Shown: positions 1 through 37,517 of the stretch, piece by piece
How the letters are laid out: each line of letters begins with the position of its first letter
How positions within the stretch are numbered: position 1 is the stretch's first letter
Source of the DNA: Clostridia bacterium
GTDB taxonomy: Bacteria; Bacillota; Clostridia; UMGS1883
DNA: 37,517 nt
Assembly: GCA_017411435.1 (NCBI GenBank)
Contig: JAFQQD010000009.1
Location: forward strand, 1-37,517
Direction: 5' to 3'
Made by a program: the position numbers and the translations under genes
The notes under the pieces: model-generated
Seen by the model: the letters and a program-made list of their open reading frames with translations, nothing else
Told to the model about the DNA's origin: nothing
The model's database searches: none

Positions 1-1
1 C

Positions 2-535
2 AGCAGACTTAAGCATGGAAAGAGAATATGTAAAAATTCTCCAACGATACCTGAAGAAGCATTACAAAATGCGATACTCAAATCCCTCAATACTATGCTG
101 AAATCTAAAAGCACATTAAACGAAATGCTTAAAGGTAGCCTAGCTGCGATTCTCGGAGCAAACAGAGGTGAAATGAGAATTGGTAGCATAACCAATGAAA
201 TCGCAATGCTTAATAACCAGATATATGACATGGTACGAGAGGAAATAGAGAAAAGAACCGAAGGCGATGTCATAGAGAAGAAATGTGCGGAATTACATGA
301 TAAAATCAAGAGCTTGAAAGAAGAAATTGAAAGTATTCGGACAGAAAAACAAATGGCAGATGCAGGATCAGGAAAATTAAGAGAAATATATGCTGCATTA
401 GACTCTATAAACACGGAATTCACCGAATACGATGATACAGTCGTGAGAAGACTTGTGAGCAAGGTAAGAATAATATCACAAAATAAAGTGATAGTGACCT
501 TATGCGGCAGCCTTGACATAGAACAACAAATATAA
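2..535 (+). CDS. Large serine recombinase, C-terminal part (cut by window start)
   Basis: The reading frame is open from the window edge, so this is the 3' part of a longer gene. The first visible residues include KHGKRICKNSPTIPEEAL, which resembles the segment after the zinc-ribbon in large serine recombinases of conjugative and mobilizable elements (TndX/TnpX type). It is followed by a long charged coiled coil (about residues 75-130, rich in Lys, Glu and Ile) and a short beta-rich end (VVRRLVSKVRIISQNKVIVT), the usual C-terminal layout of that family. The catalytic N-terminal domain would lie to the left, outside the window. The family integrates and excises mobile elements through a serine-DNA intermediate. 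Its position beside small accessory ORFs and a restriction-modification island fits the end of an integrated element. An internal ATG at 95 is unlikely to be the real start, because conserved residues lie before it. Confidence 0.82.
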   Translation, partial: SRLKHGKRICKNSPTIPEEALQNAILKSLNTMLKSKSTLNEMLKGSLAAILGANRGEMRIGSITNEIAMLNNQIYDMVREEIEKRTEGDVIEKKCAELHDKIKSLKEEIESIRTEKQMADAGSGKLREIYAALDSINTEFTEYDDTVVRRLVSKVRIISQNKVIVTLCGSLDIEQQI

Positions 536-551
536 ATAGGTAAGTGATGAA

Positions 552-737
552 ATGATACAATACGAGATTATTGTAATATATGATAAAGAATATGGAGAGG
601 TAATCATATTTGAAAGTAATAAATATATGAATGACTCAAATGACATTGTATCTGAAGCGATTTTACTTGAATTGTTGGAAGAAAAATACCGAAACAAAGT
701 CCGCTGGGCATTTAGCAAATCAGATTATAAATACTAA
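552..737 (+). CDS. Small hypothetical protein, 61 aa
   Basis: I do not recognise this protein. It starts 16 bases after the recombinase stop and could be co-transcribed with it. The sequence is acidic and Tyr/Ile-rich, with no membrane segment and no cysteines. The ribosome binding site is weak (GTGATGA just before the ATG). Its AT-rich codon use (ata, aga, aaa) matches the surrounding mobile region. Small ORFs behind large serine recombinases are common in clostridial integrative elements, but I cannot assign a role. Confidence 0.45.
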   Translation: MIQYEIIVIYDKEYGEVIIFESNKYMNDSNDIVSEAILLELLEEKYRNKVRWAFSKSDYKY

Positions 738-754
738 CAGTATGAGGTGAAAAA

Positions 755-892
755 ATGAAGAATAGAGTAGTAATGATGTACATGAGAGTTGGTACTGCAG
801 AGCAGTTAGAACCGGATTCGCAAAAGAAAAACTCTTCACTTATGAATATTGAGATAAAAACAAAGAAAAAGAAGAAAAGAAAGAATAATTAA
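755..892 (+). CDS. 45-aa ORF resembling a serine recombinase N-terminus, catalytic Ser replaced by Gly
   Basis: A GAGGTG ribosome binding site at 744-749 precedes the ATG. Residues 4-18 read RVVMMYMRVGTAEQL. This lines up with the start of resolvase-type recombinases (pattern R-V-x-x-Y-x-R-V-S-T-x-E-Q), except that Gly stands where the catalytic Ser should be. After about 25 residues the similarity ends in a Lys-rich tail and a stop codon. The ORF is too short to fold as a resolvase domain. It may be a decayed second recombinase gene or a small peptide retained in this element family. A good hairpin terminator follows directly. Confidence 0.5.
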   Translation: MKNRVVMMYMRVGTAEQLEPDSQKKNSSLMNIEIKTKKKKKRKNN

Positions 893-899
893 GTAATGA

Positions 900-928
900 A
901 AGCGACCGCACAGGTCGCTTTTGTCTTT
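900..928 (+). terminator. Rho-independent terminator after recombinase-linked ORFs
   Basis: Perfect 7-bp stem AGCGACC / GGTCGCT with a GCACA loop, followed by a T-rich run (TTTTTGTCTTT). It separates the recombinase-linked ORFs from the 316-aa gene, whose own ribosome binding site begins at about 930. Confidence 0.8.
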
Positions 929-942
929 GAAAGGAGAACATT

Positions 943-1893
943 ATGAGTATTAATAAGATTATGGAATCAACTTCAATTAAAGAATTAGTGTGTGCCATAG
1001 AGGAATTTCATGATAAAAATTTAATTCATCCAGATTCTGTGGAATGTTTAGAATTGCAACAGGCAGTAAGTGAGTCTGACAAAGATATCTTCTGTATTTT
1101 ATATTCGTATATTTGGGCTTGTGAAGAAGGGTATGAAATTGTTGAAGCTTTAAGGGAATTTTACCTGAATTGTGGCGCATTTGATGAAGCTGACAATGAA
1201 TCAACAACTCAAATTACAAACGAAGAATTTGAAACAGTTTTGCAGGAATGTGAGGAAAAATGTGGAACTAAAAGTTGCATCGAATATAAACACAAATTAC
1301 AAACTGCGGAAATGGATGGGGTAAAAGATTCAATGTACGGAATAGTTAGTTTTCGTCCTGGAACAGTTAATATATTACTTCCTCGAATACATAATTCAGA
1401 GGATAAAATGCAATACATATCTAAAATTATTGGAGATGCATTGTTGGAGGTTATACAGAAGAAAATTAAAATTCAAACGATAAAGAAATTGATGAATAAA
1501 TTAATTCCGGAAACAAGAAAGAGTAAAAAGGATACAGAAGATTTATTTGTTGATTACTTTTATGAGGTTATAAAATATAAAGAAAGAAAACCCGGAATAT
1601 ATACTAAGTTTGATTCACATATGCATCAGGTAATCATCTTGGAATTTTACAAGCAAATAATTAAATGCTATAATAGATATATCGCAGAAGACTTTACTGA
1701 TATTGATGGAGAGCCTGAAATTGAATGCTTAAAAGGTCTAAATTTTGAAAATAGAATGTGTGAAGGTTGTGCGCATTACTATGATTGTTATGATGAAGAA
1801 GATCTTGTAGAACTTGAAAGGAATTTTTCGAAATCACTTGCTGAAATGGCAGGATATGAAAATGAAGATGCTTTTTGGGATAGCATGATATAA
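943..1893 (+). CDS. Hypothetical protein, 316 aa, with a C-terminal Cys cluster
   Basis: I do not recognise this protein. The start is supported by AAAGGAG at 929-935, eight bases before the ATG. It looks soluble and largely helical: an acidic N-terminal half with several Cys, a basic helical middle (about residues 160-210, many Lys/Ile), and a C-terminal motif MCEGCAHYYDCYD near residues 272-285 (C-x2-C-x5-C) that could bind a metal. No signal peptide or membrane helix is seen. It lies inside the mobile region, between a terminator and a separately promoted recombinase-like gene, and so is probably accessory cargo. Its codon use is AT-rich like its neighbours. Confidence 0.6.
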   Translation: MSINKIMESTSIKELVCAIEEFHDKNLIHPDSVECLELQQAVSESDKDIFCILYSYIWACEEGYEIVEALREFYLNCGAFDEADNESTTQITNEEFETVLQECEEKCGTKSCIEYKHKLQTAEMDGVKDSMYGIVSFRPGTVNILLPRIHNSEDKMQYISKIIGDALLEVIQKKIKIQTIKKLMNKLIPETRKSKKDTEDLFVDYFYEVIKYKERKPGIYTKFDSHMHQVIILEFYKQIIKCYNRYIAEDFTDIDGEPEIECLKGLNFENRMCEGCAHYYDCYDEEDLVELERNFSKSLAEMAGYENEDAFWDSMI

Positions 1894-1897
1894 ACTC

Positions 1898-1926
1898 TTG
1901 TAAAATCAATACAAATAGTGTATAAT
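1898..1926 (+). promoter_or_regulatory. Sigma-A type promoter
   Basis: TTGTAA at 1898-1903, a 17-base spacer and TATAAT at 1921-1926. The expected transcript would begin only a few bases before the GAGGAG ribosome binding site (1931-1936) of the next ORF, so the leader is very short. Confidence 0.65.
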
Positions 1927-1945
1927 AGTAGAGGAGTGTGAGAAA

Positions 1946-2398
1946 ATGGATAAATGCAGAGTTATTATTTATGATTGTTATGTTCCTTTGGATGAACAGA
2001 CAACAGCTAAACATTTTGAAAAAATTGAATCCATGGAAAAAGAGATTCAGAACTATCCAGAATATGAAATAGTAGGAAAGTTTTTTGATGAATGTTCCGC
2101 AACAACACCTTTGTTCGAAAGACCAGAGTTCCAGAAGGTTATGGAAAAAGTTAATACTCTTGCAGTTGATATGATAGCAACGGTATCTATGAAGTATTTT
2201 AGTAGAAACGTTGAAGACGTAATGTCCGCTATTCGAACATTTCAGGAAAAAGGTGTTAGTCTGAATTGTAATGCAGAACACTTTGACTCCTTCCATATAG
2301 AAATAGTTGAAAATTTAGAATTTATAAAACAACTCGATCTTGGTTTTGATGATATGGATGATATTGAAGAAACTGATTCCGGAATGATTATGCAGTAG
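1946..2398 (+). CDS. Serine-recombinase-like N-terminal domain lacking catalytic residues, 150 aa
   Basis: The whole protein lines up with the resolvase N-terminal domain. Seen in order are a first strand with CRVIIYDCYVPLDEQ (family pattern Y-C-R-V-S-T-x-E-Q), a Gln/Glu-rich first helix, YEIVGKFFDECSATTPLFERPEFQKVM (family pattern W-x-I-V-x-x-Y-x-D-E-G-x-S-G...R-P-x-F), and VSMKYFSRNVEDVM (family K-S-L-S-R-F-S-R-N). The nucleophile Ser is Pro here, the adjacent Arg is Tyr, and the second active-site Ser/Arg pair is Lys-Tyr, so strand cleavage is not expected. There is no zinc-ribbon or coiled-coil part. It has its own promoter and a good ribosome binding site, which suggests a maintained product. 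Inference: a partner or regulator of the active recombinase, or a truncated relic. Confidence 0.6.
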   Translation: MDKCRVIIYDCYVPLDEQTTAKHFEKIESMEKEIQNYPEYEIVGKFFDECSATTPLFERPEFQKVMEKVNTLAVDMIATVSMKYFSRNVEDVMSAIRTFQEKGVSLNCNAEHFDSFHIEIVENLEFIKQLDLGFDDMDDIEETDSGMIMQ

Positions 2399-2472
2399 GT
2401 TTGTCTTTTTTGGAAAAAACGGAAAATAGAGTGCATGGTTCGAATATCTCTATGGTTCGGCTTTCCCAAATA

Positions 2473-2514
2473 AGAACGGTTATTTTGATACAATAGCCGT
2501 TCTTTTCTTTTTGC
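2473..2514 (+). terminator. Rho-independent terminator
   Basis: Ten-base-pair stem AGAACGGTTA / TAGCCGTTCT (one G-U pair) followed by TTTTCTTTTT. It closes the recombinase-like transcription unit. Confidence 0.8.
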
Positions 2515-2579
2515 CTTGAAAACCTTGATTTTACGAGGGTTTCAGCATTTATGGTTTTTTCAAGATATCTATAAAGGAT

Positions 2580-2617
2580 GCCGCAAGGATGATTTTTAAT
2601 TCCTTACGGCTTTTTAC
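2580..2617 (+). terminator. Second Rho-independent terminator before the restriction-modification genes
   Basis: GCCGCAAGGA / TCCTTACGGC stem with one mismatch and a TTTTT run. It comes about 70 bases after the previous terminator. The roughly 335-base gap 2399-2733 holds only these two terminators and the controller promoter; I see no credible ORF in it. Confidence 0.75.
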
Positions 2618-2680
2618 TTTTTCTGCTAAAGTAATCGTTCATTTTTAACAAAATGGTTTTCAATATATACTTATTGTATG

Positions 2681-2709
2681 TAGACTCATAGTATTCATTT
2701 TGCTAATAT
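2681..2709 (+). promoter_or_regulatory. Promoter of the R-M controller with candidate C-box
   Basis: A -10-like TAATAT lies at 2704-2709, and the matching -35 position (2681-2686) is a poor TAGACT. Overlapping it at 2683-2693 is the near-palindrome GACTCATAGTA. This matches the GACT-n3-AGT core of C-boxes bound by controller proteins of type II systems. A weak -35 overlapped by a C-box is the usual design for C-protein autoactivation. The assignment is by pattern only. Confidence 0.55.
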
Positions 2710-2733
2710 ATAAACAAATGGAGGAGTGTAATT

Positions 2734-2943
2734 ATGGATATCGTAAAAGTATTTGGAGCAAATTTAAAAAAGTATCGTACTGCTTTAGGATTTTCGCAAG
2801 AAGCTTTTGCCGAAAAGTGTGGAATGCATCGCACATATATTAGTGCTATTGAATGTTATCGTAGAAGCATTTCGTTAGAAAACATTCAACGCATTGCAGA
2901 TGCACTTGAAATTGAAACCTATAAATTATTTTTGGAGGAATAA
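2734..2943 (+). CDS. Controller (C) protein, XRE-type HTH regulator of a restriction-modification system
   Basis: A 69-residue protein that consists almost entirely of one helix-turn-helix domain. FGANLKKYRTALGFSQEAFA is followed by the recognition region HRTYISAIE and the end NIQRIADALEIETYKLF. This is the size and layout of C proteins of type II systems, which bind a C-box as dimers, activate their own and the endonuclease gene at low level and repress at high level. GGAGG at 2720-2724 supports the start. The stop codon is two bases before the next ATG, so the endonuclease-like genes should be co-transcribed. The methyltransferase is on the opposite strand with a separate promoter, which allows methylation before cutting. 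A general XRE regulator is the alternative, but the context favours a C protein. Confidence 0.85.
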   Translation: MDIVKVFGANLKKYRTALGFSQEAFAEKCGMHRTYISAIECYRRSISLENIQRIADALEIETYKLFLEE

Positions 2944-2945
2944 GT

Positions 2946-3785
2946 ATGGAACATAGAGATAGAGCTACTGGTTGGCAACACGCAAAACTATCAGGACACA
3001 AAAACGAAGATTTAGTTAAAGGCTTATTGGATTCTGATAGAGAATTTCAACAACACTTTTTAAAAAGAATTGACCGACCTAGTGCCACTATAAATGAAAC
3101 AAGTATTGGCGGCTTGCATGAAACCAATGTGCCTAGTGTAAATGGAAGAAAAACTAAATCTAAAACCGATTTAAAAGTTTATCTCAACACCAACGAGATT
3201 GTAAATGTATCCATAAAGAAAAGTCTTGGTGGTCAGGTTTATTTTGTAAGAGCAGGTTTGTTTATTGATACTTTCGAAAAACAATTTGATGTTAAAATTC
3301 CTTCAGATGTACAAAGAGCTATTAACTTGTTTTGGGCGGCAGCAGATGATGCTGTTGATATCATAAAAGAATTTGGAGATAGAAGTAATAGTAAAAACTT
3401 TGATTTACAGATGAGCCATAAAAGTCTGAATGCCACTACTCTCAAAGCTTATGACGAGCATCTTTACAAAGTATTATTAGATTGGTTCACTGATAATGCT
3501 TACGAACTTGCAAAACTTTCATTTTCTATGGGAGCCGTGTGTGACAGAAGAGAATGGTCTGATTTTGTATGGTATATAAATCTTCTAGGCGAGAATGATA
3601 CAGATGATATTTTCTACATTGAGGATGTGTGTAATGCAGCACAAAATGTTGCACACGAAGAAACTTATTACGGAACTTCCTACGGAGGAACAACTATCCA
3701 ATTACCGTTCGGTTTTGTTCAATGGCATCAAGGTCAATTACAGTTCCATCACAATTATGATAAATTAATAAATATACTCAAATAA
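2946..3785 (+). CDS. Probable type II restriction endonuclease, PD-(D/E)XK-like, 279 aa
   Basis: The gene starts two bases after the controller stop, with GGAGG at 2934-2938. I base the call on context and on the segment at about residues 72-96: KSKTDLKVY, then VNVSIKKSLGGQVYFV. An Asp after a Lys/Ser-rich turn, followed one strand later by S-x-K-K, is a known arrangement of PD-(D/E)XK nucleases in which Ser replaces the usual acidic residue. The rest is mixed alpha/beta with Trp-rich stretches near the C-terminus and no membrane segments. It would cut unmethylated DNA at the site protected by the methyltransferase at 4576-5664. I cannot deduce the recognition sequence. Alternatively it could be one subunit of a two-protein nuclease with the following ORF. 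Confidence 0.68.
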   Translation: MEHRDRATGWQHAKLSGHKNEDLVKGLLDSDREFQQHFLKRIDRPSATINETSIGGLHETNVPSVNGRKTKSKTDLKVYLNTNEIVNVSIKKSLGGQVYFVRAGLFIDTFEKQFDVKIPSDVQRAINLFWAAADDAVDIIKEFGDRSNSKNFDLQMSHKSLNATTLKAYDEHLYKVLLDWFTDNAYELAKLSFSMGAVCDRREWSDFVWYINLLGENDTDDIFYIEDVCNAAQNVAHEETYYGTSYGGTTIQLPFGFVQWHQGQLQFHHNYDKLINILK

Positions 3786-3799
3786 GATTGGAGAATAAT

Positions 3800-4558
3800 A
3801 TGCCATTTGACAGTAGAGGCTATAGACGCCAATTAGGTTTTACCAATCAAGCAACCTTAAAAAAGCATTTTAAAGCCACGGATATTATATCTATAAACTG
3901 GAACAAAATTGAACAATGTAATCAACGGTTAAAAGATATATTTAGGCAGATAAATTATACCGTTCATCCAAGTGTTCACTGGATAAATATGAATGAACTT
4001 GATTGCGAAATTGATAATGCTTATACCATTATGCGTGAGAACGATATTTTACCACGCTTAAACAACTATGGTAGATATCCCGAGGACATATATTACAATT
4101 GGATGCGCGGCTATATTGTGTGTAAATATTTTGCCCCGGCACTAGCTAGAATTTTTGATGTACCAGAAGAATTAATAAGAACGGTCGGACACGATAGCCT
4201 TGCAGAGATTGAAACTTTTTCTCAATCTCCAGTTGCGGATTTAGAAATTGAAATAGGTAATACAATTATACGCCTTGAAATACAATCTGGTTATACCGGT
4301 GTAAACGATATAAAAGCCCAAAAAGTAAGAGAAGCTCAACGAGCTTTCAGATATGAACAAATACTTTCATATGTTGTTCATTTTGATTTGTTCAATGGGA
4401 CTATGGCCATAGTTGATATAACTAGTATTGATGAGGATAGTATACATTGGGTTACAAGAACTCAAATGGAAGGTCAACGCGTATTCTCTATTCCTGATGA
4501 AGCTTTTCGTTGGTTTTTCCCAGACGAACCACCTCACTACTTAGACATACTGTTTTAA
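3800..4558 (+). CDS. Second nuclease-like protein of the R-M operon (PD-(D/E)XQ variant?), 252 aa
   Basis: I start this at the ATG at 3800, six bases after TTGGAG; the frame also has an upstream TTG at 3788. The telling segment is around residues 145-170: VADLEIEI, then IIRLEIQSGYTG. An Asp followed by a strand ending in E-x-Q is the active-site variant seen in BglII-like members of the PD-(D/E)XK superfamily. The protein follows the first nuclease candidate by 14 bases and is in the same operon as the controller. The two could form a heteromeric enzyme, or only one may cut while the other assists or has another role. No similarity to helicases or nicking endonucleases is apparent by eye. Confidence 0.55.
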   Translation: MPFDSRGYRRQLGFTNQATLKKHFKATDIISINWNKIEQCNQRLKDIFRQINYTVHPSVHWINMNELDCEIDNAYTIMRENDILPRLNNYGRYPEDIYYNWMRGYIVCKYFAPALARIFDVPEELIRTVGHDSLAEIETFSQSPVADLEIEIGNTIIRLEIQSGYTGVNDIKAQKVREAQRAFRYEQILSYVVHFDLFNGTMAIVDITSIDEDSIHWVTRTQMEGQRVFSIPDEAFRWFFPDEPPHYLDILF

Positions 4559-4562
4559 GAGA

Positions 4563-4594
4563 AAAAGAAGCCGCTTTAATTAGCGACTTCTTTC
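4563..4594. terminator. Bidirectional terminator between convergent R-M genes
   Basis: Stem AGAAG-x-CGCT / AGCG-x-CTTCT with a six-base loop, an A-run on the left and TTTCTCTTTT on the right, so it can act for both strands. It overlaps the last codons of the methyltransferase gene. Confidence 0.6.
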
Positions 4595-5664
4595 TCTTTT
4601 AGTGTTTCCAACACCTGTTTAGCTATTGCCATTGAAAGTAGCGGTGGCACTGCGTTTCCAATTTCTAATCTTTTCATTCCATCCGAACCATAAAATTTAT
4701 AATCATCAGGAAAACTTTGTAATCTTGCGCCTTCTCGAATCGACATGGCTCTTGAATCTCTTGGATGAATACACCGAGACGATGACGGACAAGCAAAATT
4801 TCTTGTTATTGTTGTCGACGGTTTGTTCCACCATAATTTTGCATAGGTATTTCCATATCCACTCTTCGGTCTAATATCTTCAGGCAAATCATCTTTCGAT
4901 TGTCCATCTTTTAATGCTTCCATTATTCTAAGAAGATGTGCTCCATTTTTTGGCGCGCTATGTTCTTCAACAATATCTGTAGAGTTTTTCCTAACAAACT
5001 TAAGAAAATCATTTATTGCAGCACTTGCATAATTGGTTTTCTTTTCGCCGCTTTTTAATACCGGCAAATCACCAATAGCATCTTTTAGAGTAACATATGG
5101 TTTTAGTCCTTTCCCATGGGTCGGTTTAGGATAAACAAAGTTGTTCTCTCCTTTAAACCCAACAAGAATTACCCTTTCTCTATGCTGAGGTACACCATAA
5201 TTTACAGCATCTAGAACCTTGTATAGCAATTTATATCCAAGTTCTTCAAATTCTGCCTGAATTTGTTTGAAAAGATTCCCTTTATCCATACTAAGGATTC
5301 CAACAACATTCTCAAAAACAAATGCTTTTGGCTGTAAAATTTTTAAAACTCTCTTGTATTGCATAAATAAATTTGCGCGGTCGTCCAGTTGTCTTTTCCC
5401 AAGCGTAGAATAAGACTGACAAGGTGGTCCACCTATGACAATATCAACTTTTTTCCCACCTAAAGCTTGTTTCAACAAGTCCTCCGTCAACAAATTAATA
5501 TCACAATTAATCATTTCAACATCGGGGTGATTTAAAGTATATGCCACAGAAATATCTTTTTCAATTTCGTTTGCTGCAATAATATTAAATTGGGGAAGTT
5601 TAGAAAATCCATAACTTAGTCCACCGACGCCGGCAAACAGGTCAATAATATTATATTTTTTCAT
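4576..5664 (-). CDS. C5-cytosine DNA methyltransferase of a type II R-M system
   Basis: All main motifs of C5-cytosine methyltransferases are present in order. These are motif I (DLFAGVGGLSYGF, SAM binding), motif IV (GGPPCQSYS with the catalytic Cys), motif VI (FENV), motif VIII (QHRERVILVGF), a variable target-recognition region, and motifs IX-X ending in GNAVPPLLSMAIAKQ. Length is about 362 residues, typical for the family. The start at 5664 (MKKYNII) has GGAGGGG just before it; a longer frame to 5682 lacks such a site. Its first codons overlap the end of the 82-aa ORF by 14 bases, which suggests translational coupling. It methylates and protects the site cut by the convergent nuclease genes. 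Specificity cannot be read from the sequence. Confidence 0.95.
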   Translation of the reverse strand: MKKYNIIDLFAGVGGLSYGFSKLPQFNIIAANEIEKDISVAYTLNHPDVEMINCDINLLTEDLLKQALGGKKVDIVIGGPPCQSYSTLGKRQLDDRANLFMQYKRVLKILQPKAFVFENVVGILSMDKGNLFKQIQAEFEELGYKLLYKVLDAVNYGVPQHRERVILVGFKGENNFVYPKPTHGKGLKPYVTLKDAIGDLPVLKSGEKKTNYASAAINDFLKFVRKNSTDIVEEHSAPKNGAHLLRIMEALKDGQSKDDLPEDIRPKSGYGNTYAKLWWNKPSTTITRNFACPSSSRCIHPRDSRAMSIREGARLQSFPDDYKFYGSDGMKRLEIGNAVPPLLSMAIAKQVLETLKEKEVAN

Positions 5665-5899
5665 GTTCCCCTCCAAATTCAAACCAAAGATTACAAGCCC
5701 TTCTCAATTGCGATTTTATAAACATAGATTTTTCAGAAAACTCTTTATTGGAATTCAGCTTTTCAAGTGTTGAAACTCCAAATTCATTAATATTTAACAT
5801 TTTGCATATACGCTTGCATCTAGAAACAACATCTTTCGCAGCGCGTTGGCTTAACTTTTTCTCATCTATAAGCCAATTCAAAAAAATATCGTAATTCAT
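5651..5899 (-). CDS. Small basic helical protein coupled to the methyltransferase, 82 aa
   Basis: The start at 5899 is supported by GGAGGT five bases upstream; the longer frame to 5938 has no such site. The protein is predicted helical and basic, with KKLSQRAAKDVVSRCKRICKMLN near residues 12-35 and FIKSQLRRACNLWFEF near the end. The pattern resembles SAM-like, DNA-binding helical bundles, such as the N-terminal domain of tyrosine recombinases, but I do not recognise a named family. It is transcribed with and overlaps the methyltransferase gene. Inference: an accessory or regulatory protein of the R-M system. Confidence 0.65.
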   Translation of the reverse strand: MNYDIFLNWLIDEKKLSQRAAKDVVSRCKRICKMLNINEFGVSTLEKLNSNKEFSEKSMFIKSQLRRACNLWFEFGGEHEKI

Positions 5900-5926
5900 A
5901 TGTACCTCCGAGATTATTATAATAAA

Positions 5927-5955
5927 ATTGTAGCACAAAATTACGTCAACGTCAA
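5927..5955 (-). promoter_or_regulatory. Promoter of the methyltransferase operon
   Basis: Reading the minus strand: TTGACG (5955-5950), a 17-base spacer and TACAAT (5932-5927). TTGACG is directly repeated (CGTCAA at 5944-5949 and 5950-5955 on the plus strand); only the outer copy has correct spacing. Confidence 0.7.
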
Positions 5956-5969
5956 TATAAAAATGAAAC

Positions 5970-5997
5970 GGTGGTCACTTTTTAAAAATGGTGGTCA
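5970..5997. repeat. Two direct copies of GGTGGTCA, possible insertion-sequence end
   Basis: GGTGGTCA occurs at 5970-5977 and 5990-5997, a 20-base period, each followed by an A/T run. Short repeated boxes of about this spacing occur at ends of IS21-type elements, but no transposase is present here. This is a weak suggestion. The rest of 5956-6058 has a small GATAC/GTATC hairpin and nothing else I can name. Confidence 0.3.
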
Positions 5998-6058
5998 AAA
6001 ATGACTACAGCAAACGGGTGATACATTTTGTATCAAAATATGCATTATTACCCAAAAA

Positions 6059-6080
6059 AGCGCACGGGGAATCGAACCCT
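6059..6080 (-). repeat. 3' tRNA fragment (T-arm to acceptor), probable attachment-site scar
   Basis: Read on the minus strand, AGGGTTCGATTCCCCGTGCG contains a canonical T-loop (TTCGATTC) and the start of an acceptor strand. No anticodon or D arm lies 5' of it on that strand, and only three T-stem pairs can form, so it is not a working tRNA. Fragments like this arise when an element integrates into the 3' end of a tRNA gene. It lies exactly between the R-M island and the first backbone promoter, so I take it as the likely right boundary of the left mobile region. The tRNA type is not clear. Confidence 0.55.
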
Positions 6081-6108
6081 TAATCGCTAAAAACCAAATA
6101 AAAAATAA

Positions 6109-6137
6109 TTGAAATCCCATCCAAATTATGCTAAAAT
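6109..6137 (+). promoter_or_regulatory. Sigma-A promoter of the SulP gene
   Basis: TTGAAA at 6109-6114, a 17-base spacer and TAAAAT at 6132-6137. This gives a transcript start at about 6144 and a very short leader before AAGGAG at 6146-6151. Confidence 0.65.
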
Positions 6138-6159
6138 ACTTCCCGAAGGAGTTGTACAT

Positions 6160-7791
6160 ATGAACGAACTTAAACCGATGCTGTTTTCAACGATGAAAAC
6201 ATACACCAAAGAAAAACTCATAAAAGACATTATTGCAGGTATAATTGTTGCAATAATTGCGCTTCCTCTCTCAATTGCACTTGCTCTTGCATCGGGTGTT
6301 GGTCCTGAAGAAGGTCTTTACACCGCAATCGTTGCAGGCTTTATCATATCATTCCTCGGCGGTAGTAATGTGCAGATTGCAGGACCAACCGCTGCATTCG
6401 CTACAATCGTTGCAGGAATCGTTGCGCGAAACGGCATGGAGGGGCTTGTGCTTGCTACACTTATGGCAGGTATTCTTCTCATCCTGATGGGTGTATTCAA
6501 ACTCGGCTCTCTCATAAAATACATACCCTATACAATTACAACAGGCTTTACAGCGGGTATTGCCGTAACTATCATTATCGGTCAGCTTAAAGACTTTTTC
6601 GGCGTAGTATACGCAGGCGGAGAAAAACCGATAGAAACAATGGAAAAACTTGAGGTTTTCTTCAAGTACTTTTCTACTGTTAATGTAGAGGCGGTTATAG
6701 TTGGTGTTGTGTCTCTTGCGATACTTATTGTATGGCCTTATATAAACAAAAAGATACCGGGCTCTCTCATTGCAGTTGTGGCGGGTATTCTTATGGCAAT
6801 GAAAATGGATGTGTTCACAATCGGAGACCTCTATTCCGTGAGCAGCTCTCTCCCGAAATTCTCACTTCCTTCTTTTGACCTTTCGCTTGTAAAAACACTT
6901 CTTCCTGATGCCTTTACAATAGCAATTCTTGCAGCAATCGAATCACTACTTTCGTGCGTAGTTGCAGACGGTATGACAAACAGTAAGCATCGCTCAAATG
7001 CTGAACTTGTGGCTCAGGGCGTAGGTAATATGGGCAGCGCACTTTTTGGTGGTATTCCTGCAACGGGTGCTATTGCAAGAACTGCAGCAAATATCAAAAA
7101 CGGAGGAACATCTCCGATTTCAGGTATGGTGCACGCAATTGTACTTCTTTTAATCCTTGTAGTTCTTATGCCTTATGCAGCACTTATACCGATGCCTACA
7201 ATTGCGGCAATTCTCTTTGTTGTTGCGTATAATATGTGTCAGTGGAGACCTTTTGTACATCTTATAAAAACTGCTCCTAAGAGTGATATTGCAGTACTTG
7301 TAATCACATTTGTGCTTACAGTTGTGTTCGACCTTGTAATTGCTATCGAAGTTGGATTCGTGCTTGCGTGCTTGCTCTTTATGAAGCGTATGAGTGACGA
7401 AACAGGTGTAGTCGGATGGAAATATGCTGAGGAAGAAACAGACGACAGTGAAAAGCTTATTTCCCTTCCCAAGGAAGTTCGTGTGTATGAAATCACAGGA
7501 CCTCTTTTCTTTGGTGCGGCAGACCGAATTGCAAAAATCACTGCGATGGAGCATACCAAATGTATCATTCTTCGTATGCGCAGCGTTCCTGCAATTGATG
7601 TTACTGCAATGAATGCTCTTTCTGAGCTTTTCGAAAAACTTGGTAAAAACGAGGTCAGACTTATTCTTTCACATGTTAACGACCAGCCAATGCGTGTTAT
7701 GGAAAAGGCAGGTTTTGTAGATAAGGTAGGTCGCGAAAACTTCTGTGACCATATTGAAAGTGCAATCTCACTTGCAAAGAGAGTGCAGTAA
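6160..7791 (+). CDS. SulP-family inorganic anion transporter with STAS domain
   Basis: A membrane transporter of 543 residues. After a short N-terminus the SulP signature region is seen (KDIIAGIIVAIIALPLSIAL, then GGSNVQIAGPTAAFATIVAG), with roughly a dozen hydrophobic segments up to about residue 410. A soluble STAS domain follows (about 440-540, with VYEITGPLFFGAA and MRSVPAIDVTAMNALSELFE). SulP proteins carry sulfate, bicarbonate or other anions by symport or exchange; the substrate cannot be decided here. I chose the ATG at 6160 because AAGGAG lies eight bases upstream and a promoter just before; the frame extends to a TTG at 6109 inside that promoter. It is the first backbone gene after the mobile region and appears monocistronic. 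Confidence 0.93.
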   Translation: MNELKPMLFSTMKTYTKEKLIKDIIAGIIVAIIALPLSIALALASGVGPEEGLYTAIVAGFIISFLGGSNVQIAGPTAAFATIVAGIVARNGMEGLVLATLMAGILLILMGVFKLGSLIKYIPYTITTGFTAGIAVTIIIGQLKDFFGVVYAGGEKPIETMEKLEVFFKYFSTVNVEAVIVGVVSLAILIVWPYINKKIPGSLIAVVAGILMAMKMDVFTIGDLYSVSSSLPKFSLPSFDLSLVKTLLPDAFTIAILAAIESLLSCVVADGMTNSKHRSNAELVAQGVGNMGSALFGGIPATGAIARTAANIKNGGTSPISGMVHAIVLLLILVVLMPYAALIPMPTIAAILFVVAYNMCQWRPFVHLIKTAPKSDIAVLVITFVLTVVFDLVIAIEVGFVLACLLFMKRMSDETGVVGWKYAEEETDDSEKLISLPKEVRVYEITGPLFFGAADRIAKITAMEHTKCIILRMRSVPAIDVTAMNALSELFEKLGKNEVRLILSHVNDQPMRVMEKAGFVDKVGRENFCDHIESAISLAKRVQ

Positions 7792-7823
7792 AGGATATTG
7801 AATTTTACAAAGGAGGTGGCGAA

Positions 7824-7940
7824 ATGTCATTGAAAAATATTAATTACAAAGCACTTGTGGTCTTTATGGCTCATCCCAGGTGTAAGAAAAGAGCCTACGG
7901 ACAAGGTACTACTTCGCCGCCAGAATTTTCTCTTTTTTAA
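7824..7940 (+). CDS. Possible 38-aa ORF with a very strong ribosome binding site
   Basis: AAAGGAGGTGG lies just before the ATG, an excellent Shine-Dalgarno site. The short product (starting MSLKNINYKALVVFMAHP) has a mixed basic/hydrophobic sequence and no recognisable domain. It lies between the SulP and DMT genes. It may be a real small protein, the front end of a decayed gene, or a leader whose 3' part (complementary AAAAGAG and CTCTTTT arms, ending in a T-run) acts as a terminator. Confidence 0.3.
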   Translation: MSLKNINYKALVVFMAHPRCKKRAYGQGTTSPPEFSLF

Positions 7941-7985
7941 CCAAAAACACAAAACAAAAAGATAATTAATAGAGGAGAAAATTAT

Positions 7986-8903
7986 ATGTGGTTTATATTT
8001 GCTGTACTCACAGCTGTTTTATGGGGAACTGCTGAACTTTTTTATAAGAAAGGTGCTCAGCCTCAGGAAAAGTTCTCTCATCTTAAAATATGTGTTTGCG
8101 TAGGTATCGTAATGGGCATACACGCAGTCTTCACACTTCTTACACAGGATATTAATTACAATCCCATTAATCTTATCAGATATCTTCCCGTATCAATGCT
8201 TTATATCGTATCTATGGCTTTTTCATATTTCGGTATGCGATTTCTGGAAGAATCTATATCTGACCCCATCGAAAATACATCAGGTGCAATGTGCGCACTG
8301 CTTTGTGTTATTTTCTTAAAGGAAACACTTTCGCTGCCAGCGGTAATTGCTGTAATCCTTATGCTGATAGGTGTTCTCGGTGTTGGCTTTCTTGAAAACA
8401 GGGGAGATACAGTAAGAAAAAGAATACTTGGCAAAAAAATGGCAATTATTGCCTTCTGTATGCCATTCGTGTATGCAATACTCGATGCAGTAGGCACTTT
8501 TGCAGATGCGTTTTACCTTGACGATATAAAAACCACACCGCTTATCGGTGTGACAGAAGAAACACTCGAAGCCGTTGCAAACACAAGCTACGAATTGACC
8601 TTTGCATTAATTGCACTTATCTTATTTGTATTTATGAAGATAAAGAAGGTTGAGTTCGGTTCAATTCCCAAGCAAAAAGACAAGTTCCTCGCTGCAATAT
8701 TTGAAACTGCAGGGCAGTTTACATATGTATATGCACTGAGCGGAAACGGTGCAGTTGCAGCGCCCATACTTTCATCAGGATGTATCGTGGCACTTCTTCT
8801 TTCCAGGATTTTCCTGAAAGAGAAACTCACGCCGATGAAATACATGTTTATCTCCATCGTAATTCTTGGCGTGCTTATGCTGGCGGTAGTAGAGGGACCG
8901 TAA
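7986..8903 (+). CDS. DMT-superfamily (EamA-type) membrane transporter
   Basis: A 305-residue integral membrane protein with about ten hydrophobic segments arranged as two EamA-like halves. The first half starts with VLTAVLWGTAELFYKKGA and includes EESISDPIENTSGAMCALLCV; the second contains AIFETAGQFTYVYALSGNGAVAAPILSSG and FLKEKLTPMKYMF. Such carriers export or import small metabolites; no substrate can be named. AGAGGAG at 7971-7977 supports the start. A consensus promoter for rplU lies 30 bases after its stop, so the gene is separate from the ribosomal operon. Confidence 0.85.
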   Translation: MWFIFAVLTAVLWGTAELFYKKGAQPQEKFSHLKICVCVGIVMGIHAVFTLLTQDINYNPINLIRYLPVSMLYIVSMAFSYFGMRFLEESISDPIENTSGAMCALLCVIFLKETLSLPAVIAVILMLIGVLGVGFLENRGDTVRKRILGKKMAIIAFCMPFVYAILDAVGTFADAFYLDDIKTTPLIGVTEETLEAVANTSYELTFALIALILFVFMKIKKVEFGSIPKQKDKFLAAIFETAGQFTYVYALSGNGAVAAPILSSGCIVALLLSRIFLKEKLTPMKYMFISIVILGVLMLAVVEGP

Positions 8904-8934
8904 TATAAATATATCCAAATAAAGAAAAAAATCC

Positions 8935-8963
8935 TTGACATAACACTTGATTTATGGTATCAT
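8935..8963 (+). promoter_or_regulatory. Promoter of the rplU operon
   Basis: Consensus TTGACA at 8935-8940, a 17-base spacer and TATCAT at 8958-8963. It is placed to drive rplU-prp-rpmA and, by read-through, obgE and beyond. Confidence 0.85.
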
Positions 8964-8966
8964 AGC

Positions 8967-9041
8967 ACAGTAACCGCGTAGAAAAGGCCTTAAAGTGTTT
9001 TTACACGCCTTAATAGCGAGTCTGTTTATACGGGAGGTGCA
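8967..9041 (+). promoter_or_regulatory. Ribosomal protein L21 leader RNA (probable)
   Basis: The 5' untranslated region of rplU contains a central hairpin AAGGC / GCCTT topped by GTGT / ACAC (about 8985-9012). The outer segments CCGCGTA and TATACGG can partly pair. Firmicutes rplU operons commonly carry an autoregulatory L21 leader at this place. Size and position fit, but I have not compared it with a covariance model. Confidence 0.5.
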
Positions 9042-9045
9042 ACAA

Positions 9046-9357
9046 ATGTACGCAGTAATCAAAACTGGTGGCAAGCAGTATCAGGTAAAGGTTGGCGATG
9101 TTGTTTTCGTTGAGAAAATCGAAGGCGAAGCAGGCGCAGAAATCAAATTTGATCAGGTTCTTGCAGTTGGTGACGAAGGTAAGTTTACAGCAGGTGCTCC
9201 TATTGTTGAGGGCGCTACTGTATCTGCTAAGATTCTCAGCCAGACAAAGGGTAAGAAGATTATCGTTTTCAAGATGAAGCCTAAAAAAGGTTACAGAAAC
9301 AAAACTGGTCATCGTCAGCCCTATACAAAGGTTGAAATCACAGCAATCAATGCGTAA
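9046..9357 (+). CDS. rplU: 50S ribosomal protein L21
   Basis: A complete L21 of 103 residues: [21 protein letters not shown] at the start and the RNA-binding end [22 protein letters not shown]21 is a small 50S subunit protein that contacts 23S rRNA. The start at 9046 has GGGAGGT at 9032-9038 and agrees with the family N-terminus; the frame is open further upstream to 8995, but that part is leader RNA. It heads the rplU-prp-rpmA operon. Confidence 0.97.
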
Positions 9358-9359
9358 TT

Positions 9360-9674
9360 ATGATTAAGTTTACTACGGTAGCAGATACCGACAGAAAAAT
9401 CACGCAGTTTACAGTGGACGGGCATAGCGGTTATGCCGAAAGTGGCGCAGATATTGTCTGTGCATCCGTTTCTTCAGCTGTGTGGCTTACAATTAACGGC
9501 ATTGAAAAGCAAAACCTCGCAAAACTTCGATATGAGGAGCGTGACGGTTTTGTAACTTGCACAATATCCGAAAAATCGGGTAGCGGTGCAGACATACTGC
9601 TCGATTCACTCTGTATGTTTATTACGGAACTTGAATCACAGTATAAAGACTATTTGAAATTTACAGAGATTTAA
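9360..9674 (+). CDS. prp: Ribosomal-processing cysteine protease Prp
   Basis: A 104-residue protein with the two Prp signatures, GHSGYA (catalytic His near residue 22) and [13 protein letters not shown] (catalytic Cys near residue 34). Prp removes the N-terminal extension of ribosomal protein L27, an essential step in Firmicutes. It lies between rplU and rpmA, the standard place, and its start is two bases after the rplU stop, so translation is probably coupled. The L27 encoded next has the matching extension, which supports an active protease. Confidence 0.94.
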
Positions 9675-9705
9675 TCTCTATGCTATTGGAAGGAGTGAAA
9701 TTATA

Positions 9706-9984
9706 ATGTTCGCATTGAATATTCAGTTGTTCGCTCATAAGAAGGGTGTAGGTTCTACAAAGAACGGTCGTGACAGTGAGTCAAAGCGTCTTGGCGCTAA
9801 GCGTGCTGACGGTCAGGCAGTACTTGCAGGTAACATCCTCGTTCGTCAGAGAGGAACTAAAATTCATCCCGGTATCAATGTAGGTATTGGTAGCGATGAT
9901 ACCTTATATGCTCTTGTTGACGGAAAAGTTAAGTTCGAGCGTAAGGGCAAGGATAAGAAGCAGGTAAGTGTATATCCTGCGTAA
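9706..9984 (+). CDS. rpmA: 50S ribosomal protein L27 with Prp-cleavable N-terminal extension
   Basis: A 92-residue L27. The N-terminus [17 protein letters not shown] contains an extension ending in ...QLF before AHKKG, matching the Prp site in which cleavage after Phe exposes the mature Ala start. The body has the usual features [18 protein letters not shown] and [17 protein letters not shown]27 reaches towards the peptidyl-transferase centre, so the extension must be removed. GGAGTG at 9691-9696 precedes the ATG. Confidence 0.97.
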
Positions 9985-9997
9985 ATCAAAAGATAAA

Positions 9998-10027
9998 GGC
10001 TCGGATTAAGTTCCGGGCCTTTTATTA
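9998..10027 (+). terminator. Terminator or attenuator between rpmA and obgE
   Basis: Eight-base-pair stem GGCTCGGA / TCCGGGCC (one G-U pair) followed by TTTTTATTATTT. It probably reduces transcription into obgE, as excess ribosomal protein operon mRNA is not needed there. Confidence 0.75.
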
Positions 10028-10048
10028 TTTCTGAGGAGGTGCCTTTTT

Positions 10049-11314
10049 GTGTTTGTAGACAAGGCGAATATAACTGTGAAGGCAGGAAACGGCGGTAACG
10101 GCCTTGTTTCTTTTCACAGGGAAAAATATGTGCCTGACGGCGGCCCCGATGGCGGTGACGGCGGCAAGGGCGGAAATATTGTTTTCAAGGCAGATAAAAC
10201 TCTCTCTACCTTAATAGATTTTGCACACAAAAAGGTTTTCACCGCGCGTAACGGAGAAGATGGGAAAGCGCGCCGTTCTTCAGGCAGGAAAGGGGAAGAC
10301 CTTTACATCTATGTTCCTGTCGGAACGGTAATCCGTGAAGCAAAGACTAGCCGTGTCATGAAAGATATGTCCTGCGATGGAGAGGAATTTATCGCGGCAC
10401 AAGGCGGTAACGGCGGTTGGGGTAATGTGCATTTCGCATCAGCAACCCGTCAGACTCCTAAATTCGCAAAGGATGGTCTTAAGGGGCAGGAGAGAGAACT
10501 TACACTTGAGCTCAAGCTTCTTGCGGATGTAGGTCTCGCAGGTTTCCCCAATGTCGGAAAATCCACACTCCTCTCTGCAGTAAGTGCAGCGCGTCCAAAG
10601 ATTGCAAACTACCACTTTACAACACTTGAACCTAATCTTGGTGTTGTGAAAATGGGCGAGGGAAAGAGCTTTGTAATGGCGGACATTCCCGGGCTTATAG
10701 AGGGCGCACACGAGGGAATTGGTCTTGGTCACGAGTTTTTGCGTCATATTGAGCGTACCCGTCTCATAGTTCACATAGTGGATGTTTCGGGAATTGAAGG
10801 CAGAAACCCCATCGAGGATTTTGAAAAAATCAATGAAGAACTTTCACTTTACAGCGAGTCTTTAGGAAGTCGTCCGCAGATTGTTGCGGCAAATAAAATT
10901 GACATTATCACAGACTCCGAAGCGTATGAAGATTTCAAAAAATATATCGCAGATAAAGGAATAAAGCTCTTTGAAATCAGTGCAGCAACACACAGCGGAA
11001 CGAAGGAACTTATAAATTATGTTTCAATGGTTCTCGATACGCTTGAGCCTGTTCAGATATATGAGGCGGACTTTGTCGAAGAAGACTTCGAGGAGGAGCC
11101 TTTCCAGGTGCGCAAGGAAGACGACACATATGTTGTCGAAGGTCCTTATGTTGAAAAACTTCTGCGCCACTGTAACTTTGAAGATGCTGAAAGCATGCAG
11201 TATTTCCAGCTTGCATTAAGGCGCAAAGGCATTATTGAAGCACTTGAAAATGCAGGATGCAGCGAGGGAGACCCCGTACGCATGTACGAACTTGAATTTG
11301 ATTATACGGAATAA
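10049..11314 (+). CDS. obgE: GTPase Obg (ribosome assembly)
   Basis: A 421-residue protein with the three Obg parts. First is the glycine-rich Obg fold (residues 1-158, e.g. GNGGNGLVSFHREK, DGGDGGKGG). Next is a GTPase domain with G1 GFPNVGKST, G3 DIPGLIEGAHEG, G4 ANKID and G5 ISA, and last the C-terminal OCT domain (about 340-421). Obg binds the 50S particle and couples GTP/ppGpp levels to ribosome assembly and growth. The start codon is GTG with GAGGAGGT eight bases upstream. It follows rpmA across an attenuator-like hairpin, the usual order in Firmicutes. Confidence 0.97.
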   Translation: MFVDKANITVKAGNGGNGLVSFHREKYVPDGGPDGGDGGKGGNIVFKADKTLSTLIDFAHKKVFTARNGEDGKARRSSGRKGEDLYIYVPVGTVIREAKTSRVMKDMSCDGEEFIAAQGGNGGWGNVHFASATRQTPKFAKDGLKGQERELTLELKLLADVGLAGFPNVGKSTLLSAVSAARPKIANYHFTTLEPNLGVVKMGEGKSFVMADIPGLIEGAHEGIGLGHEFLRHIERTRLIVHIVDVSGIEGRNPIEDFEKINEELSLYSESLGSRPQIVAANKIDIITDSEAYEDFKKYIADKGIKLFEISAATHSGTKELINYVSMVLDTLEPVQIYEADFVEEDFEEEPFQVRKEDDTYVVEGPYVEKLLRHCNFEDAESMQYFQLALRRKGIIEALENAGCSEGDPVRMYELEFDYTE

Positions 11315-11326
11315 GGAAGAGAAAAT

Positions 11327-11626
11327 ATGATTTCTACAAAACAGCGCGCATATCTGCGTGGACTTGCAAATAAAGAAAAAGCCATTTTCCAGATTGGTAA
11401 AGGTGGTATAACAGACGAAATTCTCACAGAGCTTGATATTGTTCTGGAGAAACGCGAACTAATCAAAGTAACCGTGCTTGAAACTTCTTTTATAACTACA
11501 CGCGGTGCCTGTGAAGCAGTTTGTGAGGAAATCGGTGCCGAGCCCGTTCAGTGTATCGGCAACAAGTTTGTCATTTACCGTATGGCAAGAGCAAAGGATA
11601 ACAGAAAAATAGAGCTTCCTAAGTGA
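11327..11626 (+). CDS. yhbY: YhbY-type CRM-domain RNA-binding protein
   Basis: A 99-residue single CRM domain: STKQRAYLRGLANKEKAIFQIGKGGIT with the family GKGG loop, then ELIKVTVLETSFIT and CIGNKFVIYR. YhbY proteins bind pre-50S particles. The gene starts 12 bases after obgE and lies before nadD, the conserved order in Clostridia and Bacilli. Confidence 0.93.
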   Translation: MISTKQRAYLRGLANKEKAIFQIGKGGITDEILTELDIVLEKRELIKVTVLETSFITTRGACEAVCEEIGAEPVQCIGNKFVIYRMARAKDNRKIELPK

Positions 11627-11637
11627 GATGAAATAAA

Positions 11638-12195
11638 ATGAGAATCGGATTATTCGGCGGTGCGTTCAACCCCGTTCATAACGGCCATATGGCAGTGGCT
11701 AAAGCTGCAATCAAATCGGCAAATCTAGACCTTTTGATTTTTATTCCCACAGGAAATGCGCCACACAAAAAAGAAACAGATATTCCGCGCAAAGACCGTT
11801 ATAATATGCTTATGGCGGCAACTTGCGATGAGAAAAAAATGATTGTAAGTGACTACGAGATAAAGCGTGATGATGTAAATTACAGCGCAGATACAGTTGA
11901 GTATTTTAAGTCTGTGTATCCTGATGATGAGCTGTTTTTCCTTGTAGGCGACGATTCATATAATAACCTTGATTCATGGCATCAGCCACACAGAATTCTT
12001 AAAAATGCAACACTGCTTGTTTTCCCGCGCGAAGGTGCAAAAGTTACCCCTCCTGCAAAAGAAGTTCCTATGGAAAGGGTAGAGGTATCTTCGAGCAATA
12101 TTCGTGAAAAAATAAAGTTAGGAAAAGATTGCAGAAACTTATTGCCAAAAGATGTTTTTGATTATATAATAAGAAGGAATTTATACACGGATTGA
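11638..12195 (+). CDS. nadD: Nicotinate-nucleotide adenylyltransferase
   Basis: A nucleotidyltransferase of 185 residues. GLFGGAFNPVHNGHM at the start holds the HxGH nucleotide-binding motif, and SSSNIREKIKLGKD near residues 147-160 is the second (SSTxIR) motif. FLVGDDSYNNLDSWHQP is typical of NadD. It joins ATP and nicotinate mononucleotide to form deamido-NAD in NAD synthesis. It is part of the obgE-yhbY-nadD-yqeK-rsfS run; the start is 12 bases after yhbY. Confidence 0.95.
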   Translation: MRIGLFGGAFNPVHNGHMAVAKAAIKSANLDLLIFIPTGNAPHKKETDIPRKDRYNMLMAATCDEKKMIVSDYEIKRDDVNYSADTVEYFKSVYPDDELFFLVGDDSYNNLDSWHQPHRILKNATLLVFPREGAKVTPPAKEVPMERVEVSSSNIREKIKLGKDCRNLLPKDVFDYIIRRNLYTD

Positions 12196-12205
12196 AGGGT
12201 TCTCT

Positions 12206-12790
12206 TTGACGGAAAAAGAAATGCTCGAAAAACTTAAGAAAACTCAGAAAGAAAGGCGCTTTAAGCATACACTGGGAGTAATCTCAGAAGCGGAGCGTCT
12301 TGCGCCATTGTTTGGAGTTGATACAGAAAAAGCGCGAATTGCTGCACTACTGCACGATTGCGCAAAAAATCTCGATGAAAAAAGCGGAGAAGAATTCAAT
12401 CAGATTTGCGTAAAATACGGTGTGAAATTGGACGAGCTTGCAAAAAGCGAGCACGCACTCGTGCACGCATACCTGGGTGCTGCAGTTGCGTGGAAAGACT
12501 ACGGAATAAATGACCACGAAATACTTGAGGCAATATATTACCACACCACAGCGCGTGCTAATATGACACCTCTTGAAAAGCTTATATACATTGCGGATAT
12601 GACAGAGCCGAACCGTACACTCGAACAGTCAAAGGAAATCCGCAGACTTGTGGAAATTGATATTAACGAAGCGCTTATTTATGCAATAGGCTGCTCGATA
12701 AAGCATGTTATTAAAAAGGGTACATTGATTCATCCCGATTCGATTCATGCTCTTAACTATCTCATTGAAGAGAGGAGAGATTGCAGGTGA
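12206..12790 (+). CDS. yqeK: YqeK-type HD-domain hydrolase (diadenosine tetraphosphatase)
   Basis: A 194-residue HD protein. RFKHTLGVISEAERLA holds the first His, AALLHDCAKN the HD pair and HALVHAYLGAAVA further metal-binding residues; IYIADMTEPNRT follows. YqeK proteins hydrolyse Ap4A symmetrically to ADP. The likely start is a TTG at 12206 with a weak GAAGGG site; the ATG at 12221 is a shorter alternative. Its stop overlaps the rsfS start. The position between nadD and rsfS is conserved in Firmicutes. Confidence 0.92.
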   Translation: MTEKEMLEKLKKTQKERRFKHTLGVISEAERLAPLFGVDTEKARIAALLHDCAKNLDEKSGEEFNQICVKYGVKLDELAKSEHALVHAYLGAAVAWKDYGINDHEILEAIYYHTTARANMTPLEKLIYIADMTEPNRTLEQSKEIRRLVEIDINEALIYAIGCSIKHVIKKGTLIHPDSIHALNYLIEERRDCR

Positions 12791-13143
12791 CAGAACTTGA
12801 AAAAGTACATGCTCTGGCAAAAATAATTGACAGTAAAAAAGGTCGCAACATAATTGCACTTGATCTTGGCGGTGCGACAATAATTGCAGATTACTTTGTA
12901 ATATGCACTGCAGGTTCTCCTGCACAGATGCATGCACTGTACGAGGCAGCGTGCGAAGAAATGGCAAAGATTGATTGCCCTCCCGTAAAGTGTGAGGGTA
13001 TGAAAAATCCCGACTGGGCACTCGTTGATTTTGGCGGAGTGATGCTTCACATATTCAGCACGCAGATGCGTGACTTTTACGGACTTGACAATCTATGGGC
13101 GGAAGCCACCAAATTAGAAATCGAAACAATAGATGAAGTTTGA
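12787..13143 (+). CDS. rsfS: Ribosome silencing factor RsfS
   Basis: About 118 residues of the RsfS/Iojap family: KGRNIIALDLGG, DYFVICTAGSPAQMHALYEA, then GMKNPDWALVDFGGVMLHIF and RDFYGLDNLWAEA. RsfS binds L14 on the 50S subunit and blocks joining when nutrients are low. I choose the GTG at 12787, which overlaps the yqeK stop (GTGA) and lies eight bases after AGAGGAGA; the frame also has a TTG at 12781 that is too close to that site. Confidence 0.95.
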   Translation: MTELEKVHALAKIIDSKKGRNIIALDLGGATIIADYFVICTAGSPAQMHALYEAACEEMAKIDCPPVKCEGMKNPDWALVDFGGVMLHIFSTQMRDFYGLDNLWAEATKLEIETIDEV

Positions 13144-13169
13144 TACTTTCAGAAAGGACTTGAAATATC

Positions 13170-15572
13170 ATGGAATATAATTTCAGACAGATTGAAGAAA
13201 AATGGCAGAAATACTGGGAAGACAATAATTCTTTCAAGGCAGAAAACAATTCAGAAAAACCTAAATTTTATGCGCTTGTAGAATTCCCTTATCCCTCAGG
13301 CAGCGGTATGCATGTTGGTCATATCAAGGCATACAGCGGTCTTGAAGTGGTTTCAAGAAAGAGAAGACTTGAAGGATACAATGTTCTTTTCCCGATTGGC
13401 TTTGACGCGTACGGTCTTCCTACTGAGAACACCGCAATCAAGACAGGTGTGCATCCCAGAAAAGTTACAGATAACAACATCGTAAAATTCACAAGTCAGC
13501 TTAAAAGAGTAGGCTTTTCTTTTGACTGGTCAAGAGTTGTTGACACAACAGACGAAAACTACTATAAGTGGACACAGTGGATTTTCCTTAAAATGTTTGA
13601 AAAAGGTCTTGTTTTCCGTGATAAAACACTTGTAAACTACTGCCCCAGCTGTAAAGTTGTCCTTTCCAACGAAGATTCTCAGGGCGGTAAGTGTGATATC
13701 TGTCACAGCGACATCGTACAGAAGACCAAGGAAGTTTGGTATCTTCGTATCACAGAATATGCCGACAAACTCCTCGAAGGTCTTGAGGAAGTTGATTACC
13801 TTCCCAATGTCATCCTTCAGCAGAAGAACTGGATAGGTAAATCTGAGGGTGCTTTCGTAGACTTCTCAATTAAAGAGAATGATGAAAAGCTCCGCGTATA
13901 TACGACTCGTCCCGATACACTCTACGGTGTAACATTCATGGTTATAGCCCCCGAGCATCCCATAATTGAAAAGTATAAGGATTCTATCGCAAACTTTACT
14001 GAACTTGAGGACTACAAGAAAGAATGTGCAAAGAAGAGCGAGTTTGAAAGAACTCAGCTTGTTAAGGATAAAACAGGCGTAAAAATTGACGGACTTACCG
14101 CAATCAACCCCATCACAGAAAAGGAAATCCCGATTTATATTTCCGACTATGTAATGATGGGCTACGGCACAGGTGCAATTATGGCTGTACCTGCACACGA
14201 TACTCGTGACTACGACTTTGCAAAGAAGTTCGGTATTGATATTATTGAAGTAATTAAGGGTGGAGACATCGAAAAGGAAGCCTACACAGGCGATGGCGAG
14301 ATGGTTAACTCGGGCGCGCTTAACGGAATAAAGACAAAGCAGGAAGCAATCGCGAAGATGCTTGAAATCCTCGCTGAAAAAGGCTGCGGAGAAAAAGGTG
14401 TTCAGTACAAAATGAAGGACTGGGCATTCAACCGTCAGAGATACTGGGGCGAGCCTATTCCGATTGTTCATTGTGAAAAGTGCGGTATCGTACCCGTTCC
14501 TTATGAGGAACTTCCGCTCAGACTTCCTCCTGTTGACAATTTCGAGCCCGGCTCAGATGGCGAAAGTCCTCTTGCAAAGATTGAATCCTTCGTAAACTGC
14601 ACTTGTCCCCGCTGCGGCGAAAAAGCAAGAAGAGAAACCGATACCATGCCCCAGTGGGCAGGTTCATCATGGTACTTCCTCCGCTATTGCGACCCCAATA
14701 ATACCGAAGAATTTGCTTCAAAAGAAGCTCTTTCATACTGGATGAATGTTGACTGGTACAATGGCGGTATGGAGCATGTAACACGCCATATGATTTACTC
14801 TCGCTTCTGGCACAAGTTCCTTTATGACTTAGGACTTGTTCCTACAAGTGAGCCTTATGCAAAGAGAACTGCGCAGGGCCTTATCTTAGGACCTGACGGC
14901 GATAAAATGAGTAAGAGTAAGGGTAATGTAGTTGACCCCAACGATGTTGTTGACCTTTACGGTGCTGATGTTCTCCGTTCATATGTACTCTTTATGGGTG
15001 ACTACGAGCAGGCGGCTCCCTGGAACGAAAGCAGTATGAAAGGCTGCAAGAGATTCCTTGACCGTGTATGGGAACTCCACACAAAGCTTACTGACGGCGA
15101 TACTTATTCCGAAGCTCTTACAAGCAGCATGCATAAGACTATCAAAAAAGTTACAAATGACATCGAAAGCATGAAGTTCAATACTGCAATTGCCGCGCTT
15201 ATGACTCTTGTAAACAAGATTTACGAAGTGGGCAGTGTGAATAAGGCTGAGTATAAGACACTTCTTACACTTCTTTATCCCTTTGCTCCTCATATGACGG
15301 AAGAGCTTTACCACGAACTCTTCGGCGGAATTCTTTCCGAAGGTAAATGGGTAGAATATGAAGAGGCTCTTTGCATTGATTCTACTGTTGAAATCGTTGT
15401 TCAGCTTAACGGCAGAGTAAAAGCGAAGATGATGGTAGATGCTAATATAAACCGTGAGGATATGGAAAAAGTAGCTCTTGAAAATGAAGAAGTTAAGGAA
15501 CTTATTGGTACGCAGACAATCGTAAAAGTGATTGCAGTACCCGGAAAACTTGTAAATATCGTTGTTAAATGA
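13170..15572 (+). CDS. leuS: Leucyl-tRNA synthetase
   Basis: A full-length class I synthetase of 800 residues. PSGSGMHVGHIKAYSGLEV carries the HIGH signature, and KMSKSKGNVVDPNDVV the KMSKS loop. CPSCKVVL...CDICHSDI is a zinc-binding pair, the editing (CP1) domain spans about residues 225-415, and the anticodon-binding helical part and a short C-terminal domain follow. It charges tRNA-Leu and edits mischarged products. It follows rsfS by 26 bases. I see no T-box before it, in keeping with its internal operon position. Confidence 0.97.
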   Translation: MEYNFRQIEEKWQKYWEDNNSFKAENNSEKPKFYALVEFPYPSGSGMHVGHIKAYSGLEVVSRKRRLEGYNVLFPIGFDAYGLPTENTAIKTGVHPRKVTDNNIVKFTSQLKRVGFSFDWSRVVDTTDENYYKWTQWIFLKMFEKGLVFRDKTLVNYCPSCKVVLSNEDSQGGKCDICHSDIVQKTKEVWYLRITEYADKLLEGLEEVDYLPNVILQQKNWIGKSEGAFVDFSIKENDEKLRVYTTRPDTLYGVTFMVIAPEHPIIEKYKDSIANFTELEDYKKECAKKSEFERTQLVKDKTGVKIDGLTAINPITEKEIPIYISDYVMMGYGTGAIMAVPAHDTRDYDFAKKFGIDIIEVIKGGDIEKEAYTGDGEMVNSGALNGIKTKQEAIAKMLEILAEKGCGEKGVQYKMKDWAFNRQRYWGEPIPIVHCEKCGIVPVPYEELPLRLPPVDNFEPGSDGESPLAKIESFVNCTCPRCGEKARRETDTMPQWAGSSWYFLRYCDPNNTEEFASKEALSYWMNVDWYNGGMEHVTRHMIYSRFWHKFLYDLGLVPTSEPYAKRTAQGLILGPDGDKMSKSKGNVVDPNDVVDLYGADVLRSYVLFMGDYEQAAPWNESSMKGCKRFLDRVWELHTKLTDGDTYSEALTSSMHKTIKKVTNDIESMKFNTAIAALMTLVNKIYEVGSVNKAEYKTLLTLLYPFAPHMTEELYHELFGGILSEGKWVEYEEALCIDSTVEIVVQLNGRVKAKMMVDANINREDMEKVALENEEVKELIGTQTIVKVIAVPGKLVNIVVK

Positions 15573-15584
15573 GGGTTTGATGTA

Positions 15585-17084
15585 ATGAATTATAAAAGCA
15601 CACGAAATAATAACATAAGTGTAAAAAGCTGTGAAGCGATTGCGAAAGGTCTCTCTCACGAAGGTGGACTTTTCATTCCCGAGAGTATTCCTACAGTTTC
15701 GCTTAAAAATATTGAATATATGGCAGATATGTCATATACCGAGCGTGCAAAGGAAATTCTTGGCAGATTTCTCACAGACTTTACTGAAGAAGAGCTTGAC
15801 AACTGCATAAATTCTGCATATACCAAGGAAAAATTCGGAACAAATGCCATAGCACCCGTTTATAAGCTCAATTCTGAGCAGTATATTCTTGAACTCTGGC
15901 ACGGTCCTACCTGTGCATTTAAGGATATGGCACTCCAGATTCTTCCGCATTTGCTCACAACATCCGTTAAAAAACTCGGCATTGACAGAGAAATGCTGAT
16001 ACTTGTTGCTACAAGCGGTGATACAGGTAAAGCGGCTCTTGAAGGGTTTAAGAATGTTACAGGAACAAAAATCGTTGTATTCTATCCCGATGACGGTGTA
16101 AGCCAGATTCAGCGTCTTCAGATGTGCACGCAGGAAGGTAACAATGTGTTCGTAAGTGCAGTTAACGGTAACTTTGATGACGCTCAAAACGGCGTTAAGG
16201 AAATCTTTACAGATAATGAATATGAAAAGGAACTTGATAAAATCAAGGTTTCACTTTCATCTGCAAACTCAATCAACTGGGGACGCCTTGTTCCGCAGAT
16301 TGTTTACTATTTCTCGGCATACTGCGATATGGTAAAGGGAGATGAAATCAAAGTAGGGGATGAGGTTAATATCTGTGTTCCCACAGGAAATTTCGGCAAT
16401 ATTCTTGCCGCTTATTATGCAAAGCGAATGGGACTTCCTGTAAAGAAACTTATCTGCGCATCGAATAAGAATAATGTTCTTACCGATTTCATCAGAACAG
16501 GTGTGTATGACAGAAACCGCAGTTTCTATACAACGACATCTCCGTCAATGGATATTCTTATTTCGTCAAACCTTGAAAGGCTTCTTTACATGGTATCAGA
16601 CGGTGACAGTGAAGCAGTAAAGGGCTATATGACAAGCCTTAAGGAAAACGGTACCTACACAGTAAGCGATGAAATAAAGGCTAAAATAGAAGAAATATTC
16701 TACGGCGGTTGGGCTGACGAAGATGCATCTTCCGAAACAATTTTCCAGACAAATGATAAATTCGGATATGTTATCGATACACATACTTCCGTTGCGGTAA
16801 GCGTACACAATGAATATGTAAAAGAAACAGGCGATACGACAAAGACAATTATTGCTTCTACTGCAAGCCCGTTCAAGTTCAACGGTGCAGTGCTTTCCGC
16901 ACTTGACAGCGAGACTCAGATAGCGGACCTTGACGAATTCAGATTGCTTGAGAAACTTGCTGACGATTATGAGCTTCGTATTCCTTCTTCACTTTCAGCA
17001 CTTGAAGAAAAGGAAGTTCGCTTTGAAATGGTTTGTGACAAAAATCAGATGAAAGCAGTCATAAACGAATTTATAAAAAATTAA
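15585..17084 (+). CDS. thrC: Threonine synthase
   Basis: A PLP enzyme of 499 residues. The N-terminus YKSTRNNNISVKSCEAIAKG and GLSHEGGLFIPE are typical of the long threonine synthase class. The PLP-binding Lys is in GPTCAFKDMALQ near residue 110, and the phosphate-binding regions are ATSGDTGKAALEG and CVPTGNFGNILAAYY. It converts O-phosphohomoserine to threonine in the cytoplasm. It starts 12 bases after leuS. An elaborate bidirectional terminator follows. Confidence 0.96.
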   Translation: MNYKSTRNNNISVKSCEAIAKGLSHEGGLFIPESIPTVSLKNIEYMADMSYTERAKEILGRFLTDFTEEELDNCINSAYTKEKFGTNAIAPVYKLNSEQYILELWHGPTCAFKDMALQILPHLLTTSVKKLGIDREMLILVATSGDTGKAALEGFKNVTGTKIVVFYPDDGVSQIQRLQMCTQEGNNVFVSAVNGNFDDAQNGVKEIFTDNEYEKELDKIKVSLSSANSINWGRLVPQIVYYFSAYCDMVKGDEIKVGDEVNICVPTGNFGNILAAYYAKRMGLPVKKLICASNKNNVLTDFIRTGVYDRNRSFYTTTSPSMDILISSNLERLLYMVSDGDSEAVKGYMTSLKENGTYTVSDEIKAKIEEIFYGGWADEDASSETIFQTNDKFGYVIDTHTSVAVSVHNEYVKETGDTTKTIIASTASPFKFNGAVLSALDSETQIADLDEFRLLEKLADDYELRIPSSLSALEEKEVRFEMVCDKNQMKAVINEFIKN

Positions 17085-17190
17085 AAAAGGCTGCTGCGTT
17101 AATAATTGTTGCAACATCATTAACTTAAATAGTTACACAGTGCGGGCTGTTCCCTTGTAATGATGTTATTTAACGCAGTAGCCTTTTTCG
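17085..17190. terminator. Composite bidirectional terminator, nested long hairpin
   Basis: An outer stem of 16 bp (AAGGCTGCTGCGTTAA at 17087-17102 with TTAACGCAGTAGCCTT at 17170-17185) encloses an inner 10-bp stem (AACATCATTA at 17113-17122 with TAATGATGTT at 17158-17167). The apical 35 bases can form a small ACAG/CTGT hairpin. A-run and T-run flank it on both sides, so it can serve thrC (+) and the convergent DUF1540 gene (-). It is far larger than the other terminators in the window. Confidence 0.7.
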
Positions 17191-17242
17191 TAAAGTGAAA
17201 CCAGAAAAGCCCTCGCTTTCTCGATTTCATCTTCAAATGCTG

Positions 17243-17422
17243 TTAGTTACAGCACTCTCTTTTGGAAAAGGTATCGCAACCTGTTTCCGAAACCCTGTTT
17301 GCATCCTGACCTACAACCATGATGTGTTCTGCCATACATTCGTTGTTTGTGTTATGATGCACGCAATTTTCAACGACGCATTTTACGCCGCTTATGGGTC
17401 TTTGTGAGTTTTGACAAGACAT
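17243..17422 (-). CDS. DUF1540-domain small Cys-rich protein, 59 aa
   Basis: A short minus-strand gene. Its product begins MSCQNSQRPISGVKCVVENC and continues with VHHNTNNECMAEHIMVV, ending in TGCDTFSKRECCN. The pattern I-x-G-V-K-C-x-V-E-N-C, C-x-A-x-x-I, then T-x-C-x-T-F is that of DUF1540 proteins, small Cys-rich proteins common in Clostridia whose conserved Cys probably bind a metal. AGGAG lies about nine bases before the ATG, and a hairpin (GTAAGC/GCTTAC at 17446-17461) lies in its leader. It is convergent with thrC and divergent from the metallophosphoesterase. Function is unknown; some members are linked to spore-forming species. A plus-strand frame covering the same bases is only its shadow. 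Confidence 0.82.
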   Translation of the reverse strand: MSCQNSQRPISGVKCVVENCVHHNTNNECMAEHIMVVGQDANRVSETGCDTFSKRECCN

Positions 17423-17505
17423 CTTCTATCACTCCTCTTAAATTCGTAAGCCAATGCTTACAGGGGTATTTTGCGTAATAAAAATAATTATATTCGGAGA
17501 AAATT

Positions 17506-18177
17506 ATGGCAATTTTTGCGCTTAGTGATCTGCATCTGCCGCTTGGAATAGATAAACCAATGGATATTTTCGGCTACAGATGGGACAATTATGTTGAGAA
17601 AATTGAATATGAGTGGAAAAAACTTGTCAGCGAGGATGATTTTGTTATCATCAATGGCGATTTCAGTTGGGCGACATATCTTTCAGAGGCGCTCAATGAC
17701 TTTAAGTTTATCCAGGCACTTCCAGGAAAGAAACTTCTTTCTAAAGGTAATCACGACTACTGGTGGGAAACACTTACGAAAATGAACGAATTTTTAGAAG
17801 CTAACGACATTGATAGCGTGACTTTTTTGCAGAATAATGCTGTTCTTTGTGACGGTGTTGCTGTTTGCGGAGCAAAGGGGTGGATTTCCCCAAACGATAA
17901 CGCTTTTAAGAAAGAGGACGAGAAAATCTATCGCCGTGAGCTTATTCGCCTTGAAACATCCATTAAAGAGGCAGAAAAACTTTCAGATACTATCATCGCA
18001 GCACTTCATTTTCCGCCTGACAGCAAGTATATGGAGGTTATAAACAGTTATAATGTTCACACTTGTGTTTTCGGGCATCTGCACGGAAAAAGGGCAGAGG
18101 ATTATACTGTTTCATCCCCGAAATGTGCTCTTGTTTCGGCAGATTTTCTGAAATTCACGCCAAAGCGCATAATTTAA
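17506..18177 (+). CDS. Calcineurin-type metallophosphoesterase
   Basis: A 223-residue phosphoesterase with the full metal-binding set: ALSDLHLPLG (D-x-H), VIINGDFSWA (GD), SKGNHDYWWET (GNHD), AALHFPP and VFGHLHGKR (GHxH). It therefore hydrolyses a phosphoester with a di-metal centre in the cytoplasm. The GNHDYWW and HLHG forms match a family of uncharacterised bacterial phosphohydrolases. The substrate is unknown. The start has CGGAG at about 17494. It stands alone between thrC and tig. Confidence 0.88.
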   Translation: MAIFALSDLHLPLGIDKPMDIFGYRWDNYVEKIEYEWKKLVSEDDFVIINGDFSWATYLSEALNDFKFIQALPGKKLLSKGNHDYWWETLTKMNEFLEANDIDSVTFLQNNAVLCDGVAVCGAKGWISPNDNAFKKEDEKIYRRELIRLETSIKEAEKLSDTIIAALHFPPDSKYMEVINSYNVHTCVFGHLHGKRAEDYTVSSPKCALVSADFLKFTPKRII

Positions 18178-18198
18178 TGGGAAATATTGAAAAAACAC

Positions 18199-18227
18199 TT
18201 GCAAAAATAAGGAAAATATGATATAAA
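18199..18227 (+). promoter_or_regulatory. Promoter of trigger factor gene
   Basis: TTGCAA at 18199-18204, a 17-base spacer and TATAAA at 18222-18227. The leader contains a small AAGGTC/GGCCTT hairpin at about 18256-18272 before AGGAGGA at 18281-18287. Confidence 0.7.
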
Positions 18228-18293
18228 TATGTTTTGATGCAGGTCTTGTGATTATAAGGTCTTCAAGGCCTTGAACAATAGGAGGAAACTAGT

Positions 18294-19829
18294 ATGAAGG
18301 TATTAAAAGTAGAGCAGCGCGAAGACAAGAGAATGTATCTTGAAATCGAGATTGACAGCGCTCAGTTCGAGGAAGCAATGGAAAGAAGCTACAAGAAGAA
18401 TGTTAAGCAGATTAACATCCCCGGCTTCAGAAAGGGTAAGGCTCCCAGAAAAATTATTGAAAAATACTACACTGAGGCAATTTTTTATGATGATGCAATT
18501 AACTTTGCAGTGCCCGGTGCATATGATAAAGCAGTAGAAGAAAGTGGCATTGACCCTGTAGAAATGCCCGAAATAGACATCGTTAAACTCGAAAAGGGCG
18601 AGAATTTTGTATTCAGCGCACTTGTTACAGTTCGTCCTGAAGTTACTCTTGGCGAATATAAGGGTTTAACTGCCCAAAAAGATGTCAATACTGTAACAGA
18701 CGATGAGGTAGAGGCAGAAATCAAGAAGCTTCAGGAAAATGCTGCAAGCATCGAAACAGTAACAGAAGGCGAAATCGCTATGGGCGATAAGGTTGACCTC
18801 GACTTCGAAGGATTTGTTGATGAAGTAGCATTTGAGGGCGGTAAGGGCGAACATTACGCACTCGTTCTTGGTTCAAACAGTTTCATCCCCGGTTTTGAAG
18901 AGCAGATTGCAGGTAAGAAAATCGGTGAAGATTTTGATGTTGATGTAACATTCCCCGAAGACTATCACGCAGAAGAGCTTAAGGGAAAGAAAGCAATCTT
19001 CAAGTGTAAAGTCCATTCAGTAGAGAAGAAGAACCTTCCCGTGCTTGATGACGAATTCGCAAAGGATGTTTCTGAGTTCGATACACTTGATGAACTCAAA
19101 GCAGATTGCAAGAAGAAACTTGAAGAAAAGAAAGAAGCAGAAGCACAGCGCAAATTCGAAGACGCTGTTGTAGATATCGCGGTTGAAAACGCAACTGTTG
19201 ATATTCCTGCTTGTATGGTAGAAAGCCAGATTGAAAATCAAATAAAGGATATTTCCTACAGACTTCAGAGTCAGGGAATGCCTCTTGAACAGTACCTTAT
19301 GTATACAGGTATGACAATGGAAGCACTTCGTGAGCAGCTCCGTGAGACTGCTGAAAAGACAGTTAAGGCACAGCTCGTGCTTGCTGAAATTGCAAAGGCT
19401 GAAAGCGTTGAAGCTTCTGATGAAGATGTTGAAGCTGAATTCAAGAAGATGGCTGATATGTACGGTATGGAAGTAGAAAAGGTTAAGGAGCTTATGGGTG
19501 CAAACACAGAGGCACTTAAGGCTGACCTTAAGACTCAGAAGACTGTTTCTCTTATCGTAGATGCTGCAAAGGCAGGAAAGGCTAAGAAGGCTCCTGCGAA
19601 GAAGGCTGCCCCCAAGAAGGAAGAAACAGAAGAGAAGAAGCCCGCAGCAAAGAAGACCACTACAGCTAAGAAGACAACTACTACAAAGAAAGCAGAAACA
19701 GAGGAAAAGAAGCCTGCAGCAAAGAAGACCACTACGGCTAAGAAAACAACTACTACTGCAGCAAAGAAAACTACAACTGCGAAAAAGACAACTACAACAA
19801 AGAAGACAACCAAGAAAGACTCAGAGTAA
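18294..19829 (+). CDS. tig: Trigger factor with long Lys/Thr/Ala-rich C-terminal tail
   Basis: Residues 1-424 form a normal trigger factor: a ribosome-binding domain with the signature GFRKGKAPRKIIEKYY (residues 45-60), a PPIase-like FKBP domain (about 150-245, GDKVDLDFEGFVD) and the helical chaperone domain. Trigger factor binds at L23 on the ribosome exit tunnel and shields nascent chains. Most family members end at about 430 residues. Here an extra 87 residues consist almost only of Lys, Thr, Ala, Glu and Pro, with a twice-repeated block ETEEKKPAAKKTTTAKKTTT. The tail resembles histone-H1-type basic tails and could bind RNA, DNA or acidic surfaces. It continues in frame to a single stop. 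clpP and clpX follow, a common arrangement. Confidence 0.95.
   Translation: MKVLKVEQREDKRMYLEIEIDSAQFEEAMERSYKKNVKQINIPGFRKGKAPRKIIEKYYTEAIFYDDAINFAVPGAYDKAVEESGIDPVEMPEIDIVKLEKGENFVFSALVTVRPEVTLGEYKGLTAQKDVNTVTDDEVEAEIKKLQENAASIETVTEGEIAMGDKVDLDFEGFVDEVAFEGGKGEHYALVLGSNSFIPGFEEQIAGKKIGEDFDVDVTFPEDYHAEELKGKKAIFKCKVHSVEKKNLPVLDDEFAKDVSEFDTLDELKADCKKKLEEKKEAEAQRKFEDAVVDIAVENATVDIPACMVESQIENQIKDISYRLQSQGMPLEQYLMYTGMTMEALREQLRETAEKTVKAQLVLAEIAKAESVEASDEDVEAEFKKMADMYGMEVEKVKELMGANTEALKADLKTQKTVSLIVDAAKAGKAKKAPAKKAAPKKEETEEKKPAAKKTTTAKKTTTTKKAETEEKKPAAKKTTTAKKTTTTAAKKTTTAKKTTTTKKTTKKDSE
19566..19826 (+). repeat. Low-complexity coding repeats of the trigger factor tail
   Basis: DNA repeats of AAGAAGACNACTAC type encode the basic tail. 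Two near-identical blocks starting at the ETEEKK codons, then shorter KKTTT units, suggest expansion by slippage or unequal crossing-over. Confidence 0.8.
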
Positions 19830-19835
19830 AAATGA

Positions 19836-19865
19836 TAAGCACACGGGGGAAACCTCGTGTGCTTA
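19836..19865 (+). terminator. Strong hairpin after tig (no clear T-run)
   Basis: Stem of about 13 bp, TAAGCACACGGGG / CCTCGTGTGCTTA. The following bases are AATAAAACC rather than a T-run, so it may work as a processing or mRNA-stability hairpin more than a terminator. Confidence 0.55.
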
Positions 19866-19882
19866 ATAAAACCAAAAGAGAA

Positions 19883-19920
19883 TAATCCGAATCTGCCTCT
19901 AAAAAGCAGCGTTTGGATTA
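19883..19920 (+). promoter_or_regulatory. Stem-loop in the clpP leader
   Basis: TAATCCGAA pairs with TTTGGATTA, topped by CTGC/GCAG and an A-rich loop. It lies 27 bases before the clpP start. Role unknown; no CtsR-type heptad repeats were recognised here. Confidence 0.4.
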
Positions 19921-19947
19921 CTCGATTTTAGTTAAGGAGGAATAAAT

Positions 19948-20529
19948 ATGAGTTTAGTTCCATATGTAATTGAACAGACAGGTCACGGAGAAAGATCTTA
20001 CGATATTTTCTCACGGCTTCTCAAAGACAGAATTATATTTTTCGGAGATGAAGTAAACGACCAGACTGCAAGCATTATCGTTGCGCAGATGCTCTTCCTT
20101 GAAAGTGAAGACCCTGACAAGGATATTATGCTTTACATCAACAGCCCCGGCGGCAGCATTACTGCAGGTATGGCGATTTATGACACGATGAATTATATTA
20201 AGTGTGATGTATCCACAATCTGTGTTGGTATGGCAGCAAGTATGGGTGCATTCCTTCTTTCCGCAGGTGCGAAGGGTAAGCGCCTTGCACTTCCTAACAG
20301 TGAAATCATGATTCATCAGCCCTTAGGCGGAATGCAGGGTCAGGCAACTGATATAAAGATTCACGCTGACAGAATTATTCGCATGAAGGATAAACTCAAC
20401 ATTATTCTCAGCGAAAATACAGGCCGTCCAATTGAAGAAATCGTGCGCGATACTGAGCGTGATAATTTCATGTCTGCCCAGGAAGCGCTTGACTACGGTT
20501 TGATTGACAAAATCATTACTGCAAGATAA
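19948..20529 (+). CDS. clpP: ATP-dependent Clp protease proteolytic subunit
   Basis: A 193-residue ClpP with the catalytic triad context: [14 protein letters not shown] (Ser), [13 protein letters not shown] (His) and [18 protein letters not shown] (region of the Asp). The oligomer-forming head and N-terminal loop residues are normal. ClpP forms a 14-mer chamber that degrades proteins delivered by ClpX or ClpC. AAGGAGG at 19935-19941 supports the start. It lies between tig and clpX. Confidence 0.97.
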
Positions 20530-20539
20530 CTTTGCAAAA

Positions 20540-20563
20540 AAGGCTACGCCTACGCGTAGCCTT
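20540..20563 (+). terminator. Intergenic hairpin between clpP and clpX
   Basis: AAGGCTACG / CGTAGCCTT, nine perfect pairs with a six-base loop, no T-run. It probably adjusts clpX mRNA level or stability. Confidence 0.5.
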
Positions 20564-20591
20564 AATCTTCATTAGGAAGGGTTGATATATA

Positions 20592-21863
20592 TTGCAGAAA
20601 AATGACGGAAAAGATATAAAATGTTCATTCTGCGGAAAATCGCAGGATGAGGTAAATAAACTTATCTCCGGCCCCGGTGTATATATCTGTGACGAATGTA
20701 TCGAGGTGTGCTTTGAAATACTTGACAGTGAGTTTTCTCTTTATGAGGATAAGGACCCGATTGCGTCAGATATCAGCATAGAAGATACTCCTGCACCAAA
20801 GGAAATAAAAGAAATCCTTGATGACTATGTAATCGGACAGGAAAAGGCGAAGAAAAGTCTTGCCGTTGCAGTTTACAATCATTATAAGCGCATTAATTCA
20901 AAAGTTGATACCGAGGGTGTTGAACTCCAGAAGAGTAATATTCTTATGATTGGCCCTACCGGAAGCGGAAAGACGCTTCTTGCACAGACTCTGGCAAAGG
21001 TTCTCAAGGTTCCGTTTGCTATTGCCGATGCAACAAGCCTTACCGAAGCAGGATATGTCGGGGAGGATGTTGAAAATATCCTGCTTAAACTTATTCAGGC
21101 AGCGGACTACGATATAAAGAAAGCAGAACGCGGAATAATCTATATCGATGAAATCGACAAAATTACGAAAAAGAGCGAGAATGTGTCAATTACCCGTGAT
21201 GTAAGCGGTGAGGGTGTTCAGCAGGCGCTTCTTAAAATTCTTGAGGGGACAGTAGCATCCGTTCCTCCGCAGGGTGGCAGAAAGCATCCACATCAGGAAC
21301 TTTTGCAGATTGATACTACAAATATTCTATTCATCTGCGGAGGTGCGTTTTCAGGACTTGACAAAATAATTGAAAAGCGTGTTGGTAAACAAGGCGTAGG
21401 CTTTGGCGCTGAAGTAAAAAGCAAGTCAAAAAGAGATGTTGGCGAAAGCTTCAAATTTGTTCAGCCTCAGGACCTTTTGAAATTCGGTCTTATCCCTGAA
21501 TTCGTAGGTCGTGTACCTGTTGTGGTAACACTTGACCAGCTTGATGAAGAGGCTCTTAAAATGATACTGACAGAGCCGAAAAATGCGCTCATAAAGCAGT
21601 ATGTAAAACTTTTTGAAATGGATGGTGTAGAACTTCAGATTGAGGATGATGCTGTAGAATACATTGCGAAAAAGGCGATAGAGCGTGATACTGGCGCCCG
21701 AGGGCTCCGCGCTATTGTTGAGGAGGTACTCTCCGAGGCGATGTACGAAATTCCGTCTGACAAAGACATCAAAAAAGCAATTTTTAACAAAGCTGTTTTT
21801 GAAGGAAATGCGAAGCCTCAGCTTATAAAAAAGAATCATGTATTGGATGAAGAAATAGCATAA
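20592..21863 (+). CDS. clpX: ATP-dependent Clp protease ATP-binding subunit ClpX
   Basis: An AAA+ unfoldase of 423 residues. The zinc-binding domain is seen at residues 12-39 (CSFCGKS...CDECIEVC), then Walker [13 protein letters not shown], Walker [12 protein letters not shown], the RKHPHQ pore region and sensor motifs. ClpX recognises tagged proteins and feeds ClpP. The start is a TTG with AGGAAGG ten bases upstream; no in-frame ATG precedes the zinc domain. A dispersed repeat begins directly at the stop codon. Confidence 0.96.
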
Positions 21864-21956
21864 AAAAGAAGCGTGCCGCTTCATCCATTTCGCATTGCAG
21901 CTAAATTTCAAACTGTGAAATGTTGCTTGCGAAAAACATGCAAATTCCTATACGGT
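21862..21956 (-). repeat. Dispersed ~100-bp repeat, copy A
   Basis: One of three copies (others at 23200-23302 and 36876-36972). On the minus strand it starts right after the capA terminator with ACCGTATAGGAATTTGCATG and ends with GAAGCGGCACGCTTC plus TTTTTT, itself a terminator-like hairpin. The stem TTTCGCA (21888-21894) / TGCGAAA (21928-21934) encloses the variable centre. It carries stop codons in the frame used by the other copies, so it is not a shared protein gene. Confidence 0.75.
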
Positions 21957-21995
21957 AAAAAAGCGTTATACCTTACACCAGGTATAACGCTTTTA
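21957..21995. terminator. Bidirectional terminator between clpX and capA
   Basis: AAAAGCGTTATACCT / AGGTATAACGCTTTT with A-run on one side and T-run on the other. It can stop transcription from both convergent genes. Confidence 0.85.
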
Positions 21996-21999
21996 GTTT

Positions 22000-23076
22000 T
22001 CAGCCTTCTATAAAATTAATGTTTTGAATACCGTCAAAGTCTTTTGAAATCTCAATAATTTTTTTCTTCACTCTCTCAAATTCATCGCCGGAAAGGGGAG
22101 TAGGCTGATAATTGTTGCCTTTTTCAGCTGACGAAACAGAGCATGGAATAACGGAAACATTTTCCTTTTCAATCAGCTTCCCATCCTTAAAAGAGAAGAC
22201 CTGATTAAAAATCATAGTATCTTTGTCGCTGGGGTTTTTATTGCCACCGAAAGCAAAGTTTCCAAGACTGTAAAGTATGTATTTGCCCTTATACTTTTCA
22301 ATACCCTGAAGAACATGCGGATGGTGCCCTATAACAAGGTCTGCACCATTATCAATTGCGGTATAGGCAAGTTTTTGCTGACCTTCATTAATAGTAGTTG
22401 AGCGCTCAACACCCCAATGGAAAACGGCAATGATAATATCGGGGCTTTGTTCTTTCAATAAATTCATATTATCAAGAAAGGCGCTATTTTCAATCGACCT
22501 CATCGTGCTTGTTCCGATAAATCCGATTCTGAGCCCGTTTTTTTCTGCAACAGCAATTTCTTTTCCGGTAAAATACAAAATGCCGTTTTCTGTCAGAATA
22601 TCCTTTGTGTCTTTAAGTGCTGTAAATCCGTAATCTAACGAATGATTGTTTGAAAGATTTGCAAGCTCTATGGAACCTTCTTTCAAAAATTGAATATACT
22701 CAGGATTACTGCGGAAGGCAAATTCTTTTTCAGCTCGCACGCCATTTTTTGAAATAGAGCCTTCATAGTTTATTACGGTAAAATCGTCATTCTCAAAGTA
22801 CTTTTTTACATTCTTAAAGCAGTATGAATAATCATATTCAATTTTCCTAATAACATCTTCAAAACTGCCTGCGCCTGCAGTTTTTATATCGGTGCCAAAG
22901 AAACAGTCGCCAACCGCAGTTATAGATATGGTAACGATATCATCTTCAACAGTTGTCAACATCGGTGCAGGAGCGACAGAATCAAGATTTACTCTGAATT
23001 GTATGTGGTCAAGAACCGAGACAGATATTATCGCAAACAGCAGGAAAGAACACACAAAAATTAAAAATTTCTTCAT
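22000..23076 (-). CDS. CapA-family (poly-gamma-glutamate synthesis type) phosphoesterase-like protein
   Basis: A 358-residue secreted or membrane-anchored protein. The N-terminus MKKFLIFVCSFLLFAIISVSV is a signal anchor. The CapA/PGA domain follows: ITAVGDCFFGTD, FTVINYEGSISKNG, LANLSNNHSLDYG, IIAVFHWGVERS and GHHPHVLQGIEKYKGKYILY with SLGNFAFGG. Family members are linked to capsule polyglutamate or act as extracellular phosphoesterase-like enzymes; no capsule genes B or C lie nearby, so the role here is open. The start at 23076 has AAAGGA upstream and a perfect promoter; the frame runs further up to 23238 through the repeat, which is not real coding sequence. Confidence 0.88.
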   Translation of the reverse strand: MKKFLIFVCSFLLFAIISVSVLDHIQFRVNLDSVAPAPMLTTVEDDIVTISITAVGDCFFGTDIKTAGAGSFEDVIRKIEYDYSYCFKNVKKYFENDDFTVINYEGSISKNGVRAEKEFAFRSNPEYIQFLKEGSIELANLSNNHSLDYGFTALKDTKDILTENGILYFTGKEIAVAEKNGLRIGFIGTSTMRSIENSAFLDNMNLLKEQSPDIIIAVFHWGVERSTTINEGQQKLAYTAIDNGADLVIGHHPHVLQGIEKYKGKYILYSLGNFAFGGNKNPSDKDTMIFNQVFSFKDGKLIEKENVSVIPCSVSSAEKGNNYQPTPLSGDEFERVKKKIIEISKDFDGIQNINFIEG

Positions 23077-23107
23077 GGCAAAAATTCCTTTGTCATAATA
23101 TAACTTA

Positions 23108-23136
23108 ATTATAATGCATACATAGAAAATTGTCAA
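23108..23136 (-). promoter_or_regulatory. Consensus promoter of the capA-like gene
   Basis: On the minus strand: TTGACA (23136-23131), 17-base spacer, TATAAT (23113-23108). Both hexamers are perfect sigma-A consensus. Confidence 0.88.
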
Positions 23137-23144
23137 ATCAGGGT

Positions 23145-23177
23145 AAAAAAAGCATCCGCAGTTAAAATTGCAGATGC
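23145..23177 (-). terminator. Terminator upstream of the capA promoter
   Basis: Minus strand GCATCTGCA / TGCGGATGC followed by seven T. Together with the hairpins at 23206-23220 and 23300-23328, three terminator-like structures in about 190 bases isolate the capA promoter from the upstream gene. Confidence 0.7.
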
Positions 23178-23199
23178 AATAAACAGTATATTGCAAAAT

Positions 23200-23302
23200 A
23201 AAAAAGAAGCGTGCCGCTTCACCGATTTCGCGCCCCAACCAAACTTAAAGTCAACAAATGTTGCTCGCGACAAAAACATGCAAATTCCTATACGATAAAA
23301 AA
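23200..23302 (-). repeat. Dispersed ~100-bp repeat, copy B
   Basis: Minus strand copy following the terminator of the 287-aa membrane protein gene. It shares the TAGGAATTTGCATGTTTTT start and the GAAGCGGCACGCTTC-TTTTTT end with copies A and C. The internal stem is TTTCGCG (23226-23232) / CGCG-AC-AAA (23266-23274); the outer pair that is A-T in copy A is G-C here, a compensatory change. Confidence 0.75.
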
Positions 23303-23328
23303 GGATATGCATTATATGCATATCCTTT
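23300..23328. terminator. Bidirectional terminator after the 287-aa membrane protein gene
   Basis: AAAGGATATGCAT / ATGCATATCCTTT, 13 perfect pairs with a three-base loop, flanked by A and T runs. Confidence 0.85.
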
Positions 23329-23349
23329 AATAATCAAATAATTAAATAC

Positions 23350-24213
23350 TTAAGCCTTGGCAGCCTTAAGAGCCTTAGCATCAATGATAAGATTGATGAG
23401 ACCAATAAGTGCAACCACTCCGTAAACAACTGCGAAGATTGCAAGTATCTTAGCAGATGCTAAAAGGAATAAGGGGAGGGTAACAAGGTTTATAAGGCTT
23501 AATAAACCAAGTGCAAGTGCAAAGATTGAAGGAGCGAGAGGTGCCCTCTTCTTTTTAAGTGTAAGCCAAAGTGTAACAACTATACCTGCAATAGCACCGA
23601 AGAACAAAATTGCGGGTAAAAGAACAACTTTGTTTATGTATGCATAATAATCATCGTTTATGAATTCATATGCAGAGATGCCAGGAGTAACATATTTGTT
23701 GTAACGCTTTACAAGCATATGATCGGGTCCTAATTTTGCCATAAGTGTATCGTTGCTTTTCTTGTCAAATAAATCTGTGTTGTATTCAGTAATTTTAACA
23801 ATAGCACCACCGTATGTTGTGTAAGGATCACTTGCTTTTCCGAGAGCTTTTTCGAAAGATTGATCGTTTCCAGCCTGCTTTTCGGGAAGAACCTTGGCCT
23901 CTATCAATGCGGGTTCAATTTCTTCAAGCTTGCTTTTAGTTAATTTTAAGCTTGTAACCTCTTCGGAATATCTCAAGGCAGGATTTTCAACAATTTTTGT
24001 GAATTCATAGCTCGCTTCAGAATTGGGGAACCAAATATAGGAAGCAAGTGACATTTTCATATTAGCGACGCGTTTTTCGCCTGTTGCAAGATTTTCTGTT
24101 ATGCCCTGGAAATTCCAGCAAGTAACAAACTGAGTTAACAAGGTCGCCAAAATAGCGATAAGACATATAATGCTAACCTTTTTCATGTTTCTTTCGCGAG
24201 TCTTTTTTTTCAT
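23350..24213 (-). CDS. Integral membrane protein with extracellular middle domain, 287 aa
   Basis: I do not recognise a named family. Topology from hydrophobicity: one N-terminal transmembrane segment (about residues 12-30), a hydrophilic part of about 165 residues presumably outside the cell, then three or four hydrophobic segments (about 195-280: VVLLPAILFFGAIAGIVVTL, PSIFALALGLLSLINLVTLP, ILAIFAVVYGVVALIGLINL). A basic loop KKKRAP separates the first two. The start at 24213 is chosen because AAAGGAG lies eight bases upstream. It has its own consensus promoter and terminator and so is a single-gene unit. Confidence 0.75.
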   Translation of the reverse strand: MKKKTRERNMKKVSIICLIAILATLLTQFVTCWNFQGITENLATGEKRVANMKMSLASYIWFPNSEASYEFTKIVENPALRYSEEVTSLKLTKSKLEEIEPALIEAKVLPEKQAGNDQSFEKALGKASDPYTTYGGAIVKITEYNTDLFDKKSNDTLMAKLGPDHMLVKRYNKYVTPGISAYEFINDDYYAYINKVVLLPAILFFGAIAGIVVTLWLTLKKKRAPLAPSIFALALGLLSLINLVTLPLFLLASAKILAIFAVVYGVVALIGLINLIIDAKALKAAKA

Positions 24214-24252
24214 AAGTCTTACTCCTTTTATTAAATATAACTGCTATTCCTT

Positions 24253-24281
24253 ATTATAACCTTAAAACTAGTTATTGTCAA
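24253..24281 (-). promoter_or_regulatory. Consensus promoter of the 287-aa membrane protein gene
   Basis: Minus strand TTGACA (24281-24276), 17-base spacer, TATAAT (24258-24253), perfect consensus hexamers. Confidence 0.88.
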
Positions 24282-24307
24282 GAACTAAATTTCGTTTTGG
24301 ATACCTG

Positions 24308-24345
24308 AAAATAACGCTCTCTTATCAAAAAGAGAGCGTTATTTT
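24308..24345. terminator. Terminator of the tandem-repeat protein gene
   Basis: AAAATAACGCTCTCT / AGAGAGCGTTATTTT, 15 perfect pairs, loop TATCAAAA. It works in both directions but mainly ends the minus-strand gene to its right. Confidence 0.85.
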
Positions 24346-24354
24346 AGTTTGATT

Positions 24355-26352
24355 TTATGCTTCAATCAGAATATATTTTTCCCAATATCCGTCTGAGCTT
24401 TCATAGTATGTTTTATTACCGTTTTCATCGTAGGTGTATTTTGTCCAGTAACCATCGGAATCCTCAAAATAAACCTCGTTTCCATTTGCATCGTAAGTGT
24501 GTTTAGACCAGTTGCCGTCAGAGTCTTCCCAGGAAATCTCATTACCGTTCTCATCATAGGTGTATTTACACCAGTAACCATCGGAATTTTCGGAATAAAC
24601 TTCGTTACCGTTCTCGTCATATGAGGATTTAGACCAGTAACCGTCTGAGGTCTCCCAGTAAATTTCATTACCGTTTTCATCGTAAGTGGATTTGGACCAG
24701 TCACCGTAAGAGGTAGAATAGTAAATCATATTACCGTTTTCGTCATAAGTATAATTTGCCCAATCGCCGTCAGAATACTCAAAATAAACTTCGTTACCGT
24801 TTTCATCGTAAGTGGATTTAGACCAGTAACCGTCCGAGTCTTCCCAGTAAGTCTGATTGCCATTTTCGTCATAGGTTGTTTTGGACCAATCACCGTCAGA
24901 ATACTCGGAATAAACTTCGTTACCGTTTTCATCATAAGTGTACTTTGTCCAATTAACACTATGACACTCCCAGTAGGTTTCATTTCCGTTTGCATCATAA
25001 ACTGATTTTTGCCAACTGCCGACATTGTTTTCCCAGTAGGTCTGATTACCGTTTTCATCGTAGATGTGTTTTTCCCACTCACCGTCAGAATCTTCCCAGT
25101 AAATTTCATAACCGTTAGAATCGTATTCAGATTTAGACCAGTAACCGTCCGAGTCTTCCCAATATGTAGTATTTCCATTTTCGTCAAATGTGGATTTTAC
25201 CCAATAACCTTCAGTATTTGTCCAGTAGACCTCGTTACCGTTTTCATCGAAGGTAGATTTTACCCAATAGCCTTCCGAGTCTTCAAGGTAAATCATATTA
25301 CCGTTTTCATCGTAGGTATATTTTTCCCACAATCTGTCTGAAGTTTCGCAATAAATTTCGTTTCCGTTTTCATCGAAGGTGGATTTGAACCAATTCTCTT
25401 CAGAGTTTTCCCAATAGATTAAATTACCGTTAGTGTCATAGATTGATTTCCACCAATACCCACTGGAGTCTTCATAAGATGTCTGATTACCGTCAGAGTT
25501 ATAGGAGTATTTTTCCCAGTATTCATCAGAATCTTCGTAATAAATCTCGTTGCCGCTGGAGTCATACTCGCGTTTTGCCCAATCACCGTCCGAGTCTGCC
25601 CAGTAGATTTCCTTGCCTTCAGAGTTGAAATCTGATTTAAGCCAATATCCTTCAGAGGTTTCCCAATAGACCTCATTTCCGTTTGCATCAAAAGTGGATT
25701 TGGACCAGTAACCGTCCGAGTCTTCCTGGTAAATCATATTTCCGCTTACATCGTAAGTGGATTTTTCCCAATATCCATCAGAGTCTTCGTAATAGGTTCT
25801 GTTTCCGTCCTTGTCGTAGGTGTATTTTTCCCATCCGTCATATGTGGAATCTGACATTACACAATTAGCGTTTTCGTCATATGTGTATTTGTATCCGTCA
25901 CTGTCTTCGGATACAACAGAGACAAGTTTTTTAATCTTCACTGTGCGTGTGCTGTCAATCCACTCAACTTTAAGATTGAATGCTTCTGAAATAGCTCTTA
26001 CAGGAACGAGAGTCCTGCTGTCAACAATGCACGCAGGGGAATCGAGCGTAACTGCTTCGCCATTAACATACATAGTGGGGGAGTCAATAGTAAGCGTGAT
26101 GGTCTTGTCTCCCTTTGTTGATGTAACTGTGCGTGTAGCATCATCCCATGAAACACTTGCGCCGAGAGCTTCGAAAATAGCACGCAGCGGTACCATGGTT
26201 CTGTCATTTATAATCTGCGGATCGACATCAAATTCAATTTTTTCCCCGCCAAGAGTTACCGTTATACTGCTGCTTGCCATAACACTCGGCACAGCAGAAA
26301 GCATAAGTAACATTGTTAAAAGGAGTGATAAAGTTTTTCTGATGTTTTTCAT
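24355..26352 (-). CDS. Secreted stalk-domain protein with 24 tandem 21-residue repeats
   Basis: A 665-residue protein with three parts. Residues 1-26 are a signal peptide (MKNIRKTLSLLLTMLLMLSA, cleavage probably after VMA). Residues 29-145 form a copper-amine-oxidase N-terminal-like (stalk) domain: VDPQIINDRTMVPLRAIFEA, GASVSWDDATRTVT, DSRTLVPVRAISEAF. Residues 157-660 are exactly 24 repeats of 21 residues, consensus TYDENGNEVYWEDSDGYWSKS, rich in Tyr, Trp, Asp and Asn and related in style to YD/Rhs and MORN-like repeats. The last five residues are ILIEA. No anchor motif or toxin domain follows. It is likely extracellular and cell-surface or glycan associated, but the role is unknown. The start at 26352 has AAAGGG and a perfect promoter; an upstream ATG at 26412 lies within that promoter. 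Confidence 0.88.
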   Translation of the reverse strand: MKNIRKTLSLLLTMLLMLSAVPSVMASSSITVTLGGEKIEFDVDPQIINDRTMVPLRAIFEALGASVSWDDATRTVTSTKGDKTITLTIDSPTMYVNGEAVTLDSPACIVDSRTLVPVRAISEAFNLKVEWIDSTRTVKIKKLVSVVSEDSDGYKYTYDENANCVMSDSTYDGWEKYTYDKDGNRTYYEDSDGYWEKSTYDVSGNMIYQEDSDGYWSKSTFDANGNEVYWETSEGYWLKSDFNSEGKEIYWADSDGDWAKREYDSSGNEIYYEDSDEYWEKYSYNSDGNQTSYEDSSGYWWKSIYDTNGNLIYWENSEENWFKSTFDENGNEIYCETSDRLWEKYTYDENGNMIYLEDSEGYWVKSTFDENGNEVYWTNTEGYWVKSTFDENGNTTYWEDSDGYWSKSEYDSNGYEIYWEDSDGEWEKHIYDENGNQTYWENNVGSWQKSVYDANGNETYWECHSVNWTKYTYDENGNEVYSEYSDGDWSKTTYDENGNQTYWEDSDGYWSKSTYDENGNEVYFEYSDGDWANYTYDENGNMIYYSTSYGDWSKSTYDENGNEIYWETSDGYWSKSSYDENGNEVYSENSDGYWCKYTYDENGNEISWEDSDGNWSKHTYDANGNEVYFEDSDGYWTKYTYDENGNKTYYESSDGYWEKYILIEA
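24373..25884 (-). repeat. 24 tandem 63-bp coding repeats
   Basis: Continuous in-frame 63-bp units without spacers, encoding the 21-residue repeats. Units 16-24 (3' end of gene) are the most alike; units 1, 5, 7 and 15 have drifted. This points to growth by duplication near the C-terminal end. Confidence 0.95.
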
Positions 26353-26383
26353 AGTGTCAACCCTTTCTCTGTAGTATATTTTA

Positions 26384-26412
26384 ATTATATAGCCTGCGAA
26401 AAAATTTGTCAA
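26384..26412 (-). promoter_or_regulatory. Consensus promoter of the tandem-repeat protein gene
   Basis: Minus strand TTGACA (26412-26407), 17-base spacer, TATAAT (26389-26384), perfect hexamers. Confidence 0.88.
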
Positions 26413-26426
26413 TTATATGAAAGTAA

Positions 26427-26463
26427 AAAAAGTATTCATCGCGAGGGATGAATACCTTTTTTA
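26427..26463 (-). terminator. Terminator of the small XRE gene
   Basis: Minus strand GTATTCATC / GATGAATAC with a short CCTCGC loop and a run of seven T. An A-run on the other side makes it usable in both directions. Confidence 0.8.
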
Positions 26464-26468
26464 GTCTG

Positions 26469-26705
26469 TTATTTCAATAACTCATCGTAGGTAGTATCTA
26501 AAACTTCCTTTATAGCTTTTAACTGTGTTGCGTATATGTGCTGAATACCGCGCTCTATTTTAACGAGAGATTCTCTTGTGATATCTACTCCCATGAGCTG
26601 CATTTTTCTGACAATTTCAGTTTGCTTAATTTTCTTTTGTTTTCTGATGGCTTTAATGTTGTTTCCGATTAAAATGGCATCCTGTTTGATTTTCTGTTCT
26701 TGCAT
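26469..26705 (-). CDS. Small XRE-family HTH regulator, 78 aa
   Basis: A single helix-turn-helix domain: LIGNNIKAIRKQKKIKQTEI, then ITRESLVKIERGIQHIYATQ and KEVLDTTYDELL. It is a cytoplasmic DNA-binding repressor or activator of unknown target. I start at 26705, nine bases after GGGGGT; the ATG three codons earlier is almost in contact with that site. It stands alone between terminators, so its target could be itself or a neighbour. It differs clearly from the R-M controller at 2734. Confidence 0.88.
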   Translation of the reverse strand: MQEQKIKQDAILIGNNIKAIRKQKKIKQTEIVRKMQLMGVDITRESLVKIERGIQHIYATQLKAIKEVLDTTYDELLK

Positions 26706-26844
26706 AATAAACATACCCCCGAAAAAGAACTTAGAATGTCTTTGTGATGAGTGCGACTATATGATATGTTGTCTTGTCATGAAAGAGTACGATGAGTGTG
26801 ATGTCTGTAAAGATATAACATGTCCGCGAAAACGAAAAAAATAA
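26674..26844 (+). CDS. Possible Cys-rich small protein (doubtful)
   Basis: An open frame opposite the start of the XRE gene. Its end holds eight Cys in about 30 residues (C-x-C-x2-C-x4-CC-x8-C-x2-C-x4-C, then PRKRKK), a pattern that would suit metal binding. The part outside the XRE gene has only one in-frame ATG at 26761 and no good ribosome binding site; the earlier ATG at 26674 lies in antisense sequence. The Cys density may be chance. I keep it only as a candidate. Confidence 0.2.
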   Translation: MASCLIFCSCIINIPPKKNLECLCDECDYMICCLVMKEYDECDVCKDITCPRKRKK

Positions 26845-26880
26845 TACAGGCAGTAGGGAAATCCTTATTGCCTGTATTAT
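26841..26880. terminator. Bidirectional terminator after the GGGtGRT gene
   Basis: ATAATACAGGCA / TGCCTGTATTAT with an extended imperfect inner stem (GTAGGG / CCTTAT). Flanked by A and T rich runs. Confidence 0.75.
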
Positions 26881-26895
26881 TTATTAGAGCTAAAA

Positions 26896-27894
26896 TTACT
26901 TACTTGCTTCTTCAATAGCAACTGCACAAGCAACGCTCATACCAACCATGGGGTTGTTACCTGCGCCGATCAAGCCCATCATTTCAACATGAGCGGGAAC
27001 TGAAGAAGAACCTGCAAACTGAGCGTCAGAATGCATTCTGCCCATTGTATCGGTCATACCGTAGGAAGCAGGACCTGCTGCCATGTTATCGGGATGAAGT
27101 GTACGGCCTGTACCGCCACCTGATGCAACGGAGAAATACTTCTTGCCAAGTTCGATACATTCCTTCTTGTATGTACCTGCAACGGGATGCTGGAATCTTG
27201 TGGGGTTAGTTGAGTTACCTGTGATAGATACATCAACCTTTTCCTGATGCATGATTGCAACACCTTCACGAACATCGTCTGCGCCGTAGCAACGAACCTT
27301 TGCACGGGGACCGTTTGAATAAGCCTTTTCGCTAACGATTTCGAGCTTGCCTGTCATATAGTCAAACTTTGTTTCAACGAATGTGAAACCGTTGATTCTT
27401 GAGATAATCTGTGCAGCGTCCTTACCAAGACCGTTAAGAATAACCTGAAGAGGTTCTTTTCTTACCTTGTTAGCACTGTTTGCGATACCGATAGCACCTT
27501 CTGCTGCTGCGAATGATTCGTGACCTGCAAGGAAAGCAAAGCACTTTGTTTCTTCGCGGAGAAGCATTGCTGCGAGGTTACCGTGGCCAAGACCAACCTT
27601 ACGGTCGTCTGCAACAGAGCCGGGGATACAGAATGCCTGAAGACCTTCACCGATTGCTTCAGCAGCGTCTGCAGCCTTTGTGCAGCCCTTCTTAATAGCG
27701 ATTGCTGTACCTGTGATGTATGCCCAACAAGCGTTTTCAAAACAGATGGGCTGAATACCCTTGATAAGATTATAAACATCGATACCCTTATCGTCACAAA
27801 TCTTCTTTGCTTCTTCGAGAGAGGCGATGCCGTACTTATTAAGAGCTGCGTTTACCTGATTAATTCTTCTTTCGTAGCTTTCAAATAATGCCAT
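26896..27894 (-). CDS. GGGtGRT-family protein
   Basis: A 332-residue cytoplasmic protein recognised by its family signature VASGGGTGRTLHPDNMAAGP near residues 255-275. Other conserved stretches are AFCIPGSVADDRKVGLGHGN, FAFLAGHESFAAAEGAIGIAN and MMGLIGAGNNPMVGMSVACA. The family is widespread in anaerobic Firmicutes and some other anaerobes and is regularly encoded next to an NifU-like iron-sulfur scaffold, as here (18 bases away, probably one operon). The biochemical function is not established as far as I know. The pairing suggests a role in iron-sulfur or redox metabolism; this is inference. Confidence 0.85.
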   Translation of the reverse strand: MALFESYERRINQVNAALNKYGIASLEEAKKICDDKGIDVYNLIKGIQPICFENACWAYITGTAIAIKKGCTKAADAAEAIGEGLQAFCIPGSVADDRKVGLGHGNLAAMLLREETKCFAFLAGHESFAAAEGAIGIANSANKVRKEPLQVILNGLGKDAAQIISRINGFTFVETKFDYMTGKLEIVSEKAYSNGPRAKVRCYGADDVREGVAIMHQEKVDVSITGNSTNPTRFQHPVAGTYKKECIELGKKYFSVASGGGTGRTLHPDNMAAGPASYGMTDTMGRMHSDAQFAGSSSVPAHVEMMGLIGAGNNPMVGMSVACAVAIEEASK

Positions 27895-27911
27895 TATAAT
27901 TTCCCCCTCTC

Positions 27912-28604
27912 TTATTCTTCACGCGGATCGATAACTTTAACCGCGTCATCAAATCTGCCGTACTGACCTGTAGCTTTCTGGAGAGCTTCATTAGCGTCAG
28001 CACCCTTACGGATAGCTTCCATCATCTTGCCGAGGTGTACGAACTTGTAACCGATAACCTGATTGTCAGCATCAAGAGCCATCTTTGTTATGTAACCTTC
28101 TGCAAGTTCAAGGTAACGGGGACCCTTAGCCTTTGTGCTGAAGAGTGTACCAACCTGACTGCGAAGACCCTTACCAAGGTCTTCAAGGCCTGCACCTACG
28201 GGGAGGCCGCCTTCAGAGAAAGCTGTCTGTGTTCTACCGTAAACTATCTGGAGGAAAAGCTCTCTCATAGCTGTGTTGATAGCGTCACAAACAAGGTCTG
28301 TGTTAAGTGCTTCAAGAAGTGTCTTTCCGGGAAGAATTTCAGAAGCCATAGCAGCTGAATGTGTCATACCGGAGCAACCGAGTGTTTCTACGAGAGCTTC
28401 TTCGATAATACCGTTTTTAACATTGAGGGTAAGCTTACAAGCACCCTGCTGAGGTGCGCACCAGCCAACACCGTGTGTAAGACCGCTGATGTCAGTAATC
28501 TGAGTTGAATGTGTCCATGTGCCTTCCTGGGGGATGGGTGCACACTTGTGTCCAACGCCCTTAGCAACAACGCACATGTTTTCTACTTCATGTGAATAGT
28601 TCAT
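27912..28604 (-). CDS. NifU-like iron-sulfur cluster scaffold protein (partner of GGGtGRT)
   Basis: A 230-residue protein with NifU-N-like features. GWCAPQQGACKLTLNVKNG, then LVETLGCSGMTHSAAMASE place conserved Cys as in scaffold proteins, and LLEALNTDLVCDAINTAMRE supplies a third. The C-terminal half (YLELAEGYITKMALDADNQV) is specific to the version that travels with GGGtGRT proteins. In general NifU/IscU proteins assemble Fe-S clusters and pass them on. GGAGA just before the ATG and a good promoter mark it as the first gene of the two-gene operon. Confidence 0.85.
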   Translation of the reverse strand: MNYSHEVENMCVVAKGVGHKCAPIPQEGTWTHSTQITDISGLTHGVGWCAPQQGACKLTLNVKNGIIEEALVETLGCSGMTHSAAMASEILPGKTLLEALNTDLVCDAINTAMRELFLQIVYGRTQTAFSEGGLPVGAGLEDLGKGLRSQVGTLFSTKAKGPRYLELAEGYITKMALDADNQVIGYKFVHLGKMMEAIRKGADANEALQKATGQYGRFDDAVKVIDPREE

Positions 28605-28636
28605 AATAAAATCTCCTTTCGATTTCAGTCCATATT

Positions 28637-28665
28637 ATTCTATCATTATTTTAATATCGAATCAA
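28637..28665 (-). promoter_or_regulatory. Promoter of the NifU-like/GGGtGRT operon
   Basis: Minus strand TTGATT (28665-28660), 17-base spacer, TAGAAT (28642-28637). Confidence 0.65.
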
Positions 28666-28687
28666 GTAAAATTTTGCATTTTCAGAC

Positions 28688-28721
28688 AAAAAATACCGCC
28701 GTTTTTTAGTAAACGGCGGTA
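28688..28721 (-). terminator. Terminator of the cytidylate-kinase-like gene
   Basis: Minus strand ACCGCCGTTT / AAACGGCGGT (10 pairs) followed by ATTTTTTG. Confidence 0.85.
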
Positions 28722-28727
28722 AAGGGT

Positions 28728-29321
28728 TTATTTCCTCATAGAAATTGCATTTGCAATAAGCTCAACAGTTCCGTCAATACCCAGAATACTGCTGTCAATG
28801 CAAAGGTTATATGTCGCAGCATTACCCCAGGTTCTGTCGGTGTAGTAGGTGTAATATTTTGCACGCTTTTTGTCGATTTTTGCAATGTGTGAACGGATTT
28901 CATTGTCGCTCTTGCCCTCAAGAATGGGACGCTTTCTCTCAATCTTATCCTTCATAGGTGCAGTTATGAATACTTTGAATACATCGGGGTCTTCATCAAG
29001 AATAAAATCTGCACATCTGCCGACAATAATAGAGCTTCCTTCTTTTGCTATATCACGGATAACATCTGCCTGTGCAATGTAAATTCTGTCAGACATAGGC
29101 ATCTGGTATATATCAAAAATATTTGAAGAAGAGAAAACAGGGAAGGAGTGCTGTTCATCGTGCTTTTCAATGATGCTTTCTTCAATGTTTGTTTTTTCGG
29201 CTGTATGCAATATAAGTTTCTTATCGTAAAAAGGAATACCGAGCTTCTCGGAAAGTTTAAGTCCTATTTCACGACCGCCACTACCAAACTCACGACCGAT
29301 AGTAATAACAACTTTTCTCAT
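28728..29321 (-). CDS. Cytidylate-kinase-like family protein
   Basis: A 197-residue P-loop kinase-like protein. The N-terminus MRKVVITIGREFGSGGREIG is the Walker A form typical of the cytidylate-kinase-like (AAA_26) family; SSIIVGRCADFIL and RTWGNAATYNLCIDSS follow in the expected places. It differs from true Cmk in lacking the usual CMP-binding insert, and substrates are unknown for most members. The ATG is preceded by a GGAGG motif at about 29331-29335. It has its own terminator, and the CofE-like gene is divergently transcribed. Confidence 0.85.
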   Translation of the reverse strand: MRKVVITIGREFGSGGREIGLKLSEKLGIPFYDKKLILHTAEKTNIEESIIEKHDEQHSFPVFSSSNIFDIYQMPMSDRIYIAQADVIRDIAKEGSSIIVGRCADFILDEDPDVFKVFITAPMKDKIERKRPILEGKSDNEIRSHIAKIDKKRAKYYTYYTDRTWGNAATYNLCIDSSILGIDGTVELIANAISMRK

Positions 29322-29420
29322 AAATTAAACCTCCATATCCATTTTCTTAACCAGATTATACCATAAATAATAGAAAAAAACAAGTATTTTCAAATTTGTT
29401 TATTTTTTCAATAATTTTTA

Positions 29421-29449
29421 TTGAAATGGAAATAAAAATATGCTATTAT
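29421..29449 (+). promoter_or_regulatory. Promoter of the CofE-like gene
   Basis: TTGAAA at 29421-29426, a 17-base spacer and TATTAT at 29444-29449. The transcript should start near 29456, giving a leader of about 75 bases that is mostly the pseudoknot element. Confidence 0.7.
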
Positions 29450-29470
29450 GATTAGTGGTCAATAATATTT

Positions 29471-29517
29471 CTATCAGTCCGCGATAGATAACAGCATACA
29501 TTTTGCGGACAGAAAGG
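29471..29517 (+). promoter_or_regulatory. Predicted H-type pseudoknot leader next to the ribosome binding site
   Basis: CTATC (29471-29475) pairs with GATAG (29483-29487). The loop between them contains GTCCGC (29477-29482), which pairs with GCGGAC at 29505-29510. Stem 1 has five pairs, stem 2 six pairs; loop 1 is a single A, there is no base between the stems, and loop 3 is 17 A/T-rich bases. These are classical H-type pseudoknot dimensions. AGAAAGG, the only Shine-Dalgarno candidate, begins one base after stem 2. This geometry suits a small translational riboswitch or protein-binding operator. It is a prediction from one sequence. Confidence 0.5.
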
Positions 29518-29530
29518 CTATGACAGTAGT

Positions 29531-30730
29531 ATGGCAAACACAGAAAGAAAAGTCGGCACAGTATCTCGCGGTATCCGTTGCCCTATTATTCGTGAAGGGG
29601 ACGACCTTGCCGCTATCGTAACACAAAGCGTTCTTGAAGCAGCCGAGAGTGAGGGGTTTTCTCTCCGCGAACGCGATGTTATTTCTATAACAGAATCAAT
29701 CGTTGCCCGTGCGCAGGGTAACTATGCTTCAATTGACGATATTGCCCAGGATGTTAAAACTAAACTTGGTGGAGAAACAGTTGGTGTAATTTTCCCCATA
29801 CTTTCCAGAAACCGTTTTGCAATCTGCCTTAAGGGCATTGCAAAGGGATGCAAGAAAGTAGTTCTTATGCTCAGCTATCCTTCTGACGAGGTTGGTAACG
29901 AACTTGTTTCACTCGACAAGATTGATGAGGCAGGAATTAATCCCTATTCAGATGTGCTTTCACTTGAAGAATACAGAAAATATTTTGGCGAAAATAAGCA
30001 CGAATTTACAGGTATCGACTATGTTGATTATTACGCAAATGTTGTTCGTGAATGTGGTGCAGAGGTTGAGATTGTATTTGCAAATCAGGCAAAAACTATC
30101 CTTAACTATACAGACTGCGTAATTAACTGTGACATACATTCCAGAAAGAGAACAAAGAGAATATTAAATGCCGCAGGTGCAAAAATTGTATGCGGACTTG
30201 ATGAGCTTATGAATGCCCCTGTAAATGGCAGCGGTTATAACGAAAAGTATGGTCTTCTCGGTTCAAACAAATCTACTGAGGACAAGATTAAACTTTTCCC
30301 GAAAGAGTGTAAAGAACTTGTACTTGACATTCAGGAAAGAGTGTTCAAGGCAACAGGCAAGCATGTTGAAGTAATGGTTTACGGCGACGGCGCATTCAAG
30401 GATCCTCAAGGTAAAATCTGGGAGCTTGCAGACCCCGTTGTTTCACCTGCATTTACTGATGGCCTTATCGGCACTCCCAATGAACTTAAACTTAAGTATC
30501 TTGCAGATAACGATTTTGCGAATCTTTCAGGCGAAGAACTTAAAAAGGCTATCTCGGACAGTATTCGTTCCAAAGACGAAAACCTTGTTGGTAACATGGC
30601 TTCGCAGGGAACAACCCCCAGACAGCTTACTGACCTTATTGGTTCTCTTTGCGACCTTACAAGCGGAAGCGGAGACAAGGGAACTCCCGTTGTTCTTGTT
30701 CAGGGTTACTTCGATAACTATACAAACTAA
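29531..30730 (+). CDS. CofE-like (coenzyme F420-0:L-glutamate ligase family) protein, long form
   Basis: A 399-residue protein related to the F420 gamma-glutamyl ligase family: RGIRCPIIREGDDLAAIVTQ at the start, RDVISITESIVARAQGNYAS, then KNMASQ-like regions such as VGNMASQGTTPRQLTDLIGS near the end. In archaea and actinobacteria such enzymes add glutamate to coenzyme F420 with GTP. No other F420 synthesis gene is visible here, and Clostridia generally lack F420, so it may act on another acid substrate. The ATG at 29531 is 13 bases from AGAAAGG, a long spacing, and it is preceded by a predicted pseudoknot. Monocistronic, with a strong terminator. Confidence 0.75.
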   Translation: MANTERKVGTVSRGIRCPIIREGDDLAAIVTQSVLEAAESEGFSLRERDVISITESIVARAQGNYASIDDIAQDVKTKLGGETVGVIFPILSRNRFAICLKGIAKGCKKVVLMLSYPSDEVGNELVSLDKIDEAGINPYSDVLSLEEYRKYFGENKHEFTGIDYVDYYANVVRECGAEVEIVFANQAKTILNYTDCVINCDIHSRKRTKRILNAAGAKIVCGLDELMNAPVNGSGYNEKYGLLGSNKSTEDKIKLFPKECKELVLDIQERVFKATGKHVEVMVYGDGAFKDPQGKIWELADPVVSPAFTDGLIGTPNELKLKYLADNDFANLSGEELKKAISDSIRSKDENLVGNMASQGTTPRQLTDLIGSLCDLTSGSGDKGTPVVLVQGYFDNYTN

Positions 30731-30738
30731 GGTGTTTT

Positions 30739-30767
30739 AACCGCCGGGAAAACCCCGGCGGTTTTTA
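30739..30767 (+). terminator. Terminator of the CofE-like gene
   Basis: AACCGCCGGG / CCCGGCGGTT, ten perfect pairs with an AAAAC loop, then TTTTTATTT. Confidence 0.9.
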
Positions 30768-30768
30768 T

Positions 30769-30797
30769 TTGACAAATAAGGCACATAATAGTAATAT
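30769..30797 (+). promoter_or_regulatory. Promoter of the FTR-like/thioredoxin operon
   Basis: TTGACA at 30769-30774, a 17-base spacer and TAATAT at 30792-30797, starting directly after the preceding terminator. Confidence 0.75.
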
Positions 30798-30817
30798 TAA
30801 AATAAGGAGAGGATAGT

Positions 30818-31027
30818 ATGGCTGTAAAACTTAATCCCGATAAAGAAATTGTCAAAACAATAAAGGAAGGCCTTGAAAAAACAGGCGGATACTGTCCCTG
30901 CAGAATTCAGAGGACTCCCGAAAATAAGTGTATATGTGAGGAATTCAAAGCGCAGATAGCAGACCCCGATTTTGAAGGCTTCTGCCATTGTATGCTTTAC
31001 TATAAAGAAAAGGAGAAACAGGCATGA
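30818..31027 (+). CDS. Ferredoxin:thioredoxin reductase catalytic-chain-like protein
   Basis: A 69-residue protein with the three Cys pairs of the FTR catalytic chain: GYCPCRIQ, NKCICEEF and GFCHCMLYY (CPC-x9-CxC-x15-CHC). In the plant and cyanobacterial enzyme these hold a [4Fe-4S] cluster next to a redox disulfide that passes electrons from ferredoxin to thioredoxin. This version is shorter, and no variable (alpha) chain is encoded nearby. Its stop overlaps the start of the thioredoxin gene (ATGA), so the two are translationally coupled and very probably partners. GGAGAGG at about 30806 precedes the ATG. Confidence 0.88.
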   Translation: MAVKLNPDKEIVKTIKEGLEKTGGYCPCRIQRTPENKCICEEFKAQIADPDFEGFCHCMLYYKEKEKQA

Positions 31028-31332
31028 GTGAAATTAAAATCACAAAAGAAAATTTTGAAGCAGAAGTATTAAAAAGTGATGTTCCCGTAGTTGTAGATTT
31101 CTGGGCATCATGGTGCGGACCGTGTAAAATGCTTGCCCCGGAGATTGAGGCACTCGCCGAAGAGGGGATAGCCAAGGTCGGAAAGATAAATGTTGACGAA
31201 GAGGGAGAGCTTGCAATAAAATTTGGTATTATGAGTATTCCCACAGTCATCCTTTTCAGAGACGGACAGATTGATAAAAAAACAGTCGGCTATATGACAA
31301 AAGACCAGCTTAAAGCAGAGCTTGGGCTGTAA
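31024..31332 (+). CDS. trxA: Thioredoxin
   Basis: A complete 102-residue thioredoxin: VVVDFWASWCGPCKMLAPEI with the WCGPC active site (Cys near residues 32 and 35), KINVDEEGELAIKFGIMSIP with the cis-Pro, and the C-terminus KDQLKAELGL. It reduces protein disulfides and should receive electrons from the FTR-like protein with which it overlaps by four bases. A 27-bp copy of its 3' end, with the same last codons, is found 1.2 kb downstream. Confidence 0.96.
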   Translation: MSEIKITKENFEAEVLKSDVPVVVDFWASWCGPCKMLAPEIEALAEEGIAKVGKINVDEEGELAIKFGIMSIPTVILFRDGQIDKKTVGYMTKDQLKAELGL

Positions 31333-31345
31333 AAGGGGAATTACA

Positions 31346-32449
31346 ATGAAAAAATATATTGCACTTATTTTATCTGTTGTTATAGTTGCTGCAGCGATTC
31401 CCGTAGGAGCATATCGAGTAGGAGATGTAGTTGGATACGCGCTTACAACGGATATTGCTGCTACTATCAACGGTTATGATATTCCATCATACAATGTGGA
31501 TGGATACACATATATTGTTGTTGAAGATCTGAGGTATTACGGATTTGCTGTGAATTATGATAATGCAACAAGATCGCTTGCAGTATCTCGTAATTATGCA
31601 CAAAATTGGGTATCGAAGTCATACTCCAAGCCTGCCGTTCTTCCGCACCTTATTGGAAAAAGAGCCTATTCGCTGTTGTACACTGATATAAAAACATATC
31701 TTGACGGATATTATGTTCATAGCTATAACATTAACGGACAGACAATAATTCGCTTTGATTCTCTTGCTGCATACGGTACAGTGGCTTACGATAACGGAAA
31801 AAGGGAGATATCACTGAATATTTTAGGGATTAATTATAATCCCAATCCTATAAACAGAAATAGTGTTTCGATGATAGGAGATATGTCTGCCGATGAGTAT
31901 CGTGAGCTGAATCTTTTCCTCAGCAATTTCAGTGAGGCATATTATGATCCTGACGATTCTTATTATACTGATCCGGATGAGCAGAAAATTATGTTCGCAT
32001 ATTTGCATTCAATTATAAATTACAATAGTGTCAAAAACAAACTGTATGATTCCTACTATTATGGAATTCCTGCATCGGAGGTTGATAGAATTCTTAATAG
32101 GTTTTTTGGGAAAACAGTGCCACATAAAACACCCTCAAACAGCAAGGTCTGGAAGTACAGAGACGGAATTTTCCTCATTCCTGCAGCTGATGGTGAATCA
32201 TATGGAGCTTTTTCACTGGCGACAGGGATGTACCCCAACGGAAATGGAACTTACAGGATAACCTTTAATGTTTACTATGATGAAAGTGTATTGGGTGGCA
32301 ATATAATAACTGATAAGAGTATATACTCTCTCTCACCGGAAACTGTATATAGTCGTTGCAGCTATGAGGGAAATGGAACGGCTATTGTAAGACCTAAGGT
32401 TTATAACGGTGAAAACACCTACGAAATTGTTGAATACAAGGTAAACTAA
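31346..32449 (+). CDS. Secreted protein with copper-amine-oxidase N-terminal-like (stalk) domain, 367 aa
   Basis: The start MKKYIALILSVVIVAAAIPVGA is a signal peptide; the ATG at 31346 lies 13 bases after the trxA stop, with AAGGGGAA in between. An upstream ATG at 31322 lies inside trxA in another frame and is not credible. Residues 35-170 carry two stalk-like repeats: IAATINGYDIPSYNVDGYTY, VNYDNATRSLAVS and IKTYLDGYYVHSYNINGQTI, YDNGKREISLN. The remaining 190 residues are Tyr/Asn/Asp-rich and unrecognised. It is probably exported and wall-associated. It appears to have been placed between trxA and an old trxA 3' end. Confidence 0.75.
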   Translation: MKKYIALILSVVIVAAAIPVGAYRVGDVVGYALTTDIAATINGYDIPSYNVDGYTYIVVEDLRYYGFAVNYDNATRSLAVSRNYAQNWVSKSYSKPAVLPHLIGKRAYSLLYTDIKTYLDGYYVHSYNINGQTIIRFDSLAAYGTVAYDNGKREISLNILGINYNPNPINRNSVSMIGDMSADEYRELNLFLSNFSEAYYDPDDSYYTDPDEQKIMFAYLHSIINYNSVKNKLYDSYYYGIPASEVDRILNRFFGKTVPHKTPSNSKVWKYRDGIFLIPAADGESYGAFSLATGMYPNGNGTYRITFNVYYDESVLGGNIITDKSIYSLSPETVYSRCSYEGNGTAIVRPKVYNGENTYEIVEYKVN

Positions 32450-32526
32450 CTTTGTTAATACATTAAAAAACAGTTATATGAATGAATGTGAGTTTTTTGA
32501 TATAAAACATAAGAAAATGTTACCTT

Positions 32527-32559
32527 AAAAGACCAGCTTAAAGCAGAGCTTGGATTATA
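32527..32559 (+). pseudogene. Relic of a thioredoxin gene 3' end
   Basis: Bases 32527-32553 are identical to 31299-31325 at the end of trxA. The next two triplets GGA-TTA plus stop TAG still encode Gly-Leu-stop but with different codons than trxA (GGG-CTG-TAA). Upstream of the match no thioredoxin sequence remains and the frame soon meets stops. It is followed closely by a strong terminator. Confidence 0.75.
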
Positions 32560-32575
32560 GTAAATAGGTAGTGAA

Positions 32576-32611
32576 AGAGCGTGAAAAAATTTTTTTCACG
32601 CTCTTTTTTTG
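32576..32611 (+). terminator. Terminator after the trxA-relic region
   Basis: AGAGCGTGAAAAA / TTTTTTCACGCTCT stem followed by TTTTTTT. It lies 17 bases after the relic stop codon and so may be the original trxA terminator. Confidence 0.88.
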
Positions 32612-32677
32612 CGGAAAACCGCTATATATCGGTAAAATAATACTGATTTGTTGAATATTGACAAACAAAACCCTATA

Positions 32678-32706
32678 TTGACAATTTCTTTTGTGTATGT
32701 TAACAT
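32678..32706 (+). promoter_or_regulatory. Promoter of the sugar-import operon
   Basis: TTGACA at 32678-32683, a 17-base spacer and TAACAT at 32701-32706. A second TTGACA lies exactly 20 bases upstream (32658-32663), which could mark an overlapping promoter or operator. No classical LacI operator was recognised. Confidence 0.65.
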
Positions 32707-32740
32707 ATAATTGTATAAATTCGACAGGAGGACATATATA

Positions 32741-33163
32741 ATGTTAAAAGGAATCCCCAAAATTATTTCACCCGAACTTCTTAAGGTTATGATGGAAATG
32801 GGACACGGCGATGAGCTCGTTATCGGAGACGGAAATTTCCCCGGTCAGAGCGTGAATCCAAACTGTATCCGTTGTGACGGACACAATGTTCCCGAACTCC
32901 TTGAAGCAATACTCAAGCTCTATCCGCTTGACACATATCAGCTTCCCGTGTATATCATGGCAAAAACACCCGGTGACACAGTTGAAACACCCATCTGGGA
33001 CGAATATGCTAAGATTATCAAACCTTATACAGATAAGCAAATCGAACAAATCGAACGCTTCGAATTCTATGAAAGAGCTAAAAAGGCATACGCCGTTGTT
33101 ATGACAGGCGAAAGCGCACTTTATGCAAATATTATTTTGAAAAAGGGCGTTGTAGTTGAATAA
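32741..33163 (+). CDS. FucU/RbsD-family sugar mutarotase
   Basis: A 140-residue protein of the RbsD/FucU family: MLKGIPKIISPELLKVMMEM, then GHGDELVIGDGNFPG and RCDGHNVPELLEAILKLYPL. The residues around GHGDELVI and CDG are those of the FucU branch, which interconverts the anomers of L-fucose and related sugars. AGGAGG at 32726-32731 marks the start at 32741. As the first gene of an operon with a complete sugar ABC importer it probably prepares the imported sugar for a kinase or isomerase encoded elsewhere. Confidence 0.88.
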   Translation: MLKGIPKIISPELLKVMMEMGHGDELVIGDGNFPGQSVNPNCIRCDGHNVPELLEAILKLYPLDTYQLPVYIMAKTPGDTVETPIWDEYAKIIKPYTDKQIEQIERFEFYERAKKAYAVVMTGESALYANIILKKGVVVE

Positions 33164-33195
33164 AATCCCCGAACAATAAAGGAAGGAGAGATAGT

Positions 33196-34698
33196 ATGAA
33201 TCAGGTAATTCTTGAGATGAAAAACATCGACAAAAGATTTTCCGGCGTTCATGCGTTAAAATCCGCGAATATCGAACTGCGTGAGGGTGAAGTACATGCC
33301 CTTATGGGAGAAAATGGCGCAGGTAAATCTACGCTGATGAAAGTTTTGTGCGGAATTCATAAGCGTGACGGCGGAGATGTTACGCTTTTCGGCAAACCTG
33401 TTGATTTTTCGAATATCAAAGAATCTCAGGAAGCCGGTATAAGCATAATTCATCAGGAACTCAATATGATGAATCATCTTACAGTTGCACAGAACATATA
33501 CATTGGAAGAGAACCGATGAAAAACGGCATTTATATAGATGACAAAAAAATGGAAGAGGATGCAAAAGAGCTCTTTGATAAAATTGGCGTAAAAATTGAC
33601 CCGTCTGTTATTCTCGGCACTCTTACAGTCGGAAAACAGCAGATGGTTGAAATTGCAAAGGCAATTTCCCATGATTCAAAGGTTCTTATCCTTGATGAGC
33701 CTACTGCGGCACTTACTCAGCCTGAGGTTGAAGAACTCTTCAAAATGATGAAAGATCTTCGTGAAAAAGGGATAGGTATGATTTACATATCGCACCGTAT
33801 GGATGAAATAAACCGTATTTCAGACCGTATCACAGTAATGCGTGATGGTGAGTATGTAGGAACACTTATTACAAAGGATACTACCAAGGATGAAATCGTT
33901 AAGATGATGGTAGGCCGCGTTATCTACGGTGACAAGAAGGAAGAAAGTAATGTCCCCCAGGATGCTCCGGTTATTCTTGAGGTTAAAAACTTAAGCCGCG
34001 GAAAAGAAGTGAAAAATGTTAATTTCAAGCTCCGCAAGGGTGAAATCCTCGGCTTCTCCGGCCTTATGGGCAGCGGCAGAACAGAGGTTGCCCGTGCAAT
34101 ATACGGTGCAGATCCTTTTGATAGCGGTGAAATTTTCATAAACGGAAAAAAGGTTAATATAAAAACACCTGAAGAAGCAGTTAAAAACGGCATATGCTAT
34201 CTTTCAGAAGATAGAAAGAGATACGGCCTTCTGCTTGATAAATCAGTTTCCGAAAATTCCGTATTGAGTAATCTTGATGATTATATAAGCTTCGGCTGGA
34301 TAAATGACGGTAAGATTGAAGAGGAAGCCACTCGCGAAAATGAGAAACTCAAAACAAAGACACCTTCTATGAAACAGAAACTCCGTAACCTTTCAGGCGG
34401 AAATCAGCAGAAGGTTATTGTTGCAAGATGGCTTCTCAAAAACTCCGACATATTCATCTTTGATGAACCGACCCGTGGTATCGATGTCGGTGCGAAGAGT
34501 GAAATGTACACTCTTATGGAAGAACTTGCAGCCCAGGGGAAATCTATAATTATGATTTCATCTGAGCTTTCTGAAATTCAGAGGCTGAGTGACCGAGTTG
34601 TCGTAATGTGTGAGGGACGGATAACGGGTGAGCTTGATATAAAAGACGCAACTCAGGAAAAAATTATGGCATATGCTACTATGAGGGAGGAAGATTGA
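33196..34698 (+). CDS. Sugar ABC transporter ATP-binding protein (RbsA/MglA type, two ABC domains)
   Basis: A 500-residue fusion of two ABC domains. The first has Walker A GENGAGKSTLMKVL, signature-region LTVGKQQMVEIAKA and Walker B VLILDEPTAAL. The second has a divergent P-loop GLMGSGRTEVARAIYG, signature LSGGNQQKVIVARWLL and Walker B IFIFDEPTRGIDVG. This asymmetry is normal in the ribose/galactose/xylose importer class. It powers uptake by the permease encoded next. AAGGAGAG at about 33181 supports the start. Confidence 0.95.
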   Translation: MNQVILEMKNIDKRFSGVHALKSANIELREGEVHALMGENGAGKSTLMKVLCGIHKRDGGDVTLFGKPVDFSNIKESQEAGISIIHQELNMMNHLTVAQNIYIGREPMKNGIYIDDKKMEEDAKELFDKIGVKIDPSVILGTLTVGKQQMVEIAKAISHDSKVLILDEPTAALTQPEVEELFKMMKDLREKGIGMIYISHRMDEINRISDRITVMRDGEYVGTLITKDTTKDEIVKMMVGRVIYGDKKEESNVPQDAPVILEVKNLSRGKEVKNVNFKLRKGEILGFSGLMGSGRTEVARAIYGADPFDSGEIFINGKKVNIKTPEEAVKNGICYLSEDRKRYGLLLDKSVSENSVLSNLDDYISFGWINDGKIEEEATRENEKLKTKTPSMKQKLRNLSGGNQQKVIVARWLLKNSDIFIFDEPTRGIDVGAKSEMYTLMEELAAQGKSIIMISSELSEIQRLSDRVVVMCEGRITGELDIKDATQEKIMAYATMREED

Positions 34699-34699
34699 C

Positions 34700-35752
34700 A
34701 TGGAAAATAAGAAAAGTTTTGGAAAGAAATTTTCAGATTTCATGGCGAAGGGTAAACAGAACTTTATCATAATTTTTGCATTGATTGTTCTTGTTTTAAT
34801 ATTTACAGCATTAAATCCTAATTTCTTGAACAAGTTCAATGTCGTAAGTATGGCACAGTCACTGGCGCCCTACGCTATAATGGCTCTTGGTGTAACTTTT
34901 GTTATCGCGACAGGCGGTATTGACCTTTCTATAGGTACAACCTGTATCGCTTCTGCGGTAATTGCAGGTAAGCTTTATATGGATGGCGTGGTTCCGCTTG
35001 GAGCAACAATCCCGATTATGATAGCAATTGGTGGCGTTATCGGTCTTATAAACGGACTTCTGGTTGCAAAACTTAAAATACCTGCATTTATTGCAACACT
35101 CGGCACTATGATGTTTGGCCGTGGATTAAGCGCAATCATCGTTTCAATTCCCAACATCTTCTTCCCGAGCGGCACATGGTATAACAAGGTATTCTCAAAT
35201 TATAACGGCATTCCTGTTGGGCTCTTATGGGTGCTCCTTTTTGCCCTTATCTGTATGTATCTTATGTACAAGTGTAAGATAGGCCGTTATATCCTTTCAA
35301 TCGGTAGCAATGAAGAGGCAACAAGACTTTCAGGTATCAATACCGATAAGTACAAGATAATAGCTTACACAATCGCAGGTATCTCAACAGGTATCGCGGC
35401 AATATTCTGGTCAGCTTCATTCCCGACAGTTGCTGCAGCAACAGGTAACGGTTATGAGCTTGATGCTATCGCAGGTGTATATATCGGCGGTACAAGCGCA
35501 GCAGGCGGTGTAGCATCTATCGCAGGTTCTGTAATAGGCAATCTTATGCTTGTTGTAATAAGAAGCGGTCTTAATATGGTTCTTGCTAAGTTCAATCTTA
35601 ATGTTAACTCTACATATGCTACATATGTTCTCACAGGTATCATAGTAGTAGTTGCAGTTTTGATGGATGTAATAAAAAACAAGAACGCTGCAAAGATTAA
35701 GGTTGAAAAACAGCCGAAGAAAAAGAAGACATCCCCTCAGCAGGAAAAATAA
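34700..35752 (+). CDS. Sugar ABC transporter permease (RbsC type)
   Basis: A 350-residue membrane protein with eight to ten hydrophobic segments. The BPD_transp_2 signature region ATGGIDLSIGTTCIASAVIA and GLINGLLVAKLKIPAFIATL are clear, as is AIAGVYIGGTSAAGGVASIA. It forms the membrane channel, probably as a homodimer, together with the double ATPase. It starts one base after the ATPase stop; GGGAGGAAG lies in the end of that gene. The C-terminus is a short Lys-rich cytoplasmic tail. Confidence 0.95.
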   Translation: MENKKSFGKKFSDFMAKGKQNFIIIFALIVLVLIFTALNPNFLNKFNVVSMAQSLAPYAIMALGVTFVIATGGIDLSIGTTCIASAVIAGKLYMDGVVPLGATIPIMIAIGGVIGLINGLLVAKLKIPAFIATLGTMMFGRGLSAIIVSIPNIFFPSGTWYNKVFSNYNGIPVGLLWVLLFALICMYLMYKCKIGRYILSIGSNEEATRLSGINTDKYKIIAYTIAGISTGIAAIFWSASFPTVAAATGNGYELDAIAGVYIGGTSAAGGVASIAGSVIGNLMLVVIRSGLNMVLAKFNLNVNSTYATYVLTGIIVVVAVLMDVIKNKNAAKIKVEKQPKKKKTSPQQEK

Positions 35753-35757
35753 AAGTT

Positions 35758-35783
35758 TATATACGGCACAAAGCCGTAAATAT
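35758..35783 (+). promoter_or_regulatory. Intercistronic hairpin before the binding-protein gene
   Basis: TACGGC / GCCGTA with an ACAAA loop and A/T flanks, no T-run. Hairpins at this place often protect mRNA ends and raise binding-protein expression relative to the permease. Confidence 0.45.
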
Positions 35784-35805
35784 ATAAAAAATGGAGGAAA
35801 GATTT

Positions 35806-36834
35806 ATGAAAAAAGTTTTAGCACTCGTTTTGGTAGCACTCCTTGCAGTAGCTACTCTTGCAGGCTGCGGTGGCGCTTCAGACGGAAAGACAATCGCAGT
35901 TGTTGCCAAGGGAGAATCACATGCATTCTGGCAGTCAGTTAAAGCTGGTGCAGAAGCAGCAGGCGAAAAGTATGGTTACAGCATCACATTCAGAGGCCCC
36001 GCTAGTGAGTCTGCAAAAGACCTTCCTTCACAGATGGAAATGGTACAGACAGCACTTTCTAACAATGCATCTGCAATCGTATTGGCTACAATTGGTGAAG
36101 GCTTTGTAGATATGCTTTCACAGGCAAAGGATTCAGAAATTCCCGTTGTTCAGTTCGACAGCGGTATCTGGGCAAAGGATGTTGAAGCTCTTGATAATGC
36201 CGACAAGAACCCCATCGTTGCTTCAGTTGCTACAAGTAACTACAAGGCAGCAGGTCTTGCAGCTGAAAAGTTCTTCGAAGCGATTAAGGAAGAAATCGCA
36301 GCAGCAGATAAGTATGTTGTAGGCGTTATCCAGCATGATGAAACACAGACAGGTATCGACAGAGCTAACGGCTTCATTGACAAGTTTAATGAACTCGTTG
36401 AAGCTGATGCAGCTACAAAGGGTAAGGTTACAATCGAACATGAAGTAAAACCCGGTGATGCTGACAACGCATACAAGGCAGCTCTTGAAGCTCTTGCTGA
36501 AAAGAAAGTAAACGCTATCTTCATGTCAAACGAAGGTGTTGTTAAGCAGGTTTACGATGCGATCGGTGCAGCAGGTGCAAAGTATGACAACATTAAGTTC
36601 GTTGGTTACGACGCAGGAACAAAGCAGATTGAATGGATGAAGGCTACAAAGGGTCCCAAGCTTGTTGGTGCAGTTGCCCAGGATTCATTCCAGATTGGTT
36701 ATCAGTCAGTAGAACAGGCTGTATTCGCTCTTGAAGGTAAGACCATCACAGCTAATGTTGAAATCGGTGGCGCATGGTGGAATGCAGAAAATGTTGACGA
36801 AATGATTGAAAAGAACCTCGTTTACGAAGGTTAA
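35806..36834 (+). CDS. Sugar ABC transporter substrate-binding lipoprotein (RbsB type)
   Basis: A 342-residue lipoprotein: MKKVLALVLVALLAVATLAGCGG with lipobox LAGC, so Cys would be lipidated and the protein anchored outside the membrane. The mature part is a type-1 periplasmic binding protein fold (KTIAVVAKGESHAFWQSVKAG, DKYVVGVIQHDETQTGIDRA, FVGYDAGTKQIEWMK). It captures the sugar for the permease. The start at 35806 has GGAGGA seven bases upstream; an earlier ATG at 35791 overlaps that site. The exact ligand (fucose, ribose or other) is not deducible by eye. Confidence 0.93.
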   Translation: MKKVLALVLVALLAVATLAGCGGASDGKTIAVVAKGESHAFWQSVKAGAEAAGEKYGYSITFRGPASESAKDLPSQMEMVQTALSNNASAIVLATIGEGFVDMLSQAKDSEIPVVQFDSGIWAKDVEALDNADKNPIVASVATSNYKAAGLAAEKFFEAIKEEIAAADKYVVGVIQHDETQTGIDRANGFIDKFNELVEADAATKGKVTIEHEVKPGDADNAYKAALEALAEKKVNAIFMSNEGVVKQVYDAIGAAGAKYDNIKFVGYDAGTKQIEWMKATKGPKLVGAVAQDSFQIGYQSVEQAVFALEGKTITANVEIGGAWWNAENVDEMIEKNLVYEG

Positions 36835-36843
36835 TAGTAAATG

Positions 36844-36875
36844 AAAAGACGGTCGCTTTTGCGACCGTCTTTTTT
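36844..36875 (+). terminator. Terminator of the sugar-import operon
   Basis: AAAGACGGTCGC / GCGACCGTCTTT, 12 perfect pairs with a TTTT loop, followed by a T-run. Confidence 0.93.
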
Positions 36876-36972
36876 GCCGTTTAGGAAATTGCGTGTTTTT
36901 ATCGCGAGAAACATTTGCTAAACTTAAGTTTGAGTGGGAGGCGAAATGGGTGAAGCGGCACGCTTCTTTTTT
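36876..36972 (+). repeat. Dispersed ~100-bp repeat, copy C
   Basis: Plus-strand copy that again follows a gene terminator. It starts GCCGTTTAGGAAATTGCGTG and ends GAAGCGGCACGCTTC plus TTTTTT. The conserved stem is TTT-AT-CGC (36898-36905) / GCGAAA (36941-36946). The centre has the palindrome AAACTTAAGTTT. Open frames across it are by-products of the repeat. Confidence 0.75.
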
Positions 36973-36989
36973 GGTGCGGATAACAGGAC
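36972..36989 (-). repeat. tRNA-Leu-like 3' end fragment
   Basis: Minus strand GTCCTGTTATCCGCACCA. It matches the end of a tRNA (T-stem half, acceptor strand TATCCGC and encoded ACCA), as in tRNA-Leu genes starting GCGGATA. No T-loop or anticodon arm precedes it. Likely an old integration or recombination scar. Confidence 0.5.
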
Positions 36990-37217
36990 GCATATTGCTT
37001 TGCAATCTGCACTGCTTGACGACCGCAAACTCTGTTTGCAGTACCCCTCTGCGCACCACGGCTTCGCTAAAAACGATTATCAATCATTTTCTTGACGCTC
37101 TCCCGCTTGCGGTGCCCGAAGACTCAATGCTATCGCATTTCGCTTTTCGACCGCGGCACAACCCTGCGCCCTCGTTTCATCTGTCACTGACAGCACTCGG
37201 GCTCGGTTCCTTCTTAA
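36990..37217. other. Unexplained GC-richer segment between tRNA-like fragments
   Basis: About 230 bases with higher GC than the neighbours and no ORF with a ribosome binding site. Short words recur (CGCTT, CTTGACG, GCAC), but I could find no tRNA, IS end or protein similarity. Frames of 116 and 125 residues cross it, but they run through the repeat and a terminator and are not credible. Confidence 0.4.
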
Positions 37218-37236
37218 GGTTCAAGTCTCGTTATCC
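37218..37236 (+). repeat. tRNA T-arm-like fragment, plus strand
   Basis: GGTTCAAGTCTCGTTATCC resembles the T-loop (GGTTCAAGTC) and acceptor strand of a tRNA-Leu-type gene, in opposite orientation to the fragment at 36972-36989. The two thus flank the unexplained segment as imperfect inverted repeats. Confidence 0.35.
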
Positions 37237-37247
37237 TTTATAAAAAA

Positions 37248-37285
37248 AAGAGAAGATACCCATAAATGGATACCTTCTCATTTTT
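37248..37285 (+). terminator. Imperfect terminator-like hairpin
   Basis: GAGAAG (37250-37255) / CTTCTC (37274-37279), with partial pairing of the inner TACCCA and TGGATA stretches, followed by ATTTTT. An A-run lies upstream. Confidence 0.55.
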
Positions 37286-37301
37286 GGTGCGGATACCAGA
37301 C
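37281..37301 (-). repeat. Second tRNA 3'-end-like sequence, candidate attachment site
   Basis: TTTTTGGTGCGGATA at 37281-37295 repeats 36968-36982; read on the minus strand it is TATCCGCACCA plus A-run, an encoded tRNA 3' end. It lies about 90 bases from the end of a tyrosine integrase gene. An attachment core overlapping a tRNA 3' end next to int is the usual layout, so this is my best candidate for the left end of an element extending beyond the window. Confidence 0.45.
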
Positions 37302-37345
37302 ACAAAGTCTTATAAACGCCTATATAAAGCCATTTATAATTTTTG

Positions 37346-37364
37346 ATGTTGCCTAAATGTTGCC
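37346..37364. repeat. Direct repeat ATGTTGCC x2
   Basis: ATGTTGCC at 37346-37353 and 37357-37364 (period 11, one helical turn). Between the candidate core site and int, such repeats may be integrase or excisionase binding sites. Confidence 0.35.
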
Positions 37365-37387
37365 AATGAGGTAATGACGAGGTATAT

Positions 37388-37516
37388 TCAAGCGTATATT
37401 TCTTGTGTTTGTTTCGTTTCTTGCAGCCCTATTGTAAGACCTTCACTCTCTAAAATTGCATCTACTCTTGAGATGTGGTCCTGCAGATAATCTTGTGTTG
37501 CGTAAAAATAAGTGTT
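37388..37516 (-). CDS. Tyrosine recombinase/integrase, C-terminal end (cut by window edge)
   Basis: The minus-strand frame is open from the right edge and encodes 42 residues. It begins NTYFYATQDYLQDHISRVDA. Phage-type integrases end with the catalytic Tyr in a motif like M-N-T-Y-x-H, followed by a helix with D/E-x-x-I-x-x-V-D-x-I; here NTY and HISRVDAIL fit. The rest of the gene lies outside the window. Together with the tRNA-like core at 37281 it indicates an integrated element entering from the right. Confidence 0.72.
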   Translation of the reverse strand, partial: NTYFYATQDYLQDHISRVDAILESEGLTIGLQETKQTQEIYA

Positions 37517-37517
37517 C

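Follow-up and report, generated by a model that had tools for sequence, protein, structure and literature searches.

The pseudoknot in the E. coli rpsO leader lies, like the element described here, at a ribosome-binding site, where it meets the 30S subunit (PMC3858243). It serves one gene, is bound by that gene's own product S15 and includes coding sequence, whereas the Clostridial element stands before many genes with its knot wholly upstream of the Shine-Dalgarno sequence. Gene 32 of phages T4 and RB69 likewise carries an H-type knot in its mRNA leader (PMC535899), on a single gene that is repressed by its own product, in contrast to the many genes found here. The preQ1-I and SAM-II riboswitches are compact H-type knots that touch the Shine-Dalgarno sequence and control translation (PMC10907184). 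They combine a conserved ligand pocket with pathway-specific genes, whereas the Clostridial element has variable loops and unrelated genes. The S1-dependent tisB standby pseudoknot, which aids 30S recruitment, is placed some 100 nt ahead of a sequestered site (PMC7708055), while the Clostridial knot abuts the Shine-Dalgarno sequence. STAXI, another pseudoknot-based orphan RNA near several kinds of gene, occurs as tandem repeats near DNA-handling genes (PMC2864571), unlike the single knots reported here, which keep a constant position at the ribosome-binding sites of very diverse genes. The rpsO, gene 32, preQ1-I, SAM-II and tisB knots each serve one gene or pathway, and none is dispersed and gene-independent. 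Known knots at ribosome-binding sites come with a ligand or protein of their own. How low-GC Gram-positive ribosomes translate structured mRNAs has been named as an open question (PMC3858243).

The pseudoknot before the CofE-like gene

The element was met in the leader of a CofE-like gene within the window, i.e. the whole 37,517-nt stretch of Clostridia bacterium DNA that was analysed. The features of this leader are as follows.

29421-29449, + strand: sigma-A-type promoter TTGAAA-17-TATTAT with TG ahead of the second hexamer, read from the sequence
29458-29461, + strand: possible weak 5' strand GUCA of a P3-like stem (P3 is described below), predicted in a nested fold to pair with UGAC at 29521-29524
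29468-29472, + strand: alternative anti-Shine-Dalgarno strand UUUCU, which can pair with AGAAA at 29511-29515 atop stem 2 in the nested minimum-energy fold
29471-29475, + strand: stem 1 5' strand CUAUC, read from the sequence and backed by covariation in 98 copies
29476, + strand: loop 1, one base (A), not conserved among family copies
29477-29482, + strand: stem 2 5' strand GUCCGC, from the sequence, the sister alignment and stem 2 covariation
29483-29487, + strand: stem 1 3' strand GAUAG; the family consensus GAUAAG(G) is Shine-Dalgarno-like
29488-29504, + strand: loop 3, 17 bases, A/U-rich, of varying length and sequence within the family
29505-29510, + strand: stem 2 3' strand GCGGAC, adjoining the Shine-Dalgarno box with a gap of zero
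29511-29517, + strand: Shine-Dalgarno box AGAAAGG, complementary to CCUUUCU at the 16S rRNA 3' end
29518-29522, + strand: conserved spacer CUAUG, consensus from 160 copies
29531-30730, + strand: CofE-like gene downstream of the pseudoknot, 399 aa, Pfam F420_ligase

These coordinates bear out the interlocked stems, the one-base loop 1, the lack of an inter-stem base and the 17-base loop 3 that had been noticed from the letters of the window (the sequence-only reading), and a promoter was found upstream as proposed, with a TG extension. The single base that this reading placed between stem 2 and AGAAAGG does not exist, as position 29510 is followed directly by 29511. T29470 and A29488 form a sixth pair of stem 1. 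The promoter layout, read by eye, is alike in two sister species (L002, L003), and the product of the CofE-like gene does not reach the NCBIfam thresholds for true CofE.

The geometry by itself is unremarkable and proves nothing. Within 896 kb of related DNA we counted 14 strict perfect pseudoknots of 5+6 bp (L1=1, L2=0), which is roughly one every 64 kb, and 103 loose ones of similar geometry. Since the pairs are kept in sister species and covary in 98 copies (see below), the pseudoknot in the window is nevertheless significant, and a chance origin was ruled out.

The knot precedes the CofE-like gene in four of the seven genomes of the genus. All 11 pairs are present in the three sister species, and over the four leaders 44 of 44 pair cells are retained, with one compensatory and two wobble (G-U) changes. 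Before the CofE-like gene of the other three genus genomes and of the remaining orthologues examined, including 78 of 80 named loci, no knot was found; these leaders hold unrelated hairpins or none. Clostridia bacterium RGIG4160 and Oscillospiraceae bacterium SIG445 are the named close relatives. Among CofE-like leaders the knot is limited to four genus members, and orthologous leaders were dropped as a covariation set. Since the element is independent of downstream-gene orthology, the loss of the stems from orthologous leaders would be misleading if taken as a refutation.

Some of these leaders have features of their own. In the sister leaders L002, L003 and L004 an outer stem, UGUGC/GCACA or UGCGC/GCGCA, lengthens stem 1, which is not the case in the window. 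The CofE-like leader of Clostridia bacterium RGIG9437 (L040, about 2095-2212) runs from a promoter to a terminator-like hairpin with a T run and holds a possible antiterminator, CGAGgACGUUCC/GGAACGUgCUCG, making it a candidate attenuator. In two further species (L042 and L071) a different covarying two-part hairpin, GUGGGY/GCCYGC within GAGRC/GUCUC, precedes the CofE-like gene. In a related genus (L005 and L006) the inverted repeats TTTTGaCAGA/TCTGcCAAAA and TTTTAgCAGA/TCTGtTAAAA directly follow the CofE-like promoter.

With Rfam 15 (4227 models) at gathering thresholds no hit was obtained in the window and none at the leader across 60 orthologue loci, and a permissive search gave no relevant hit among 20 other copies. 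This agrees with the earlier remark that the knot resembles neither the preQ1 nor the SAM-II consensus. A literature search of limited scope found no description of the motif, and an earlier description is unlikely.

A dispersed family at Clostridial ribosome-binding sites

Two covariance models were used to look for further copies. R1 was built from the four genus leaders with stem 2 only. In whole genomes it detected strong matches in distant families, up to 11 per genome, most of which also form stem 1, although this stem is absent from the model. R2 was built with stem 1 only on 23 copies and is the source of the census. Among the 391 Clostridia genomes sampled, 53 gave a match at E<=1e-5, representing 36 of 223 genera, and a single genome held up to 23 copies at E<=0.1; these census counts are lower bounds because the large genome sets were scored under stricter filters. 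In a phylum sample of 398 genomes, the genome of the window alone passes 1e-5, the next best match having 3.7e-5. The R2 score of the window copy is 54.4 bits (E=3e-16), this copy being itself one of the 23 sequences of the model. As in the family at large, [AG]GAAAGG directly adjoins its stem 2, and the start codon is no more than about 25 bases further on.

Both stems covary. Among the 23 aligned copies, double-sided changes occur at nine of 13 pairs (26 cells, compared to 8.5 in shuffles). In 98 newly fetched copies they occur at all 13 pairs, with 169 compensatory cells compared to 46 in shuffles, and 94.5% of cells are paired compared to 33-49% in slid controls. For stem 2 we counted 40 double-changed cells compared to 8.0, with 98.4% paired, and since this stem is absent from R2 its covariation is independent of that model. 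Because the copies are phylogenetically non-independent, the shuffle counts are not strict probabilities.

With a permissive parser 159 of 160 copies read as a pseudoknot, with a stem 1 of about 5-9 bp, a stem 2 of about 6-8 bp and an A/U-rich loop 3 of 8-42 nt and variable sequence. In 132 copies loop 1 consists of one base, which may be any base; the gene 32 pseudoknot has a similarly short loop 1. The gap between stem 2 and the Shine-Dalgarno box is zero in 149 of the 159 parsed copies. The [AG]GAAAGG box is near invariant, CUAUG (or CUAUGg) follows in most copies, and the start codon, assigned from reading frames, comes some 10-15 bases on. In two class members the 3' end of 16S rRNA was read as CCUCCUUUCU; the box is fully complementary to it, to the last base. 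Conserved unpaired bases are confined to the box and the spacer.

About 14 copies carry a longer cassette upstream of the element, consisting of a hairpin AACGUG..CACGUU, in several cases flanked by GGAGG..CCUCC, and a second hairpin (loci L123, L140, L142, L143, L148, L169, L179, L192, L255, L264, L265, L268 and L281). A covarying stem of the cassette, P3 (AAUUUCCAU/AUGGAAAUU and variants), closes over the spacer between the Shine-Dalgarno box and the start codon.

The downstream genes form a broad, mostly housekeeping set that includes groEL, fba, topA, murA, guaA, serS, upp, rpoZ, fabF and pgk; 147 of them fall into 137 Pfam families, the largest with four members. At least three copies are present in the genome of the window, before the CofE-like gene, groEL and fba. 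Gain or loss is evident between sister species, with fba carrying the element in five of seven. Many copies lie between the cistrons of operons, several of them in short gaps, of 7 nt (fabG-fabF), 9 nt (dnaJ-prmA), 11 nt (dprA-topA), 16 nt (rlmN-phosphatase) and 18 nt (gmk-rpoZ). A DNA operator was not favoured, given the covariation of both interlocked helices and a distance of 7-20 nt between the upstream gene and many of the copies.

Viral genes carry the motif as well. At L361 (genome G337, contig C9, 10115-18329) four copies occur within 8 kb of prophage genes, namely those for the portal, an unknown protein, the distal tail and a further unknown protein. Searches of phage and plasmid collections by blastn gave no convincing match, and two tight patterns found nothing in viral contigs. 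With a looser pattern just one viral contig was obtained, in which the complete element, P3 included, precedes a probable phage structural gene (L363, 6899-6970, IMGVR_UViG_3300031555_010414).

Taken comparatively, the copies make up one dispersed family across the class Clostridia, many gut members included, with a common fold, a common position and unrelated genes. The element appears to be a general module of translation control rather than a sensor for the CofE-like gene, to which the sequence-only reading had tied it: the orthologues of most relatives are without the knot, and unrelated genes carry it. One architecture on unrelated housekeeping and prophage genes in at least 36 genera represents a testable candidate for a general RNA initiation module, which may also be usable as a ready-made expression part in gut Clostridia.

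Candidate mechanism and competing explanations

With moderate confidence we propose that the element is a bistable translation-initiation module acting on whichever gene follows. Stem 2 would be common to both states. In the ON state, the 5' strand of stem 1 (consensus CCUUAUC) would pair with the Shine-Dalgarno-like GAUAAGG and leave the real Shine-Dalgarno sequence free; in the OFF state, the same strand would pair with the real Shine-Dalgarno sequence, extend stem 2 into a single hairpin and hide the site. As a trigger, a general factor or upstream translation would be likelier than a pathway metabolite.

We infer the switching and the direction of control from nested folds. In these the accessibility of the Shine-Dalgarno box is 0.33, lower than the 0.51 of shuffled leaders, its partner is the 5' strand of stem 1, with at least 5 bp in 57% of cases compared to 23% of shuffles, and the alternative pairing brings a median gain of -5.9 kcal/mol compared to -3.3 kcal/mol for shuffled 5' sides. 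This combination favours a bistable module whose open state is the pseudoknot. The stem 1 5' consensus GCCUUaUC complements GAAAGGC save for one bulge, and because stem 2 abuts the Shine-Dalgarno box, the alternative pairing lengthens it into one hairpin, the form that the window leader takes in its minimum-energy nested fold. The median stacking energy of stem 1 is -11.1 kcal/mol, a value that does not include pseudoknot loop penalties, so that it is uncertain which state is the more stable. Since the Shine-Dalgarno box is near invariant, covariation cannot test the alternative pairing. Several observations speak against a switch: the anti-Shine-Dalgarno complementarity is only moderately above shuffles, in phylogenetically non-independent copies, and in part a product of the stem 1 consensus, it is absent from some copies (e.g. 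L150) and short in the window, and the bistable model does not explain why P3 covers the spacer in a subset. Tentatively, the bistable module could be extended to a gene-independent, transferable switch with its own anti-Shine-Dalgarno strand and Shine-Dalgarno mimic, through which one general signal would exert global control of initiation in Clostridia, on dozens of unrelated mRNAs and with prophages making use of it too.

The main rival is a constitutive initiation module without switching, in which the knot keeps the Shine-Dalgarno box exposed and docks on the 30S platform; judged from geometry, the helix of AGAAAGG and the 16S tail, whose end falls precisely at this point, could form an end-to-end stack with stem 2. 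We consider this possible but rather doubtful. In its favour are the zero gap, the full complementarity of the box to the 16S 3' end, the broad and mostly housekeeping gene set, the copies before prophage structural genes and the loops without a conserved pocket; as a precedent, the 30S platform is where the rpsO pseudoknot of E. coli docks (PMC3858243). It is contradicted by the complementarity of the stem 1 5' strand to the Shine-Dalgarno box beyond expectation and the P3 subset that covers the spacer, and the stacking is a purely geometrical argument.

The position fixed beside the Shine-Dalgarno box and the many unrelated genes per genome would also suit a site through which a general trans-acting or ribosomal protein controls many mRNAs, by repression or activation, as a large translational regulon, as S15 on rpsO (PMC3858243) and T4 gp32 (PMC535899) bind single leaders. 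We regard this as unlikely, given that outside the box and spacer no conserved unpaired bases are available for sequence-specific recognition. An autoregulatory leader of the rpsO type, placed before the gene for its own binding protein, does not fit the mutually unrelated downstream genes. More improbable still is an element of mRNA stability or processing, for instance a knot halting a 5'-to-3' exonuclease ahead of the ribosome-binding site. A compact knot immediately upstream of this site and intercistronic copies that could protect processed 5' ends are in line with such a role, but the Shine-Dalgarno box and CUAUG are conserved although a block to decay does not need them, and a conserved cleavage site was not seen.

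The textbook small-pseudoknot riboswitch of the sequence-only reading holds in one part, since selection maintains a true, compact H-type pseudoknot at the ribosome-binding site, comparable to preQ1-I and SAM-II (PMC10907184), and no Rfam family claims it. The metabolite part is unsupported. The 160 copies show variable loops 1 and 3 in place of conserved pocket nucleotides, which makes a ligand pocket unlikely, and the 147 genes in 137 Pfam families do not form one pathway. A metabolite riboswitch for the CofE-like gene is very improbable, as groEL and fba share the element with this gene in the window's genome and many orthologues are without it; a CofE-specific ligand is largely refuted, while a global metabolite is possible. 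Least probable is a dispersed mobile repeat that spreads into intergenic gaps without host function: L142 and L179, which precede different genes in a single genome, are near-identical copies, loop 3 included, and the longer cassette of two upstream hairpins and P3 recurs, but the placement against the Shine-Dalgarno box is near invariant, and compensatory changes in both stems together with old, diverged copies imply selection.
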